Assembly: GCF_000719555.1 (NCBI RefSeq)
Contig: NZ_JOGX01000012.1
Coordinates: 1-64,000, forward strand
Direction of reading: 5' to 3'
Source: Streptomyces sp. NRRL F-5727
GTDB taxonomy: Bacteria > Actinomycetota > Actinomycetes > Streptomycetales > Streptomycetaceae
Length of the DNA stretch: 64,000 nt
Of the stretch, positions 1 through 64,000 are shown piece by piece. The position numbers and the translations under genes are program-made. How positions within the stretch are numbered: the stretch's first letter is position 1; each line of letters starts with the position of its first letter. Below the pieces are notes generated by a model. It was not told where the DNA came from and made no database searches. It saw only the letters and a program-made list of their open reading frames with translations.

Positions 1-123
1 AGAACGGCACGACGAATCGCAGCCGTCAGGCTCAGTGGTTCTTGCGGAGTGGCTGTCCGGGGCCGACCGGAGTCGGTGCTCACGTCGGACAACTCGGAGA
101 ACAGTACGGACCGGTCAATCCCG

Positions 124-151
124 TGTCAACCCCCGTCCTGGGGCGTACTCT
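124..151 (+). promoter_or_regulatory. Predicted promoter of the trpS leader
   Basis: A TGTCAA hexamer (124-129) and a TACTCT hexamer (146-151) are separated by 16 nt. The -10 element ends 6 nt before the leader-peptide ATG at 158, so the transcript probably starts at or next to that ATG and is leaderless. Bases 1-123 hold no gene that I can support. Confidence 0.5.
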
Positions 152-157
152 CTCCGT

Positions 158-199
158 ATGACTACGCGTGCGCACACCACCCAGTGGTGGGCCGCCTGA
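158..199 (+). CDS. trpL: Trp leader peptide (13 residues)
   Basis: A 13-codon frame reads MTTRAHTTQWWAA and stops at TGA 197-199. It has two consecutive Trp codons (TGG at 185-187 and 188-190) just before the stop, in a stretch that doubles as the first arm of a hairpin. This is the classic layout of a ribosome-sensed attenuator. The peptide itself probably has no function beyond making translation speed report charged tRNA-Trp. It has no Shine-Dalgarno and a -10 box 6 nt upstream, so translation is probably leaderless. Confidence 0.8.
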   Translation: MTTRAHTTQWWAA

Positions 200-247
200 C
201 GGCGGCCCGTACTGACGCATGCACACGGCCGCCGATCCGGCGGCCGT
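189..247 (+). promoter_or_regulatory. Trp attenuator (alternative hairpins)
   Basis: Four segments can pair in competing ways. Segment 1 (189-196) and segment 2 (201-208) form a perfect 8-bp stem with loop TGAC that covers the second Trp codon and the leader stop. Segment 3 (225-234) and segment 4 (238-247) form a perfect 10-bp GC stem with a 3-nt loop, the presumed terminator. Seven bases of segment 2 (201-207) are also complementary to segment 3 (227-233), giving an antiterminator. A ribosome stalled on the Trp codons would mask segment 1, free segment 2 and allow readthrough into trpS. There is no U-run after the terminator stem, which is common in Streptomyces. Confidence 0.75.
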
Positions 248-312
248 TCGCGTATCCCCCTCCGGGAGCCGGGCCGTCGGGCCGGCTCGGGACGGAGAAG
301 GAGCGGAACGCG

Positions 313-1311
313 ATGACGAGGATCTTCAGTGGGGTCAAGCCGACCGGGCATCTGACGCTGGGCAACTACCTGGGGGCCGTGCGGCGGTGGGTCGAGGTGG
401 ACCAGCACCGGGGCGAGGCGCTGTTCAGCGTGGTGGATCTGCACGCGCTGACCGTGGAGCACGATCCGGCGCGGGTGCGCAGGCTCAGTCGGCAGGCGGC
501 GACGCTGTTGTTGGCTTCGGGGCTCGATCCGGAGGTCTGCACGCTGTTCGTGCAGAGCCATGTGGACGAGCACGCCCGGCTGTCGTACCTGCTGGAGTGC
601 ACGGCCACCGACGGCGAGCTGCGGCGGATGATCCAGTACAAGGAGAAGAGCGTCCGGGCGCGGGAGGCTGGGCAGGGCGTACGGCTCTCTCTGCTCACCT
701 ATCCCGTGCTGATGGCCGCCGACATCCTGGCCTACGGGGCCGACGAGGTGCCGGTGGGCGAGGACCAGACGCAGCACGTGGAGCTGACGCGGGACCTGGC
801 GGTGCGGTTCAACCAGCGGTACGGGCACACCTTCACCGTGCCGAAGGCGACGCGGCCGGCGGTGGCGGCGCGGGTGATGGATCTCCAGGACCCCGGATCG
901 AAGATGGGCAAGTCGCATGAGAACGGGGCCGGGATCGTCTATCTCCTCGACGACGCGGACACCGTGCGGCGGAAGGTCATGCGGGCCGTGACGGACAGCG
1001 GACGGGAAGTCGTCTACGACCGGGACGTCAAGCCGGGTCTCGCAAATCTGCTCGATCTGATGGCGGCGGCGACGGGTGGGAACCCGGAGGAGCTGGCCGG
1101 TGTATACGAGTCGTACGGAGCGTTGAAGAAGGACACGGCGGACGCGGTCGTCGAGCTGCTGCGGCCGGTGCGGGAGCGGCATGCCGAGCTCGCGGCGGAT
1201 CCGGGGTTCGTGGACCGGGTGCTGCGGGACGGGGCCGAGCGGGCCCGGGGGGTGGCGCGGCCGCTGGTCGACCGGGCCTACCGGGCGATCGGGCTGTTGC
1301 CGGCCGTGTGA
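313..1311 (+). CDS. trpS: Tryptophanyl-tRNA synthetase (auxiliary, attenuated)
   Basis: This 332-residue class I synthetase charges tRNA-Trp in the cytoplasm. It shows the HIGH-like motif TGHLTLGN (residues 11-18) and the KMSKS-type loop KMGKS (197-201), and its length is normal for bacterial TrpRS. The ATG at 313 follows a good ribosome site (AAGGAG near 298-303); the open frame continues further upstream without family similarity. It lies behind a Trp leader and attenuator. Streptomyces carry two TrpRS genes, and the attenuated auxiliary copy (trpS1 of S. coelicolor) is known to be indolmycin resistant and induced when Trp-tRNA is short. Resistance of this copy is inferred from context, not read from residues. 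Its 3' end overlaps the convergent regulator by 34 bp. Confidence 0.95.
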   Translation: MTRIFSGVKPTGHLTLGNYLGAVRRWVEVDQHRGEALFSVVDLHALTVEHDPARVRRLSRQAATLLLASGLDPEVCTLFVQSHVDEHARLSYLLECTATDGELRRMIQYKEKSVRAREAGQGVRLSLLTYPVLMAADILAYGADEVPVGEDQTQHVELTRDLAVRFNQRYGHTFTVPKATRPAVAARVMDLQDPGSKMGKSHENGAGIVYLLDDADTVRRKVMRAVTDSGREVVYDRDVKPGLANLLDLMAAATGGNPEELAGVYESYGALKKDTADAVVELLRPVRERHAELAADPGFVDRVLRDGAERARGVARPLVDRAYRAIGLLPAV

Positions 1312-2276
1312 CGGAAGGCGGCGCGGTAGTCGCGCGGGCTGGTGGCGAGGTGCGAGGCGAAGTGCTGGCGCATCGTGACCTCGCTGCCGAAGCCCGCGCG
1401 GCGGGCCACTTCGGGGAGGGGATGGTCGGTGAGTTCGAGGAGTTTCTGGGCGGCGGCGACGCGCTGGGCGATGAGCCAGTGGAGCGGGGTCGTGCCGGTG
1501 GTGGCCTGGAAGTGGCGGGCGAAGGAGCGGGGGGACATCCCGGCGTGGGCGGCGAGACTCGCGACGGTGTGGGGCTGGTCGAGATGGGCGAGCGCGTGGG
1601 CGCGGACGGCGGCGAGCGCGTCCTCGTCGCGGTCGGCCCTGGGGGTGGGGCGCTCGATGAACTGGGCCTGGGTGCCGGTGCGGAAGGGGGCGGTGACCAT
1701 CGAGCGGGCGACGGTGGCGGCGACCTCGGCGCCGTGGGCCGTACGGACGAGGTGGAGACAGAGGTCGATGCCGGCGGCGGTGCCGGCCGAGGTCCAGATG
1801 CCGGTGTCCTCGATGTAGAGCGCCTCCGGTTCGACGCGGATGCGGGGGTGGCGGGCGGCCAGGGTGTCGGCGAGGCGCCAGTGGGTGACCGCGCGGCGGC
1901 CGTCGAGCAGGCCGGCGCGGGCGAGGACGAAGGCGCCGGCGCAGAGGGAGGCGACGGGGACGGCGTGGTCGTGGGCGCGGCGGAGGGCGTCGAGGACGGG
2001 GGTGGGGACGTCGGCGTCGGGGTCCTCGATGCCGGGGACGAGGACGAGGTCGGTGGGGGTGAGGGTGTCGAGCCAGTCGAGGGGGCGGTCGGGGGTGAGG
2101 CTCAGGCCGCCGCGGATCGGGATGGGGATGGTCGGGTCTGCGGCGGTGCGGCGGAGGTCGAAGGCGGGGACGCCGCGGGTGGTGCGGTCGGTGCCCCAGA
2201 CCTCGGTGACGACGGAGACGTCGAAGGCCCGGATGCCGGGGAAGGAGAGGAGAGCGATGCGCTGGGGGGCCGCCAT
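1278..2276 (-). CDS. GlxA/AraC-family transcriptional regulator
   Basis: This 332-residue protein has an N-terminal DJ-1/PfpI-like sensor fold (about residues 1-190, with SLCAGAFVLARAGLLDG as the nucleophile-elbow stretch) and a C-terminal AraC-type double helix-turn-helix (about 220-315; MSPRSFARHF and GFGSEVTMRQHF are the recognition regions). GlxA-type members sense small molecules and often govern amidase or degradative genes. It is divergent from a cysteine hydrolase 75 bp away, a likely target. A TTTACT element sits 7 nt from the ATG, so the mRNA may be leaderless. The last 34 bp overlap the end of trpS on the other strand. Confidence 0.9.
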   Translation of the reverse strand: MAAPQRIALLSFPGIRAFDVSVVTEVWGTDRTTRGVPAFDLRRTAADPTIPIPIRGGLSLTPDRPLDWLDTLTPTDLVLVPGIEDPDADVPTPVLDALRRAHDHAVPVASLCAGAFVLARAGLLDGRRAVTHWRLADTLAARHPRIRVEPEALYIEDTGIWTSAGTAAGIDLCLHLVRTAHGAEVAATVARSMVTAPFRTGTQAQFIERPTPRADRDEDALAAVRAHALAHLDQPHTVASLAAHAGMSPRSFARHFQATTGTTPLHWLIAQRVAAAQKLLELTDHPLPEVARRAGFGSEVTMRQHFASHLATSPRDYRAAFRHTAGNSPIAR

Positions 2277-2316
2277 GGTTGGCAGTAAACCATCGATCGC
2301 TGGCTTCGGCGCCTCT

Positions 2317-2328
2317 GGGACGTGTCCC
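2317..2328. promoter_or_regulatory. Small inverted repeat in the divergent intergenic region
   Basis: GGGAC-GT-GTCCC lies between the AraC-type regulator and the cysteine hydrolase. It could be an operator half-site, but the arms are only 5 bp long, so support is weak. Confidence 0.25.
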
Positions 2329-2351
2329 GGGGCGGCGGCAGGATCGTGGAC

Positions 2352-2939
2352 ATGGAGATCAAGGAGAACGCAGCGCTGATCGTCGTCGACGTCCAGAAGG
2401 GCTTCGAGTACGCGTTCTGGGGGCGTCGGGACAACCCGGAGGCGGAGACGAACATGACCGCCCTGATCGACCGGTGGCAGGAGACGGGTCGGCCGGTGGT
2501 GTTCGTGCGGCACGACTCGGTTCAGGAGGGTTCGCCGCTGGCGCCGGGGACCGCGGGGAACGCGTTCAAGGACTTCGTCGAGGAGCGGCGGGGCAGGGGC
2601 GCGGGGCCCGAGGTGCTGGTGACGAAGACGGTGAACTCCGCCTTCTACGGGGAGCCGGATCTGGACGCGTGGCTGAAGGGGGCGGGGATCGACCAGCTGG
2701 TGATCGTCGGCATCCAGACGAACATGTGCAACGAGACGACGGCCCGGATGGGCGGGAACCTCGGGTACGACGTGGTGTTCCCGCTGGACGCGATGCACAC
2801 CTTCGACCTGGCGGGGCCGTTCGGCTGGACGCGGACGGCGGAGGAGCTGACCCGGGCGACGGCGGTGTCGCTGCACGGCGGGCGGTTCGCCCGGGTCGTG
2901 ACCACGGAGGACGTGCTGAAGGGGACCGTGGCGGAGTAG
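2352..2939 (+). CDS. Isochorismatase-like cysteine hydrolase
   Basis: This 195-residue hydrolase of the isochorismatase/nicotinamidase superfamily has the full catalytic triad in order: Asp13 (ALIVVDVQ), Lys92 (VTKTVNSAFYG) and Cys126 (IQTNMCNETTARMG). The exact substrate (amide, carbamoyl compound or isochorismate-like ester) cannot be told from sequence. The gene is divergent from a GlxA/AraC regulator that probably controls it. The ATG at 2352 was chosen because homology begins at MEIKENAALIVVD; its ribosome site is weak and an in-frame GTG lies 6 nt upstream. It ends 5 bp from the convergent proC. Confidence 0.9.
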   Translation: MEIKENAALIVVDVQKGFEYAFWGRRDNPEAETNMTALIDRWQETGRPVVFVRHDSVQEGSPLAPGTAGNAFKDFVEERRGRGAGPEVLVTKTVNSAFYGEPDLDAWLKGAGIDQLVIVGIQTNMCNETTARMGGNLGYDVVFPLDAMHTFDLAGPFGWTRTAEELTRATAVSLHGGRFARVVTTEDVLKGTVAE

Positions 2940-2943
2940 GGGG

Positions 2944-3753
2944 TCAGCCGTTGCCGGAGGCGAGTTCGCGGCTGCGGTCGCGGGCGGCTTCCAGGGCGGC
3001 GATGAGGGCGGCGCGGACGCCGTGGTTCTCCAGCTCGCGGATGGCGCTGATGGTGGTGCCGGCGGGGGAGGTGACGGCCTCGCGGAGCTTCACGGGGTGT
3101 TCGCCGCTGTCGCGGAGCATGACGGCGGCGCCGATGGCGGCCTGGACGATCAGGTCGTGGGCCTGGGCGCGGGGCAGACCGAGGAGGATGCCGGCGTCGG
3201 TCATGGCCTCGACGAGGAAGTAGAAGTACGCCGGGCCGGAGCCGGAGAGGGCGGTGGCGGCGTCCTGCTGGGACTCGGGGACGCGGAGGGTCTTGCCGAC
3301 GCCGCCGAAGATCTCCTCGGTGTGGGCGAGGTGCTCGGGGGTGGCGTGGCTGCCGCCGGAGATCACGGACATGCCCTCGTCGACGAGGACGGGGGTGTTG
3401 GGCATGACGCGGACGACGGGGGTGCCGGGGCTGAGGCGTTCCTCGATGAAGGAGGTGGGGATGCCGGCGGCGGCGCTGATGACCAGGCGGTCGGTGGCGA
3501 CGTGCGGGCCGAGTTCGTCGAGGAGGCGGCCCATGTCCTGGGGCTTGACGGCGAGGATGAGGGTGTCGGCGCGCTTGGCGGCCTCGGCGTTGGTGACGGT
3601 CTCGACGCCGTAGCGGTCGCGGAGTTCCTCGGCGCGCTCGCTGCGGCGGGTGGTGACGAGGAGGTGCGCGGGGTGCCAGCCGGCTCGGATCATGCCGCTG
3701 AGGAGGGCTTCACCGATCTTGCCGGTGCCGAGGACTGCGACGGTCTGGGTCAT
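2944..3753 (-). CDS. proC: Pyrroline-5-carboxylate reductase
   Basis: This 269-residue enzyme reduces pyrroline-5-carboxylate to L-proline with NAD(P)H, the last step of proline synthesis. It begins with a Rossmann motif (VAVLGTGKIGEALLSG) and carries the ProC signature near the C-terminus (LREAVTSPAGTTISAI). The ATG at 3753 has a GAGGTG ribosome site 9 nt upstream; a GTG 12 nt further upstream lies too close to that site. It appears to be transcribed alone. Confidence 0.95.
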   Translation of the reverse strand: MTQTVAVLGTGKIGEALLSGMIRAGWHPAHLLVTTRRSERAEELRDRYGVETVTNAEAAKRADTLILAVKPQDMGRLLDELGPHVATDRLVISAAAGIPTSFIEERLSPGTPVVRVMPNTPVLVDEGMSVISGGSHATPEHLAHTEEIFGGVGKTLRVPESQQDAATALSGSGPAYFYFLVEAMTDAGILLGLPRAQAHDLIVQAAIGAAVMLRDSGEHPVKLREAVTSPAGTTISAIRELENHGVRAALIAALEAARDRSRELASGNG

Positions 3754-3839
3754 GGCTCTGTTCACCTCGCCGGAGGGGGTTACGTGTCGTCATCCTCGCA
3801 CCGGCGGGGCGGCCGGTGCGCGGGGTGTCCGAGGGGCGG

Positions 3840-4577
3840 TCAGGCGGTGCGGCGGCGGAGGGTGGCGGCGCCGAGGGCGAGGACGAGGACGGCGCAGCCC
3901 GCCACGACGAGGGCGTCGCGGACGAAGGCGGACGTCACGTCGGGGTGGCGGAGGACCTCGTTCATGCCGTCGACGGCGTACGACATGGGCAGGACGTCGG
4001 AGATCGCTTCGAGGGCGGGGGCCATCTTGTCGCGCGGGGTGAAGAGGCCGCAGAGGAGGAGCTGGGGGAAGATCACGGCCGGCATGAACTGGACGGCCTG
4101 GAACTCGGAGGCGGCGAAGGCGGAGACGAAGAGGCCGAGGGCGGTGCCGAGGAGGGCGTCGAGGAGGGCGACCAGGAGGAGGAGCCAGGGGGAGCCGACG
4201 ACGTCGAGGCCGAGGAACCAGACGGCGAGGCCGGTGGCGAGGACGGACTGGAGGACGGCGACGAGGCCGAAGGCGAGGGCGTAGCCGGCGATGAGGTCGG
4301 CCTTGCCGAGGGGCATGGCGAGAAGGCGTTCCAGGGTGCCGGAGGTGCGTTCGCGCAGGGTGGCGATGGAGGTCACCAGGAACATGGTGATGAGCGGGAA
4401 GATGCCGAGGAGCGAGGCGCCGATGCTGTCGAAGGTCTGCGGGCTGCCGTCGAAGACGTAGCGGAGCAGGAAGAGCATCAGGCAGGGCACCAGCAGCATC
4501 AGCGCGATCGAGCGGGGGTCGTGGCGGAGCTGGCGGAGGACGCGGGCGGCGGTGGCGAGGGTGCGTGAGGTCGTCAT
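3840..4577 (-). CDS. ABC-2 type exporter, membrane subunit
   Basis: This 245-residue integral membrane protein has about six hydrophobic spans (for example SIALMLLVPCLMLFLLRYV, IFPLITMFLVTSIATL and AGYALAFGLVAVLQSVLA). The segment LRERTSGTLERLLAMPLGKADLIAG is the typical ABC-2 signature. It pairs with the ATPase just upstream, overlapping it by 4 bp (ATGA), and together they form a drug, lipid or antibiotic exporter. The substrate is unknown. Confidence 0.92.
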   Translation of the reverse strand: MTTSRTLATAARVLRQLRHDPRSIALMLLVPCLMLFLLRYVFDGSPQTFDSIGASLLGIFPLITMFLVTSIATLRERTSGTLERLLAMPLGKADLIAGYALAFGLVAVLQSVLATGLAVWFLGLDVVGSPWLLLLVALLDALLGTALGLFVSAFAASEFQAVQFMPAVIFPQLLLCGLFTPRDKMAPALEAISDVLPMSYAVDGMNEVLRHPDVTSAFVRDALVVAGCAVLVLALGAATLRRRTA

Positions 4578-5377
4578 GGGCGGGTCTCCTGGTGGGCGGC
4601 GCGGGCCGCGGCGGCGTCGACCAGGTGGAGGAACGCCTCTTCGACGGTGGTGGTGCCGCTCTGCCGGCGGAGGGTGTCGGGGGTGCCTTCGGCGAGGATC
4701 TCGCCCTCGCGCATGAGGAGGAGTCGGTGGCAGCGCTCGGCCTCGTCCATGACGTGGGAGGAGACGAGGAGGGTGGTGCCCCGGTCGGCGGCGAGGCGGT
4801 GGAAGAGGTCCCACAGGTCGCGGCGGAGGACGGGGTCGAGGCCGACGGTGGGTTCGTCGAGGACCAGCAGGTCGGGGGTGCCGAGGAGGGCGACGGCGAG
4901 GGAGACGCGGCTGCGCTGGCCGCCGGAGAGGCGTCCGGCGAGGGCGTCGGCGTGGTCGGTGAGGTCGACGTCGGCGAGGGCGTGGTCGACGGCGGCCCGG
5001 CGGGCGGGGCGGTGGGCGCGGCCGGGGAGGAGGACGGAGGCGAAGTAGTCGAGGTTCTGCCGGACGGTGAGGTCGTCGTAGACGGAGGGGGCCTGGGTGA
5101 CGTAGCCGATGCGGGGGCGGAGGCCGGGGTGTCCCGCGGGGCTGCCGAGGACGGTGAGGGTGCCGGTGACCTTGGCCTGGGTGCCGACGATCGCGCGCAT
5201 GAGGGTGGTCTTGCCGCAGCCGGAGGGGCCGAGGAGGCCCGTGACGCGGCCGGCGGGGACGGTGAAGCCGAGGCCGCGCAGGACGGTGCGGTCGCCGCGT
5301 ACGGCGGTGAGGTCGCGGGCGGTGATCGCGGGGTCCGGGTCGGGGGGTTCGGGCTCCCCCACGCTGTAATTCATCAT
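4574..5377 (-). CDS. ABC exporter ATP-binding protein
   Basis: This 267-residue ATPase drives the adjacent ABC-2 permease. It has Walker A GPSGCGKTT, the signature LSGGQRSRVSLA, Walker B LLVLDEPTVGLDP and the H-loop SSHVMDEAE. The start is ATG at 5377 (a second ATG follows directly). A promoter lies so close that the mRNA is probably leaderless, and an 18-bp palindrome overlaps the start codon. No repressor gene adjoins it, so the regulator must be encoded elsewhere. Confidence 0.93.
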   Translation of the reverse strand: MMNYSVGEPEPPDPDPAITARDLTAVRGDRTVLRGLGFTVPAGRVTGLLGPSGCGKTTLMRAIVGTQAKVTGTLTVLGSPAGHPGLRPRIGYVTQAPSVYDDLTVRQNLDYFASVLLPGRAHRPARRAAVDHALADVDLTDHADALAGRLSGGQRSRVSLAVALLGTPDLLVLDEPTVGLDPVLRRDLWDLFHRLAADRGTTLLVSSHVMDEAERCHRLLLMREGEILAEGTPDTLRRQSGTTTVEEAFLHLVDAAAARAAHQETRP

Positions 5378-5414
5378 GTGATGAATAGTGGGGACGAAGA
5401 AGCCCCCGCGTCAA
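5369..5414 (-). promoter_or_regulatory. Promoter with palindromic operator over the exporter start
   Basis: On the minus strand TTGACG (5409-5414) and CACTAT (5385-5390) are 18 nt apart, which puts the transcription start near the ATG. The sequence ATTCATCATGTGATGAAT (5369-5386), two 8-bp arms around TG, overlaps both the -10 end and the start codon. A repressor bound there would block RNA polymerase and a leaderless start together. Confidence 0.65.
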
Positions 5415-5429
5415 GGATCGCGGGGGCTT
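5400..5429 (-). terminator. Hairpin terminator of the 168-residue membrane protein gene
   Basis: Perfect 11-bp arms AAGCCCCCGCG (5400-5410) and CGCGGGGGCTT (5419-5429) flank an 8-nt loop. It lies 52 bp after the stop of the upstream minus-strand gene. It also overlaps the -35 element of the exporter promoter, so the two signals share DNA. Confidence 0.7.
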
Positions 5430-5481
5430 GTCCCGTGGTGGGCCGGGTCCGGGCGCGCCGGACCGTGTCTCACCGTGTCTC

Positions 5482-5988
5482 TCAGGAGCGCTTGGGCTTC
5501 TTGCGGGCGGCCGGGTTGCCGGTGCGGGCGCCGCGCCGCTTCTCGTGGCGGGCGCGGGCCGTCTCGTACTCGGCGCGGCGGAGCTTCTCGCCGGGGGCCT
5601 CCAGGAGACACCGGAGGGCGTAGGCGAGGAGCCCTCCGATGAAGCCGATGGCCTTGAGGCTCTTGAGCGAGTCCTCGCGGGCCTGGTCGGCGGGGCGGCG
5701 GCCGAAGCCCTCCCAGGTCTTGGCGAAGGCGATGGCCGAGCAGATCGCGAACATCAGGATGACCAGCGTGTTCACCAGACCGCCCACGTCCGCGACCTGG
5801 AGTCCCTGGTAGGCGAAGCGCAGGACGAAGGCGCCCGCGGTGGCCGCGACGAGCGCGCCGACCGCGAGGCCGGCGCGCCGCAGGCCGTAGTGGGCACTGT
5901 GGTCGACCCAGGTCGTCCCGAAGAAACGGATCTCCTCGGGCTGGGGTCCGCTCGTGCCGGTTCCGGGGGTCTGCTTGTCCTCGCTCAC
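5482..5988 (-). CDS. Small conserved membrane protein of unknown function
   Basis: This 168-residue protein has two or three hydrophobic spans (LAVGALVAATAGAFVLRFAY, LVNTLVILMFAICSAIAFA and a weaker AIGFIGGLLAYALR). The C-terminal tail is strongly basic and probably cytoplasmic (RRGARTGNPAARKKPKRS). I recognise no catalytic motif. The start is GTG at 5988; GATAAT (5996-6001) lies 7 nt upstream of it, suggesting a leaderless mRNA. Confidence 0.8.
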   Translation of the reverse strand: MSEDKQTPGTGTSGPQPEEIRFFGTTWVDHSAHYGLRRAGLAVGALVAATAGAFVLRFAYQGLQVADVGGLVNTLVILMFAICSAIAFAKTWEGFGRRPADQAREDSLKSLKAIGFIGGLLAYALRCLLEAPGEKLRRAEYETARARHEKRRGARTGNPAARKKPKRS

Positions 5989-6037
5989 GAGGTCGATTAT
6001 CCCCGGTGCGGCGCCGGAACGGCCGAGGCGAAGGTCC

Positions 6038-6292
6038 TCAGGCGCAGCGGGGCGCCACGTAGTCGTCGCTGCCGGTCTTCACGTAGGCGTCGGAGACGTA
6101 CTGCCCCGGGGCGATGCTGTCCCAGATGCGGGTGGTGCCGTACGGTCCGGAGATCCACTCGCCCGGCTTCTGGCAGTGGATCGGGACGGTCACGCCCTCG
6201 GCGAGCACCCGGACCACCGGGTACTGGGTGCTCGGACCGGAGCGGACGTTGAGCCGGTAGCCCGGCGCGACCGGGTAGTACTTCACCGTCAT
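6038..6292 (-). CDS. Small SH3b-domain protein
   Basis: This 84-residue protein is essentially one bacterial SH3 domain, with the diagnostic LNVRSGPSTQYPVVRVLAEG stretch near residues 13-32 and an aromatic-rich second half. It has two Cys (in IHCQKPGEW and the C-terminal RCA). No signal peptide is visible from the ATG at 6292, which has a good ribosome site (AGGGGGAA). SH3b domains usually bind peptidoglycan or peptide stems, but its location is uncertain. It is divergent from the kinase gene. Confidence 0.8.
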   Translation of the reverse strand: MTVKYYPVAPGYRLNVRSGPSTQYPVVRVLAEGVTVPIHCQKPGEWISGPYGTTRIWDSIAPGQYVSDAYVKTGSDDYVAPRCA

Positions 6293-6428
6293 GACTGTTC
6301 CCCCTGGCTTCACTCTGTGCGACGCGCGCAGGCTAGCAAGCTCCTCCGACATCGCGGGGACCATCGACTAGGCTCCTCGCGTCGCGCACGCGCGCGTGGC
6401 CGGACGCGGAACCACACGGGGGTGGGAG

Positions 6429-8660
6429 ATGCCGCCGTTGAGCAGCACCGACGCGGGACGGGACGCCGAGGGTCCCGAGTACGCCGGGGAGTACCGGCTG
6501 CAGGCGGTGCTCGGCGCCGGCGGCATGGGCGTCGTCCATCTCGCCTCCTCGCCCTCCGGGCTGCGGCTCGCCGTGAAGGTGGTGCACGCGCGCTACGCGG
6601 AGGATCCCGACTTCCGGGCCCGCTTCCGGCAGGAGGTGGCCGCCGCCCGCCGGGTCAGCGGCGCCTTCACCGCACCCGTCGTGGACGCCGACCCGGACGC
6701 CGAGCGGCCCTGGATGGCCACCCTCTACGTCCCCGGCCCCACCCTCGCCGACCAGGTCCGGCAGCGCGGCCCGCTCTCCCCCGCCGAACTGCGCCGGCTG
6801 ACCGCCGGGCTCGCCGAGGCGCTGCGGGACATCCACCGCGCCGGGGTGGTGCACCGGGACCTCAAGCCGAGCAACGTCCTGCTCACCGACTCCGGGCCCA
6901 AGGTCATCGACTTCGGGATCTCCCGGCCCGTCGACAGCGACCTGCACACCGAGACCGGGAAGCTGATCGGCTCGCCGCCGTTCATGGCGCCCGAGCAGTT
7001 CCAGCGGCCGCGCGAGGTCGGGCCGTCCGCCGACGTCTTCGCGCTCGGCTCGGTGCTGGTGCACGCGGCGACCGGACACGGCCCCTTCGACTCGGACAGC
7101 CCGTACATCGTGGCCTACCAGGTGGTCCACGACGAGCCGGACCTCTCCGGGGTGCCCGCCGAACTCGCGCCGCTGGTCGCGCGCTGCCTCGCGAAGGAGG
7201 CGGCCGACCGGCCGACGCCCGCCGAGATCATGGCGGCCCTGCTGCCGCCCTCGTACGCCGCCGAGGCGTTCATACCGGCCCAGCGGCGGCGCCCCGCGCT
7301 GCCCGCCGACCCGTTCGCGCCGGACGGCCGTACCGGCGGACCCGCCGGGACCGGCGCGGACGACCTCGCCCGCGGCGACACCACGACCCGGGCCGCCGCG
7401 CCCGCCCCGCCCGCACGCCGGCGGCGCTCCCGGCTCGCCCCGCGGCTCACGGTCTCCGCCGCGGTCGTGCTCGTCCTCGCCGGGGCCGGGGTGTACGCGG
7501 CGCTGCGCCCGCCGGCCCGGCCCGCGGTCGAGGGGCCCGCCCACCCCGCCGAGGTGGCGACCTCCTTCGACGGCTGGGCCACCCGGCTCCAGCAGTACGG
7601 CGGCTCCGCCGCGCCCGCCTGCGCCCACGAGGCCGGCTCCCTCTACTGCGCGGCCCGGGGCGTGACGCTCGCCCGCCTCGACCCGCGCACCGGCGAGGTC
7701 CTGTGGAAGCGGACCGGGCCGGTCGACGCGGAGATGCCGGACGCGCCCGTGCCGCTGGCCGGCGGGCCGGACCCGCTGGTCGGCGCCGCGCCGAAGGCCG
7801 GCCCCCTGCGCGCGTACGCCGTCGAGGACGGGGCGCCCGGCTGGACCGCGCGCGCGGACGTGCCCGAGACGTACCGGCCGGCCGGGCCGGTGGTGGTCCT
7901 CTCCGACGGGCGCGGGGCGCTGCGGGCGGTGGACGCGCGGACCGGTGCCCGGCGGTGGGCGCACCGCCTGGCCGGGTTCGACGCGCCGGTGCTCGGCACG
8001 TACGACGCGCCGACCGGGCTGCTCACCGTCTCGGAGACGGCGGCGGACGGGCGGAGCAGCCGGATCGCGGCCCTGCTGCCGGCGACCGGCGAGATCGTGT
8101 GGAGCCGGGTGGTGACCGGGGACGCGGCCCCGGTGGGCCGGACCGGCGACGGGACGCTGGTCCTCGCCACCCGGTACCAGGGCCACCTGGTCGACGGGCT
8201 CGTGCTGCTCGCGCCGGGCGATCCCGGCGACCCGGGCAGCGGTCCCGACGCCGGTGCGGAGCGCCGGGTCGGGATCCAGGAGCGGATGCAGCTCAGTGGC
8301 ATCGCCGTGCGGGGCCGGGTGGTGTACCTGCTCTCGCTGGACGGGCGGCTGCTCGCGCTGGACACGGCGGTGGAGCAGGGCAGTCGGCTGTGGGAGCTGG
8401 AGACGGGGGCCTCCAACGTCTCCGTGCCGGTCCTCGGCCCCGACGACCGGCTCTATCTGTCCGCGGCGGACGGGCGGCTGTTCGCGGTGGACACCGCGCG
8501 CGGGGCGGTCGTCGGGCAGACCCGGCCGCGGCTGCGGAACGGGCGCCTCGGGTACGCGACGCAGGTGCCGGCCCCGCTGGTCGCCGGGGACCGGGTGTTC
8601 GGGTCGGCGCCGGACGGCTCGGTCTTCGCGGTGGACGCGCGCGTGGCCGAGTCCTGGTAG
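6429..8660 (+). CDS. Membrane Ser/Thr protein kinase with PQQ-like propeller
   Basis: This 743-residue receptor-type kinase has an intact N-terminal kinase domain: Gly-loop GAGGMG (from Gly29), Lys50 in the VAIK-type position, catalytic HRDLKPSN with Asp144, DFG at Asp161 and the APEQ motif. A Pro/Ala-rich juxtamembrane part leads to one membrane span at about residues 338-358. The extracellular part (about 375-743) contains repeated PQQ-binding-like beta-propeller blades (LDPRTGEVLWKR, VDARTGARRWAH, LLPATGEIVWSR, LDTAVEQGSRLWE). The propeller probably senses an extracellular ligand or partner. The start at 6429 has a strong GGTGGGAG ribosome site. Confidence 0.93.
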   Translation: MPPLSSTDAGRDAEGPEYAGEYRLQAVLGAGGMGVVHLASSPSGLRLAVKVVHARYAEDPDFRARFRQEVAAARRVSGAFTAPVVDADPDAERPWMATLYVPGPTLADQVRQRGPLSPAELRRLTAGLAEALRDIHRAGVVHRDLKPSNVLLTDSGPKVIDFGISRPVDSDLHTETGKLIGSPPFMAPEQFQRPREVGPSADVFALGSVLVHAATGHGPFDSDSPYIVAYQVVHDEPDLSGVPAELAPLVARCLAKEAADRPTPAEIMAALLPPSYAAEAFIPAQRRRPALPADPFAPDGRTGGPAGTGADDLARGDTTTRAAAPAPPARRRRSRLAPRLTVSAAVVLVLAGAGVYAALRPPARPAVEGPAHPAEVATSFDGWATRLQQYGGSAAPACAHEAGSLYCAARGVTLARLDPRTGEVLWKRTGPVDAEMPDAPVPLAGGPDPLVGAAPKAGPLRAYAVEDGAPGWTARADVPETYRPAGPVVVLSDGRGALRAVDARTGARRWAHRLAGFDAPVLGTYDAPTGLLTVSETAADGRSSRIAALLPATGEIVWSRVVTGDAAPVGRTGDGTLVLATRYQGHLVDGLVLLAPGDPGDPGSGPDAGAERRVGIQERMQLSGIAVRGRVVYLLSLDGRLLALDTAVEQGSRLWELETGASNVSVPVLGPDDRLYLSAADGRLFAVDTARGAVVGQTRPRLRNGRLGYATQVPAPLVAGDRVFGSAPDGSVFAVDARVAESW

Positions 8661-8675
8661 ACCGCCGTACCGACT

Positions 8676-8721
8676 ACGCGCGCGGGGAGCGGCGGGCTCT
8701 CCGGCCGCTCCCCGCGCGCGT
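8676..8721. terminator. Bidirectional terminator between kinase and ilvD
   Basis: Perfect 18-bp arms (8676-8693 and 8704-8721) enclose a 10-nt loop between the convergent kinase and ilvD genes. The outer part of the stem is an ACGCGCGCG run like those in other terminators here. Confidence 0.85.
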
Positions 8722-8724
8722 GCG

Positions 8725-10578
8725 TCAGCCGAGCTTCGTCACGTCCCGGACGGCGCCCTTGTCGGCGCTGGTCGCCATCGCCGCGTACGCGCGCAGGGCG
8801 GCCGACACCTTGCGCTCGCGGTTCTTCGGCGCGTAGACGCCGCCGAGGGCCTCGCGGCGGGCGGCGAGGGTGGCGTCGTCGACGAGCAGCTCGATGCTGC
8901 GGTTCGGGATGTCGATGCGGATCCGGTCGCCGTCCTCGACGAGGGCGATGGTGCCGCCCGAGGCGGCCTCCGGGGAGGCGTGGCCGATGGAGAGGCCCGA
9001 GGTGCCGCCGGAGAAGCGGCCGTCGGTCACCAGGGCGCAGGTCTTGCCCAGGCCCCGGCCCTTGAGGAAGGAGGTCGGGTAGAGCATCTCCTGCATGCCC
9101 GGGCCGCCCTTGGGGCCCTCGTACCGGATGACGACCACGTCGCCGTGCGTGACCCGCTTGTTGAGGATCTTCTCGACGGCCTCCTCCTGCGACTCGCAGA
9201 CGACGGCCGGGCCCTCGAAGGTCCAGATCGACTCGTCGACGCCGGCCGTCTTCACGACGCAGCCGTCGACGGCGATGTTGCCGCGCAGGACGGCGAGGCC
9301 GCCGTCCTTGGAGTAGGCGTGGGCCGCGTCGCGGATGCAGCCGCCGGCGGCGTCCAGGTCGAGGCTCTCCCAGCGCTCGGACTGGGAGAACGCCTCCGCG
9401 GAGCGGACGCAGCCGGGGGCCGCGTGGAACAGCTCGACGGCCTCGTCGCTGGGGGAGCCGCCGCGCACGTCCCAGGTGTCCAGCCACTCCTTCACGGAGC
9501 GGGAGTGGACCGCGTGGACGTCCTCGTTGAGCAGCCCGGCGCGGTACAGCTCGCCGAGGATGGCGGGGATGCCGCCGGCCCGGTGCACGTCCTCCATGTA
9601 GTACGTGCCGCGCGGGGCGACGTTCGGGGCGACCTTGGCCAGGCAGGGGACGCGGCGCGAGACCTCGTCCATGTCGGACAGGCCGTAGTCCAGCTCGGCC
9701 TCCTGGGCGGCGGCGAGCAGGTGCAGGATCGTGTTGGTCGAGCCGCCCATGGCGATGTCCAGCGCCATCGCGTTCTCGAAGGCCGCGCGGGTGGCGACGG
9801 AGCGGGGCAGGACGGAGGCGTCGTCCTCGTCGTAGTACCGGTGGGTGATCTCGACGACCGTGCGGGCCGCGTTCTCGTACAGCGCGCGGCGGCCGGTGTG
9901 CGTGGCGAGCATCGAGCCGTTGCCGGGGAGGGAGAGGCCGATGGCCTCGGTCAGGCAGTTCATCGAGTTGGCGGTGAACATGCCGGAACAGGAGCCGCAG
10001 GTCGGACAGGCGTTCTCCTCGATGCGGAGGATGTCCTCGTCCGAGATCTTGTCGTTCACGGCGTCGGAGATCGCGTCGACCAGGTCGAGCGTGCGGACCG
10101 TGCCGTCGACGAGGGTGGCGCGGCCGGACTCCATCGGGCCGCCGGAGACGAAGACCGTCGGGATGTTCAGGCGCAGCGCGGCCATCAGCATGCCGGGGGT
10201 GATCTTGTCGCAGTTGGAGATGCAGATCAGGGCGTCGGCGCAGTGGGCCTCGACCATGTACTCGACGCTGTCCGCGATCAGGTCCCGGGAGGGCAGGCTG
10301 TAGAGCATGCCGCCGTGGCCCATGGCGATGCCGTCGTCGACGGCGATCGTGTTGAACTCGCGGGCGATGCCGCCGGCGGCGGTGATGGCCTCGGAGACGA
10401 TCCGGCCGACCGGCTGAAGGTGGGTGTGGCCGGGGACGAACTCGGTGAAGGAGTTCGCCACGGCGATGATCGGCTTCCGCCCGATGTCCGCGCCCGGTAC
10501 ACCGGAGGCGCGCATAAGGGCGCGGGCGCCCGCCATGTTGCGGCCGTGGGTGACTGTGCGGGACCTCAGCTCGGGCAT
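8725..10578 (-). CDS. ilvD: Dihydroxy-acid dehydratase
   Basis: This 617-residue Fe-S dehydratase catalyses the third step of valine/isoleucine synthesis, dihydroxy-acid to 2-keto acid. It carries the cluster motifs [10 protein letters not shown] (Cys123) and [11 protein letters not shown] (Cys191, Cys194, Cys197) and the C-terminal [20 protein letters not shown] signature. The length matches the long E. coli-like class. The ATG at 10578 has a GAGGAGCG ribosome site. No other ilv gene is nearby and I see no leader-peptide attenuator. Confidence 0.97.
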
Positions 10579-10759
10579 CGTCGCTCGCTCCTCGTGATGG
10601 GTGTGCTTCTCTCGAGCGTACGCCGACGCTCCAAGATCTGGACAGGTCGTCCGGAATACGGGACAGGATTTCAGGGATCGGTCAGGGGCCGGTCAGGGCC
10701 CGCTCGGGGTCGAAGCGTCGAGAACGGTCGGGCTTCGACCGGGATCGATCAGACTTCGG
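10579..10759. other. Intergenic region with GGTCAGG-type repeats
   Basis: No gene is visible. The 10677-10775 part holds several GGTCAGG/GGTCGGG words. A short tandem repeat (TCAGACTTCGG, TCAGGCTTCGG) runs into the last codons of the TetR gene, suggesting slippage at that gene's 3' end. Confidence 0.4.
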
Positions 10760-11374
10760 TCAGGCTTCGGTCAGGTACCGCTGGAGCGTCGGGGCCACCT
10801 CGGCCACGATCCGCTCCGGGTCCGCGGAGGCCAGCGGCTCGACCCGGATCACGTACCGCAGGATCACGATCCCGATCATGTGGGAGGCCGCCAGCTCGGC
10901 CCGGAACCTGGGGTCCGGTACGGCGAGGTCGGCGGCGATCCGCTCCAGGAGCCGGCGCAGCACGAAGCTCCGCAGCACCTTGGCCGCCGCCTCGTGGGTG
11001 ACCGCGGAGCGGATGATCGCCAGCAGCGGGGCCCGGGACACCGGGTTCTCCCAGACGCCGATGAAGAAGCGGGCCAGCCGCTCGCCGACCGCCTCGCGTG
11101 GGCCGTCGAGGATGGCGGGGACGACGAGCGTCGGCTCGAAGGAGACCTCGATCGCCGCCGCGAAGACCTCGTCCTTGGTCCCGAAGTAATGGTGCACCAG
11201 CGCCGGGTCGACCCCTGCGGCCTTGGCGATGCCGCGCACCGAGGTCTTGTCGTAGCCCCGCTCCGCGAACTGCGTCCGCGCCGCCTCCAGGATGCGCTCG
11301 CGCGCGCCGGGGCCACTGTCGTCGGTCGCGCCGCGCGCGGGACGGCCGCGCCGCCGGGGGGACGCCTCGCTCAC
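10760..11374 (-). CDS. TetR-family regulator
   Basis: This 204-residue TetR-type regulator has its helix-turn-helix near residues 25-70 ([44 protein letters not shown]). The C-terminal half is a ligand-binding domain of unknown specificity. The GTG start at 11374 overlaps the stop of the upstream sugar-isomerase gene by 4 bp (GTGA), so the two are co-transcribed. The start codon lies inside a CACGCGCGCGTG palindrome (11372-11383). Confidence 0.92.
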
Positions 11375-12195
11375 GCGCGCGTGCCCCGGGTCGCCGAGGC
11401 GAGGTGGAGCCGGGTGAAGGCGAGCGCCTCGGCGAGGTCGGCCTCCCGTTCGGCGGCGGACATCGCGCGCCGGGTGTTGACCTCGATGACCACGTGCCCG
11501 TCGAAACCGGTCACGGCCAGCCGCTCCAGCAGCTCGGCGCAGGGCTGGGTGCCGCGGCCCGGCACCAGGTGCTCGTCCTTGGCGGAGCCGCGCCCGTCGG
11601 CGAGGTGGACGTGGCCGAGCCGGTCGCCCATGCGGTCGATCATCGCCAGGGTGTCGGTGCGGGCGGTCGCGGTGTGCGAGAGGTCGATCGTGAAGTGCCG
11701 GTAGTCGTCCTTGGTGACGTCCCACTCGGGGGCGTACGCGAGCATCTCGCGGTCCCTGTACCGCCACGGGTACATGTTCTCGACGGCGAAGCGGACGTCG
11801 GTCTCGTCCGCCATCCGCCAGATGCCGGTGACGAAGTCGCGGGCGTACTGGCGCTGCCAGCGGAACGGCGGGTGGACGACGACCGTCGACGCGCCGAGCT
11901 TCTCGGCGGCCGCCTGGGCGCGCTGGAGCTTGACCCAGGGATCGGTGGACCAGACGCGCTGGGTGATGAGCAGACAGGGCGCGTGGACGGCGAGGATCGG
12001 CACCTGGTGGTAGTCGGAGAGCCGGCGCAGGGCCTCGATGTCCTGGCTGACCGGGTCGGTCCACACCATGACCTCGACGCCGTCGTAACCGAGGCGCGCG
12101 GCGACCTCGAAGGCCGTCGCCGTCGACTCCGGGTAGACCGAGGCCGTCGACAGGGCGACCTTCGCATCCGGGACGCGCACCGCTGGTTCTGCCAC
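11371..12195 (-). CDS. Sugar phosphate isomerase/epimerase (AP endonuclease-2 fold)
   Basis: This 274-residue TIM-barrel protein of the xylose-isomerase-like/AP-endonuclease-2 superfamily shows typical strands and metal ligands: [37 protein letters not shown] and [10 protein letters not shown] with HVVIEVNT at the end. Divalent-metal ligands (Glu, Asp, His) appear conserved; the substrate is unknown. The GTG at 12195 was chosen because a TACCCT -10 element (12203-12208) lies 7 nt upstream. It heads an operon with the TetR gene. Confidence 0.88.
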
Positions 12196-12240
12196 GAGAG
12201 ACAGGGTACGGGGCGCACCTGGGCGCGGGAGGGTGGTTCC

Positions 12241-12326
12241 GGTCACCCTCCGCACGCCGCCGGTACGGCTCCGGCACGCGTACGGTCACCCTCCGCACGC
12301 CGCCGGTATGGCTCCGGCACGCGTAC
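12241..12326. repeat. Tandem duplication of a 43-bp unit
   Basis: Bases 12241-12283 are repeated at 12284-12326 with a single C-to-T difference. The copies lie between the start of the sugar-isomerase gene and the end of ppx. The unit begins GGTCACCCTC and ends CGGCACGCGTAC. No gene is visible in it. Confidence 0.9.
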
Positions 12327-12368
12327 GGGCGCCGCACGCGCGCGTGCGGGGCGCGGTGACTCGGCCTC

Positions 12369-12396
12369 GGGCGCCGTACGCGCGCGTGCGGCGCCC
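12369..12396 (-). terminator. Hairpin downstream of ppx
   Basis: A 28-nt near-perfect palindrome (one T/G wobble) of GGGCGCCG with an ACGCGCGCGT core lies 10 bp after the ppx stop codon. It is a likely terminator without a U-run. Confidence 0.6.
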
Positions 12397-12405
12397 GGGG
12401 ACCGG

Positions 12406-13350
12406 TCAGGCGCCGTGCGGGAGCTCGGGAAGGTGGTCGAGGCGGCGCAGGATGACGCCCTCGCGCAGGGCCCAGGGGCAGATCTCCAGCTGCTCCACGC
12501 CGAGCAGGTCCATCGCGCCCTCCGCGACCAGGGCGCCGGCGAGCAGCTGGGCGGCGCGGCCCTCGGAGACGCCGGGCAGGGCGGCGCGCTCGCCGCCGGT
12601 CATGCCGGCGAGCTTCGGCACCCACTCCTCCAGGGAGGCGCGGGTCAGCAGCCGCTCCACGTACAGCCCCTCGCTGGAGCCGGGCGCGCCGGCGATCCGG
12701 GCGAGCTGCTTGAAGGTCTTGGAGGTGGCGACCACGTGGTCGGGCTTGCCGAAGCGGCTGAACTCGCCGACCGTCCGGGCGATCTGGGCGCGGACGTGCC
12801 GGCGCAGCGCCTTCACGTCCTCCGTGGCGGGCGGGTCCCCGGGCAGCCAGCCGGCGGTGAGGCGGCCCGCGCCGAGGGGCAGGGAGACGGCGGCGTCGGG
12901 GTCCTCGTCGATGCCGTAGGCGACCTCCAGGGAGCCGCCGCCGATGTCGAGGAGGAGCAGCTTGCCGGCGGACCAGCCGAACCAGCGGCGGGCGGCGAGG
13001 AAGGTGAGCCGGGCCTCCTCCTCGCCGGTGAGGACCTGGAGGTCCACCCCGGTCTCGTCCCTGACCCGGGCGAGGACCTCGTCGGCGTTGGTGGCCTCGC
13101 GGACGGCGGAGGTCGCGAAGGGCAGGACCTCCTCGCAGCCCTTGTCCTCGGCGGCCTGGAGCGCGTCCACGACGGTCCCGATGAGCCGCTCGACGCCGCC
13201 GGGCGCGATGGCCCCGCGCGGGTCGAGGAGTTCGGCGAGCCGCAGCTCCGCCTTGTGGGAGTGGGCGGGCAGCGGGCGGGCGCCGGGGTGGGCGTCCACC
13301 ACGAGCAGGTGCACAGTGTTCGAACCGACGTCGAGGACTCCGAGTCTCAT
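12406..13350 (-). CDS. Ppx/GppA-family exopolyphosphatase
   Basis: This 314-residue member of the actin-like ASKHA phosphatases has the phosphate-1 motif [14 protein letters not shown] at the N-terminus and the phosphate-2 motif [13 protein letters not shown] near the middle. It corresponds to the short, single-module actinobacterial type that degrades polyphosphate and/or pppGpp. The ATG at 13350 is preceded at 7 nt by TAGCGT (13358-13363), so the mRNA is probably leaderless. It is divergent from the Cys-rich protein gene. Confidence 0.92.
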
Positions 13351-13391
13351 GGCGGAAACGCTACTGCTCCCGCCCGCATACGCTTGGCGTT
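13351..13391. promoter_or_regulatory. Compact divergent promoter pair
   Basis: Only 41 bp separate the two start codons. Minus-strand TAGCGT (13358-13363) is 7 nt from the ppx ATG. Plus-strand TACGCT (13379-13384) is 7 nt from the GTG at 13392. The -35 regions must lie within the opposite gene's 5' end or overlap each other. Confidence 0.55.
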
Positions 13392-14309
13392 GTGCCAAAG
13401 ACGAAAAAGGCGAAGCCGGGCAAAGACAGTGCCCCCGGCGGCGACGGTGCCGCACGCGGCGAGGCCGCGCACGACGTGCGGGACGTGAAGTACGCGCGCG
13501 ATGTGACGGGCGCGAAGCCGCCCGTCAAGGGCGTGACGAAGCAGCGCAAGGGCGCGGAGCCGGACGAGCAGGGGCTCGACTTCCCGCGCGCGTGGGTGGA
13601 GTTCGCGGATCCCGCCGACGAGGAGCAGCTCTTCCGCTGTGACCTGACCTGGCTGACCTCGCGCTGGACCTGTGTCTTCGGCAGCGGCTGCCAGGGCATC
13701 CAGGCGGGCCGGGCGGCGGACGGCTGCTGCACGCTGGGCGCCCACTTCTCCGACGAGGACGACGAGAAGCGGGTCGCGGAGCACGTGGCGAAGCTGACGC
13801 CGGAGCTGTGGCAGTTCCACGACGTCGGCAGCGAGACGGGGTGGACGCAGGTCGACGAGGACGGCGACCGGCAGACCCGCCGCTGGAAGGGCTCCTGCAT
13901 CTTCCAGAACCGGCCGGGCTTCGCGGGCGGCGCCGGCTGCTCGCTGCACATCCTGGCCCTGAAGGAGGGCCGGGAGCCGCTGGAGACGAAGCCGGACGTG
14001 TGCTGGCAGCTGCCGGTGCGCCGGACGTACGACTGGATCGACCGGCCCGACGACACGCGCGTGCTCCAGGTGTCGATCGGCGAGTACGACCGGCGGGGCT
14101 GGGGCCCGGGCGGTCACGACCTGCACTGGTGGTGCACCTCGGCGACCTCGGCGCACGGCGGCGGGGAGCCGGTCTACGTCTCGTACCGGCCGGAGCTGAT
14201 CGAGATGATGGGCAAGGACGCGTACGACGTGCTGGTCGGGCTCTGCGAGGCGCGGCTCGCCTCGGCGCTGCCGATGGTGGCGCCGCACCCGGCCGACCCG
14301 AAGCCGTAG
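13392..14309 (+). CDS. Cys-rich conserved protein of unknown function
   Basis: This 305-residue soluble protein has a basic, low-complexity start ([16 protein letters not shown]) and then a conserved core. The core holds clustered Cys ([44 protein letters not shown] and DVCWQL). The spacing suggests metal or Fe-S binding, loosely like the YkgJ/UPF0153 chelating domains, but I cannot assign it. GTG start, probably leaderless. It is divergent from ppx. Confidence 0.8.
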
Positions 14310-14351
14310 CCGAGCCGCTGCCTCCTCCTTTCAGGAGGAGGACCGCGCGGC

Positions 14352-16184
14352 TCAGGACGAGGGCTGGGGGGCCGGCTCGTCCGTCGTCGGCTCGGCCGTC
14401 GGGGGCGGGGTGGTCGGCTCCTCCGTCGTGGGCGGCGGGGTGGTGGGCGGCTCCGTCGTCGGCGGTTCGGTCGTCGGGGGCGGGGTGGTGGGTTCGGTGG
14501 TCGGCGGCGGAGTGGTGGGCGGCTGCGTCGTCGGCGGGGGCGTCGTCGGCTCCGTGGGCTCCGTGGGGGCGGTCGGGCCCGGGTCGACCGGCCCGCCGGT
14601 GGGCGGTGGCGCGGTCGGCGGGGTGGTGGGGTCCGTGGTGACCGGCGGGAGCGGGATCACCCGGTCGTCGATCGGGGCCGGCCCCCGGCCGCTGATCCGC
14701 AGCACCGCGCCGGTGGGGTCGACGCCGATCCGGGCGCTCCAGGGGCCGCGCGGTTCGCGGGCCCGGTCGACGCGGACGGCGACGGTGACGGTGTCGCCGG
14801 GGCCGAGGGTGCCGGACGCCTGGCTCACGTACAGCCAGGGCGCGTCCGTCCACAGCGACCAGTCGACCGGGGTGCCGCCCTCCCCGGTGAGCGTGATGAG
14901 GGTGACGTCGGCGAGGCAGCGCGCGGTGACGCCGATCCAGCCCGGCACCGGGTCTCCGGGCCGCGCGGGGGCGACCGGACCGGCGGACCGGGCCGGGGTG
15001 ACGACCTCGACGGAGACGTCGGGGGAACGGCTCCCCTGGGTGGCGCGGGGGTCGGGGGTCGTACGGGCGTTGCCGGTGTTCTCGTACCGGTCGTACGGGC
15101 GCCCCTCCTCCGTCCCGTCGCCGCGCTCGCCGGCGCTGACCCGGGAGCCGTCCCGGCCGACCTCGGCACCGGCGGGGACACCCCGGTACGAGGTCCACAG
15201 GGCGAGCACCGGGGCGGCCACGACGGCGGCGACCACCGTCGTGGTGACCGCGCGGGCCCGCATCCGGTCGCGGCGGGCGACGAGGTCCTTCGGGTCGATC
15301 GGGAAACCGGTCGGGGCGAACCGGGGGGCACCGGCACGCGCGCGGGGGACGTGCAGCATCGCCATGTAGGCGGCGGCCCGGGGCGCCTCGACGAGCGGCA
15401 GGCGGTCCTGGACGGCGCGCGCCCCGCCGCCCGGCCAGGGGGCGGTGGCGCCGACCCGCTCGGCGGTGCGGCGGCAGACCGGGCAGTCGTCCACGTGCCG
15501 GACGAGTTCGGCGCGCAGCGCCGCCGAGAGGATCAGCTGCCGGTCGCCGGTGAGGAGCCGGGCGACGGTGGGGCAGCTGCCGGTGGAGACCACGGCGAGC
15601 GCGGCCCTGGTGCGCTCGACCTCGCAGGCGGCGGTGGCGAGCAGTTCGCGGGCGGCCGACGGGTCGAGGGCGAGGACGGCGGCGACCTGGCGCGGGCTCA
15701 GGCCGTGCCGGACGGCCAGTTCCAGCGCCTCGCGCTGCTCCGGGGTGGTGCCGGCGGCCTCGGGCCAGGCGAGGGCGGCCAGCTCCGCGCGGCGCCGCTC
15801 GGCGGTCTCGGCGGAGACCGGCGGCGGGGCGGGCGGGGTGACGGCGGGACGGCCGGTGTGCGCGCCCTGGCGCCGGCGGCGCTGCTCGCCGAGGCTGCGC
15901 AGACAGGCCCAGCGGGCCAGCGCGTACAGCCAGGCGGTGCGGCCCTCCTCGTCGGAGGGGCAGCGGCCGTGGTGGCGCTCGGCGGCGGCGAGGACGTCGC
16001 CGAGGACGGCGGTGGCCGTGTCGTGGTCGCAGAGGACCGAGAGGCAGTACGTGAAGAGCCCGTCGAGGGCGGCCTCGTAGCGGGCGGGGGGTCGCTGGCC
16101 GAGCGTGCGCGGTCCCTGCTGCGGGCCGCGGCGCGCCCGGTGGGCGCCCGGGGTGCGGGAGGAGTCCAGCCTGCTGCTCGTCAC
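14352..16184 (-). CDS. Membrane protein: sigma-like, zinc-finger and Thr/Pro-rich parts
   Basis: This protein of about 610 residues joins several modules. An N-terminal region resembles ECF sigma regions 2 and 4 (ARWACLRSLGEQRRRR, then TTPEQREALELAVRHGLSPRQVAAVLALDPSA). Next comes an anti-sigma-type zinc-finger (LVRHVDDCPVCRRTAE) and one membrane span (AVTTTVVAAVVAAPVLALW). An external BACON-like beta domain (DWSLWTDAPWLYVSQASGTLGPGDTVTVAVRVDR) is followed by a tail of TTPPPTTEP-type repeats. GTG 16184 is chosen because TACGGT (16191-16196) lies 6 nt upstream. An in-frame ATG at 16220 would add 12 residues including a rare TTA codon. Its role in gene control is inferred. Confidence 0.85.
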   Translation of the reverse strand: MTSSRLDSSRTPGAHRARRGPQQGPRTLGQRPPARYEAALDGLFTYCLSVLCDHDTATAVLGDVLAAAERHHGRCPSDEEGRTAWLYALARWACLRSLGEQRRRRQGAHTGRPAVTPPAPPPVSAETAERRRAELAALAWPEAAGTTPEQREALELAVRHGLSPRQVAAVLALDPSAARELLATAACEVERTRAALAVVSTGSCPTVARLLTGDRQLILSAALRAELVRHVDDCPVCRRTAERVGATAPWPGGGARAVQDRLPLVEAPRAAAYMAMLHVPRARAGAPRFAPTGFPIDPKDLVARRDRMRARAVTTTVVAAVVAAPVLALWTSYRGVPAGAEVGRDGSRVSAGERGDGTEEGRPYDRYENTGNARTTPDPRATQGSRSPDVSVEVVTPARSAGPVAPARPGDPVPGWIGVTARCLADVTLITLTGEGGTPVDWSLWTDAPWLYVSQASGTLGPGDTVTVAVRVDRAREPRGPWSARIGVDPTGAVLRISGRGPAPIDDRVIPLPPVTTDPTTPPTAPPPTGGPVDPGPTAPTEPTEPTTPPPTTQPPTTPPPTTEPTTPPPTTEPPTTEPPTTPPPTTEEPTTPPPTAEPTTDEPAPQPSS

Positions 16185-16488
16185 TGGGCGACCGTAGGCG
16201 CGTAAGGGGGCACTCTTCATACCGGATCCGCTGTTCTCAGCCTTACGGGTGAAGCCATCACTCGAAAGGGGACAGGAACGAGGTGTTCCGCTGCCGTCGC
16301 GACGGCCTGAGCGCGGATCGAGGACGAACCGCGAGCGCGGATCGGGGGCGGGATCGGGGGCAGGGGGCTGATCGGGAGCGGGGGTCGGGGTCGGATCGGG
16401 GGCGGCTGTCCACAGGTCGTGGACGGCTGTCCACAGGACGGGAGCGGGCGGCGGTCCGCTGTCGGTGGCGGCGGCTACGGTGTGGGGC
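16185..16488. other. Intergenic region with GGATCGGGGGC repeats and DnaA-box-like words
   Basis: No gene is visible. Bases 16312-16405 hold imperfect repeats of GGATCGGGGGC-like words. CTGTCCACA occurs twice exactly 21 bp apart (16406-16414 and 16427-16435), one base off the Streptomyces DnaA box TTGTCCACA. A TACGGT -10 element (16476-16481) lies 7 nt before radA. Confidence 0.5.
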
Positions 16489-17895
16489 ATGGCTGCCCGT
16501 ACGAAATCCACCAAGGACCGTCCGTCCTACCGCTGCACCGAATGCGGCTGGCAGACGGCCAAGTGGCTCGGCCGCTGCCCCGAATGCCAGGCGTGGGGCA
16601 CGGTCGAGGAGTACGGCGCGCCCGCCGTCCGGACCACCGCCGCCGGCCGGGTCTCCACCGCCGCGCTCCCCATCGCCCAGGTCGACGGCCGGCAGGCGAC
16701 CGCCCGCACGACCGGTGTCGACGAGCTGGACCGGGTCCTCGGCGGCGGTCTGGTGCCCGGCGCCGTCGTGCTGCTCGCGGGCGAGCCCGGCGTCGGCAAG
16801 TCCACGCTGCTGCTCGACGTGGCGGCGAAGGCGGCGAGCGACGCGCACCGCACGCTGTACGTGACGGGCGAGGAGTCCGCGAGCCAGGTCCGGCTCCGCG
16901 CGGACCGGATCAACGCGCTCAGCGACCATCTGTACCTGGCGGCCGAGACCGACCTGTCCGCGGTCCTCGGCCATCTGGACGAGGTCAAGCCCTCGCTGCT
17001 GATCCTGGACTCGGTGCAGACGGTCGCCTCGCCGGAGATCGACGGCGCCCCCGGTGGCATGGCGCAGGTCCGCGAGGTCGCGGGCGCGCTGATCCGGGCC
17101 TCCAAGGAGCGCGGGATGTCCACGCTCCTCGTCGGCCATGTGACGAAGGACGGGGCGATCGCCGGTCCCCGGCTCCTGGAGCACCTGGTCGACGTCGTCC
17201 TGCACTTCGAGGGCGACCGGCACGCGCGCCTGCGCCTGGTCCGGGGCGTGAAGAACCGGTACGGGGCGACGGACGAGGTGGGCTGCTTCGAGCTCCACGA
17301 CGAGGGGATCACCGGTCTCGCCGACCCGTCCGGGCTCTTCCTGACCCGCCGGGACGTGGCCGTGCCCGGCACCTGCCTGACGGTCACCCTGGAGGGCCGT
17401 CGGCCGCTGGTCGCCGAGGTGCAGGCGCTCACCGTGGACTCCCAGATCCCGTCCCCGCGCCGGACCACCTCCGGCCTGGAGACCTCCCGGGTCTCGATGA
17501 TGCTGGCGGTCCTGGAGCAGCGCGGCCGGATCAGCGCGCTGGGCAAGCGGGACATCTACAGCGCCACCGTGGGCGGGGTGAAGCTGTCCGAGCCCGCCGC
17601 CGACCTGGCCATCGCGCTCGCGCTCGCCTCCGCCGCCAGCGACACCCCGCTGCCGAAGAACCTGGTCGCGATCGGCGAGGTCGGCCTCGCGGGCGAGGTG
17701 CGGCGGGTCACCGGCGTACAGCGCCGCCTCGCCGAGGCGCACCGGCTCGGCTTCACCCACGCGCTGGTCCCCGGCGACCCGGGGAAGGTGCCGCCGGGCA
17801 TGAAGGTGACGGAGGTCGCGGACATGGGGGACGCCCTGCGGGTCCTGCCGTCCAGCCGCCGCGCGGCCCGGCGGACGGAGGAGGCGGGGGGCTGA
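16489..17895 (+). CDS. radA: DNA repair protein RadA
   Basis: This 468-residue RecA-like ATPase processes recombination intermediates and promotes branch migration. It has an N-terminal zinc finger ([20 protein letters not shown]), Walker [12 protein letters not shown], the RadA-specific motif [13 protein letters not shown] and a C-terminal Lon-protease-like domain. The ATG at 16489 follows TACGGT by 7 nt, so the mRNA is probably leaderless. It lies upstream of disA in the same orientation; their proximity is conserved in many Gram-positives, and DisA activity is linked to recombination structures. Confidence 0.97.
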
Positions 17896-18182
17896 CGGAG
17901 GAGGAGGCGGGGCTGACGGAGGAGGCCGAGGGGCTGACCTACGGAGCCCCCGGCGGTGCTCGGGGCGGGCGCCGTCAGGGCCGTCCGGGGCGGTGCCCGG
18001 GTACTCCGGTGGGGTCGCGGAGGGGTAGGCACGCGGCCGGGCGGGTAGGGCGGATCGCGACCGGGCCGCCCCGGCGGGTGCCCCTCCGGAGCACCCCGGA
18101 CCGGCGTGCGGCCCAGGGCGGCGGGGTGGTGTCGCTAGACTTTGCCCTGGTCTCGCCCATCCGTACGAGCCGGAGGAGTGCA
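17885..18182 (+). other. radA-disA intergenic region with disA promoter
   Basis: Bases 17885-17940 contain about three imperfect copies of GGGGCTGACGGAGGAGG, beginning in the last radA codons. A TAGACT -10 element at 18136-18141 suggests a separate disA promoter with a leader of about 35 nt. I see no gene. Confidence 0.5.
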
Positions 18183-19307
18183 GTGGCAGCCAAGGACGGG
18201 GCAGCAGCTCCTGGAAAGTCCGGCGCGGGCTCCGGCAACGAAGCACTGATGCGCGCGGCGCTGAGCGCGGTCGCGCCCGGCACCGCCCTGCGCGACGGCC
18301 TGGAGCGGATCCTCCGCGGGAACACCGGTGGGCTGATCGTCCTCGGCATGGACAAGACGGTCGACTCGATGTGCACCGGCGGCTTCGTCATCGACGTCGA
18401 GTTCGCCGCGACGCGCCTGCGCGAGCTGTGCAAGCTCGACGGGGCGCTCGTCCTCGACAAGGACATCACCAAGATCCACCGGGCCGGTGTGCAGCTGGTC
18501 CCGGACGCCTCCATCCCCACCGAGGAGACCGGCACCCGCCACCGCACCGCGGACCGGGTCTCCAAGCAGTGCAACTTCCCCGTCGTCTCCGTCTCCCAGT
18601 CGATGCGGCTGATCGCGCTGTACGTGAACGGCGAGCGGCGGGTCCTGGAGGAGTCGGCCGCGATCCTCTCCCGGGCCAACCAGGCCCTGGCGACGCTGGA
18701 GCGGTACAAGCTCCGGCTCGACGAGGTGGCCGGCACGCTCTCCGCGCTGGAGATCGAGGACCTGGTGACCGTCCGGGACGTCACCGCCGTCGCGCAGCGC
18801 CTGGAGATGGTCCGCCGGATCGCCACCGAGATCGCGGAGTACGTGGTCGAGCTCGGCACCGACGGCCGGCTGCTCTCGCTCCAGCTCGACGAGCTGATCG
18901 CGGGCGTGGAGCCGGAGCGCGAGCTGGTGATCCGGGACTACGTGCCGGAGCCGACGGCGAAGCGTTCCCGCACGGTCGCGGAGGCGCTGACCGAGCTGGA
19001 CGCGCTCTCCCACACCGAGCTCCTCGAACTGCCCGTCGTCGCGCGGGCCCTCGGCTACAGCGGCTCCCCCGAGACCCTGGACTCGGCGGTCTCGCCGCGC
19101 GGCTACCGGCTGCTCGCCAAGGTGCCGCGGCTGCCCGGGGCGATCATCGAGCGTCTGGTGGAGCACTTCGGCGGGCTGCAGAAGCTGCTCGCGGCGAGCG
19201 TCGACGACCTCCAGACCGTGGACGGCGTCGGCGAGGCCCGGGCCCGCAGCGTCCGCGAGGGCCTGTCGCGGCTGGCGGAGTCGTCGATCCTGGAGCGGTA
19301 CGTCTGA
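18183..19307 (+). CDS. disA: Diadenylate cyclase DisA
   Basis: This 374-residue enzyme condenses two ATP into cyclic di-AMP and scans DNA. The N-terminal DAC domain carries the DGA motif (Asp86-Gly87-Ala88) and the RHR motif (Arg119-His120-Arg121). A helical linker follows, and the C-terminus has a helix-hairpin-helix DNA-binding domain ([15 protein letters not shown] and [15 protein letters not shown]). The GTG start has a near-ideal GGAGGAG ribosome site. A candidate c-di-AMP-sensing leader lies about 10 kb away upstream of an M23 peptidase gene. Confidence 0.97.
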
Positions 19308-19322
19308 CGGCCGGCGCCCGCG

Positions 19323-19397
19323 CGGAGGCCGTCCGCACGGAGGCCGTCCGCACGGAGGCGGTCGGCACGGAGGCGGTCGGCGCAGATGCCGTCCGCA
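19323..19397. repeat. Five tandem copies of a 15-bp unit
   Basis: The unit is close to GGAGGCCGTCCGCAC; the copies differ at one to three positions. The array fills the gap between the convergent disA and surface-protein genes. Its 15-bp period keeps reading frames open, but no start or conserved product supports translation. Confidence 0.85.
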
Positions 19398-19415
19398 CGC
19401 GCGGTGTGCCCCGGC

Positions 19416-20306
19416 TCAGTCCTTGGCGAGGGCGAACGGCGCCGCGACCGTCTTCTCGCCGGGCACGGTCGCCTCGACCAGGTAGTTGCCCGGACCGGCC
19501 GCGCCCGCGGGGGCGGTGGCGCACTGCGGGGCGCTGCGGCGCAGGTCCCACTCCACGGTGTGGGTGATCGTGGCGCCCGCGGGGACCTTCAGCAGCACCG
19601 GGTCGCCGGGGCGCGGGCAGTCGTCGGAGGCCCACAGCCGCTCGTTCCGCGGGTCGCTGATCTTCAGCACCGCGGCGCGGGGGCCGAGATCCGCCTTGCA
19701 GTCGGCGTCCGAGGTGTTCTTGACGACGAGGTGGAAGCGCGGCTTCTCGCCGGGCTCGTACGTGAGCTTGGCGCTGCGCAGCGTCAACTCCAGGGATCCC
19801 GCCGGGCAGTTCGGGAGCGGCGAGCCGGCCGGGACGCGCTGTCCGGCCCCGGCCCCCGCGCCGCCGTCGCCGCCCGCGCCGTCGGTGTCGCCGTTCTTGC
19901 CCGGCGTACCGGAACCGGCCGAACCGGAACCGTTCGAACCGGAGGCGTCGCCGTCCCCTGAGCCCGCGCCCGCGTCCGTACCGGAACCGGCGTCGGAACC
20001 GGAACCCGCGCCGTCGCCGCCGTCGCCCGCACCGGAGTCGCCCCCGTCGCCGGAGTCGCCCGACTCGTCGCGGCCGCCCGGCTGTTGGCTGATGGCCGGG
20101 CCGGTCCCGGCGGGGCCGGGAGTGATGGAAGGCGCGGGGGCCGAGCCGTTGGCGGCGTCGTTCGTCTTCTTCCCGCCGCCGTCACCGGAGGTGACGGCCC
20201 ATAGCGTGAGCAGGGCGAGCAGCGCGATCAGGCACAGCGCGACCGCCCTCCGTCGCCAGTAGATGGTGGAGGGAAGCGGCCCGACCGGATTGCGCAAAGA
20301 TCCCAC
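19416..20306 (-). CDS. Membrane-anchored protein with Gly/Ser/Asp linker
   Basis: This 296-residue protein has a short basic N-terminus, one membrane span (AVALCLIALLALLTLWAVTS, about residues 20-40), about 100 residues of Gly/Ser/Asp/Ala low complexity, and a C-terminal Ig-like beta domain of about 120 residues. The domain has four Cys (NCPAGSL, DADCKAD, DDCPRPG and APQCATA) that may form disulfides outside the cell. The function is unknown. The GTG at 20306 follows TAAGGT (20314-20319) by 7 nt, suggesting a leaderless mRNA. Confidence 0.8.
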   Translation of the reverse strand: MGSLRNPVGPLPSTIYWRRRAVALCLIALLALLTLWAVTSGDGGGKKTNDAANGSAPAPSITPGPAGTGPAISQQPGGRDESGDSGDGGDSGAGDGGDGAGSGSDAGSGTDAGAGSGDGDASGSNGSGSAGSGTPGKNGDTDGAGGDGGAGAGAGQRVPAGSPLPNCPAGSLELTLRSAKLTYEPGEKPRFHLVVKNTSDADCKADLGPRAAVLKISDPRNERLWASDDCPRPGDPVLLKVPAGATITHTVEWDLRRSAPQCATAPAGAAGPGNYLVEATVPGEKTVAAPFALAKD

Positions 20307-20521
20307 GCCCCGAACCTTACGAGAGATCCGGCCCAACTCCCGCCCCACCCGCCGCCCTAGAGCCCAAGTTTTGCCGATGATCACATCCTCCGGAGACGGG
20401 AACTCTCCCCGCCATGGCCGGAAATCGACCCTGCCGTCGCCCCTCCCCCACTTTCGTCAGGGGTCGTATCGTTCCTTGGCCCGGGGCGCGACGGTCCGGA
20501 TTCCGGTTAGCGTCATGCACC

Positions 20522-21199
20522 ATGGACAACCTCCTCGACCTCTCCGACCGGCTCTACCTCGACATCCTCGACTTCGCGCACACCACACCGCACTGGTTCC
20601 AGTGGCTCGCCGAAGTCTGGACGGAGCTCGGACTGCTGCTGTTCGGCGCGCTGTTCCTGGCCGGGTGGTGGCGCTCGCGGAACGGATCGAGCCAGGCGAT
20701 GGCCCTCGCGCTCCTCGCCCCCCTCGCCACCGCCTTCGGTTACGTGGTGAGCGAGGGCCTGAAGTCGCTGATCGACGAGGAGCGGCCGTGCCGGGCCGTC
20801 GCCGGGGCGCCCGCCGCGCTCATCGACTGCCCCGCCTACGGCGACTGGTCCTTCCCCAGCAACCACTCCGCCATCGCCGGGGCCGCCGCCGTCGCGCTCG
20901 CCCTCTCCTGGCGCGGCATCGTCTGGCTGACCGTGCCCATGGCGATCCTCATGGCCTTCTCCCGCGTCTTCGTCGGCGTCCACTACCCGCACGACGTCAC
21001 CGCCGGCCTGCTCCTCGGCGGCCTGGTCGCCTTCCTCGTCATGCGGGCCGCGCGCCGGCCCATGGCGGCACTGGTGGAGACGGCCCGGTCGAGCCGGAGC
21101 GCGGCGGTCGTGTGGTGCGCGGGGCGGGGGCCCGCGACCCCGGCGCACGCCTCCGCGCGCCCCGAGCGCCGTTCGCGGGCGCGCCACGGCGCGTACTGA
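20522..21199 (+). CDS. PAP2-family phosphatase, membrane-bound
   Basis: This 225-residue membrane phosphatase of the PAP2/undecaprenyl-pyrophosphate phosphatase type has about five spans and the three acid-phosphatase motifs: KSLIDEERPCRA, PSNHSAIAGA and SRVFVGVHYPHDVTAG (catalytic His in the last two). It probably dephosphorylates a lipid pyrophosphate at the outer face, such as the bactoprenol carrier. The ribosome site is weak; a TAGCGT element 8 nt before the ATG suggests a leaderless mRNA. Confidence 0.9.
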   Translation: MDNLLDLSDRLYLDILDFAHTTPHWFQWLAEVWTELGLLLFGALFLAGWWRSRNGSSQAMALALLAPLATAFGYVVSEGLKSLIDEERPCRAVAGAPAALIDCPAYGDWSFPSNHSAIAGAAAVALALSWRGIVWLTVPMAILMAFSRVFVGVHYPHDVTAGLLLGGLVAFLVMRAARRPMAALVETARSSRSAAVVWCAGRGPATPAHASARPERRSRARHGAY

Positions 21200-21232
21200 T
21201 CGCTCCCCGGACGTGCCAGGATCGGGGGTGCC

Positions 21233-22171
21233 ATGACTTCCATCGATGCCCCCGCCTCCCTGTCCGTCCCCGCCGGGGCGGCCCCGCCCGCCGTCGCCCC
21301 GGCCGAACTGCACGGGCCGGTCCTCGCCTGGTTCGACCGGCACGCCCGTGACCTGCCCTGGCGCCACCCCGAGGCCGGTGCCTGGGGCGTCATGGTCAGC
21401 GAGTTCATGCTCCAGCAGACCCCCGTCGTCCGGGTGCTCCCGGTGTACGAGCAGTGGCTGGCGCGCTGGCCCCGCCCGGCCGACCTGGCCGCCGAGCCGC
21501 CCGGCGAGGCCGTCCGCGCCTGGGGCCGGCTCGGCTACCCGCGCCGGGCCCTGCGGCTGCACGCGGCGGCCGTGGCGATAAGGGACCGGCACCGCGGCGA
21601 CGTGCCGAGCGACCACGCGCAGCTCCTGGCCCTCCCCGGCATCGGCGAGTACACCGCCGCGGCCGTCGCCTCCTTCGCGTACGGGCAGCGGCACGCCGTC
21701 CTCGACACCAACGTGCGCCGCGTCTTCGCCCGCGCGGCGAGCGGCGTCCAGTACCCGCCGAACGCCACCACCGCCGCCGAGCGGCGCCTCGCCCGCGCGC
21801 TCCTCCCCGACGACGACGGCACCGCCGCCCGCTGGGCCGCCGCCTCGATGGAGCTGGGCGCGCTGGTCTGCACGGCGAAGAACGAGGACTGCGGGCGCTG
21901 CCCCATCGCCGACCGCTGCGCCTGGCTGCTCTCCGGCAAGCCCGCCCACGACGGCCCGCCCCGGCGCGGCCAGACCTACGCCGGCACCGACCGCCAGGTC
22001 CGCGGCCGGCTCCTCGCCGTCCTCCGCGACGCCCCCGGCCCGGTCCCCCAGTCCGCCCTCGACGCCGTCTGGGACGAGCCGGTCCAGCGCGGCCGCGCCC
22101 TGGACGGCCTGGTCGCGGACGGTCTGGTGGAGCCGCTGGACGGCGGACGGTACCGGCTGCCGCTGACCTGA
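21233..22171 (+). CDS. mutY: A/G-specific adenine glycosylase
   Basis: This 312-residue base-excision enzyme removes adenine mispaired with 8-oxoguanine. It shows the helix-hairpin-helix LPGIGEYTAAAVASFAYG, the catalytic Asp in LDTNVRRVFARA, and the [4Fe-4S] ligands C-X6-C-X2-C-X5-C (CTAKNEDCGRCPIADRC). The C-terminal part is short compared with E. coli MutY, so the MutT-like 8-oxoG reader domain is reduced, as in other actinobacteria. The start has a GGGGG ribosome site. Confidence 0.95.
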   Translation: MTSIDAPASLSVPAGAAPPAVAPAELHGPVLAWFDRHARDLPWRHPEAGAWGVMVSEFMLQQTPVVRVLPVYEQWLARWPRPADLAAEPPGEAVRAWGRLGYPRRALRLHAAAVAIRDRHRGDVPSDHAQLLALPGIGEYTAAAVASFAYGQRHAVLDTNVRRVFARAASGVQYPPNATTAAERRLARALLPDDDGTAARWAAASMELGALVCTAKNEDCGRCPIADRCAWLLSGKPAHDGPPRRGQTYAGTDRQVRGRLLAVLRDAPGPVPQSALDAVWDEPVQRGRALDGLVADGLVEPLDGGRYRLPLT

Positions 22172-22184
22172 GGCGAGGGGAATC

Positions 22185-22287
22185 GGATCCAACCTCCGAG
22201 ATCTCGGATCCAGGGCCTTGGATCCGAGAGCCGAAATCCTGGATCCGGGATCCGGGATCCACCCTCCGAGATCTTGGATCCAAGATC
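22185..22287. repeat. Cluster of seven GGATCC words with nested palindromes
   Basis: GGATCC occurs at 22185, 22206, 22220, 22241, 22248, 22255 and 22276, seven times in 97 bp. The cluster includes an 18-bp perfect palindrome GATCTTGGATCCAAGATC (22270-22287) and a 12-bp one CCGAGATCTCGG (22196-22207). CCTCCGAGATCT is repeated at both ends. It lies between mutY and sigE, ending about 134 bp before the sigE start. Confidence 0.9.
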
Positions 22288-22353
22288 CTGGCTGTTACAC
22301 AACCGATGGGTAGCCGTGCGTCCACCGACGGCTGCCCCGCACACCCCCGTGAC

Positions 22354-22376
22354 AACCGCTCCGTAGCGTCGTCGTC
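22354..22376 (+). promoter_or_regulatory. Candidate sigE promoter
   Basis: AAC (22354-22356) and CGTC (22373-22376) are 16 nt apart, fitting the ECF sigma-E-type pattern AAC-N16/17-CGTC. The same region also reads TGACAA at 22350-22355. In S. coelicolor sigE is transcribed under CseB control, so which sigma factor acts here is open. Confidence 0.35.
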
Positions 22377-22420
22377 GACACGGAGAACAAGCAGGTCACG
22401 GGGATGTGGAGGCGGCTGGG

Positions 22421-23017
22421 ATGAGCCAGGGCGAGGTGCTCGACTTCGAGGAGTACGTCCGCACGCGGCAGGACGCGTTGCTGCGCAGCGCCCGCCGGCT
22501 CGTCCCGGACCCGGTCGACGCGCAGGACCTCCTGCAGACCGCGCTGGTCCGTACGTACGGCCGGTGGGACGGGATCGCGGACAAGTCGCTGGCGGACGCG
22601 TACCTGCGACGGGTCATGATCAACACGCGGACGGAATGGTGGCGGGCGCGCCGGCTGGAGGAGGTGCCCACCGAGCAGCTTCCGGACGCGCGCGTGGAGG
22701 ACCCGACCGAGCAGCACGCCGACCGGGCCCTGCTGATGGACATCCTGAGGGTGCTGGCGCCCAAGCAGCGCAGCGTCGTGGTGCTGCGGCACTGGGAGCA
22801 GATGAGCACGGAGGAGACCGCGGCGGCCCTGGGCATGTCGACGGGTACCGTGAAGTCGACGCTTCACCGCGCGCTCGCCCGGCTCCGCCAGGAGCTGGAG
22901 AGCCGGGACCTGAACGCCCTCGCCCTGGGGCGGCCCGTGGAGCGGACCGGAGGACAGCGGTCGGCTGCGGCGGCCGTGCGAGGTGACGAGGGAGGGCGCG
23001 AGCGGTGCGCGGCCTAG
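22421..23017 (+). CDS. sigE: ECF RNA polymerase sigma factor SigE
   Basis: This 198-residue SigE-family ECF sigma factor has region 2 (VLDFEEYVRTRQDALLRSARRLV with AYLRRVMINTRTEWWRARR) and region 4 (LAPKQRSVVVLRHWEQMSTEETAAALGMSTGTVKSTLHRALARL). It directs the cell-envelope stress regulon. The sequence and the three following genes match the sigE-cseA-cseB-cseC operon of S. coelicolor. There is no dedicated anti-sigma; activity is set by CseBC-dependent transcription. ATG 22421 has a GGAGG site 9 nt upstream. It overlaps cseA by 13 bp. Confidence 0.95.
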   Translation: MSQGEVLDFEEYVRTRQDALLRSARRLVPDPVDAQDLLQTALVRTYGRWDGIADKSLADAYLRRVMINTRTEWWRARRLEEVPTEQLPDARVEDPTEQHADRALLMDILRVLAPKQRSVVVLRHWEQMSTEETAAALGMSTGTVKSTLHRALARLRQELESRDLNALALGRPVERTGGQRSAAAAVRGDEGGRERCAA

Positions 23018-23787
23018 ACGACGGCGCCGGCGAAGTCGGCGACGGCAGAACCGGCGGAGACGCCGGGGCGGGAGCCGGGTCCCGGGGCGGTTCGCCCCTG
23101 GGGGCCGGTACGAAGGCGGCGGGTGTCACGGCGATGGCCGGACTCGCCGCCCTCGGCCTGTTCGTGGCCGCGTGCTCGACCGGCGGCACGGGTTCGCGCG
23201 ACGAGGGCGCGGCGCGCGCCGACGCGACGGCCGCCGCCGCCCCCACCCCGCCCGCCGCGGACTCGGGCTCGGCGAAGGCGGCCGAGCGGGTGGACCCGAT
23301 CGCGCTGCTCAAGGGCGACCCGAAGATCGGCGCGCGGGTGAAGGACGACCTGAAGCCGTGCGTGGCCGACGCGTACCCGGTGGACACCTCGTACGGCAAC
23401 CTCACGAACGGCACCGCGCCCGACGTCGTCGTCAACGTCATGACCTGCGGGGACGCGGTCGGGATCGGCACCTACGTCTACCGCAAGCAGCCCGGCGGGA
23501 GCGCCGCCCGGGACTCGGCCACGGCCGACGGCTACGAGAACGTCTTCATGGCCGAGGACGCGGCGGTCTACGGCACCATCGACCGCGGCGACCTGATCGT
23601 GACGAAGCAGGTGTACGCGGAGGACGACCCGGTCGCGTACCCGTCGGGCGAGGACGTCATCACGTACCGCTGGTCGGGGAACAGGTTCACCCAGCACGAC
23701 TGGGTGCACAACGACTACAGCCGGGCCGTGGGCGAGGGCGACGGCGCCACCGAGCAGCCGGCGCCGGAACCGTCCGCCGCCGGCTGA
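23005..23787 (+). CDS. cseA: Lipoprotein CseA, modulator of SigE signalling
   Basis: This 260-residue predicted lipoprotein has a lipobox ending at Cys57 (GLFVAAC) after an unusually long Gly-rich N-terminal stretch. The extracellular part (about 95-245) contains the conserved VMTCGDAVGIGTYVYRKQPGG segment. In S. coelicolor CseA dampens sigE expression from outside the membrane. The GTG at 23005 overlaps sigE by 13 bp. A later start closer to the signal sequence is possible. Confidence 0.88.
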   Translation: MRGLDDGAGEVGDGRTGGDAGAGAGSRGGSPLGAGTKAAGVTAMAGLAALGLFVAACSTGGTGSRDEGAARADATAAAAPTPPAADSGSAKAAERVDPIALLKGDPKIGARVKDDLKPCVADAYPVDTSYGNLTNGTAPDVVVNVMTCGDAVGIGTYVYRKQPGGSAARDSATADGYENVFMAEDAAVYGTIDRGDLIVTKQVYAEDDPVAYPSGEDVITYRWSGNRFTQHDWVHNDYSRAVGEGDGATEQPAPEPSAAG

Positions 23788-23846
23788 GCCCCCGTCCCGC
23801 CGGCCGAGCCCCCATCCCCCCCACCCACACCGAAGGACCCCGCACG

Positions 23847-24557
23847 ATGGCCGAGACCCATGTCCTGTTCGTCGAGGACGACGACGTCATCCGTGAGGCC
23901 ACCCAGCTCGCCCTGGAGCGGGACGGCTTCCGCGTCACCGCCATGCCCGACGGGCTCTCCGGGCTCGACGCCTTCCGCGCCCACCGCCCGGACATCGCGC
24001 TGCTCGACGTGATGCTGCCCGGCATGGACGGGGTCAGCCTGTGCCGCCGCATCCGCGACGAGTCGACCGTGCCGGTGATCATGCTGTCGGCGCGCGCCGA
24101 CTCGATCGACGTCGTCCTCGGCCTGGAGGCCGGGGCGGACGACTACGTGACCAAGCCCTTCGACGGCTCCGTGCTGATGGCCCGCATCCGGGCCGTGCTG
24201 CGCCGCTTCGGCCACGCGGCGGGCAACGGGACGGGCGACGGGACGGCGGAGCACGCCGGCGACGGCGGGCCGCTCGTCTTCGGCGACGGCGACCTGGAGG
24301 TCGACACCGAGGGCATGGAGGTGCGGCGGGGCGGCGAGCCGGTGGCGCTGACGCCGACCGAGATGCGGCTGCTGCTCGAGTTCTCGTCCGCGCCGAACAC
24401 CGTGCTCTCCCGCGACAAGCTCTTGGAGCGCGTCTGGGACTACGGCTGGGGCGGCGACACCCGGGTCGTCGACGTCCACGTGCAGCGGCTGCGGGCCAAG
24501 ATCGGCCAGGACCGGATCGAGACGGTCCGCGGCTTCGGCTACAAGCTCAGGGGCTGA
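23847..24557 (+). CDS. cseB: Response regulator CseB
   Basis: This 236-residue OmpR-class response regulator has a receiver domain with acidic pocket EDDD (10-13), phospho-acceptor Asp54 (LLDVMLP) and the conserved Lys in VTKPFD. A winged helix at about 140-235 (LTPTEMRLLLEF and RVVDVHVQRLRAKIG) binds DNA. It activates the sigE promoter when envelope stress is sensed. The ribosome site is GAAGGA and a four-base gap separates it from cseC. Confidence 0.95.
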   Translation: MAETHVLFVEDDDVIREATQLALERDGFRVTAMPDGLSGLDAFRAHRPDIALLDVMLPGMDGVSLCRRIRDESTVPVIMLSARADSIDVVLGLEAGADDYVTKPFDGSVLMARIRAVLRRFGHAAGNGTGDGTAEHAGDGGPLVFGDGDLEVDTEGMEVRRGGEPVALTPTEMRLLLEFSSAPNTVLSRDKLLERVWDYGWGGDTRVVDVHVQRLRAKIGQDRIETVRGFGYKLRG

Positions 24558-24560
24558 TCG

Positions 24561-25877
24561 GTGAGAGCGCTCCCGCTCCGCACCGGCGTCCGCTGGAAGA
24601 TCGCCCTGGCCATCGCGGCGGTCGGCGCGCTGATCGCGGTCACCCTCAGCGTCGTCGTGCACAACGCCGCCCGCATCTCGATGCTGGACAACGCGCGCGA
24701 GGTGCAGATGGAACGGCTGCTCTTCGCCCAGCGCCTGTACGAGACCTCCAAGCCGAAGGAGCCGCGCTTCGGCGCCAAGCTCAACGACCCGGCGCTGCCG
24801 GACCAGCTCGACCAGCTGATGCGCGACCAGCGGCGGGGCACGTACGTCCAGGAGCACCGGCACGGCGGGCCGCCGGACGTCTGGGCGGCGGTGCCGCTGG
24901 CCAACGGCGACGTGCTGTCGCTGCACATCCCCTTCGCCGACCGCAGCGCCACGATCATGAAGGACCTCGACCGGGCGCTGGTCATCGGCTCGGTCTCGGT
25001 GGTGTTCGGCGGCTGCGCGCTCGGCATCCTGGTCGGCGGGCAGCTCTCCCGGCGGCTGCGGAAGGCCGCGGCGGCGGCCGGGCGGGTCGCCCAGGGCAAC
25101 GGCGACGTCCGGGTGCGGGACGCCGTCGGCGGAGTCGTACGGGACGAGACCGACGACCTCGCGTGGGCCATCGACTCGCTCACCGACGCCCTCAACGAGC
25201 GGATCGAGGCCGAGCGGCGGGTCACCGCGGACATCGCGCACGAGCTGCGCACCCCGGTGACCGGGCTGCTGACGGCGGCCGAGCTGCTGCCCCCGGGGCG
25301 TCCGACCGAGCTGGTACGGGACCGGGCGCAGGCGATGCGGACGCTGGTCGAGGACGTCCTGGAGGTGGCCCGGCTCGACGGGGCCTCGGAGCGGGCGGAG
25401 CTCCAGGAGATCGCGCTCGGCGAGTTCGTGGAGCGCCGGGTGCGGTCGATGTTCCCGGACGCGGAGATCCGGGTGGTGCACGAGTCCTGGGTGTCGACGG
25501 ACCCGCGCCGGCTGGAGCGGATCCTCGGCAATCTGCTGGCCAACGCGGCCAAGCACGGCAAGGGCCCGGTGGAGGTCACCGTAGAGGGCCGGGTGGTCCG
25601 CGTACGGGACCACGGCCCCGGCTTCCCCGAGGCGCTGCTCCGCGAGGGCCCGAGCCGCTTCCGTACCGGCACGAGCGACCGGGCGGGGCAGGGCCACGGC
25701 CTGGGCCTGACCATCGCAGCCGGTCAGGCGCGGGTCCTCGGCGCCCGGCTGACCTTCCGGAACGTGGCCTTCGAGGCGGCGCCGGAGGGGGTCGGCGGGG
25801 CCGTGGCGGTGCTGTGGCTGCCGGACCACGCGCCGACGAACACGGGCAGCTTCCCGATCCTGCGGCTCCCGGAGTAG
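24561..25877 (+). CDS. cseC: Sensor histidine kinase CseC
   Basis: This 438-residue membrane kinase has spans at about 13-33 and 139-160, enclosing an extracytoplasmic sensor of about 105 residues. A HAMP-like linker follows, then the HisKA motif DIAHELRTPVTG with phospho-His227, and an HATPase domain (NLLANAAKHGKG, DHGPGFP and GQGHGLGLTIAAGQA). It phosphorylates CseB on cell-wall damage. The GTG start is close to the cseB stop, and this gene ends the operon. Confidence 0.95.
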   Translation: MRALPLRTGVRWKIALAIAAVGALIAVTLSVVVHNAARISMLDNAREVQMERLLFAQRLYETSKPKEPRFGAKLNDPALPDQLDQLMRDQRRGTYVQEHRHGGPPDVWAAVPLANGDVLSLHIPFADRSATIMKDLDRALVIGSVSVVFGGCALGILVGGQLSRRLRKAAAAAGRVAQGNGDVRVRDAVGGVVRDETDDLAWAIDSLTDALNERIEAERRVTADIAHELRTPVTGLLTAAELLPPGRPTELVRDRAQAMRTLVEDVLEVARLDGASERAELQEIALGEFVERRVRSMFPDAEIRVVHESWVSTDPRRLERILGNLLANAAKHGKGPVEVTVEGRVVRVRDHGPGFPEALLREGPSRFRTGTSDRAGQGHGLGLTIAAGQARVLGARLTFRNVAFEAAPEGVGGAVAVLWLPDHAPTNTGSFPILRLPE

Positions 25878-25889
25878 CGGGCCGGTACG

Positions 25890-25933
25890 CGCGCGTGGGG
25901 CCGGGTTTCCGAAGAGACCCGGCCCCACGCGCG
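25890..25933. terminator. Bidirectional terminator between cseC and the MFS gene
   Basis: Perfect 17-bp arms (25890-25906 and 25917-25933) with a 10-nt loop lie between two convergent genes. The stem again contains CGCGCGTGGGGC. Confidence 0.85.
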
Positions 25934-25946
25934 TGCGCACTGCCTT

Positions 25947-27524
25947 CTAGACGGTCTCGGCGACCTTCGCCGAGCCGTCCCCGGCCGGCTGCTCCGCGGG
26001 CGCGGGGCCGGCGCCGCGCAGCGCCACCTCCTTGACGAAGAAGGCGAGGACGAAGCCGATCACCGCGACCGCCGAGCCGACGAGGAAGGCGGAGTGGGTG
26101 CCGACGGCGACCGCGTGCTGGTACGCCTCGCGCAGCGCCTCCGGCAGCTTGGCCAGGCTCGCGGCGTCCAGCTGGGCGGTGCGCTCGGTGACGGCGGAGC
26201 CGCCGCCGGCGGCCATCTCGTCCTGGACCCGGCTGGTGAAGAGCGCGCCCATGATGGCGACGCCGAAGGAGGAGCCGAGGGTCCGGAAGAGGGTGGTGGA
26301 GCTGGAGGCCACGCCCATGTCCTTCATCTCGACGCTGTTCTGGGCGACGAGCATGGTGATCTGCATCAGGAAGCCCATGCCCGCGCCGAGCAGCGCCATG
26401 TAGACCCCGGAGACCAGACGGGTCGTGCCGGTATCCATCGTGGAGAGCAGGAACAGGCCCACGATCATCAGGGCGCCGCCCGCGAGCGGGAAGATCTTGT
26501 ACTTGCCGGTGCTGGTGGTGACGCGGCCGACGACCAGCGAGACGACCATCATCGACAGCAGCATCGGCAGGAGCAGCAGGCCGGAGTTGGTGGCCGAGGC
26601 GCCCTGCACGGACTGCTGGAAGATCGGCAGGTAGAGGACCGCGCCGAACATGACGAAGCCGGTGATGAAGCCGATCAGCGACATCAGCGTGAAGTTGCGG
26701 CTGCGGAAGATGTGCAGCGGCATGATCGGGTCGCTCGCTCGGGTCTCCACGTACAGGAAGGCGGCGAGGGCGGCCACGCCTGCGACGGCGAGGCCGACGA
26801 TGGTGGCAGAGCCCCAGGCGTACTCGGTGCCGCCCCAGGTGGTGACGAGGACGATCGCGGTGATGCCGACGGTCAGCAGCGCGGCGCCGAGGAAGTCGAT
26901 CCGGGTGCCCTTCGCCCGCTGCTTCTTCGGCAGGTGGAGGACGGCGGTGACCATGGCGAGGGCGACGGCGCCGAGCGGCAGGTTGATGTAGAAGGACCAG
27001 CGCCAGCCCCAGTGGTCGGTGATGGTGCCGCCGACCAGCGGGCCGCCGATCATGGCGAGGGCCATCACGCCGGCCATCATGCCCTGGTACTTGCCCCGCT
27101 CCCGGGGCGGGATCAGGTCGCCGATGATCGCCATCACGCCGACCATCAGGCCGCCCGCGCCGAGGCCCTGCACCGTGCGGAAGGCGATGAGCTGGCCCAT
27201 GTCCTGGGCCATGCCGCTGAGCGCCGAGCCGATCAGGAAGATCACGATCGAGGTGAGGAAGACGCCCTTGCGGCCGTACATGTCGCCGAGCTTGCCCCAG
27301 ATGGGGGTGGAGGCGGCGGTGGCGAGGGTGTAGGCGGTGACGACCCAGGAGAGGTGCTCCAGGCCGCCGAGCTCGCCGACGATGGTCGGCATCGCGGTGC
27401 CGATGATCATGTTGTCCAGCATCGCGAGGAGCATCGCGATCATGAGGGCGAGGAGGACCACGCGCACGCTGCGCTGCGCTTCCGGCTGCTCCTGCGCCTG
27501 TTTCGATGCCGCCGTGTCCGTCAT
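25947..27524 (-). CDS. MFS drug-efflux transporter (DHA2, 14 TM)
   Basis: This 525-residue proton-driven exporter has about 14 membrane helices. The DHA2 motifs include LDNMIIGTAMPTIVGELGG in helix 1, GKLGDMYGRKGVF (motif A) and FRTVQGLGAGGLMVGVMAIIGDL (motif B/C region). It probably exports a toxic or antibiotic compound. It is divergent from a TetR regulator, with two matched operator-like palindromes in the shared 105-bp gap. Confidence 0.93.
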   Translation of the reverse strand: MTDTAASKQAQEQPEAQRSVRVVLLALMIAMLLAMLDNMIIGTAMPTIVGELGGLEHLSWVVTAYTLATAASTPIWGKLGDMYGRKGVFLTSIVIFLIGSALSGMAQDMGQLIAFRTVQGLGAGGLMVGVMAIIGDLIPPRERGKYQGMMAGVMALAMIGGPLVGGTITDHWGWRWSFYINLPLGAVALAMVTAVLHLPKKQRAKGTRIDFLGAALLTVGITAIVLVTTWGGTEYAWGSATIVGLAVAGVAALAAFLYVETRASDPIMPLHIFRSRNFTLMSLIGFITGFVMFGAVLYLPIFQQSVQGASATNSGLLLLPMLLSMMVVSLVVGRVTTSTGKYKIFPLAGGALMIVGLFLLSTMDTGTTRLVSGVYMALLGAGMGFLMQITMLVAQNSVEMKDMGVASSSTTLFRTLGSSFGVAIMGALFTSRVQDEMAAGGGSAVTERTAQLDAASLAKLPEALREAYQHAVAVGTHSAFLVGSAVAVIGFVLAFFVKEVALRGAGPAPAEQPAGDGSAKVAETV

Positions 27525-27536
27525 GACCGTCCCCTT

Positions 27537-27599
27537 ACTTGCCGCCCGGCTAGTTACTACACTGGGGACGGTAGGCGTGTCACTTGCCGGTCGTCAAGT
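27537..27599. promoter_or_regulatory. Twin TetR-type operators in the MFS/tetR gap
   Basis: Two 18-bp imperfect palindromes share one architecture: ACTTGCCG-CC-CGGCTAGT (27537-27554) and ACTTGCCG-GT-CGTCAAGT (27582-27599). Each is an 8-2-8 inverted repeat with one mismatch, centred 45 bp apart. Minus-strand TTGACG in the second and TACCGT at 18 nt give a plausible MFS promoter that the repressor would block. Confidence 0.7.
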
Positions 27600-27629
27600 A
27601 AGTTTTGTGGAAAGTGGGAGTGAACAGCC

Positions 27630-28187
27630 ATGGCCCGAGGCAATACCCGCCAGCGCATCCAGGACGTGGCTCTCGAGCTCTTCGCCGAGCAGGGCTACGA
27701 GAAGACCTCGCTGCGGGAGATCGCGGAACGCCTCGACGTCACCAAGGCCGCGCTGTACTACCACTTCAAGACCAAGGAAGACATCATCATCGGGATCTTC
27801 CAGGACCTCACGCGCCCGATGGACGAGCTGCTCACCTGGGCCGCCGAGCAGCCGCGCACCCTGGAGACCAAGCGGGAGATCCTGCGCCGCTACCAGCTCT
27901 GCCTGCTCGCCGCGGCCCCGCTGTTCCGCTTCATGCACGAGAACCAGGCGACCGTGCGCGAGCTCAGCATCGGCCTCACCTTCAAGGAGCGGCTGCTCGC
28001 GCTCTACGAGTACATCCAGGAGCCCGAGGCCCCGATGAAGGACCGGGTCCGCGCCATGAGCTCGATCTTCACCCTGCACGCGGGCACGTTCTTCATGCAG
28101 AACGCGGACGAGGACGACCCCGAGGAGAAGCAGGAAGCCGTCCTCGAGGTCGCCCTCGATCTGATCGAGCAGGCCCACCGGGCCTGA
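27630..28187 (+). CDS. TetR-family repressor of the MFS transporter
   Basis: This 185-residue protein has an N-terminal helix-turn-helix (IQDVALELFAEQGYEKTSLREIAERLDVTKAALYYHFKTKEDI) and a C-terminal ligand pocket. The divergent efflux gene and twin operators make it a likely local repressor that lets go when it binds the exported drug. The ATG at 27630 is preceded by GTGGGAG. Confidence 0.93.
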   Translation: MARGNTRQRIQDVALELFAEQGYEKTSLREIAERLDVTKAALYYHFKTKEDIIIGIFQDLTRPMDELLTWAAEQPRTLETKREILRRYQLCLLAAAPLFRFMHENQATVRELSIGLTFKERLLALYEYIQEPEAPMKDRVRAMSSIFTLHAGTFFMQNADEDDPEEKQEAVLEVALDLIEQAHRA

Positions 28188-28199
28188 TCCGCGTCAGCG

Positions 28200-28925
28200 T
28201 CAGATGGTCACGCCGTGGTTCCGCAGGAAGGCGGCCGGGTTGACGGCGGAGCCGTAGTTCGGGGTCGTACGGATCTCGAAGTGCAGGTGCGGGCCGGAGG
28301 AGTTTCCGGTGTTGCCCGAGAGGGCGATCTTCTGGCCGGCGGCGACCTTCTGGCCGACGTGGACCTGGATCTTCGACAGGTGGGCGTACTGCGAGTACGT
28401 GCCGTTGGCGTGTCGCACCACGATGGCGTTGCCGTACGCGGGGCCGTCGCCGCCGCCGTTCGGGCCGGCCTTCACGACGGTGCCCGAGCCCGCGGCCTTG
28501 ACCGGGGTGCCGACCGGGACGGCGAAGTCCTGGCCGGAGTGCTTGTGGGACCACATGGCGCCGCCCTGGTTGTAGCTGGCGGTGAGGGTGTACGCGGTGA
28601 CCGGCTTGACCCAGCCCTTGGCCTTCTTCGCGGCGGCCGGCTTGGCGGCGGCCTTCGCGGCCGCGGCCTTCACCTTGGCGGCCTGAGCGGCCTTGGCGGC
28701 CTTGGCGGCCTTCGCCTGGGCGGCGACCTTCGCCTGGGCGGCGACCTTGGCCTGGGTGACGGCCTGCGCCTCGACGGCGGCGGCCGCGGTACCGGCGACC
28801 GGGGCGGCCTTGCTCTCGGCGGCGAAGGCGGACCCGGCTCCGGCCACCAGCGACGCTCCCAGACCCGCGGTGGCGAGGGCGACGGCGGTGACTCGGACGG
28901 CGGGGTTCATGACGCGCTTCGACAT
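28200..28925 (-). CDS. Secreted M23-family peptidoglycan endopeptidase
   Basis: This 241-residue secreted protein has a signal peptide (about 1-35, ending SAFA-AE), a Lys/Ala-rich repeat linker (VAAQAKVAAQAK type, about 55-105) and a LytM/M23 domain. The zinc ligands lie in HSGQDFAVPVG and GPHLHFEIR, and the lasso residues NAIVVRHANGTYSQYAHL are present. It probably cuts peptidoglycan cross-bridges during growth or germination. The ATG at 28925 was chosen for its signal peptide; the frame continues upstream through the leader. The long leader resembles a c-di-AMP riboswitch. Confidence 0.92.
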   Translation of the reverse strand: MSKRVMNPAVRVTAVALATAGLGASLVAGAGSAFAAESKAAPVAGTAAAAVEAQAVTQAKVAAQAKVAAQAKAAKAAKAAQAAKVKAAAAKAAAKPAAAKKAKGWVKPVTAYTLTASYNQGGAMWSHKHSGQDFAVPVGTPVKAAGSGTVVKAGPNGGGDGPAYGNAIVVRHANGTYSQYAHLSKIQVHVGQKVAAGQKIALSGNTGNSSGPHLHFEIRTTPNYGSAVNPAAFLRNHGVTI

Positions 28926-29020
28926 ACGGGGGAAGACCTCCGGACAGAACGGGACCCGACGCGATCGGTGCGTTGCGCCGGGCTGGCTGTTCCTTGGTAA
29001 CCCGGCACCCAGGTCATCCC

Positions 29021-29051
29021 AAAACACCCCATCTACGACACCGGGTCGTAG
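29021..29051 (-). terminator. Candidate riboswitch expression-platform terminator
   Basis: On the minus strand an inverted repeat CTACGAC/GTCGTAG (7-bp arms at 29033-29039 and 29045-29051, 5-nt loop) is followed by GGGGTGTTTT. It lies about 60 nt after the candidate aptamer and about 100 nt before the M23 start. A second hairpin (GCCGGG/CCCGGC arms) lies nearer the gene. Confidence 0.45.
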
Positions 29052-29111
29052 CGATCTCCACAGGAATACGGCCCTTGACACCCCGGGAGACCGCCCGCGA
29101 AATCGGACATA

Positions 29112-29250
29112 CCGTCCCAAGCTTCCGGGTTTAGCCGCATGTCGCCGGTGCGGGGAAAGGCCCGAAAGACGGCGCGGCGCCCGATTCGACCCACTCGGGA
29201 CCGAGGTCCCGTTGGTTGACGCCTGAACGTCCCGATTCGCCCCTTATCAG
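29112..29250 (-). promoter_or_regulatory. Candidate ydaO-type (c-di-AMP) riboswitch aptamer
   Basis: Read on the minus strand, the leader of the M23 gene contains, in order, landmarks close to the ydaO/yuaA consensus. These are GGGGCGAATC (from 29243), CGGGACCTCGGTCCCG (hairpin near 29196-29211), GGGTCGAATC (29183-29192), then GCACCGGCGACA and GCTAAACCCGGAAGC (29121-29151). The family binds c-di-AMP and usually switches off cell-wall hydrolase and K+ transport genes; Streptomyces copies precede wall hydrolases. The match includes an unusual 4-nt insertion before GCTAA, so I hold it as a candidate. Confidence 0.5.
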
Positions 29251-29251
29251 G

Positions 29252-29626
29252 GCTACGATCCCGTCTAGTACCCCCTGAAACCCCTGTGCGCCTTGTCACC
29301 GCGCCGGCCCTGCCATTGGGACCTGGGTCACGCAACCGGAGCCGCCGGAAGCCCGTCGGAAGGGCGCCCGGAGACCATCCTGCGGACTCCTCTCGGACCC
29401 TGAGGCCGTCCCGACCCCGCCCCGCCCGGAGTCCGTCCCGAAGCCCGCCCGGAGACCGTCCCTCGGACTCGTCGAACTCCCCTGAGGCCCCCCAGGCCGC
29501 GCCCGAGCCCCGCCCGCCCCGCCCCGAGAGCCCGCCCCGAACCCGCCAGGGAGGCCGCCCCGGCCCCTGAGCCGTCCGGAGGCCGTCCCGAGGCCGTCCG
29601 GAGCACCCTCAGACAGCATCACGAAA
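29252..29626. other. Gene-free low-complexity stretch
   Basis: No gene is supported. The DNA is made of degenerate CCCGGAGACCGTCC/GAGGCCGTCC words. The segment at 29369-29392 recurs with few changes at 29451-29474. Open frames here are by-products of the repeats. Confidence 0.6.
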
Positions 29627-29666
29627 AGGGGCGGCCCCGGAACCGTCTGGTTCCGGGGCCGCCCCT
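29627..29666 (-). terminator. Rho-independent terminator of clpC
   Basis: A perfect 18-bp GC-rich stem with a 4-nt loop is followed on the minus strand by TTTT. It lies 30 bp after the clpC stop. Confidence 0.9.
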
Positions 29667-29695
29667 GAGGTGGCGCTACACGCTCCGCGCGTGCG

Positions 29696-32215
<2,520 letters not shown>

Positions 32216-32688
32216 CGTTAATCGCTCCTCAGAGCGGTCAGTCAGTTAGGGGTCGATCCCCTCCCTGTCCTTCCGCAGCTTAGTCCCGCAAGCGGGGACC
32301 GCTCATTCCAACTGCCGACATCCGTCCGGATCACCCCCTTGTCGCTGGGGTGTCCCGCTGCCGAACAGCCGACAAATGCTCCAACTCGATGGTGCGAGAC
32401 GATGTTCCCGCAGGCCAAGCAGTTACCCCCGCCTTGAGTACGCCGATGGCGAACGTGAGACGGCCCGGCCGTACGGGTCACCCCTCTCCACTAGGAATGT
32501 CTTACCCGTAGGGTCCGACACTCCATGCGGCGCACCCGGGGTCCCTCCGCTACCAGCGAACACGGTCGCGTCGCCGAATGCACTCGTACGCCCCATTACC
32601 GGACACCTCGGGTCCCCGGACCGGAACGTTACGTCACCGGTGACGCCCGGGGCCGTAACCAACCCGGCTCCCCGGGAGTTCCCCGGGC
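32216..32688. other. clpC upstream control region
   Basis: This 473-bp gap separates divergent clpC and the next plus-strand gene; no gene is visible. It is less GC-rich than its surroundings and holds the ClgR-type box. I cannot fix the promoters by eye. Confidence 0.6.
32441..32454 (-). promoter_or_regulatory. ClgR-type binding site upstream of clpC
   Basis: On the minus strand the sequence reads GTTCGC-CATCG-GCG, an exact fit to the GTTCGC-N5-GCG ClgR box reported for Streptomyces clp genes. TACTCA follows directly and could serve as -10. Confidence 0.6.
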
Positions 32689-33285
32689 ATGGCCCTCACC
32701 GTCCCGCTTCCCCGCTCGCCGATCGACGGCGGACGGGCGCTCGCGCTCTGGTACGAGCGGGAGCTCGGCTGGGCGACGGTGCCGGGCCCGCCGGTGCAGC
32801 TGGTGACGGGGCTCCGCTTCGACGTGCTGGAGCTGCCCGCGGCGGCCGGCCGGGAGGTGCTGCGCCGGGTGGGCGCGGCGACCGGGCCGGTGGCGCTGAT
32901 GGGGCGCCGGATGCGGTTCCTGGTGGCCGCGGGGGCCTCGGAGGACCTTCCCGGCCTGCTGGAATGGCTGGAGTGGGGCGGGATCTCACTGGATCTCGTG
33001 GCGCTGGGCGCCGACGGCCGGATGACCGCTCCCCTGCCTCCGGGGCGGGGTGGCTCCGGCGCGCCGGGCGCCGCCGTGTGGCTGCGGGCCCCCGAGCCGG
33101 GGCGCGAGGTGGAGTCCTCGCTTCCGGCGGTGAGGTCCGGGCCGTGGGGCCGTGCGGAGGCCCCGTGCCTGACGCGCCTGGTCGCCGCGGCCGCGGTGGA
33201 GTGCCATCGGCTGCGGCTGCTGAGCGCCCGGGCCGACGGACCGGCGGCTCAGCGGGGGACGCCTCAGCGGTTCGCGTCCTCGTAG
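32689..33285 (+). CDS. Conserved actinobacterial protein, prim-pol N-terminal-like
   Basis: This 198-residue protein resembles the start of bifunctional primase/polymerase (AEP) domains: GGRALALWYERELGWATVPGPP, a VELP-type LRFDVLELP strand and LVAAGASEDLPGLLEWLEWG. It lacks an obvious catalytic DxD metal motif, so enzymatic activity is doubtful. It may be a degenerate or regulatory relative. Its 3' end overlaps lsr2 on the opposite strand by 22 bp. Confidence 0.75.
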   Translation: MALTVPLPRSPIDGGRALALWYERELGWATVPGPPVQLVTGLRFDVLELPAAAGREVLRRVGAATGPVALMGRRMRFLVAAGASEDLPGLLEWLEWGGISLDLVALGADGRMTAPLPPGRGGSGAPGAAVWLRAPEPGREVESSLPAVRSGPWGRAEAPCLTRLVAAAAVECHRLRLLSARADGPAAQRGTPQRFASS

Positions 33286-33599
33286 GCCGCCTTGACGTGG
33301 GCGGGGACGCGGCCGCGGTCGTTGACCTCCATGCCGTTCTCCTTGGCCCACGCGCGGATCTTCGCCGTGTCCTGGCTGCCGGAGGCGGCGACGCGGCCCT
33401 TGCCGCGGCCCGTGGTGGTGCGGCCGCCGGTGCGACGCCCGTTCGTGGTGTACGGCTCGAGCAGGCCACGGAGCTTTTCCGCGTTGGCGGTGGTGAGGTC
33501 GATCTCGTAGGTCTTGCCGTCCAGCGCGAACGTCACGGTCTCGTCCGCCTCGACGCCGTCGAGGTCGTCGACAAGAAGGACCTGAACCTTCTGTGCCAC
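33264..33599 (-). CDS. lsr2: Nucleoid-associated protein Lsr2
   Basis: This 111-residue xenogeneic silencer bridges AT-rich DNA. It has an N-terminal dimerisation domain (VQVLLVDDLDG...VTFALDGKTYEIDL), a basic Thr/Arg/Gly linker, and a C-terminal DNA-binding domain with the minor-groove RGR motif (NDRGRVPAHV). The GTG at 33599 has an AAAGGAAA ribosome site. The leader (33600-33665) is strikingly A/T-rich for this genome, the kind of sequence Lsr2 itself prefers, so autoregulation is plausible. Confidence 0.96.
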   Translation of the reverse strand: MAQKVQVLLVDDLDGVEADETVTFALDGKTYEIDLTTANAEKLRGLLEPYTTNGRRTGGRTTTGRGKGRVAASGSQDTAKIRAWAKENGMEVNDRGRVPAHVKAAYEDANR

Positions 33600-33730
33600 C
33601 GGATTTCCTTTCATCGAAAATGCAGTACGCGGAAAGGAAACCGCTTTTCCCGGAAAAACACAAACCCCTGGCAGAGGTTCAGAACCCCGGCAACGCGGGA
33701 AACGTGCGCGATTCGGACATAGGGATCCGT

Positions 33731-33796
33731 CTTGGGTTCCGTCGCGGGTTCCGCCGGGGGTTCCGTTCAGGCTTCCGCCGGGCTTCCGGTCACAGG
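33731..33796. repeat. GGTTCCG-type direct repeats
   Basis: The words GGGTTCCG, GGGTTCCG, GGGTTCCG, GGCTTCCG and GGCTTCCGG recur at 11-14-bp spacing between lsr2 and the acetyltransferase gene, running into the latter's last codons. Confidence 0.6.
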
Positions 33797-34299
33797 TGCA
33801 GAAGCATCCGGCTGTTGCCCAAGGTGTTCGGCTTCACTCGTTCGAGACCGAGGAACTCGGCGACGCCCTCGTCATAGGAACGGAGGAGCTCGGCGTAGAC
33901 ATCTCCGTCGACCGGGGTCTCGCCGATCTCGACGAAGCCGTGCTTCGCGAAGAAGTCCACTTCGAAGGTGAGACAGAAAACCCTGCGCACACCGAGCCAG
34001 CGCGCGGTCTGCAACAACTTGGTGAGCAGCTGATGACCGATGCCGGCGCCCTTGAACTCGGGATCGACGGCGAGCGTGCGGACTTCCGCGAGGTCTTCCC
34101 ACATGACGTGCAGGGCGCCGACTCCGACGACCTCGGCGTCCTCGTCGCGTTCCGCTACCCAGAACTCCTGGATGGCCTCGTAAAACGTCACCGTGGCCTT
34201 GTCGAGGAGGATGCCGCGGCGCGCGTACGGATCGACCAGGCGTCGCACGGCGGCGACGTCGGAGGTGCGGGCACGGCGTACGGTGACGGCTTTCGACAT
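33790..34299 (-). CDS. Amino-acid N-acetyltransferase (ArgA-type GNAT)
   Basis: This 169-residue GNAT acetyltransferase has the acetyl-CoA loop VDPEFKGAGIGHQLLTKLL and the motif VRRVFCLTFEVDFFAKHGFVEI typical of short actinobacterial N-acetylglutamate synthases (Rv2747 type). It would acetylate glutamate or glutamine at the entry of arginine synthesis. TACCGT (34306-34311) lies 6 nt before the ATG, so it may have its own leaderless promoter. It follows the BlaI-type gene by 15 bp. Confidence 0.85.
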   Translation of the reverse strand: MSKAVTVRRARTSDVAAVRRLVDPYARRGILLDKATVTFYEAIQEFWVAERDEDAEVVGVGALHVMWEDLAEVRTLAVDPEFKGAGIGHQLLTKLLQTARWLGVRRVFCLTFEVDFFAKHGFVEIGETPVDGDVYAELLRSYDEGVAEFLGLERVKPNTLGNSRMLLHL

Positions 34300-34314
34300 G
34301 GGGGGACGGTACCG

Positions 34315-34725
34315 CTAGGAGGCCGCCGGTTCCCCGCCGCCCTCCTCGGGCGCGGGAAGGGGGTTGTCGCGCTGGACGATGCGGATGGCGTCGTTCAGGG
34401 ACTCGCGCTGTTCCGGGGACATCATCCCGAAGAAGGCGACCAGGGCGGCCGCGGGGTTGTCGCTCTGCGCCCAGGCTTCGTTCATGAGCGCGGCCGAGTA
34501 GGCGGCGCGGGTGGAGACCGCCGTATATCGATAGGCGCGGCCTTCGACTTCCCTGCGCACCCAGCCCTTCTGATGAAGATTGTCCATGACGGTCATGACG
34601 GTGGTGTAGGCGATGGAGCGTTCCTGCTGGAGGTCTTCCAGGACTTCCCGGACGGTCACCGGGCGGTTCCATTGCCAGACGCGCGTCATGACGGCGTCTT
34701 CGAGTTCTCCCAGGGGACGGGGCAC
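34315..34725 (-). CDS. BlaI/MecI-family transcriptional repressor
   Basis: This 136-residue winged-helix repressor has the signature LGELEDAVMTRVWQWNRPVTVREVLEDL with TTVMTVMDNLHQKGWVRRE. BlaI proteins repress beta-lactamase or respiratory and ATP-synthase genes; no BlaR-type protease partner is visible next to it. The GTG at 34725 follows TAGGCT (34732-34737) by 6 nt, suggesting a leaderless mRNA. Confidence 0.92.
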   Translation of the reverse strand: MPRPLGELEDAVMTRVWQWNRPVTVREVLEDLQQERSIAYTTVMTVMDNLHQKGWVRREVEGRAYRYTAVSTRAAYSAALMNEAWAQSDNPAAALVAFFGMMSPEQRESLNDAIRIVQRDNPLPAPEEGGGEPAAS

Positions 34726-34796
34726 GGACTCAGCCTAGTGGGAGAAACCGTGAATAACGCCCATTGATGGTCGAAGTGCTGCCAGAAGGCGACAAA

Positions 34797-34829
34797 AGGG
34801 GCGCCGACCGCAGACGGTCGTGCGCCCCT
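34797..34829 (-). terminator. Rho-independent terminator after the 58-residue gene
   Basis: Near-perfect 14/15-nt GC-rich arms with a CAGA loop are followed on the minus strand by TTTT. It lies 15 bp after the small gene's stop. Confidence 0.85.
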
Positions 34830-34844
34830 CGGGTTCCGCGGGTC

Positions 34845-35021
34845 CTACGCGTCGGTGCCGTCCGCCTGGCGGGCGGACTCCGCGCGGGCGAGGGCGGCGT
34901 CGACCGCGGCGTCCTCCTTGGCCTTGTTCGGGCCGCCCTGGGTCTTGACGATCACGACGATCAGGGCGATGAAGAACGCGGCCATCACGACGGGGGGCAG
35001 AAGCGCGGATACGTAGTCCAT
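34845..35021 (-). CDS. Small single-span membrane protein (58 residues)
   Basis: This frame is below the usual 60-residue cutoff. It encodes MDYVSALLPP followed by one membrane span (VVMAAFFIALIVVIV) and a charged, Ala-rich cytoplasmic helix (KTQGGPNKAKEDAAVDAALARAESAR). TAGTCT (35029-35034) sits 7 nt before the ATG and a clear terminator follows, so it is a complete transcription unit. The function is unknown; its build suits a membrane-complex subunit or regulatory peptide. Confidence 0.8.
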   Translation of the reverse strand: MDYVSALLPPVVMAAFFIALIVVIVKTQGGPNKAKEDAAVDAALARAESARQADGTDA

Positions 35022-35035
35022 GGCGTCCAGACTAG

Positions 35036-35638
35036 CTAGCCCGCGACCCGTTCCTCGGGCGGGGGCGGGGGCACGGGGCGGCGGCGCGGCGGGAACACCT
35101 CGGAGGGCTTGGGCACCGGACGCTCGGTCGGGGTCGGGGTCGGCGGCTTGGGCCGGGGCTCCTCGGCGGCGCGCCCGCCGGGCAGGGCCAGCAGCCGGGC
35201 CCGGGAGACGGACGGGGTGCTCGCGGTGGCCTGGGAGACGCGGGCGAGGCGGGCCCGTACCGAGCGCTCGGCGAGGGCCTGGCAGCGGGCCAGCAGCCGG
35301 GCGGCGGCCGGGTTGCCGCGCAGGGCCCGCAGGGCGGCGAGGTCGTCGGCCGCGGGGTCGTACCCGTCGGCCAGGGCGTCCTCCAGGAGGTCCAGGTAGC
35401 CGGTGAGCGAGCCGGGGAGGGCCTCGCGGTAGCGGGCGAGGTCGTCGAGGAGGAAGGCGCGCAGCCGCCCGGCCTCGCGCACGGCCTCGTCCACGGAAGC
35501 GGCCAGGCGGAGGGCGTCGCGGACGTCCTCGTCCGGGAGGGGGGCGGGGTGGAGGGCGTTGGCGAGGGCGCGTCGGAGCACACGCAGCTCGTCCGCGCTG
35601 AACGCCATGCCGCCGCGGGATCCGTATGGCGTGGGCAT
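35036..35638 (-). CDS. Helical protein with Pro-rich tail, unknown function
   Basis: This 200-residue cytoplasmic protein is largely alpha-helical (LRRALANALHPAPLPDEDVRDALRLAASVDEAVREAGRLRAFLLDDLARYREAL) up to about residue 145. It then has a Pro-rich basic tail (PKPPTPTPTERPVPKP...PPPPPEER). The helical part is reminiscent of a regulator or scaffold but I recognise no family. The ATG at 35638 follows TATCGT by 6 nt; an internal ATG at 35608 is the alternative start. Confidence 0.75.
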   Translation of the reverse strand: MPTPYGSRGGMAFSADELRVLRRALANALHPAPLPDEDVRDALRLAASVDEAVREAGRLRAFLLDDLARYREALPGSLTGYLDLLEDALADGYDPAADDLAALRALRGNPAAARLLARCQALAERSVRARLARVSQATASTPSVSRARLLALPGGRAAEEPRPKPPTPTPTERPVPKPSEVFPPRRRPVPPPPPEERVAG

Positions 35639-35723
35639 GGGGCGACGATACGCGCTAATCGGACAAATTTCCCTTAGCGATCATCCGGCGCGTCGGTTCC
35701 GGACCCCTGCCACCTGCGGATTC

Positions 35724-35747
35724 CCGCCCCACGCGCGCGTGGGGCGG
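35724..35747. terminator. Perfect 24-bp palindrome after coaX
   Basis: CCGCCCCACGCG and its exact reverse complement abut with no loop, 19 bp after the coaX stop. It is a probable terminator of the cofactor operon and contains the CACGCGCGCGTG motif at its centre. Confidence 0.65.
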
Positions 35748-35765
35748 TCACGACCACCCGAGCGG

Positions 35766-36572
35766 TCACATGCGGGAGACGTTCCGCTCGTAGACCAGGC
35801 GCAGGCCGATCAGCGTCAGCCAGGGCTCGTGCTCGTCGATCTCCCGGGAGTCCGGGAGGACCACCGGCGCCAGCCCGCCCGTGGCGATCACCGTGACGTC
35901 CGAGGGGTCGCCGTCCGGACCGACCAGCTCGCGCCGCATCCGCGCGACCACCCCGTCGACCTGGCCCACGTAGCCGAAGACGATGCCGGACTGCATCGCC
36001 TCCACCGTGTTCTTCCCGATCACGCTGCGCGGCCGGACCAGCTCGACCTTGCGGAGCATCGCGCCCTTCACGCCGAGCGCCTCGACCGAGATCTCGATGC
36101 CCGGGGCGATCGCGCCGCCCGCGTACTCGCCGCGCGCGGTGACCGCCTCGTACGTCGTCGCCGTGCCGAAGTCCACCACGATCGCCGGCCCGCCGTAGAG
36201 CTCCGCCGCCGCGACCGCGTTGACCACCCGGTCCGAGCCGACCTCCTTCGGGTTGTCCGTGAGGATCGGCACGCCCGTCTTCACGCCCGGCCCCACGAGG
36301 ACCGCCGGCACGTCCCCGTAGTAGCGGCGGGTCACCTCGCGCAGCTCGTGCAGGACCGAGGGGACCGTCGCGGCGATCGCGATGCCCTCGATGCCGTCGC
36401 TCAGCTCGGCGCCGAGCAGCGGGTGCATGCCCATCAGGCCCTGGAGCAGGACCGCCATCTCGTCGGCGGTCCTGCTGGGATCGGTGGAGATCCGCCAGTG
36501 CTCGACGATCTCCTCGCCGTCGAAGAGCCCGAGGACCGTGTGCGTGTTGCCGACGTTGATGGTGAGCAGCAT
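35766..36572 (-). CDS. coaX: Type III pantothenate kinase
   Basis: This 268-residue ASKHA kinase phosphorylates pantothenate, the first step of CoA synthesis. It shows INVGNTHTVLGLFDG (phosphate-1), GSDRVVNAVAA, VDFGTATTYEAV (phosphate-2) and GAIAPGIEISVEAL. It is the last gene of the operon; its ATG shares one base with the nadC stop (TGATG). Confidence 0.96.
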   Translation of the reverse strand: MLLTINVGNTHTVLGLFDGEEIVEHWRISTDPSRTADEMAVLLQGLMGMHPLLGAELSDGIEGIAIAATVPSVLHELREVTRRYYGDVPAVLVGPGVKTGVPILTDNPKEVGSDRVVNAVAAAELYGGPAIVVDFGTATTYEAVTARGEYAGGAIAPGIEISVEALGVKGAMLRKVELVRPRSVIGKNTVEAMQSGIVFGYVGQVDGVVARMRRELVGPDGDPSDVTVIATGGLAPVVLPDSREIDEHEPWLTLIGLRLVYERNVSRM

Positions 36573-37585
36573 CAGCCGCGCACCTCGCGCAGGTCGAGAC
36601 CGATGTCGAGGATCGGGGAGGAGTGCGTGAGGCCGCCGACCGCCAGGTAGTCCACGCCGGTCGCCGCGTACGCCGCCGCGTTCTCCAGGGTCAGCCGGCC
36701 GGAGGACTCCAGGACCGCGCGGCCGGCGACCAGGGTCACGGCCTCCTCGGTCTCGTCCGGGGTGAAGTTGTCCAGCAGGATCAGGTCGGCGCCCGCGTCG
36801 ATCACCTCGCGGACCTGGTGCATGGTGTCGACCTCGACCTCGATCGGCAGCTCGGGGAACGCCTCCCGGACGGCCTTGAACGCCTCGGCGACCCCGCCGG
36901 CCGCCACCACGTGGTTGTCCTTCACCAGGGCGGCGTCCGAGAGCGACATCCGGTGGTTGACGCCACCGCCGCAGCGGACCGCGTACTTCTCCAGGGCGCG
37001 CAGCCCCGGCGTCGTCTTGCGGGTGTCGCGGACCTTGGCCTTGGTGCCCGCCAGGGCGTCCGCCCACGCGCGCGTGGCGGTGGCGATGCCGGAGAGGCGG
37101 CACAGGATGTTCAGCGCGCTGCGCTCGCCGGTGAGCAGGTCGCGGGTGCGGGCGGTGACGCTGAGCAGCAGGTCGCCGGGCTCGACGCGCTCGCCGTCCT
37201 CGCGGTGCCGCTCGACCTCGAACTCCTCGGTGCAGACGATCGACAGGACCGCCTCCGCCACCCGCAGACCGGCGACCACGCCGGACTCGCGGGCCACGAA
37301 GTCCGCGGTCGCCACCGCGTCCTCGGGGACGGTCGCCACCGTCGTCACGTCCACGCCGCCGTCGAGGTCCTCGGCGATCGCCAGGTGGGCGATGTCCTCG
37401 ACCTGTACGGGGTCGAGGCCGGCGTCGGCGAGCAGCTGGGCGAGCGCGGGGTCGAGCCCGCACTCGTACTCCTCGGCGTCTCCGCAGCCGCAGCCGTCGC
37501 CGCAGCCGCCGGACTCCTCGTAGGAGCTGATCTGGATGAGAGGGACGTCCACGGGCTCGGGACGGGCTTCCTCGGGCGTGCTCAC
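36572..37585 (-). CDS. nadC: Nicotinate-nucleotide pyrophosphorylase (quinolinate PRTase)
   Basis: This 337-residue enzyme converts quinolinate and PRPP to nicotinate mononucleotide. The catalytic core includes NILCRLSGIATATRAWADAL, DTRKTTPGLRALEKYAVRCGGGVNHR and ILLDNFTPDE. It carries an extra N-terminal extension of about 45 residues with four close Cys (28, 32, 34 and 42; GGCGDGCGCGDAEEYEC), which suggests metal or redox binding absent from standard NadC. The GTG start overlaps the nadB stop (GTGA). Confidence 0.95.
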   Translation of the reverse strand: MSTPEEARPEPVDVPLIQISSYEESGGCGDGCGCGDAEEYECGLDPALAQLLADAGLDPVQVEDIAHLAIAEDLDGGVDVTTVATVPEDAVATADFVARESGVVAGLRVAEAVLSIVCTEEFEVERHREDGERVEPGDLLLSVTARTRDLLTGERSALNILCRLSGIATATRAWADALAGTKAKVRDTRKTTPGLRALEKYAVRCGGGVNHRMSLSDAALVKDNHVVAAGGVAEAFKAVREAFPELPIEVEVDTMHQVREVIDAGADLILLDNFTPDETEEAVTLVAGRAVLESSGRLTLENAAAYAATGVDYLAVGGLTHSSPILDIGLDLREVRG

Positions 37586-39273
37586 GGCTGCGGCTCCCTG
37601 GGGGCTTCGGGGGTTACGGGCGGAAAGTCCGCGGTCTCGGTGGTGCGCACCACCGGCCGGCGGTCGGGCGTGAGGCGGACGACCAGGTGGCGGCGCCACC
37701 GCTCGTCGTCCCGGTCCGGGCGGTCCTCACGCCAGTGGCAGCCGCGGGTCTCCTCGCGCGCCAGGGCGGCCGCGGTCAGGACCCGGGCCACGCAGAGCAG
37801 GTTGGTGGTCTCCCAGGCGTCGACGCCCGGCTCGGCCGCCTTGCGCTCCTCCTCGGCGTCCTGCCGGAGTGCTTCGAGGGCGTCGGCGGCGGCCGTCAGG
37901 GAGGCCGCCGAGCGCAGCACGCCCGCGTCCCGGGTCATCACCCGCTGGATCTCCCGGCGGACCTCGGGCGCGAGCAGCGTCAGCACCGTGCCCCGGGGCT
38001 CGGTGTGCGACACGCCCTCGCGGTGCGGGCCGTGCTCGGCGATGTCCGCGGCGATCCGCTCCGCGAAGACCAGGCCCTCCAGAAGCGAGTTCGAGGCGAG
38101 CCGGTTGGCGCCGTGCACGCCCGTGCAGGCGACCTCGCCGCACGCGTACAGGCCGGGGACGGTGGTGCGGCCGCGCAGGTCGGTGCGGACGCCGCCGGAG
38201 GCGTAGTGGGCGGCCGGGGCGACCGGGATCGGGTCGGTGACCGGGTCGATGCCGTGCGCCCGGCAGGCGGCCAGGATCGTCGGGAAGCGGTGCTCCCACA
38301 TGTCGGCGCCGAAGTGCCGGGCGTCCAGGTACATGTGCTCGGCGCCCTGCTGCTGCATGCGGCGGGTGATCGCCTTGGCGACGATGTCCCGGGGCGCCAG
38401 CTCGGCCAGCTCGTGCTGTCCGAGCATGAAGCGGACGCCGTCCGCGTCCACCAGGTGGGCGCCCTCGCCGCGTACCGCCTCGGAGACCAGCGGCTGCTGG
38501 CCCTCGGCGCCCGCGCCGAGGAAGAGCACGGTCGGGTGGAACTGGACGAACTCCAGGTCGGAGACCTCGGCGCCGGCGCGCAGCGCGAGGGCGACGCCGT
38601 CGCCGGTGGAGACGGACGGGTTGGTGGTGGCGGAGAAGACCTGCCCCATGCCGCCGGTGGCGAGGACCACGGCGGGGGCGCGGACGGCGCCGACGCCGTC
38701 GTGCTGGCCCTCGCCCATGACGTGCAGGGTGACGCCGGCCGTGCGGCCCTCGTCGTCCTTGAGGAGGTCGAGGACGAGCGCGTGCTCGATGGTGCGGACG
38801 CCCTGCTCCCGGATGGCCTCGACCAGCGCGCGGGAGATCTCGGCGCCGGTGGCGTCGCCGCCCGCGTGCGCGATCCGGCGGCGGTGGTGGCCGCCCTCGC
38901 GGGTGAGCGCGATCTCGCCGTCGTCGGTGCGGTCGAAGTCGGCGCCGGTGGCCATCAGACGGCGGACGGCGTCCGGGCCCTCGGTGACGAGGGCCCGGAC
39001 GGCCGGCTCGTCGCAGAGCCCGGCGCCGGCGACGAGGGTGTCGTCCAGGTGCTGACCGGGGGTGTCGCCCTCGCCGAGCGCGGCGGCGATGCCGCCCTGG
39101 GCCCAGCGGGTGGATCCGTCGTCCAGGTTGGCCTTGGTGACGACGACCGTACGGAGCCCGGCGGCGGTGCAGCGCAGGGCGGCCGTCAGACCGGCGACGC
39201 CGGAGCCGACCACGACCACGTCGGCGTCGATGGCCCAGCCCGGTTCGGGGGCGTGCAGCCGTATTCCGGTCAC
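37582..39273 (-). CDS. nadB: L-aspartate oxidase
   Basis: This 563-residue flavoprotein oxidises L-aspartate to iminoaspartate, feeding NadA. It has the FAD dinucleotide fold [16 protein letters not shown], the substrate-binding [15 protein letters not shown], the HPTVLF active region and the succinate-dehydrogenase-type C-terminal domain. GTG start, 4-bp overlap with panC. nadA is not in the operon. Confidence 0.96.
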
Positions 39274-40343
39274 GAGGCGGCTCCCTGGGTGGGTCCGAAG
39301 GTCAGCGGGATGTTGTCGATGAGGCGGGTGGTGCCCACGCGCGCGGCGAGCGCGAGGATGGCCTCGCCCCGGTGGGTGTCCTCGACCTCGGTGAAGTCGG
39401 CCGGGTCGATCAGGGCCAGGTAGTCGAGGACCAGCGGCGGCTGCGCCTTCGCGGCCTCGTCGAGCACCGCCCGCGCCGCCGCCCGTACGGCCTCGGCTCC
39501 GGCGCCCTCGGCGGCCTGCGCGACGGCGTGGGTGTCGGCGGCGGCCCGGGCCTCGCCGAGCCGGGACAGCGCCTCGGCGCGGGTCTCGGCCCGCCCCTGG
39601 GCGCCGGGCAGGGCGAGGGCACGCGCGTGCAGCGCCTCCTGCGCGGCGAGCCGCTCGCGGGCGGCGAACAGGGCGCGGGACAGGGCCAGGGCGGTCTGCC
39701 GCTCGGAGGCCGACAGGTAGCGGTTGCGGCTCGACAGGGCGAGCCCGTCGGTCTCGCGGACCGTCGGGACGCCGACGATCTCGACCGGGAAGTTCAGGTC
39801 CGTCGTCATACGGCGGATGACGGCCAGCTGCTGGGCGTCCTTCTGGCCGAAGAAGGCCAGGTCGGGCCGGGTGAGGTGGAGCAGCTTGGCGACGACGGTG
39901 AGGACGCCGTCGAAGTGGCCGGGGCGGGAGGCGCCCTCCAGGCGGTCTCCCATGGGTCCGGCGGTGATCCGGACCTGCGGCTGCCCGCCGGGGTAGACCT
40001 CGTCGACGGAGGGGGCGAAGACGGCGCTCGCGCCGGCCGCGAAGGCCAGCTCCAGGTCGGCGTCGAGGGTGCGCGGGTAGCGGTCGAGGTCCTCGCCCGC
40101 CCCGAACTGGAGCGGGTTGACGAAGACGGTGACGACGACGAAGCCGTTCCTGCCGACCCGTTCGCGGGCGGCCCGGATCAGGGTGGCGTGGCCCTCGTGG
40201 AGGGCGCCCATGGTCATCACGACGGCGTTGTGCCCCGGCTTGCCGCCGAAGTGGGCGCGCACGTCCTCCAGGTCCTCGACGGTGGAGACCAGCTCCGCCG
40301 GCGCGTGCCGCGCGGGGCTCTTCGGGGTGGACGGGCGGCTCAT
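39270..40343 (-). CDS. panC: Pantothenate synthetase
   Basis: This enzyme joins pantoate and beta-alanine with ATP. The motifs are [16 protein letters not shown] (HxGH), [17 protein letters not shown] and [11 protein letters not shown] (KMSKS-like). At 357 residues it is longer than usual (about 280-330) because of an Ala/Arg/Glu-rich insertion at about residues 240-300, between the SSRN helix and the C-terminal strand. It overlaps its neighbours by 4 bp on each side. Confidence 0.96.
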
Positions 40344-41299
40344 CGGTCGTCTCCTCGCGGCCCGTCGGCGGGGCCGGTCGTGTCGGCGGCGGGGTCGGCG
40401 GCGAGGACGCCCAGCAGGTCCTGGGCCAGCTCCGGCTTGAGCAGACCGTGCGCGAGCGCCCGGTCGGCGGTGGTGCGGGCCATCGCCAGATAGCCGGCGA
40501 CGGTGCCGGGCGCGTGCTTGCGGAGCTCGGCCACGTGGGCGGCGACGGTGCCGGCGTCGCCGCGGGCGACGGGGCCGGTCAGGGCCGCGTCGCCGGACCG
40601 CAGCGCGTTGTCGAGCGCGGCGCCCAGGAGGGGGCCGAGCATCCGGTCGGGGGCGGCGACGCCGGCCGTGCGGAGCAGCTCCATCGACTGGGCCACCAGG
40701 GTGACCAGGTGGTTCGCGCCGAGGGCGAGGGCCGCGTGGTAGAGCGGCCGGGCCTCCTCGGCGATCCACTCGGGCTCCCCGCCCATCTCGATGACCAGCG
40801 CCTCCGCGGCGAGCCGCAGCTCCTCGGGGGCGGTCACCCCGAAGGAGCAGCCGGCCAGCCGCTGGACGTCGACGGCGGTGCCCGTGAAGGTCATGGCCGG
40901 GTGCAGGGCCAGCGGGAGGGCGCCCGCGCGGCGGGCCGGGTCCAGGACCCGGGCGCCGTACCGGCCCGAGGTGTGGACGATCAGCTGGCCGGGCCGGATC
41001 GCCCCGGTCCCGGCGAGGCCCTCGACGAGGCCCGGGAGGGCGTCGTCCGGGACGGTGAGCAGGACGAGGTCGGCGAGGGCGAGCACGCGCGCGGGCTCCA
41101 CCACCGGCACGTCCGGCAGCAGCTCGGCGGCGCGGCGCCGGGAGGCGTCGGAGACCGCGGAGACGGCGACGGGGCGGTGCCCGGCGAGCCGGAGGGAGGC
41201 GGCGAGGGCGGGGCCGACGCGGCCGGCGCCGACGACTCCGACGGTGAGCCGGGCGGGCCGGTCCTCGGCCCTGGGCTCTGGCGCTGCTGGTGCGTTCAC
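40340..41299 (-). CDS. Rossmann/DUF2520 oxidoreductase, candidate ketopantoate reductase
   Basis: This 319-residue NAD(P)-binding protein has an N-terminal Rossmann motif ([22 protein letters not shown]) and a C-terminal DUF2520 helical domain ([29 protein letters not shown]). It is related in build to ketopantoate and pyrroline-carboxylate reductases. It is the first gene of the panC-nadB-nadC-coaX operon. The alternative ketopantoate reductase PanG of Francisella, encoded beside panC, is from memory a relative. A role in pantoate supply is therefore likely but inferred. GTG start. Confidence 0.85.
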
Positions 41300-41436
41300 G
41301 GTGGTACGGGCCTTCCGTTCCAGTCCTCGGCGGGTACCGGACGATTTCTCGCCATGCTACGCCAGCGTTTCGTCCCTCCCCCCGGCCGCCCGAAACCCGG
41401 AGGCGGGGGTGCCGGTGGCGGTGTGATGATCTCCCC

Positions 41437-42648
41437 ATGGACAGGGAAGAGCTGCCACCGGAGACGCCCGGTGAGGTGACCGGCGGGACCGCTGCGGAGG
41501 CGCCCGACGAGGGTGCGGCACGGCGCTACCGGGCCCGGGTGTGGGGCGGGGCCGCGCGCTCGCTGTGGCGCCCTTCCGTGGACGGCACGGTCGGCGGGCG
41601 GCTGCGCGAGCTCGCCGACTGGACGGACGCGGCGGGCCTCGCGGACGCGGACCTCGACGCGTACGGCGACGGTCTCGTGGAGGCCCTGGAGGAGCGGGTC
41701 GCCGAGGAGCTGGGCATGCCCGCCGCGGTCTTCTTCCCCACCGGGACCATGGCCCAGCAGGTGGCGCTGCGCTGCTGGGCCGGACGCACCGGCAACCCGG
41801 TCGTCGCCCTCCACCCGCTGGCCCACCCCGAGGTCCACGAGGACGACGCCTTCAGGACCGTGTCGGGGCTGCGCACGGTCCACCCGACGGACGCGCCCCG
41901 GCTGCCGACGGCCGAGGAGGTACGGGACCACCCGGAGCCCTTCGGGACGCTGATGCTGGAGCTGCCGCTGCGGGACGCGGGCTTCGTGCTGCCGTCCTGG
42001 GAGGAGCTGACCGCGACGGTCGAGGCGGCCCGGGAGCGGGAGGCGGTGGTCCACTTCGACGGCGCCCGGCTCTGGGAGTCGGCGACGCACTTCGGGCGTC
42101 CGCTCGCGGAGATCGCCGGGCTCGCGGACAGCGTGTACGTCTCGTTCTACAAGTCCCTCGACGGTCTGTCCGGGGCGGTGCTCGCCGGGCCCGAGGACCT
42201 GGTGGAGGAGGCCAGGGTCTGGCTCCACCGGTACGGGGGCCTGCTCTTCCAGCAGTACCCGGCCGCCCTCGCCGTGCTGCGCGGCCTGGACACCGAGCTG
42301 CCCCGGCTGCCGTCGTACGTGGCCCACGCGCGCGTGGTGGCCGGCGCGCTGGGCGACGCGCTCGCGGAGGAGGGCGGTCCCGGCTGGTTCCGGGTCCATC
42401 CGGAGGTGCCGCACACCCACCAGTTCCAGGTGTGGCTGCCCTACGAGCCGGACGTCTTGACGGCGGCCTCGCTGGCGCTGACCGAGCGGACCGGGACCTG
42501 CCTCTTCCGCCGCTGGTTCTCGCCGGGCGCGGGCGGTCCGCCGGGGGTCGCCGTCACCGAGGTGACGGTGGCCGCGCCGGGCCTGGAGTGGACGGCCGAG
42601 GACGTCAGGAAGGCCGTACGGGACTTCCTGGCGCTCGTCCGCGGCTGA
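41437..42648 (+). CDS. Threonine aldolase/beta-eliminating lyase family PLP enzyme
   Basis: This 403-residue fold-type I PLP enzyme has the low-specificity threonine aldolase layout: [32 protein letters not shown] and the Schiff-base Lys239 in [16 protein letters not shown]. It would cleave beta-hydroxy amino acids such as threonine or another substrate. The N-terminal 25 residues are acidic and not conserved. GATGAT 6 nt before the ATG suggests a leaderless mRNA. It is divergent from the cofactor operon. Confidence 0.9.
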
Positions 42649-42749
42649 GCTCCGCCTGCTCGTCCCCAGCCGGGCGCGCCTGCCCTTTCCGCGGCCGGGC
42701 GCTCCGCGTGCGCGTCCGCGGCGGGGCGCTCCGCTTCGGGCGGGGGCTC

Positions 42750-42959
42750 TCAGCGGCGTCCGAGGCGTGCCGCGGCCCGGGACAGGGCGGCGCGGAGGCG
42801 GCCGGTCGCGGGACGGCCGGCCACCACCCGCTCGAAGCGGCGGCGGTCGCGCAGCTCACGCAGCACGGCCAGGTCGTGGGTGCCGGGGGCGGGCGGCGCG
42901 GGCTCGCCGTGCCGCGCGGCCCGGTAGCTGTCGAAGAGGTGCTGCTGCAGCGCGTCCAT
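42750..42959 (-). CDS. Small basic protein of unknown function (69 residues)
   Basis: This is a short basic, helix-rich protein (MDALQQHLFDSYRAARHGEP...HDLAVLRELRDRRRFERVV) without a membrane span. It has a good ribosome site (AGGGTGA). It is divergent from the ArsR-type regulator, with a perfect operator palindrome between them, so it is probably that regulator's target. Confidence 0.7.
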   Translation of the reverse strand: MDALQQHLFDSYRAARHGEPAPPAPGTHDLAVLRELRDRRRFERVVAGRPATGRLRAALSRAAARLGRR

Positions 42960-42997
42960 GGGCTCACCCTGGGGCCGGGTCCGGCGGGCCCGCGCCT

Positions 42998-43020
42998 CGA
43001 TTGACGGGCCTCGTCAATCG
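42998..43020. promoter_or_regulatory. Perfect 9-5-9 operator palindrome
   Basis: CGATTGACG (42998-43006) and CGTCAATCG (43012-43020) are exact reverse complements around GGCCT. Each arm contains TTGAC, so the operator may double as the -35 region for both divergent genes. Confidence 0.75.
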
Positions 43021-43065
43021 GAGCGACGGGCTCCCGGGTGCGTCCCGCACCATGGGGGCGTGAGC

Positions 43066-44151
43066 GTGACCATCGACATCACCGGAGTGCCGGCCGAGCG
43101 GATCGTCTTCTGCCCCTCGCCGCTGGCCGAGCTCGGCAACGCCGTCCACGTCCTGGCGGAGCCCGGCCACCATCCCGGCCACCACGCGTGGGCGACGGCG
43201 ACCGCCGCCGCGCTCGAACCGGGCCTCGCGGACCGGCTCCTGGAGGCCGACTTCATGTGGCGGTCGACGCGCTCCGACTTCCTGCTGCCCGCCCGGCCCC
43301 GGGAGACCCTGGCCGAGGAGCTCGACGACCTGGACCGGATGGACGACGAGACCTTCGTCGGCGCCGCCCTGGAGATCTCCTGCAGCCCCCTCTACGCCCG
43401 GGGCGGCATACCGTCCCCGCTGGTCGACGAGCGCTCCCGGCGGCGGGCCCTGGACCTGGCCGCCGCGCGCGGCCCGCGCCAGGCCGCGTTCGCGGAGCGG
43501 ATGATCGCCGCGCCCACCGCCACGCGCGCGTGGATCCGGCGGCTCCTGGAGGACTGCGACGAGGCGTTCTTCGCCGACGCCTGGCGGCGGATCCGGGTGC
43601 AGCTGGCCGCCGACGCCCGCCACAAGACGGAGCTGATGCGCCACAAGGGGCTGGCCGAGGCGCTGGCGGACGCCTCGCGGGCGCTGACCCTGGAGGAGGA
43701 CGGGGACGGCACCCGGATCGTGGTCGACAAGCTGATGGAGGCCCGGGCGGACGCGCGGGCCGGGGCGCTGACCCTGGTCCCGAGCGCCTTCGGCCGGCCG
43801 CACCTCATCGCCCTGTACTCGCCGGGCTGGCAGCCGGTGATCATGTACCCGGCGGCGAGCCGCGAGGTCGGCGGCCTGGAGACGGTGGAGACGGTACGGC
43901 TCCGGCTGGAGGCGCTCGCGCACCCGGTGCGGATGCGGATGTGCCGCAGCCTGGCGCGCGGTCCGTACTCGACGAGCGAGCTGGCCGACGCGTACGGCAT
44001 CACCGCCCCCGAGGTCTCCCGCCACCTCGCCGTCCTGCGCAGGGCGGGCCTGCTGACCACCCGCCGCCGCGGCCGGTACGTCCTGCACCAGCTCGACTTC
44101 TCGGTCGTCGCCCGCCTGGGCAGCGACTTCCTGGAGTCGGTGCTGCGCTGA
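43066..44151 (+). CDS. ArsR-type regulator with long N-terminal (DUF5937-like) domain
   Basis: This protein of about 361 residues has an N-terminal domain of about 250 residues (CPSPLAELGNAVHVLAEPGHHP...) typical of the DUF5937 group. A C-terminal ArsR winged helix follows (RLEALAHPVRMRMCRSLARGPYSTSELADAYGITAPEVSRHLAVLRRAGLL). It probably represses itself and the small divergent gene at the 9-5-9 palindrome. GTG 43066 has GGGGG at a good distance; GTG 43060 is the alternative. Confidence 0.9.
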   Translation: MTIDITGVPAERIVFCPSPLAELGNAVHVLAEPGHHPGHHAWATATAAALEPGLADRLLEADFMWRSTRSDFLLPARPRETLAEELDDLDRMDDETFVGAALEISCSPLYARGGIPSPLVDERSRRRALDLAAARGPRQAAFAERMIAAPTATRAWIRRLLEDCDEAFFADAWRRIRVQLAADARHKTELMRHKGLAEALADASRALTLEEDGDGTRIVVDKLMEARADARAGALTLVPSAFGRPHLIALYSPGWQPVIMYPAASREVGGLETVETVRLRLEALAHPVRMRMCRSLARGPYSTSELADAYGITAPEVSRHLAVLRRAGLLTTRRRGRYVLHQLDFSVVARLGSDFLESVLR

Positions 44152-44168
44152 GCCGCCGGGCGCTCAGC
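44147..44168. terminator. Hairpin shared by two convergent stop codons
   Basis: GCTGAGC (44147-44153) and GCTCAGC (44162-44168) with an 8-nt loop contain the TGA of the ArsR gene and the TGA of the response-regulator gene on the other strand. Confidence 0.55.
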
Positions 44169-44838
44169 CCTTGGCGCCGCCGGCGCGGACCAGGCCCGTC
44201 TCGTACGCGAGGACGACGACCTGGACGCGGTCGCGCAGGCCCAGCTTGGTGAGGATGCGGCCCACATGCGTCTTGACCGTCGCCTCGGAGAGGACCAGCC
44301 GGGCGGCGATCTCGCCGTTGGAGAGGCCCTGGGCGACGAGGAGCATGACCTCCCGCTCCCGCTCGGTCAGCTTCTCCACCTCGCGGTGCTCCGGCTCGCG
44401 GCCGGAGGACGGCAGCATCGGGGAGAAGCGGTCGAGGAGGCGGCGGGTGGTCGAGGGGGCGACCACGGCGTCGCCGCTGTGCACCGAGCGGATCGCGCCG
44501 AGCAGCTCGGCCGGGGGCACGTCCTTCAGCATGAAGCCGCTCGCGCCCGCCTTCAGGCCGGAGAAGGCGTACTCGTCGAGGTCGAAGGTGGTCAGGATGA
44601 GCACCTTCGGGGCGTCGGGGGCGGCACAGATCCGGCGGGTCGCCTCCACCCCGTCGAGGCGCGGCATCCGGACGTCCATGAGGACCACGTCGACCTTGGT
44701 GGCCCGCAGCACCTCCAGGGCCTCCGCCCCGTCGCCCGCCTCCGCCACGACCTCCATGTCCGGCTGGGCGGCCAGCACCATGCGGAAACCGGTACGGAGC
44801 AGCACCTGGTCGTCGACGAGCATCACACGGATGGACAT
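44164..44838 (-). CDS. NarL/LuxR-class response regulator
   Basis: This 224-residue regulator has a receiver domain with phospho-acceptor Asp55 ([13 protein letters not shown]) and Lys in FMLKDVPP. The C-terminal LuxR helix-turn-helix reads [40 protein letters not shown]. It pairs with the kinase gene just upstream; the stimulus and targets are unknown. Confidence 0.94.
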
Positions 44839-44892
44839 GGGGTTCCTTCGGTGGGTGGGGACGGGCGCGGTGGGTGCGGGCGGGTCAGGCTC

Positions 44893-46095
44893 TCAGTGTG
44901 CGGGCTTGAGCGGCAGCAGGGCGCTGATCCGGAAACCGCCGCCGGGGCGCGGGCCCGCGTCCAGGGTGCCGCCCACCATGCCGACCCGCTCCCGCATGCC
45001 GATGAGGCCGTGGCCGGCGCCGTCGGCGCCGCCGTCCTCGTACATCTCCTGGGGGGCGCCCCGGCCGTCGTCCTCGACGAGCAGGCCGAGGCCGTCGTCG
45101 AAGTAGACGAGCCGGACGCTGGCGCCGGCGTCGGGGCCGCCGTGCTTGCGGGTGTTGGTGAGGGCTTCCTGGACGATCCGGTAGGCGGTCAGGCCGACGC
45201 CGGTGGGCAGCTCGCGCGGGGTGCCCTCGACGGTGAGGTCGACGGTCAGGCCGGCGCCCCTCACCTGCTCGACCAGCTCCTCGATCTGCTCCACGTCGGG
45301 CTGCGGCACGTACTCCCCCGCCTCCTGGTGCTCACCGGTGCGCAGGATGCCGAGCAGCCGGCGCATCTCGGCGAGCGCCTGCCGGCCGGTGGTGGAGATG
45401 GTCTCCAGGGCCTGCTTGGCGGTCTCCGGGGAGGAGTCCATGACGTAGGCGGCGCCGTCGGCCTGCACCACCATCACCGAGACGTTGTGCGCGACGACGT
45501 CGTGCAGCTCGCGGGCGATCCGGGCCCGCTCGGCGGCGACCGCGACCTTGGCCTGCGCCTCCCGCTCCCGCTCCAGCCGGGCGGCCTTCTCCTCCAGCTG
45601 CGCGAAGTAGGCGCGGCGGGTGCGGAGCGAGTCGCCGAGGACCCAGGCGAGGGCGAACGGCACGGCCATGATCACCGTGAAGAAGACCCGGGCGGGCACC
45701 GAGACGCTCTCCTCCAGCGGCCAGCGCAGCTGGGAGAGCGGGGCCGCGAAGAGTCCGCCGACGAGGGCGAGCCGGGAGGCCCAGCGGGGTCCGTCGTGGG
45801 CGGCGACGGTGAAGATGATGACGAGCATGGCGAAGTCCGCCATGAAGGGCTCGACGTCGAGGACCAGCTGGACGACGCCGAGGGCGACGGCCAGGACGAG
45901 CATCCGCTCGGGCGCCTTCCGCCGCAGGGCCACGACCAGGGAGAAGAGCGTGGCGACCACCCCGTAGCGGGCGGAGTGGTCGAGGGACGGGGTCATCGAC
46001 CCGATCCACAGCGCGGAGAGCCCGAGGAGGACGACGGCCCAGAAGACGTCGACGCCCGTCGGGTGACTGCGGATGAAGTCGTAGAGGCGCTGCAC
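44893..46095 (-). CDS. Sensor histidine kinase (HisKA_3/NarL type)
   Basis: This 400-residue membrane kinase has about six spans in its first 165 residues and almost no external loop, so it probably senses the membrane itself. A coiled-coil, the HisKA_3 motif [19 protein letters not shown] and an HATPase domain ([17 protein letters not shown] and [16 protein letters not shown]) follow. The GTG at 46095 follows TACTCT (46103-46108) by 7 nt, suggesting a leaderless mRNA. Confidence 0.93.
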
Positions 46096-46191
46096 GTAAC
46101 CCAGAGTAGGGAACGTGTGCGGGCGGGGGATCAACCGTGCGGTCGATCCTGGCGGCGGGACCCGTACGCCCCGGGGTGGAGACTGGGGCGC

Positions 46192-47193
46192 GTGACGGAT
46201 GAGGTGACGGACGGGACGGGCCTGCCGGCGGACGGCGGGCGGGAGTGGCGGGGCTGGCGGGAGGCGGCGGAGCGGGCGCTGTACGGCCCCGGGGGCTTCT
46301 TCCTGCGCCCCGAGGGTCCCGCGGGCCACTTCCGCACCTCGGTGCACGCCTCGCCGCTCTTCGCCGCCGCGGTGGCCCGGCTGCTCGTCGCGACGGCGGA
46401 GGAGCTGGAGACGGACGAGGTCGCCCTGGTGGACATGGGCGCGGGCCGGGGCGAGCTGGTGACGGGGGTGCTGGCGGCGGTCCCGGCGGGGCTGCGGGTG
46501 CGGGCGTACGCGGTGGAGCGGGCCGCCCGGCCGGACGGGCTCGACCCCCGGGTGGAGTGGACCGGCCGGCCGCCGGAGGGGGTGCGGGGTCTTCTCTTCG
46601 CGAACGAGTGGCTGGACAACGTGCCGGTGGACGTGGCCGAGGTGGACGAGGACGGCACGGTCCGGTACGTGGAGGTCCGCGCCGACGGTGCGGAGCGGCC
46701 GGGCGTGCCGGTGACGGGGCCGGACGCGGAGTGGCTGGCCCGCTGGTGGCCGCTGTCCGCGCCGGGCGAGCGGGCCGAGATCGGCCGGCCCCGGGACGAG
46801 GCGTGGGCGGCGGCGGTCGGCTCGCTGGCGGCGGGCCGCGCGGTGGCGGTGGACTACGGGCACGTACGGGGCTCCCGGCCGCCCTTCGGGACGCTGACCG
46901 GCTTCCGGGCGGGCCGTGAGGTGGCGCCGGTCCCGGACGGCACCGGCGACCTCACCGCGCACGTGGCCCTGGACGCGTGCGCGGCGGCGGTGCACGCGCG
47001 CGTGCCGGCGGAGCTGACGACCCAGCGGGAGGCGCTGCGCGGGCTCGGGGTCTCCGGCGGCCGGCCGCCGCTGGCGCTCGCCTCGACCGACCCGGTGGCG
47101 TACGTGCGGGCGCTGTCCGCCGCGGGGGAGGCGGCCGAGCTGACCGCGCGCGGCGGTCTGGGCGACTTCCTGTGGCTGAGCCAGCGGGTCTGA
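46192..47193 (+). CDS. MidA/NDUFAF7-family SAM-dependent methyltransferase
   Basis: This 333-residue class I methyltransferase has the SAM loop [16 protein letters not shown]. The family motifs are [32 protein letters not shown] near the start, [13 protein letters not shown] and [11 protein letters not shown]. The mitochondrial member NDUFAF7 dimethylates an Arg of NDUFS2, the NuoD counterpart. Here a nuoD-like gene lies directly downstream in the same direction, so it is a likely substrate. The GTG start comes from the conserved frame; the ribosome site is weak. Confidence 0.88.
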
Positions 47194-47253
47194 CGGGGGT
47201 CCGGCGGTCCGGCGGGGGCGTGTCGTCCACAGGCGGGGAGGGCGGCCGGCGGG

Positions 47254-47262
47254 TTGTCCACA
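47254..47262 (+). other. Single perfect DnaA box
   Basis: TTGTCCACA matches the Streptomyces DnaA box exactly. TCGTCCACA lies 30 bp upstream. It may titrate DnaA or regulate the orphan nuoD; it is too sparse for an origin. Confidence 0.4.
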
Positions 47263-47314
47263 GGCGGGGGCCCTCGCCCGTCGGCGGGCCGCGCGGCGGG
47301 GGATACTGTCCGGC

Positions 47315-48457
47315 ATGACGGAGACCACGGTCGGCATCGGCGGCGCGGCGGAGAGCACCGACATGGTGCTGAACATCGGCCCGCAGCACCCCTCCACGCA
47401 CGGCGTGCTCCGGCTGCGGCTCGTGCTCGACGGCGAGGTGATCCGGCACGCGGAGCCGGTGGTCGGCTATATGCACCGGGGCGCCGAGAAGCTCTTCGAG
47501 GCGCGGGACTACCGCCAGATCGTCATGCTGGCCAACCGGCACGACTGGCTGTCGGCGTTCTCCAACGAGCTCGGTGTGGTGATGGGCGTCGAGCGGATGC
47601 TCGGCATGGAGGTGCCGGAGCGGGCCGTGTGGCTGCGGACGCTGCTCGCGGAGCTGAACCGGGTCCTCAACCACCTGATGTTCCTGGGGTCGTACCCGCT
47701 GGAGCTGGGCGGGATCACCCCCGTCTTCCACGCCTTCCGGGAGCGGGAGGAGCTCCAGACGGTGATGGAGGAGGTCTCCGGCGGCCGGATGCACTACATG
47801 TTCAACCGGGTCGGCGGCCTCAAGGAGGACCTGCCGGCCGGCTGGCTCGGCCGGGCCCGGCAGGCGGTCGCGGACGTGCGGTCGCGGATGGACGTGTACG
47901 ACCGGCTGGTCCTCGGCAACGAGATCTTCCGGGCCCGCACGCGCGGGGTCGGCGTCCTGGCCCCGGAGACGGTGCACGCCTTCGGGGTGTCCGGGCCGAT
48001 CGCCCGCGCCTCCGGCGTCGACTTCGACCTGCGGCGCGACGAGCCGTACCTGGCGTACGGGGAGCTGCAGGACACCCTGCGGGTGGTGGTCCGCGAGGAG
48101 GGCGACTGCCTGGCCCGCTTCGAGTGCCTGCTCGACCAGACGCACAACTCCCTGGAGCTGGCGGACGCCTGTCTCGACCGCCTGGCGGAGCTGCCGCGGG
48201 GGCCGGTCAACCAGCGGCTGCCGAAGGTGCTGAAGGCGCCGGAGGGGCACACGTACGCCTGGACCGAGAACCCGCTCGGGCTGAACGGCTACTACCTGGT
48301 GTCGAAGGGCGAGAAGACCCCGTACCGGCTGAAGCTGCGCTCGGCCTCGTACAACAACATCCAGGCGCTGGTGGAGCTGCTGCCGGGGACGCTGGTCGCG
48401 GACATGGTGGCGATCCTGGGGTCGTTCTTCTTCGTCGTCGGCGACATCGACAAGTGA
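47315..48457 (+). CDS. nuoD2: Orphan NADH dehydrogenase subunit D-like protein
   Basis: This 380-residue protein is homologous to the 49-kDa subunit of complex [64 protein letters not shown] and the C-terminal [13 protein letters not shown]. It lies outside any nuo operon, so it is a second copy that may replace NuoD or serve another hydrogenase-like complex. Arg55 in MHRG aligns, by my reading, with the NDUFS2 Arg that NDUFAF7 methylates. TACTGT (47304-47309) lies 5 nt before the ATG. Confidence 0.93.
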
Positions 48458-48473
48458 CGGACGCCCCGGCCCC

Positions 48474-48959
48474 TCAGGGGCGGCGCATCACGACGTAGTC
48501 CCGGGTCTCCCGGCCGGGGCGGCGGCGGTCGACGACGGTCCAGCCCCAGCGCGCGTACCGGTCCGTCAGCTCCGGCACGTCGAGGGTCATCAGCAGCGCG
48601 GGCCCGGCCGCGGCGGCCGCCAGCAGGGCGTCGTGGAGGGCCCGGCCGAGGCCGCGGCCCTGGTGGGCGGGGGCGACGACGAGCTCGGCGAGCTCGAAGG
48701 CGGGGCCCGCGCCGGAGAGGGCCGTGTCGGTCCAGCCGGCGGCGAGGCCGAGGAGTTCGCCGTCGGGGCCGAGGGCGGCCGCCGCGTGGAAGTCGGGGCG
48801 GCGGGCGGCGGAGTCCAGCAGCCGGTCCACGGTTCGCACGGCGCCGAGCGGCGTGTCGTGCCAGGGAGCGCCGGCGAACGCCTGGGCGCACAGGGCGATC
48901 AGCTCGTCGCGGCGGTCCCGTGCCTCCTCCGGGAGGAGGAGGCCGAGGCGGTGGGTCAC
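48474..48959 (-). CDS. GNAT-family N-acetyltransferase
   Basis: This 161-residue acetyltransferase has the acetyl-CoA loop ELVVAPAHQGRGLGRALHDALLAAA and a typical GNAT start (RRDELIALCAQAFAGAPW). The substrate is unknown. The GTG start overlaps the upstream coiled-coil gene by 4 bp (GTGA), so the two are translationally coupled. Confidence 0.88.
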   Translation of the reverse strand: MTHRLGLLLPEEARDRRDELIALCAQAFAGAPWHDTPLGAVRTVDRLLDSAARRPDFHAAAALGPDGELLGLAAGWTDTALSGAGPAFELAELVVAPAHQGRGLGRALHDALLAAAAAGPALLMTLDVPELTDRYARWGWTVVDRRRPGRETRDYVVMRRP

Positions 48960-50134
48960 TGGTTGACGGCGCCGCGCAGCTCGGCGAGGTCGAGCTGCTC
49001 GGTCTCGTCGTGCGCGGTCAGGTCGATGACCTGGCCGATCGGGCCGGCGGCGGAGGGACGGACCAGGACGGGCTCGTCGTCGGCCTGCGCCTCGCCCGCG
49101 CGCTCGGCGGCGCCGGGGGCCGGGACCGGGGTCAGGGCGGGGGCGGCGGGGGTCTGCGGGAGGGCGGCCGCGCGGGCCTCCTCCAGGACCTCCTCGCCCA
49201 CCACGTCGGCGAGGTCGGTGTCCTGGACGGCCTCGATGGCCGCCCTCTGGGTGCCGCTCTGGGTGCCGTTCTGCGTGCCGTTCTGGGTGCCGAAGAAGTC
49301 GAAGCCGCCCTCGGTGCGCTGGACGGGCTTGCGGGCCGCGTACGGGACGATCGCGCTGGCCACCGGGACGGCCGGGGTCCGGTCCTGGGCCGGGGCCGCG
49401 GGAGGCAGGGCCTTCGCGGGGGCCGCGCCCGGGGTGAGGGCCGCGGGGGCGTCCTGGCCCGCCGGGCGGGCGTGCTGCTCGCCGGCGGCGTGCCGGCCGC
49501 GCGGCTCCTCCGCCTGGGCGGCGCGCTCGGCGAGGTCGCGGGCGCGGGCCGCCTCGGCGGTCCGCCGGGCCTGCTGGGCGGCGGCGTTGCGGGGCAGGTC
49601 GCGCAGGGCCTCGGCGGCGCGGCGGTACGCCTCCGGGGTGGGCGTCGAACCGGCGGCGGGCAGCTCCTTGGGCGCCTCGGCGCCGGCCTGGGCCAGGACG
49701 CGCTGCCCCTCCAGGGCGCTGGCGCGCTCGGTCTCCGCGGTGGCGTAGCGGCGCAGCAGGTCGGCGTGCTCGCCGCGCAGCCCGGCCAGTTCGACGCGCT
49801 TGGCGCGGAGCTTGGCGTCCAGGCGGATGCGCAGGGCGCGGGACTCCTCCAGGTCCGCCTCCAGTTCGGCGAGGCGCTCCTCGGCCTTCCACTGGTCGGC
49901 GGTGCGGGCCCGGGTCAGCTCGGCGACCTGGCGGCCGGCGCTGCGGTCCCAGCCGCGCATGAGGACGGCGCCGGTGACGGCGGCGGCGGCCGCCGCCGTC
50001 GCGAGCAGCCGGACGACCACGAGTTCCCCGGGGATCCAGGCCGCCGCGGCGCACACGGCCGCGGCGCCGGCGACCGCGGAAGGCGGCATCAGCTTGTGCA
50101 GAGGCGGGGAATGGCGGTGGCGTCCACGTGGCAT
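48956..50134 (-). CDS. Membrane-anchored coiled-coil protein, unknown function
   Basis: This 392-residue protein has a basic start (MPRGRHRHSPPLHKL), two closely spaced hydrophobic helices (AVAGAAAVCAAAAWI and LVVVRLLATAAAAAAVTGAVL) and a long coiled coil (AEERLAELEADLEESRALRIRLDAKLRAKRVELAGL). An Ala/Pro-rich low-complexity region with a GTQNGTQNGTQSGTQ repeat follows, then an acidic tail. It may scaffold a membrane or wall complex. TAAATT lies 7 nt before the ATG, suggesting a leaderless mRNA. Confidence 0.82.
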   Translation of the reverse strand: MPRGRHRHSPPLHKLMPPSAVAGAAAVCAAAAWIPGELVVVRLLATAAAAAAVTGAVLMRGWDRSAGRQVAELTRARTADQWKAEERLAELEADLEESRALRIRLDAKLRAKRVELAGLRGEHADLLRRYATAETERASALEGQRVLAQAGAEAPKELPAAGSTPTPEAYRRAAEALRDLPRNAAAQQARRTAEAARARDLAERAAQAEEPRGRHAAGEQHARPAGQDAPAALTPGAAPAKALPPAAPAQDRTPAVPVASAIVPYAARKPVQRTEGGFDFFGTQNGTQNGTQSGTQRAAIEAVQDTDLADVVGEEVLEEARAAALPQTPAAPALTPVPAPGAAERAGEAQADDEPVLVRPSAAGPIGQVIDLTAHDETEQLDLAELRGAVNQ

Positions 50135-50264
50135 GGCCTGAAATTTACCGTGCGTAGGCACGGAGTGGGGGGTCGGCCCGGCAATCTCTTGGCCACTTCT
50201 CGACAACGGAATCGGAGAGACCGCGTTCCGCTTCCGCTTCGGGCCGACTTCCCCTCTCCGGCGC

Positions 50265-51239
50265 CTACTTGCCGACCAGCCCCTTCTCCTTGAGATAGGC
50301 GGCGGCGACGTCCTCGGGCTTGGCCCGCTCGGCGTCGACCTTGCGGTTGAGTTCGGCGAGATCCGCTGTGGTCAGCACCTCGGTGATCTTGTCGAGGGCG
50401 GCGGTGACCCCGGGCGCCCCGGCCTCCTTCGCGTTCACCACCGGCAGCACGTTGTCCGCGTTCTGCAGGTGCTTGTCGTCCGCCAGGAAGACCAGGCCGA
50501 AGCCGTCCACGGTGGCGTCCGTGGTGGTGGTCAGGACCAGCTGGTCCACGCCGTCCTTGACGGCCTGCTTGGCCTGCGGGGTGCCGACGCCCTTGGGGTC
50601 GATGCCGGTGACGTCGATCCCGTAGGTCTTCTTCAGACCCGGGGCGCAGAAGGGGCGGACCGCGCATTCGTCGCCCGCCGCGATCTTCACCTTCAGCTTC
50701 GCCGCGCCGAGATCGGAAAGGCTCTTCAGGCCGTTCTTCTCCGCGAATTCCTTCGACACCGCGAAGGCGTTCTGGTCGACCGCCTCGCCGGCTTCCAGGA
50801 CCTTCAGTCCGCGCGGTTCCGCGAGCTTCCTCAGCGCCGCCACGGTGGCCTTCACGTCACCGGAGGCGACCGGCTTCTCCTCGGGCGCCTGGGGGCCGTT
50901 CGTCTTCGCGTTGAGGAATTCCGCGAGCGTCGCCGCGTATTCCGGTACGACGTCGATCTCGCCCTTCTCCAGGGCGGGCTCGTACAGCTCCCGGTTCTTC
51001 ACGGTGGTGACCGAGACCGTGTAGCCCGCGTCGCGCAGCAGCTGCGCGTACAGCTCGGCGAGCACCTTCGACTCGGTGAACGCGGCCGCGCCGACGACCA
51101 GCGATCCCTTGCCGCCGCCGGAGCCCCCGGACGTCTTCTCCTTGCCCTGCTCCAGGCTGTCGCCGCCGCACGCGGCGAGCGAGACGGCCAGCGCGGCGGT
51201 GCCCAGCAGCGCGCCGGCGGCGCGCGAGATCCTGTTCAC
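50265..51239 (-). CDS. OpuC-type osmoprotectant-binding lipoprotein
   Basis: This 324-residue lipoprotein (lipobox AVSLAAC, Cys24) belongs to the glycine betaine/choline/carnitine-binding OpuAC family: GSLVVGAAAFTESKVLAELYAQLLRDAGY, ELYEPALEKGEIDVVPEYAATLAEFLN and the C-terminal ITEVLTTADLAELNRKVDAE. It delivers osmoprotectants to the two adjacent permeases. GTG start. Confidence 0.93.
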   Translation of the reverse strand: MNRISRAAGALLGTAALAVSLAACGGDSLEQGKEKTSGGSGGGKGSLVVGAAAFTESKVLAELYAQLLRDAGYTVSVTTVKNRELYEPALEKGEIDVVPEYAATLAEFLNAKTNGPQAPEEKPVASGDVKATVAALRKLAEPRGLKVLEAGEAVDQNAFAVSKEFAEKNGLKSLSDLGAAKLKVKIAAGDECAVRPFCAPGLKKTYGIDVTGIDPKGVGTPQAKQAVKDGVDQLVLTTTTDATVDGFGLVFLADDKHLQNADNVLPVVNAKEAGAPGVTAALDKITEVLTTADLAELNRKVDAERAKPEDVAAAYLKEKGLVGK

Positions 51240-51275
51240 GGGTTCAGTCCTTCGCTCTCGGTGTCCTGAGGTACG

Positions 51276-51944
51276 TCACGTCCGGGGCGGGCGGGGCGCC
51301 CGGGGTACGAGGAGCCGGTCCAGGCCGATCAGCAGGCCCTCCACCACCAGCGCGAGCAGCGCCACCAGGACGGCGCCCGCGACGACCTGGGCGGTGTCGT
51401 AGAGCGCGAAGCCGGCGGTGATGATCCGGCCGAGGCCGCCCTGCCCGACCATGGCCGCGATCGTCGCGGTGGCGACCACCTGCACGGCGGCGGACCGGAT
51501 CCCGGTCATCACCACCGGGGCGGCCAGCGGCAGTTCGACCCGGCGGAAGACCTGGCCGCCCGTCATCCCCATCCCCCGGGCGGCGCGGACCGCCGCCCGG
51601 TCGACCTCGCGCACGCCCACGTACGCGTTGGTCAGCAGCGGCGGTATCGCGAAGAGGACCAGGGCCGTCACGGTCGGCACATAGCCCGCGTTCCGCAGCG
51701 GGGAGACCATGAAGAGGGCGAGGACGGCGAAGACCGGGACCGCACGGCCCACGTTCGACACGTTGACCGCCAGCGCGCCGCCGCGCCCCACATGGCCGAG
51801 CCACAGCCCGAGCGGCAGCGCGACCGCGCCGGCGATCAGCAGTGCCAGCACACTCACGTACGCGTGCTCGGCGAGGCGCGCGGCGACGCCCTCCTCGCCG
51901 GTCCAGTGCGCACCCGTCGTGAGCCAGGCCCACGCGTCCGTCAC
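51276..51944 (-). CDS. OpuC-type ABC transporter permease (second)
   Basis: This permease of about 222 residues has about five spans and the BPD coupling loop EVDRAAVRAARGMGMTGGQVFRRVELPLAAPVV, whose EAA motif contacts the ATPase. GTG 51944 is preferred because GAGG lies 8 nt upstream; GTG 51962 would overlap the upstream permease stop by a few bases. It acts with the binding protein and the partner permease. Confidence 0.92.
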   Translation of the reverse strand: MTDAWAWLTTGAHWTGEEGVAARLAEHAYVSVLALLIAGAVALPLGLWLGHVGRGGALAVNVSNVGRAVPVFAVLALFMVSPLRNAGYVPTVTALVLFAIPPLLTNAYVGVREVDRAAVRAARGMGMTGGQVFRRVELPLAAPVVMTGIRSAAVQVVATATIAAMVGQGGLGRIITAGFALYDTAQVVAGAVLVALLALVVEGLLIGLDRLLVPRAPRPPRT

Positions 51945-51954
51945 GACCCCCACC

Positions 51955-52641
51955 TCAGCCACCCCCCGGCGCGCCCTGCGCCCGCGACCAGGGCGTGAGC
52001 AGCCGCTGGACGCCCAGGAGCAGCAGGTCGGCGGCGACGGCGAGCAGCACGCACAGCACGGAGGCGGCGAGCACCTGCGCCTTGAAGAAGGTGGGCAGCG
52101 CGTCCTCGATGAGATTGCCCAGGCCGCCGCGGCCGACGACCGAGCCGATGGTGGTGAGCGCGATCGTGGAGACCGTCGCCATCCGGACGCCGGCCATCAG
52201 GACGGGCAGCGCGAGGGGCAGTTCGACCTGCCAGAGCAGCCGCCAGGGGCCGAAGCCGAGGCCGCGGGCGGCCTCCCGGGTCTCCGCCGGGACGGCTTCG
52301 AGACCGGCCAGCGTGTTGCGGACCAGGATCGTCAGCGCGTACAGCACCAGCCCGGTGACGACGAGCGCGGAGGAGAGCCCGAAGACGGGCAGCAGCAGCG
52401 AGAACATGGCGAGCGACGGCACCGTGTAGAGCAGCGTCGTCAGCCCGAGGACCGGGGCGGCGAAGCGGGGCCGGGCCCGGACGAGGAGGGCCAGCGGCAC
52501 GGCGACGAGCAGCGCGACCACCACCGCGGCGGCGGTGATGCCGATGTGCTGCACCAGGGCGTCGGTCAGCTCCTCGCGGCGGGTGCGCAGGTACTCCGCG
52601 CAGATCCAGTCGTTGGCGACCAGGCAGTTCGGCGCGCTCAT
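51955..52641 (-). CDS. OpuC-type ABC transporter permease (first)
   Basis: This 228-residue permease has about six spans and the EAA loop VPAETREAARGLGFGPWRLLWQVELPLALPVLMAG. It is first of the three-gene unit permease-permease-binding protein. The ATG at 52641 has a strong GGGGGAGG ribosome site. The ATPase is divergent, 160 bp away. Confidence 0.93.
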   Translation of the reverse strand: MSAPNCLVANDWICAEYLRTRREELTDALVQHIGITAAAVVVALLVAVPLALLVRARPRFAAPVLGLTTLLYTVPSLAMFSLLLPVFGLSSALVVTGLVLYALTILVRNTLAGLEAVPAETREAARGLGFGPWRLLWQVELPLALPVLMAGVRMATVSTIALTTIGSVVGRGGLGNLIEDALPTFFKAQVLAASVLCVLLAVAADLLLLGVQRLLTPWSRAQGAPGGG

Positions 52642-52801
52642 CCGGACCTCCCCCAGGTCGTCGCCGTTAGAACGTGTGTATGGCGACCCTAACCGCCGCC
52701 ACCGACAATCGGGGCCGATCCGGAGCCCGTGCCGCCGATCCGCCACCTCCCCGCAACACCGCCTTCACACCCGCCGGGTGACGAGGGGCCAGAATGGGCC
52801 C

Positions 52802-53788
52802 ATGATCCGGTTCGAACAGGTGACCAAGCGCTATCCGGACGGCACCACCGCGGTCGACGACCTCTCCTTCGAGGTCGCCGAGGGTGAGCTCGTCACGCTC
52901 GTCGGCCCGTCGGGCTGCGGCAAGACGACCACGATGATGATGGTGAACCGGCTGGTCGAACCGACCGCCGGCCGCGTCCTCGTCGACGGCCGGGACGTCG
53001 CCGGGGTCGACCCGGTCGCCCTGCGCCGCAAGATCGGCTACGTCATCCAGCAGGTCGGGCTCTTCCCCCACCGCACGGTCCTCGACAACACCGCGACCGT
53101 CCCGGCCCTGCTCGGCTGGAAGAAGGCCGCCGCACGCGCGCGTGCCGCCGAACTCCTCGAACTCGTCGGCCTCGACCCCGCCGTGCACGGCCCCCGCTAC
53201 CCCGCGCAGCTCTCCGGCGGACAGCGCCAGCGCGTCGGCGTGGCCCGCGCGCTCGCCGCCGACCCGCCCGTCCTCCTCATGGACGAGCCCTTCGGCGCCG
53301 TCGACCCGGTCGTCCGCGAGCGGCTCCAGAACGAGTTCCTCGCCCTCCAGGCCACCGTCCGCAAGACCGTCCTCCTCGTCACCCACGACATCGAGGAGGC
53401 CGTCCGGATGGGCGACCGCATGGCCGTCTACGGCCAGGGCCGCATCGAGCAGTTCGACACCCCCGCCACCGTGCTCGCCTCCCCCGCCACCCCGTACGTG
53501 GCCGACTTCGTCGGCGGCGACCGCGCCCTCAAGCGGCTGGCGGTCACCCCCGTCACCGCCGAGGACCTCGACCCGCTGCCCGACACCGCCGCCACGCGCG
53601 CGCGTACGGACGGCGCCCCCGCCCCCGTACCGCACTCCGTCCCGCTCGGGGCCACCCTCAAGGACGCGCTCGCGCTGCTCCTCCAGGACGACTCCGGCCG
53701 GCTGGCCGTCACCGACGCGGACGGGCGGCCGCTCGGCACCCTCACCCCCGCCGGGGTGCACCGGGCGCTGCGGCGCGCCGCCGCGTAG
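52802..53788 (+). CDS. OpuC-type glycine betaine/proline ABC ATPase
   Basis: This 328-residue ATPase has Walker A GPSGCGKTTT, the family-typical Q-loop VIQQVGLFPHRTV, signature LSGGQRQRVGVARAL, Walker B LLMDEPFGAVDP and the H-loop THDIEEA. A C-terminal CBS-like segment (about 285-325) probably senses ionic strength in the OpuA/OpuC manner. The divergent arrangement implies joint osmotic control of both promoters in the gap. Confidence 0.93.
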   Translation: MIRFEQVTKRYPDGTTAVDDLSFEVAEGELVTLVGPSGCGKTTTMMMVNRLVEPTAGRVLVDGRDVAGVDPVALRRKIGYVIQQVGLFPHRTVLDNTATVPALLGWKKAAARARAAELLELVGLDPAVHGPRYPAQLSGGQRQRVGVARALAADPPVLLMDEPFGAVDPVVRERLQNEFLALQATVRKTVLLVTHDIEEAVRMGDRMAVYGQGRIEQFDTPATVLASPATPYVADFVGGDRALKRLAVTPVTAEDLDPLPDTAATRARTDGAPAPVPHSVPLGATLKDALALLLQDDSGRLAVTDADGRPLGTLTPAGVHRALRRAAA

Positions 53789-53791
53789 CGG

Positions 53792-54904
53792 TCAGTCCCC
53801 CCGGAGCTTCCCGCTCATCCACACCAGGCCGGGCGGGATCTCCCGGTTCCAGGTGGTGAAGTTGTGCCCGCCGCTCTCCAGCGTGATCGAGGAGACCCGC
53901 GCCGGGCTCTTCACCTTCCGGATGAACTCCTGGGTCCCCTTCAGGTTCCCCTCGCCCGTCTTCGACGTCGTCACCAGGAACGACGAGGCCGGCTGCGGCC
54001 GGTGGTCCAGGCTCCACAGCAGGTCGGCCCGGTGCCGCAGCGCCTGGTCGCCGTGGAAGAGGTCGCCCGTCGTCACGTCCTCCGCCGCCTTGTAGTACGC
54101 GGAGAAGCCCGCGCCCGCCACGAAGCGGTCCGGGTGGTTCAGCGCGATCTTCAGCGCGCAGTACCCGCCCGTCGAGTTCCCCATGAACCCCCAGTTCCGC
54201 GGCTTCGAGCCCACCCGGTACGCCGCCGAGACCGCCCGCGGCAGGTCCTCGGCGAAGAAGGTCTCCGTCTGCGGGCCGCCCGGCACGTCCACGCACTCGG
54301 TGTCCCGCGGCGGCGCCACCGTCGGCCGCAGCATGACCAGGACCATCGGCTGCATCTTCCCCTCCTGGGCCTGGAGGTAGGCCGTCCGCGGGTACTTCAG
54401 CCCTTTGATCAGGTTCTCCGCGGTCCCCGGATACCCCGTCAGGACCACCGCCGCCGGGAACGACCGCTTCGCGTACCGCTCCTGGAAGTACTCCGGCGGC
54501 AGATAGACGAAGGCCGGCGAGGTGATCCCCGACCGGTCGCCCCGGACCACCACCTGCTGGATCTGCCCGCCCACCGACGGCCGCGCGCCGCCCGGCACGT
54601 CCAGGGCGCGCGTCCCCACCACCCGTACGTCCTTCGAGGCGGCGCCGTGGTCGACCACCACCCCCATCTCCTGCTCCTGGCCGAACAGGTCCGCCCACGA
54701 ACCGTAGAAGAGGAAGGAACGGTTCGCCGCGAGCCCCACGGCCGCGAACAGCGCGAGCTGCGTCGCCAGCAGCAGCCCCACCCTGCCGCAGACCGGCCGC
54801 CACCCCCGCCGGGCCAGCCGGGGCCACAGCACCACCGTGACCGAGAAGAGCGCGACGGCCACCGCCACCGCCGCGACGAGGGCTTTCCCGCTGGTGAGAC
54901 CCAT
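53792..54904 (-). CDS. Membrane-anchored esterase (antigen-85-like alpha/beta hydrolase)
   Basis: This 370-residue protein has two N-terminal membrane helices (ALVAAVAVAVALFSVTVVLW and VGLLLATQLALFAAVGLAA). An external esterase-D/antigen-85-type domain (about 115-370) has the nucleophile elbow GNSTGG and the catalytic His in ESGGHNFTTW. It may act on mycelial lipids or wall esters. It is convergent with the ATPase gene and divergent from the MprF-like gene. Confidence 0.9.
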   Translation of the reverse strand: MGLTSGKALVAAVAVAVALFSVTVVLWPRLARRGWRPVCGRVGLLLATQLALFAAVGLAANRSFLFYGSWADLFGQEQEMGVVVDHGAASKDVRVVGTRALDVPGGARPSVGGQIQQVVVRGDRSGITSPAFVYLPPEYFQERYAKRSFPAAVVLTGYPGTAENLIKGLKYPRTAYLQAQEGKMQPMVLVMLRPTVAPPRDTECVDVPGGPQTETFFAEDLPRAVSAAYRVGSKPRNWGFMGNSTGGYCALKIALNHPDRFVAGAGFSAYYKAAEDVTTGDLFHGDQALRHRADLLWSLDHRPQPASSFLVTTSKTGEGNLKGTQEFIRKVKSPARVSSITLESGGHNFTTWNREIPPGLVWMSGKLRGD

Positions 54905-55065
54905 CAGACGTCCGAACCTTCCTGCCTGCGACTTCCCGGACGTCCCGACGACTTCCTGAGAATTTCCTGTGCCCGAATGAACCCGCCCCCGCGCAGCCCC
55001 GTCCTAAGGGGAGCCCCGAACAGGGCCGGAAAACGACCACAGAAGAACGGGAAGCGCGGGAAGCG
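54905..55065. other. Divergent promoter region of esterase and mprF-like genes
   Basis: This 161-bp gap holds no gene. I see an AT-rich pocket around 54951-54970 but no convincing paired -35/-10 elements. Confidence 0.4.
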
Positions 55066-56916
55066 ATGTCTGTCACGGTAGATGGGGACAAAACATCATC
55101 GGTTCCGGTCCGGGTCCGCCGAATTCTGAGCGGCCCGGCCCCGGAGAAGGTCCCCTCCCTCGTCGGAACGGCCTGCACTCTGATCGGACTCGTCGACATC
55201 GCCGCCGGGGTCTTCCCCCGGTTCCGCGCGAGCCGGGTCCACGCCCTCGCCGAGGTCCTCCCCGGCACCCTCGGACCGCTCTCCGCCGCCGTCTCGCTGA
55301 GCGCCGGCGTCCTCCTGCTCCTCCTCGCCCACGGCCTCAAGCGGCACAAGCGCCGCGCCTGGCGGGCCGTCGTCCTGCTCCTCCCCCTCGGCGCCGCCGC
55401 CCAGTTCGTCTGGCGCCACTCGGTCCTCGGCTCGGTGCTCTCGCTCGCCCTGCTCGCCCTGCTGCTGCGCCACCGCGACCAGTTCGCCGCCCTCCCCGAC
55501 CCCCGCAGCCGCTGGCGGGCCCTCGCCAACTTCGTCGTGATGGGCGCCGGCTCGCTCGCCCTCGGCCTCGTCGTCGTCAGCGCCCACCCCCGCCGCGTCG
55601 TCGGCGACCCCAGCCTCACCGACCGCCTCGAACACGTCCTGCTCGGCCTCTTCGGCATCGAGGGCCCCGTCGCCTACACCCGCGGCGTCGACTGGACCGT
55701 CGGCTACTCCCTCGGCGCCCTCGGCATGCTCACCGCCCTCACCACGCTCTACCTCGCGCTCCGCCCCGAACACCCCGCCGCCCGCCTCACCGACGAGGAC
55801 GAGACCGCCCTCCGCGCCCTCCTCGACCGGCACGGCGGCCGCGACTCGCTCGGCCACTTCGCCCTCCGCCACGACAAGGGCGTCGTCTTCTCCCCCAGCG
55901 GCAAGGCCGCCGTCTGCTACCGCGTCGTCTCCGGCGTCATGCTCGCCAGCGGCGACCCCATCGGCGACGTCGAGGCATGGCCCGGCGCCATCGAACGCTT
56001 CATGGACGAGGCCCGCGCCCACTCCTGGACCCCCGCCGTCATGGGCTGCTCCGAGACCGGCGGCCAGGTCTGGACCCGCGAGACCGGCCTCGACGCCCTC
56101 GAACTCGGCGACGAGGCCGTCATCGACGTCGACTCCTTCTCCCTCTCCGGCCGCGCCATGCGCAACGTCCGCCAGATGGTCAAGCGGATCGAACGCAACG
56201 GCTACACCACGCGCGTGCGCCGCGTCCGCGACCTCGACGCCGCCGAGCTCGCCCTCGTCCGCCGGGCCGCCGCCGACTGGCGCGGCACCGACACCGAACG
56301 CGGCTTCTCCATGGCGCTCGGCCGCATCGGCGCCCCCGGCGACGGCGACGCCGTCATAGCGACCGCCCACCTCACCGACCCGGACGGCGGCCCCGAGGGC
56401 CCCTACGGCGACCTCAAGGCCGTCATCCACTTCGTGCCCTGGGGCCCCGACGGCATGTCCCTGGAGCTCATGCGCCGCGACCGCTCCGCCGACCCCGGCA
56501 TGAACGAGCTCCTCATCGTCGCCGCCCTCCAGGCCGCCCCCGCCCTCGGCATCCGGCGCGTCTCCCTCAACTTCGCCATGTTCCGCTCCGCCCTCGCCCG
56601 CGGCGAACGGATCGGCGCGGGACCCGTCCTCCGGCTCTGGCGCGGCCTGCTCCTCTTCCTCTCCCGCTGGTTCCAGATCGAGTCCCTCTACAAGTTCAAC
56701 GCCAAGTTCCAGCCGCGCTGGGAACCCCGCTTCGTCGTCTACCGCGCCGGCCGGGACCTCCCCCGCATCGGCCTCGCCGCCATGCAGGCCGAAGGCTTCC
56801 TCACCCTCGCCCTGCCCCGCCCCTTCGCCCGCCGCCGCCCCGCCAGGACCCCCCGCCCCTGCGCCCACGTGGTCGCCCCGCGCGGCAGCCGCGAGCACGA
56901 GGTCAGCACGGCCTGA
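55066..56916 (+). CDS. MprF-like lysyl-phosphatidylglycerol synthase
   Basis: This 616-residue membrane protein has six or seven N-terminal spans and a C-terminal DUF2156 aminoacyl-phosphatidylglycerol synthase domain (about 250-590; DKGVVFSPSGKAAVCYRVVSGVMLASGDPIGD, MRNVRQMVKRIERNGY and SLNFAMFRSALARGE). It transfers an amino acid, classically Lys, from tRNA to phosphatidylglycerol, lowering the membrane's negative charge and sensitivity to cationic peptides. No fused LysRS domain is present, unlike LysX. The ribosome site is GGGAAG. Confidence 0.92.
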   Translation: MSVTVDGDKTSSVPVRVRRILSGPAPEKVPSLVGTACTLIGLVDIAAGVFPRFRASRVHALAEVLPGTLGPLSAAVSLSAGVLLLLLAHGLKRHKRRAWRAVVLLLPLGAAAQFVWRHSVLGSVLSLALLALLLRHRDQFAALPDPRSRWRALANFVVMGAGSLALGLVVVSAHPRRVVGDPSLTDRLEHVLLGLFGIEGPVAYTRGVDWTVGYSLGALGMLTALTTLYLALRPEHPAARLTDEDETALRALLDRHGGRDSLGHFALRHDKGVVFSPSGKAAVCYRVVSGVMLASGDPIGDVEAWPGAIERFMDEARAHSWTPAVMGCSETGGQVWTRETGLDALELGDEAVIDVDSFSLSGRAMRNVRQMVKRIERNGYTTRVRRVRDLDAAELALVRRAAADWRGTDTERGFSMALGRIGAPGDGDAVIATAHLTDPDGGPEGPYGDLKAVIHFVPWGPDGMSLELMRRDRSADPGMNELLIVAALQAAPALGIRRVSLNFAMFRSALARGERIGAGPVLRLWRGLLLFLSRWFQIESLYKFNAKFQPRWEPRFVVYRAGRDLPRIGLAAMQAEGFLTLALPRPFARRRPARTPRPCAHVVAPRGSREHEVSTA

Positions 56917-56953
56917 AACCGCCCCTCACCCCGACGGGCCCTACGCTGGTCGT

Positions 56954-57817
56954 ATGAGTACGACGATCGACCGGGGCGCCCCCCTCGGCCTCCTCGAGTG
57001 GGACCGCTGCGCGGTCATGGGCGTGGTCAACGTGACCCCGGACTCCTTCTCCGACGGCGGCCGCTGGTTCGACACCACGGCCGCCGTCAAGCACGGCCTC
57101 GATCTCGTCGCCGAGGGCGCCGACCTCGTCGACGTCGGCGGCGAGTCCACCCGGCCCGGCGCCACCCGCGTCGACGAGGACGAGGAGCTCCGCCGGGTCG
57201 TCCCCGTCGTCCGCGGCCTCGCCGCCGAAGGCGTCACCGTCTCCGTCGACACCATGCGGGCCTCCGTCGCCGCCGCCGCCGTGGCCGCGGGCGCCACCCT
57301 CGTCAACGACGTCAGCGGCGGCCTCGCCGACCCCGGCATGGTCCCCGCCGTCGCCGCCGCCGAGGTCCCCTTCGTCGTCATGCACTGGCGCGGCTTCAGC
57401 GAGAACATGAACAGCCTCGCCGTCTACGACGACGTCGTCACCGAGGTCGTCACCGAGCTCCGCACCCGGATGGAGGCGGTCGTCGACGGCGGCATCGCCC
57501 CCGAGCGGATCGTCATCGACCCCGGCCTCGGCTTCGCCAAGCTCGCCCCGCACGACCTCGCCCTCGTCGCCCACCTCCCCGAGCTGCGCGCCCTGGGCCG
57601 CCCCCTCCTGGTCGCCGCCTCCCGCAAGCGGTTCCTCGGCCACGTCCTCACCCGCGAGCCCGGCGCCACCCCGCCGCCCGCCCGCGAGCGCGACGCCGCC
57701 ACCGCCGCCGTGTCCGCCCTCGCCGCCCACGAGGGCGCCTGGGCCGTCCGCGTCCACGAGGTCCGGGCCAGCGCCGACGCCGTCCGCGTCGCCCGCGCCG
57801 TCGAAGGAGCCCGGTGA
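56954..57817 (+). CDS. folP: Dihydropteroate synthase
   Basis: This 287-residue TIM-barrel enzyme joins p-aminobenzoate to dihydropterin pyrophosphate. The motifs are VMGVVNVTPDSFSDGG, LVDVGGESTRPGA, LVNDVSGGLAD and VAASRKRFLG. It heads the cluster folP-NTF2-folB-folK-DUF3180. TACGCT (56942-56947) lies 6 nt before the ATG, suggesting a leaderless mRNA. Confidence 0.97.
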   Translation: MSTTIDRGAPLGLLEWDRCAVMGVVNVTPDSFSDGGRWFDTTAAVKHGLDLVAEGADLVDVGGESTRPGATRVDEDEELRRVVPVVRGLAAEGVTVSVDTMRASVAAAAVAAGATLVNDVSGGLADPGMVPAVAAAEVPFVVMHWRGFSENMNSLAVYDDVVTEVVTELRTRMEAVVDGGIAPERIVIDPGLGFAKLAPHDLALVAHLPELRALGRPLLVAASRKRFLGHVLTREPGATPPPARERDAATAAVSALAAHEGAWAVRVHEVRASADAVRVARAVEGAR

Positions 57818-58311
57818 CGGGCGGGCGCGAGGCCGGCCGCGCCGCCGACCGGGCCGCCGTAGAGGCCGCCAACACCGCCTTCTACGCGGCGATGGAGGAG
57901 GGCGACTTCGACCGGCTCGAAGACCTCTGGCTCGACGACGGCGCCACCGACATCTCCTGCGTCCACCCCGGCTGGCCGGTCCTCACCGGCCGCGGCGAGG
58001 TGCTCCGCTCGTACGCGCTGATCATGGCGCACACCGACTACATCCAGTTCTTCCTCACCGACGTCCGCGTCGCCCTCTCCGGCGACACCGCGCTCGTCAC
58101 CTGCACCGAGAACATCCTCAGCGGCGGCCCCGCCGAGGACGGCGCCGAGCTCGGCCCCCTCGTCGGCCAGCTCGTCGTCGCCACCAACACCTTCCGCCGG
58201 ACCCCCGAGGGCTGGCGGATCTGGTCGCACCACGCCTCCCCGGTCATCGCGGACCCCGACGACGACACGCCCCCGGCGGCCGGCGCCGACGACCCCGGAC
58301 CCTCCGCCTGA
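57814..58311 (+). CDS. NTF2-like (SnoaL/ketosteroid isomerase fold) protein
   Basis: This 165-residue single-domain NTF2-like protein has a conserved pocket-forming pattern (AVEAANTAFYAAMEEGDFDRLEDLW, ISCVHPGWPVLTGRGEVLRSY and HHASPV). Its place inside a folate cluster is conserved in Streptomyces, but no catalytic role is known to me. The GTG overlaps the folP stop (GTGA) and has GAAGGAG upstream. Confidence 0.9.
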   Translation: MTGGREAGRAADRAAVEAANTAFYAAMEEGDFDRLEDLWLDDGATDISCVHPGWPVLTGRGEVLRSYALIMAHTDYIQFFLTDVRVALSGDTALVTCTENILSGGPAEDGAELGPLVGQLVVATNTFRRTPEGWRIWSHHASPVIADPDDDTPPAAGADDPGPSA

Positions 58312-58316
58312 CGGCC

Positions 58317-58336
58317 CCGACAGCAAGCGCTGTCGG
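58317..58336 (+). terminator. Hairpin between the NTF2 gene and folB
   Basis: CCGACAGC-AAGC-GCTGTCGG is a perfect 8-bp stem with a 4-nt loop just after the NTF2 stop codon. It has no U-run, so it may only attenuate. Confidence 0.5.
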
Positions 58337-58422
58337 TGCCCGCAGGTAGATTCGATGGAGGACACCCGGCCGTCCGCACCCGGCTGCGTGCCTCCGCAAC
58401 TACGACAGCAGGAGTGATTCGC

Positions 58423-58782
58423 GTGGATCGTGTCGCGCTGCGCGGCCTCAAGGCCCGAGGTCACCACGGCGTCTTCCCCAAGGAGCGCGAGGAGGGGCAG
58501 ACCTTCATCGTGGACCTGGTCCTCGGCCTCGACACCCGCCCGGCGGCCGCCGACGACGACCTCACCAAGACCGTCCACTACGGCGTCGTCGCCGAGGAGG
58601 TCGTCGACGTCGTCCAGGGCGAGCCCGTCGATCTGATCGAGACCCTCGCGGAGCGCATCGCCCAGCAGTGTCTCAGCCACGCCGGCGTCCAGGAGGTCGA
58701 GGTGGTCGTCCACAAGCCGGACGCCCCCATCACCGTCCCCTTCGACGACGTCACCGTCACGATCACCCGGAGCCGACGATGA
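58423..58782 (+). CDS. folB: Dihydroneopterin aldolase
   Basis: This 119-residue enzyme cleaves dihydroneopterin to the hydroxymethyl-dihydropterin precursor of folate. It shows VALRGLKARGHHGVFPKEREEGQ at the start and the conserved Lys in VVVHKPDAPI. GTG 58423 has GGAGTGA upstream at 8 nt. It overlaps folK by 4 bp. Confidence 0.95.
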   Translation: MDRVALRGLKARGHHGVFPKEREEGQTFIVDLVLGLDTRPAAADDDLTKTVHYGVVAEEVVDVVQGEPVDLIETLAERIAQQCLSHAGVQEVEVVVHKPDAPITVPFDDVTVTITRSRR

Positions 58783-59378
58783 AGCCGACCCAGAGCGACC
58801 CCACCGTCCAGCCCGTGCCCGCCTCGGTCGTCGCGGCCGTCGACGCCGCCGACAGCACCCTCTCCAACCCGCGCTGGGCCGTCCTCGCCCTCGGCGCCAA
58901 CCTCGGCAACCGCCTGGAGAACCTCCAGGGAGCCGTCGACGCCCTCGCCGACACCCCCGGCCTGCGCGTCAAGGCCGTCTCGCCCGTCTACGAGACCGAG
59001 CCCTGGGGCGTCGAGCCGGGCAGCCAGCCCTCGTACCTCAACGCCGTCGCCGTGGTGCGGACCACCCTGCCGCCCTCCTCGCTCCTGGAGCGCGCCCAGG
59101 CCGTCGAGGAAGCGTTCCTGCGCGTCCGGGACGAGCGCTGGGGCGCCCGCACGCTGGACGTCGACATCATCACGTACGCGGACGTGGTCTCCGACGACCC
59201 CGTCCTCACCCTCCCGCATCCCCGCGCCCACCAGCGCGCCTTCGTGCTCGCCCCCTGGCACGACGTGGACCCCGAGGCCCAGCTCCCCGGCCACGGCGCG
59301 GTGGCGGCCCTCCTGGCCGCCGTCGACCGCGCCGGCGTGACGCCCCGGACCGATCTGGAACTCCGTCTCCCCGAGTAG
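58779..59378 (+). CDS. folK: HPPK, dihydropterin pyrophosphokinase
   Basis: This 199-residue enzyme pyrophosphorylates hydroxymethyl-dihydropterin. The core runs LALGANLGNRLENLQGAVDAL, VSPVYETEPWG, RWGARTLDVDIITY and LPHPRAHQRAFVLAPW. A non-conserved N-terminal part of about 35 residues precedes it. The ATG overlaps the folB stop (ATGA). Confidence 0.96.
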   Translation: MKPTQSDPTVQPVPASVVAAVDAADSTLSNPRWAVLALGANLGNRLENLQGAVDALADTPGLRVKAVSPVYETEPWGVEPGSQPSYLNAVAVVRTTLPPSSLLERAQAVEEAFLRVRDERWGARTLDVDIITYADVVSDDPVLTLPHPRAHQRAFVLAPWHDVDPEAQLPGHGAVAALLAAVDRAGVTPRTDLELRLPE

Positions 59379-59426
59379 TCGTTACGCTACGTGGCAGACC
59401 CCCCGCGACCACGTGAAGGACACCCG

Positions 59427-59906
59427 GTGAAACAACTGCGGCTCAAGGTGCTCGCCGGACTCTTCGTGGTCGCCGGCATCCTCTCCTGGGGCGGCGCCCG
59501 CCTCTGGGACTCCGTCGGCACGCTCCCCAGCGTGCCGCTCGCCGCGCCCGTCGTCCTCGCCGTGATCGCGGTGGTGCTCACGGCGACCGCCCTCTCGATC
59601 CGGGCCCGCCTCAAGGCCCAGCGGGAGCGCCGCCCCGGCGCCAAGGGCGTCGAACCCCTGATGGCCGCCCGCGCGGTCGTCTTCGGCCAGGCCAGCGCCC
59701 TGGTCGCCGCCCTCGTCGCCGGCCTCTACGGCGGCGTGGGCGTCTTCCTGCTCGGCTCCCTCGACGTCCCGGCCCGCCGCGACCAGGCCCTCTACGCCGC
59801 CGCCGCGGTGGTGGCCGCCTTCGGCGTCATCGCCGCCGCCCTGTTCCTGGAGCGCGTCTGCAGGCTCCCGGAGGACGACGAAGGCCCGGGCGGAGCCCGG
59901 GCCTGA
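59427..59906 (+). CDS. DUF3180 membrane protein
   Basis: This 159-residue protein has four spans ([60 protein letters not shown] and AAAVVAAFGVIAAALFLERVC). It is a conserved actinobacterial neighbour of folK. The GTG start has GAAGGA upstream. The function is unknown. Confidence 0.9.
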   Translation: MKQLRLKVLAGLFVVAGILSWGGARLWDSVGTLPSVPLAAPVVLAVIAVVLTATALSIRARLKAQRERRPGAKGVEPLMAARAVVFGQASALVAALVAGLYGGVGVFLLGSLDVPARRDQALYAAAAVVAAFGVIAAALFLERVCRLPEDDEGPGGARA

Positions 59907-59924
59907 GACCTCCGCCGGAGGGCG

Positions 59925-60530
59925 TCAGCGCGCCATGATGAGGCTCATCGCCTCGGCGCGGGTCGCGGGGTCGCGCAGCTGGCCCCGGACCGCCGAGGTG
60001 ATGGTCTTCGCGCCCGGCTTGCGGATGCCGCGCATCGACATGCACATGTGCTCGCACTCGAAGACCACGATGACGCCGCGCGGCTCCAGGATCTCCATCA
60101 GCGAGTCGGCGACCTGCGTGGTGAGTCGTTCCTGCACCTGGGGACGGCGGGCGTAGACGTCGACCAGCCGGGCCAGCTTCGACAGGCCCGTGATCTTGCC
60201 CGTGGTGGAGGGGATGTACCCCACGTGGGCCACGCCGCGGAACGGGACGAGGTGGTGCTCACAGGTCGAGTACACCTCGATGTCCTTGACCAGCACCATC
60301 TCGTCGTGGCCCAGGTCGAACGTGGTCGTCAGCACGTCCTCGGGCTGCTGCCACAGACCGGCGAATATCTCCTTGTACGCGCGCGCCACGCGCGCCGGCG
60401 TCTCCCGGAGGCCCTCGCGGTCCGGGTCCTCGCCGACCGCGATGAGGAGCTCTCGTACGGCGTTCTCGGCGCGCTTCTCGTCGAACTCGCCGATCGTGCC
60501 CTCGCCGTCCAGCGTCACCGGGTCGGTCAT
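59925..60530 (-). CDS. folE: GTP cyclohydrolase I
   Basis: This 201-residue enzyme makes dihydroneopterin triphosphate from GTP, the first step of folate synthesis. The zinc ligands are Cys90 and His93 (STCEHH) and Cys163 (HMC). [23 protein letters not shown] is the family signature. It is convergent with the other fol genes. The ATG at 60530 has a GAGGCAC site. Confidence 0.97.
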
Positions 60531-60568
60531 CTGTGCCTCGTTCCGTCTGGTCTGACATGGCGCGAAAA

Positions 60569-60610
60569 AAGCCGCGCCCCCACAGGCTAGAACCTGTGGG
60601 GGCGCGGCTT
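60569..60610 (-). terminator. Rho-independent terminator of ftsH
   Basis: A perfect 18-bp stem (60569-60586 and 60593-60610) with a 6-nt loop is followed on the minus strand by TTTTTT. It lies 19 bp after ftsH and before folE. Confidence 0.92.
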
Positions 60611-60629
60611 CCATTCCGGGGGCCGGGGC

Positions 60630-62642
<2,013 letters not shown>

Positions 62643-62646
62643 CCAT

Positions 62647-62666
62647 ACGGAGCGAGTTCGCTCCGT
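62647..62666 (-). promoter_or_regulatory. Palindrome between ribosome site and ftsH start
   Basis: ACGGAGCGA and TCGCTCCGT are perfect 9-bp arms around GT, ending 4 nt before the ATG. GGAGGG lies just 5' of it. Folded in the mRNA, it would bring the ribosome site close to the start; alternatively it is a DNA operator. Confidence 0.6.
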
Positions 62667-62692
62667 CCCTCCTGCCCGTAGGTAAATGCCTC

Positions 62693-62732
62693 TGTGAGAA
62701 AAGCGGTGTGAAAAGCGGTGTGAGAAAAGCTG
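62693..62732. repeat. Three TGTGAGAAAAGCGG iterons upstream of ftsH
   Basis: The copies are TGTGAGAAAAGCGG, TGTGAAAAGCGG and TGTGAGAAAAGCTG, directly adjacent and unusually A-rich for this genome. They occupy the ftsH promoter region. Confidence 0.8.
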
Positions 62733-62827
62733 TTCTTCGGACGGTACCTCAGCATCGTCGCCCGCGACCGCCTTCCCGTGGTTCAACGGAGGGAAGGCGG
62801 TGCGGGTTCCCCGGGGACGGGGGAGGC

Positions 62828-63391
62828 TCAGCCGCCGTAGACGTGCGGGGCGAGCGTGCCGACGAAGGGGAGGTTCCGGTACTTCTCGGCGTAGTCGAGG
62901 CCGTAGCCGACGACGAACTCGTTGGGGATGTCGAAGCCGATCCACTTGACGTCGATGGCGACCTTGGCGGCCTCCGGCTTACGCAGCAGGGTGCAGACCT
63001 CCAGGGAGGCCGGCTCGCGCGAGCCGAGGTTCGACAGGAGCCAGGACAGCGTCAGGCCGGAGTCGATGATGTCCTCGACGATCAGGACGTGCTTGCCCTT
63101 GATGTCGGTGTCGAGGTCCTTGAGGATGCGGACGACGCCCGAGGACTGGGTGCCGGCGCCGTAGGAGGAGACGGCCATCCAGTCCATGGTGACGGGGGTG
63201 GACAGGGCGCGTGCCAGGTCCGCCATCACCATCACGGCGCCCTTGAGGACTCCGACGATGAGCAGGTCCTTGCCCGCGTATTCCGCGTCGATCTTCGCGG
63301 CCAGCTCGGCCAGCTTGGCGTCGATCTCTTCCTTGGTGATGAGCACCGACTGGAGGTCGGTGCCCATGTCCTTCTCGTTCACCCGGGTCAC
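62828..63391 (-). CDS. hpt: Hypoxanthine phosphoribosyltransferase
   Basis: This 187-residue purine-salvage enzyme has the PRPP motif [13 protein letters not shown], the loop [15 protein letters not shown] and [19 protein letters not shown]. The GTG at 63391 (then Thr-Arg-Val-Asn-Glu-Lys) gives the usual family length; the GTG at 63382 is possible. It lies 17 bp after tilS, a conserved tilS-hpt-ftsH order. Confidence 0.96.
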
Positions 63392-63408
63392 TTTCGTTGC
63401 AGCGTGCG

Positions 63409-64000
63409 TCAGCCTTGCCGGATGACCAGTCTGCCACCCTGGCGGCGGGCTTCGACGCGGCCGGGCAGGTTGATGGCGCCCTGACCGCGCCATCCGGTGA
63501 TGAGCCGGTCGAGTTCCTCGATGTGGCGGGCGAAGAGGGATCCGGCGGGGGCGCCCTCGGCGATCACGGCGCGGCGCAGGACGCGGCGGCGTACGGCGGG
63601 GGGCAGTCCGTGGAGCTTGGCGCATTCGAGGGCGCCCGCCTCGTCGCGTACGGCGGTCTCGGCGTCGGCGGCCCAGGTGTCGAGGGCGTCCGCGTCGTCG
63701 CGGGAGAGCTGGGCCGTTCGGGCGAGGGCTTCGACGACGCCCTTGCCGAGGGCCTTCTCCAGCGCCGGGAGACCTTCGTGGCGGAGGCGGGAGCGGGTGT
63801 AGGCGGGGTCGCTGTTGTGCGGGTCGTCCCAGACGGCGAGTTCCTGGGCGATGCACGCCTTCCGGACGGTCTGGCGGTCGAGCTGGAGGAAGGGGCGGCG
63901 GTAGCGGCCGCGGGCGCCGGAGACGGCGGCCATGCCGGAGAGGGAGCGGATGCCGGAGCCGCGGGCGAGGCCGAGGAGGACGGTCTCGGCCTGGTCGTCC
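63409..64000 (-). CDS. tilS: tRNA(Ile)-lysidine synthase, 5' part outside the window
   Basis: This is the C-terminal 196 codons; the frame runs off the window edge. The edge shows [23 protein letters not shown], the TilS-specific continuation of the ATP-binding core, then [13 protein letters not shown] and [23 protein letters not shown]. The enzyme adds lysine to C34 of tRNA-Ile (CAU). The N-terminal PP-loop lies beyond base 64000. Confidence 0.93.

Follow-up and report, generated by a model that had tools for sequence, protein, structure and literature searches.

A further covarying helix in the tryptophan attenuator of an auxiliary trpS gene of Streptomyces

Introduction

Control by the Escherichia coli leader trpL follows a logic of alternative pairings between leader segments, denoted 1:2, 2:3 and 3:4, and Trp_leader is the name of an Rfam family. 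For an antibiotic-resistant auxiliary tryptophanyl-tRNA synthetase (TrpRS) gene, ribosome-mediated transcriptional attenuation was reportedly described by Vecchione and Sello in J Bacteriol in 2010, as the title of that article has it.

A preliminary description of the locus treated here had named this type of regulation as already known, which is borne out by the available portions of two articles, on trpS2 of S. avermitilis (PMC1262725) and on S. lividans (PMC8079986). In the first (Seliverstov 2005), as far as its accessible text goes, S. avermitilis trpS2 is predicted to be preceded by an attenuator, and the trp-operon leaders of Actinobacteria are found to carry double or triple UGG codons and a conserved gGCC-rGCy-GGCC triple (PMC1262725). 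In the second, a reannotation of S. lividans TK24, the available part places a leader named trpL2, MMTRTCTQLWRAA, before trpS (PMC8079986).

Results

The attenuator and its alternative helices

The stretch of DNA analysed here (the window, 64,000 nt) is contig 12, from its first base, of the 7.95-Mb draft genome of Streptomyces sp. NRRL F-5727, and the relatives of this genome are Streptomyces. The features on which the analysis is built are as follows.

146–151, plus strand: −10 box TACTCT, ending 6 nt before the leader ATG; read directly
158–199, plus strand: leader ORF MTTRAHTTQWWAA of 13 codons, with ATG at 158 and stop codon at 197–199; read directly
166–172, plus strand: 5' strand of helix P0, in leader codons 3–5; covaries with 216–222 and lies in the minimum-energy fold
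185–187 and 188–190, plus strand: Trp codons TGG of the leader; read directly
189–196, plus strand: segment 1, overlapping the second Trp codon; read directly, fold and alignment
200–208, plus strand: segment 2, of which 201–208 pairs with segment 1 and 200–207 with segment 3
216–222, plus strand: 3' strand of P0, in the linker between segments 2 and 3; covariation, and a like arrangement in other Trp attenuators
225–234, plus strand: segment 3; read directly and alignment
238–247, plus strand: segment 4, with 3:4 the terminator hairpin of 10 bp without a U-tract; read directly, fold and terminator scan
294–303, plus strand: Shine-Dalgarno-like GGAGAAGGAG of trpS; read directly
313–1311, plus strand: trpS of the auxiliary TrpRS1 type, 332 aa; TIGR00233 at 303 bits, above the cut-off

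The preliminary description had proposed a complete Trp attenuator before an auxiliary trpS at 158–247. The leader, its TGG pair and the pairings 1:2, 2:3 and 3:4 can all be read directly, and the four segments lie where they had been placed. Helix 1:2 joins 189–196 to 201–208 in 8 bp around a UGAC loop, helix 3:4 joins 225–234 to 238–247 in 10 bp around a loop of 3 nt, and helix 2:3 joins 200–207 to 227–234 in 8 bp. The region 150–260, for which folding had been suggested as a check, is calculated to fold at −56.4 kcal/mol versus −43.0 ± 3.8 kcal/mol for 200 shuffled sequences (z −3.57). These observations confirm that a second trpS gene, of TrpRS1 type, is preceded by a Trp attenuator. The account was incomplete in that it had overlooked a further covarying helix, P0. 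The minimum-energy fold includes this as an outer helix pairing 166–174 with 213–222, with one bulge. Attenuators of this kind were known before; P0 is the addition.

Rfam 15 covariance models returned no match at E≤1 in positions 1–3000 of the window. A model made from the relatives (R2) recovers the window attenuator from its own 7.95-Mb genome at E 7.8e-24 with no other strong site, the next match (E 0.005) being an antisense echo of the same attenuator.

Conservation of the leader across trpS1 loci

The comparison of the leader across trpS1 genes that had been proposed as a check was made on 110 trpS1 loci, comprising the best 80 contigs of at least 559 relatives, 29 loci of the genus and the window; 9 further trpS1 copies of the genus sample lie outside this set. 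The leader filter called for an ORF of 11–16 codons within 260 nt and would have admitted leaders lacking the first Trp codon (W1). A leader of 12–15 codons that bears TGG towards its end is present at all 110 loci. The peptides end in WWAA in 97 cases, WRAA in 9, WWPA in 3 and WWLA in 1. W1 is thus kept throughout, and the second position (W2) is Arg in 9/110, which by parsimony takes 5 steps in the 96 aligned leaders. The single-Trp (WR) leaders are L013, L031, L043, L063, L067, L081, L088, L091 and L097, and resemble S. lividans trpL2 in this respect. In the genus sample, R2 matches at E<1e-10 occur in 39 of 61 genomes, which are exactly the 39 that carry trpS1, and by coordinates each match sits just upstream of that gene.

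Of the 110 homologues, 108 carry a TANNNT box separated from the start codon by 6 or 7 nt, and because of this spacing the leader transcript is probably leaderless, as had been proposed from the window alone; S. lividans trpL2 is reported as leaderless in the available text of its reannotation (PMC8079986).

An alignment (A1) was made of 96 of the 110 leaders, leaving out one identical sequence, one near-duplicate and 12 in which the leader was longer or shorter than usual or the linker was extended. The cells of helix 1:2 are paired in 88.8% of cases, those of 2:3 in 98.0% and those of 3:4 in 99.4%. Arms 1:2 and 2:3 contain no doubly changed cell, because these arms hardly vary, and 3:4 contains one at each of two pairs. 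Covariation of the four arms, the lack of which had been named beforehand as a refutation, therefore speaks neither for nor against the attenuator.

The near-complete pairing of 3:4 bears on whether control might act through translation of trpS, or through Rho, instead of through intrinsic termination at 247. Such control would suit the U-poor tail that follows 247, where a consensus terminator scan, which needs a run of T, gave nothing, and also S. lividans trpL2, which likewise has no uridine-rich sequence after it, according to the accessible part of the report (PMC8079986). Since the two leaders agree in this, we do not take the missing U-tract as excluding an attenuator. Against control at the level of translation or by Rho stand the 3:4 stem itself and the position of the trpS ribosome site, some 50 nt further on and outside the switch, and we regard it as highly unlikely.

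P0 covaries in trpS1 attenuators

In A1, P0 pairs columns 8–17 with columns 60–69, and the part formed in the window is 166–172 with 216–222. It contains 76 doubly changed cells versus 30.0 ± 4.0 in shuffles, its covariation score is 0.344 versus 0.238 ± 0.009, and 85.5% of its cells are paired (14.5% unpaired) versus 80.0 ± 0.5%; each value was reached in 0/500 shuffles, which ignore relatedness. The best slid version of the helix is paired in 70.8% of cells and scores 0.223. The number of P0 pairs with a double change (5 versus 4.7, reached in 322/500 shuffles) and the number of further pair types (15 versus 14.6, 272/500) are not above shuffles, and pair 8–69, one of the ten listed, is unformed in 85 of the 96 leaders. 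By parsimony on a tree of the TrpRS proteins, with cells other than Watson-Crick left open, the P0 pairs need 30 Watson-Crick switches (3+5+6+5+3+8). Locus by locus, pairing of the leader 5' strand with the linker reaches p<0.05 in 109/110 trpS1 loci (window p 0.033). P0 covaries as a further helix of trpS1 attenuators beyond 1:2, 2:3 and 3:4. No earlier description of it was found in open-licence PMC papers, a collection that leaves out most subscription papers. The trp alignment of Seliverstov 2005, in the part of the article available, spans the Trp codons to the terminator, so that the 5' strand of P0 falls outside it (PMC1262725).

As the 5' strand of P0 lies in codons, the pairing could be a by-product of selection on the peptide. 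An MTT[RH] start recurs in many leaders, and codon 7, which is not part of P0, keeps its third base roughly as well as codons 3 and 4 keep theirs; a conserved peptide would account for both observations. The third base of codon 5 is however invariant in trpS1 leaders, that of codon 3 nearly so and that of codon 2 free. Moreover, the Thr/Ala swap at codon 5 moves together with the linker, from A-U to G-C in 33/96, the Arg/His swap at codon 4 being mostly one-sided, from G-U to A-U. The leader peptides of other attenuators (see below) are unrelated. A conserved peptide with incidental pairing is accordingly the explanation to which we give the least credence.

Modelled ribosome stalls and the default fold

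Ribosome stalls were modelled by equilibrium folding of an RNA ending just past segment 3, with ribosome positions masked and the mean of three footprint edges taken. With A-site codons from W1−2 to W1+1, the computed probability of 2:3 exceeds 0.5 in 110/110 leaders; with the A site at W1+3 or W1+4 (the stop codon after WxAA), it does so in 0/110. Stalls at W1+2 yield 2:3 in 77% of leaders, and early stalls, from W1−8 to W1−3, in 43–64%. In the window, TGG 185 is inside the range predicted to free segment 2 and TGG 188 at its edge. This computed range fits the observation that W1 is never lost and W2 is lost in 9/110.

In the model with no ribosome, the mean P(1:2) of the 110 leaders is 0.89 and the mean P(2:3) 0.10, with P(2:3)>0.5 in 7/110. 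Barring the linker from pairing raises P(2:3) to 0.94, with values above 0.5 in 107/110 trpS1 leaders, because segment 1 is then taken up by pairing with the leader 5' strand, as seen in the window. Shuffling the linker is a fairer control: at 30 °C it moves the mean P(2:3) of the trpS1 set from 0.10 to 0.44, with 46/110 above 0.5. In the set of more distant attenuators described below, the change is from 0.10 for native leaders to 0.16, and three distant native leaders, two of them Streptomyces trpE types, favour 2:3. A decisive thermodynamic role for P0 was considered and set aside, the effect being strong with the linker barred and weaker with it shuffled. We keep the weaker statement that, in this modelling, P0 plausibly steadies the default fold, and more so in trpS1 leaders.

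P0-like pairing in other Trp attenuators

So that P0 itself would not be selected for, a second model (R3) was made to start at the Trp codons and stop at the terminator; neither P0 nor the 5' strand of the leader is part of it. R3 was trained partly on loci found with R2 and contains linker letters, against which the swap test given below is a guard. At E≤1e-3, R3 matches 151 of 394 genomes of the class, in 53 of 137 genera. In the genome of the window it finds the window site and a trpE-type attenuator at contig 14, 63939–64025, with the leader MYALPTQNWWWTV...; at the trpE-like loci on contigs 2 and 9, inspection by eye revealed no WW leader. Across the phylum, 44 of 198 genomes match at E≤1e-3, six of which are genomes of the genus besides the window's own, and the others are mostly weak, with E above 1e-5, and could have arisen by chance.

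Outside the Streptomyces trpS1 sites, 94 loci were assembled, 14 through R2 and 80 from the R3 lists, the latter being 78 class matches, the weakest at E about 2e-7, and two phylum matches. The corresponding alignment set (A3) has 99 rows, from which five antisense rows and one without a start were removed to give 93 loci in 33 sequence clusters; leader starts were picked with preference for a −10 box. The first 24 nt of each leader were compared with the linker against shuffled linkers. P0-like pairing is found at p<0.05 in 19/33 clusters and at p<0.01 in 7/33, and the other 14 clusters, including the Streptomyces trpE type (p 0.65), are individually non-significant. Control windows reach p<0.05 in 2/32 clusters upstream and 0/33 downstream. 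On excluding the nine clusters with R2-selected loci, 11 of 24 clusters have p<0.05 (Fisher 8e-12). When linkers were swapped among loci, the observed mean energy was reached 0 times in 20,000, in both the full and the 24-cluster sets; just 3/33 clusters, however, pair better with their own linker than with every other one.

Twenty of the downstream proteins were scanned. Above cut-offs there are ten trpS products and one trpD product; seven resemble anthranilate synthase component I below cut-offs, several of them cut by the end of the fetched stretch, and two have no family at 1e-20. The two loci outside the class are L297, within the phylum, which precedes a trpE-like gene (match G+C 0.51, P0 p 0.010), and L298, with no downstream family at 1e-20 and P0 p 0.28. 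P0-like pairing is thus found again, in a different sequence, in attenuators of trpS, trpE-like and trpD genes.

A lock on the start codon was tried as the sole explanation of P0 and rejected: the helix touches the start codon in 23/33 clusters versus 56% in shuffles, which does not single it out, and in the trpS1 set P0 leaves the AUG free.

P0 might also have no function of its own and simply continue 1:2 outward into one longer hairpin of the usual sort, the way folding of a single sequence would show it. It does enclose 1:2 and is present in the minimum-energy fold, P0 shows no preference for the start codon, and in the distant set little is lost when linkers are shuffled. P0 is nevertheless the part that covaries, P0-like pairing recurs with unrelated letters in trpE-like, trpD and other trpS attenuators, and E. 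coli trpL shows none (p 0.52 for leader codons against linker). We consider this explanation a serious contender, at somewhat short of even odds; the reading that we prefer is that P0 most likely helps to hold the terminating fold.

trpS genes and indolmycin

The genome carries two trpS genes. The second, on contig 24, is 49% identical to the window trpS, and inspection by eye found no comparable leader upstream of it. In the genus sample, 39 copies of trpS1 are recognized at E<1e-150, the next class being at about 1e-90 to 1e-101. Residue 9 of TrpRS1, which we take to be the residue of indolmycin resistance when it is Lys, is Lys in the window and in 105/110 loci, and Gln in the other five, by two parsimony steps. 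TrpRS1 is indolmycin-resistant according to the available part of a review. Resistance to this drug is a candidate role for the window TrpRS1, with which Lys9 is consistent. The Gln9 loci (L032, L038, L074, L096 and L099) retain the WW attenuator, and going by this residue, their auxiliary TrpRS is possibly drug-sensitive. One contig of 3.5 kb labelled Microtetraspora glauca (L004, JOFO01000109.1) carries a trpS1 97% identical to that of the window; the label is perhaps due to contamination or mislabelling.

Neighbourhood and remnants of the locus

In six of the seven loci scanned that had enough upstream sequence (L015, L019, L030, L058, L066 and L083), trpS1 is divergent to an rRNA operon, with the 16S rRNA on the opposite strand and its 5' end about 670–740 nt from the leader start; the seventh, L053, is without 16S. 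This adjacency probably explains why many contigs, that of the window included, begin shortly before the leader. At 129–101 of the window, on the minus strand, TTGACA-N17-TACTGT is legible by eye and is absent from the list of the consensus scan.

Three genomes lacking trpS1 keep remnants of the attenuator near contig ends. In G028 (L157) the leader MTTHMRPLQWWAV is kept without the terminator; in G006 (L156) and G022 (L158) the terminator is kept without the leader. In G028 and G006 a proC-like gene directly follows the remnant and, by eye, resembles window 2944–3765. At L160 (G036, contig 2, 3947500–3947985) the only trpS1-type match of the genome covers residues 170–331 at 70% identity, and no attenuator match is present.

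Discussion

The locus is best read as a leaderless Trp attenuator of trpS1 in which P0 most likely helps to hold the terminating default fold, a reading to which we assign a probability of about 0.86. From the data above we infer how termination and the response to drug might come about in this strain, and the part that P0 would play. The leaderless transcript would begin at about 158. When charged tRNA-Trp is plentiful, the ribosome would reach the stop codon at 197 and cover segment 2, 3:4 would form and transcription would end near 247. When Trp-tRNA is short, because the cell is starved or because indolmycin or another inhibitor acts on its housekeeping TrpRS, the ribosome would stall at TGG 185, covering segment 1 and leaving segment 2 free, so that 2:3 would form and trpS1 would be transcribed. 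With no ribosome, 1:2 and 3:4 are expected to form, and P0 (166–172 with 216–222) would close around 1:2. In this position P0 most likely helps to maintain the terminating default by preventing the 5' strand from pairing with segment 1, and it may also shut the leaderless start region to later ribosomes.

A wider proposal, which we offer tentatively and would put nearer to one chance in three than to an even one, is that the Trp attenuators of Actinomycetota share a hitherto undescribed P0, formed between the first codons of a leaderless leader and the linker of segments 2 and 3. As soon as transcription had moved beyond the linker, P0 would seal the terminating fold and close the 5' end to new ribosomes, making the attenuator a single-shot sensor for one pioneer ribosome. 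Should P0 work as proposed, four segments would not be the whole picture for many attenuators of the phylum. P0 also offers a search feature linking trpS, trpE and trpD attenuators.

Like the window, E. coli trpL has tandem UGG codons in its leader; unlike the window, it has a U-run after its last hairpin. The E. coli K-12 trpL was compared using segment limits and a transcript start that we presume to be correct, and neither its leader codons (p 0.52) nor its ribosome-site region has P0-like pairing with the linker. The trp-operon terminators of Seliverstov 2005, in the accessible part of the article, have poly-U, in contrast to the window terminator (PMC1262725). A close likeness is to S. 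lividans trpL2, described in the available portion of its report as a 13-codon leaderless leader ending in WRAA before trpS, with two hairpins and no uridine-rich stretch (PMC8079986). It differs in having one Trp codon where the window leader has two, and that portion of the report names no fifth helix (PMC8079986). If P0 acts as proposed, a lock absent from E. coli trpL would be built into leaderless attenuators.
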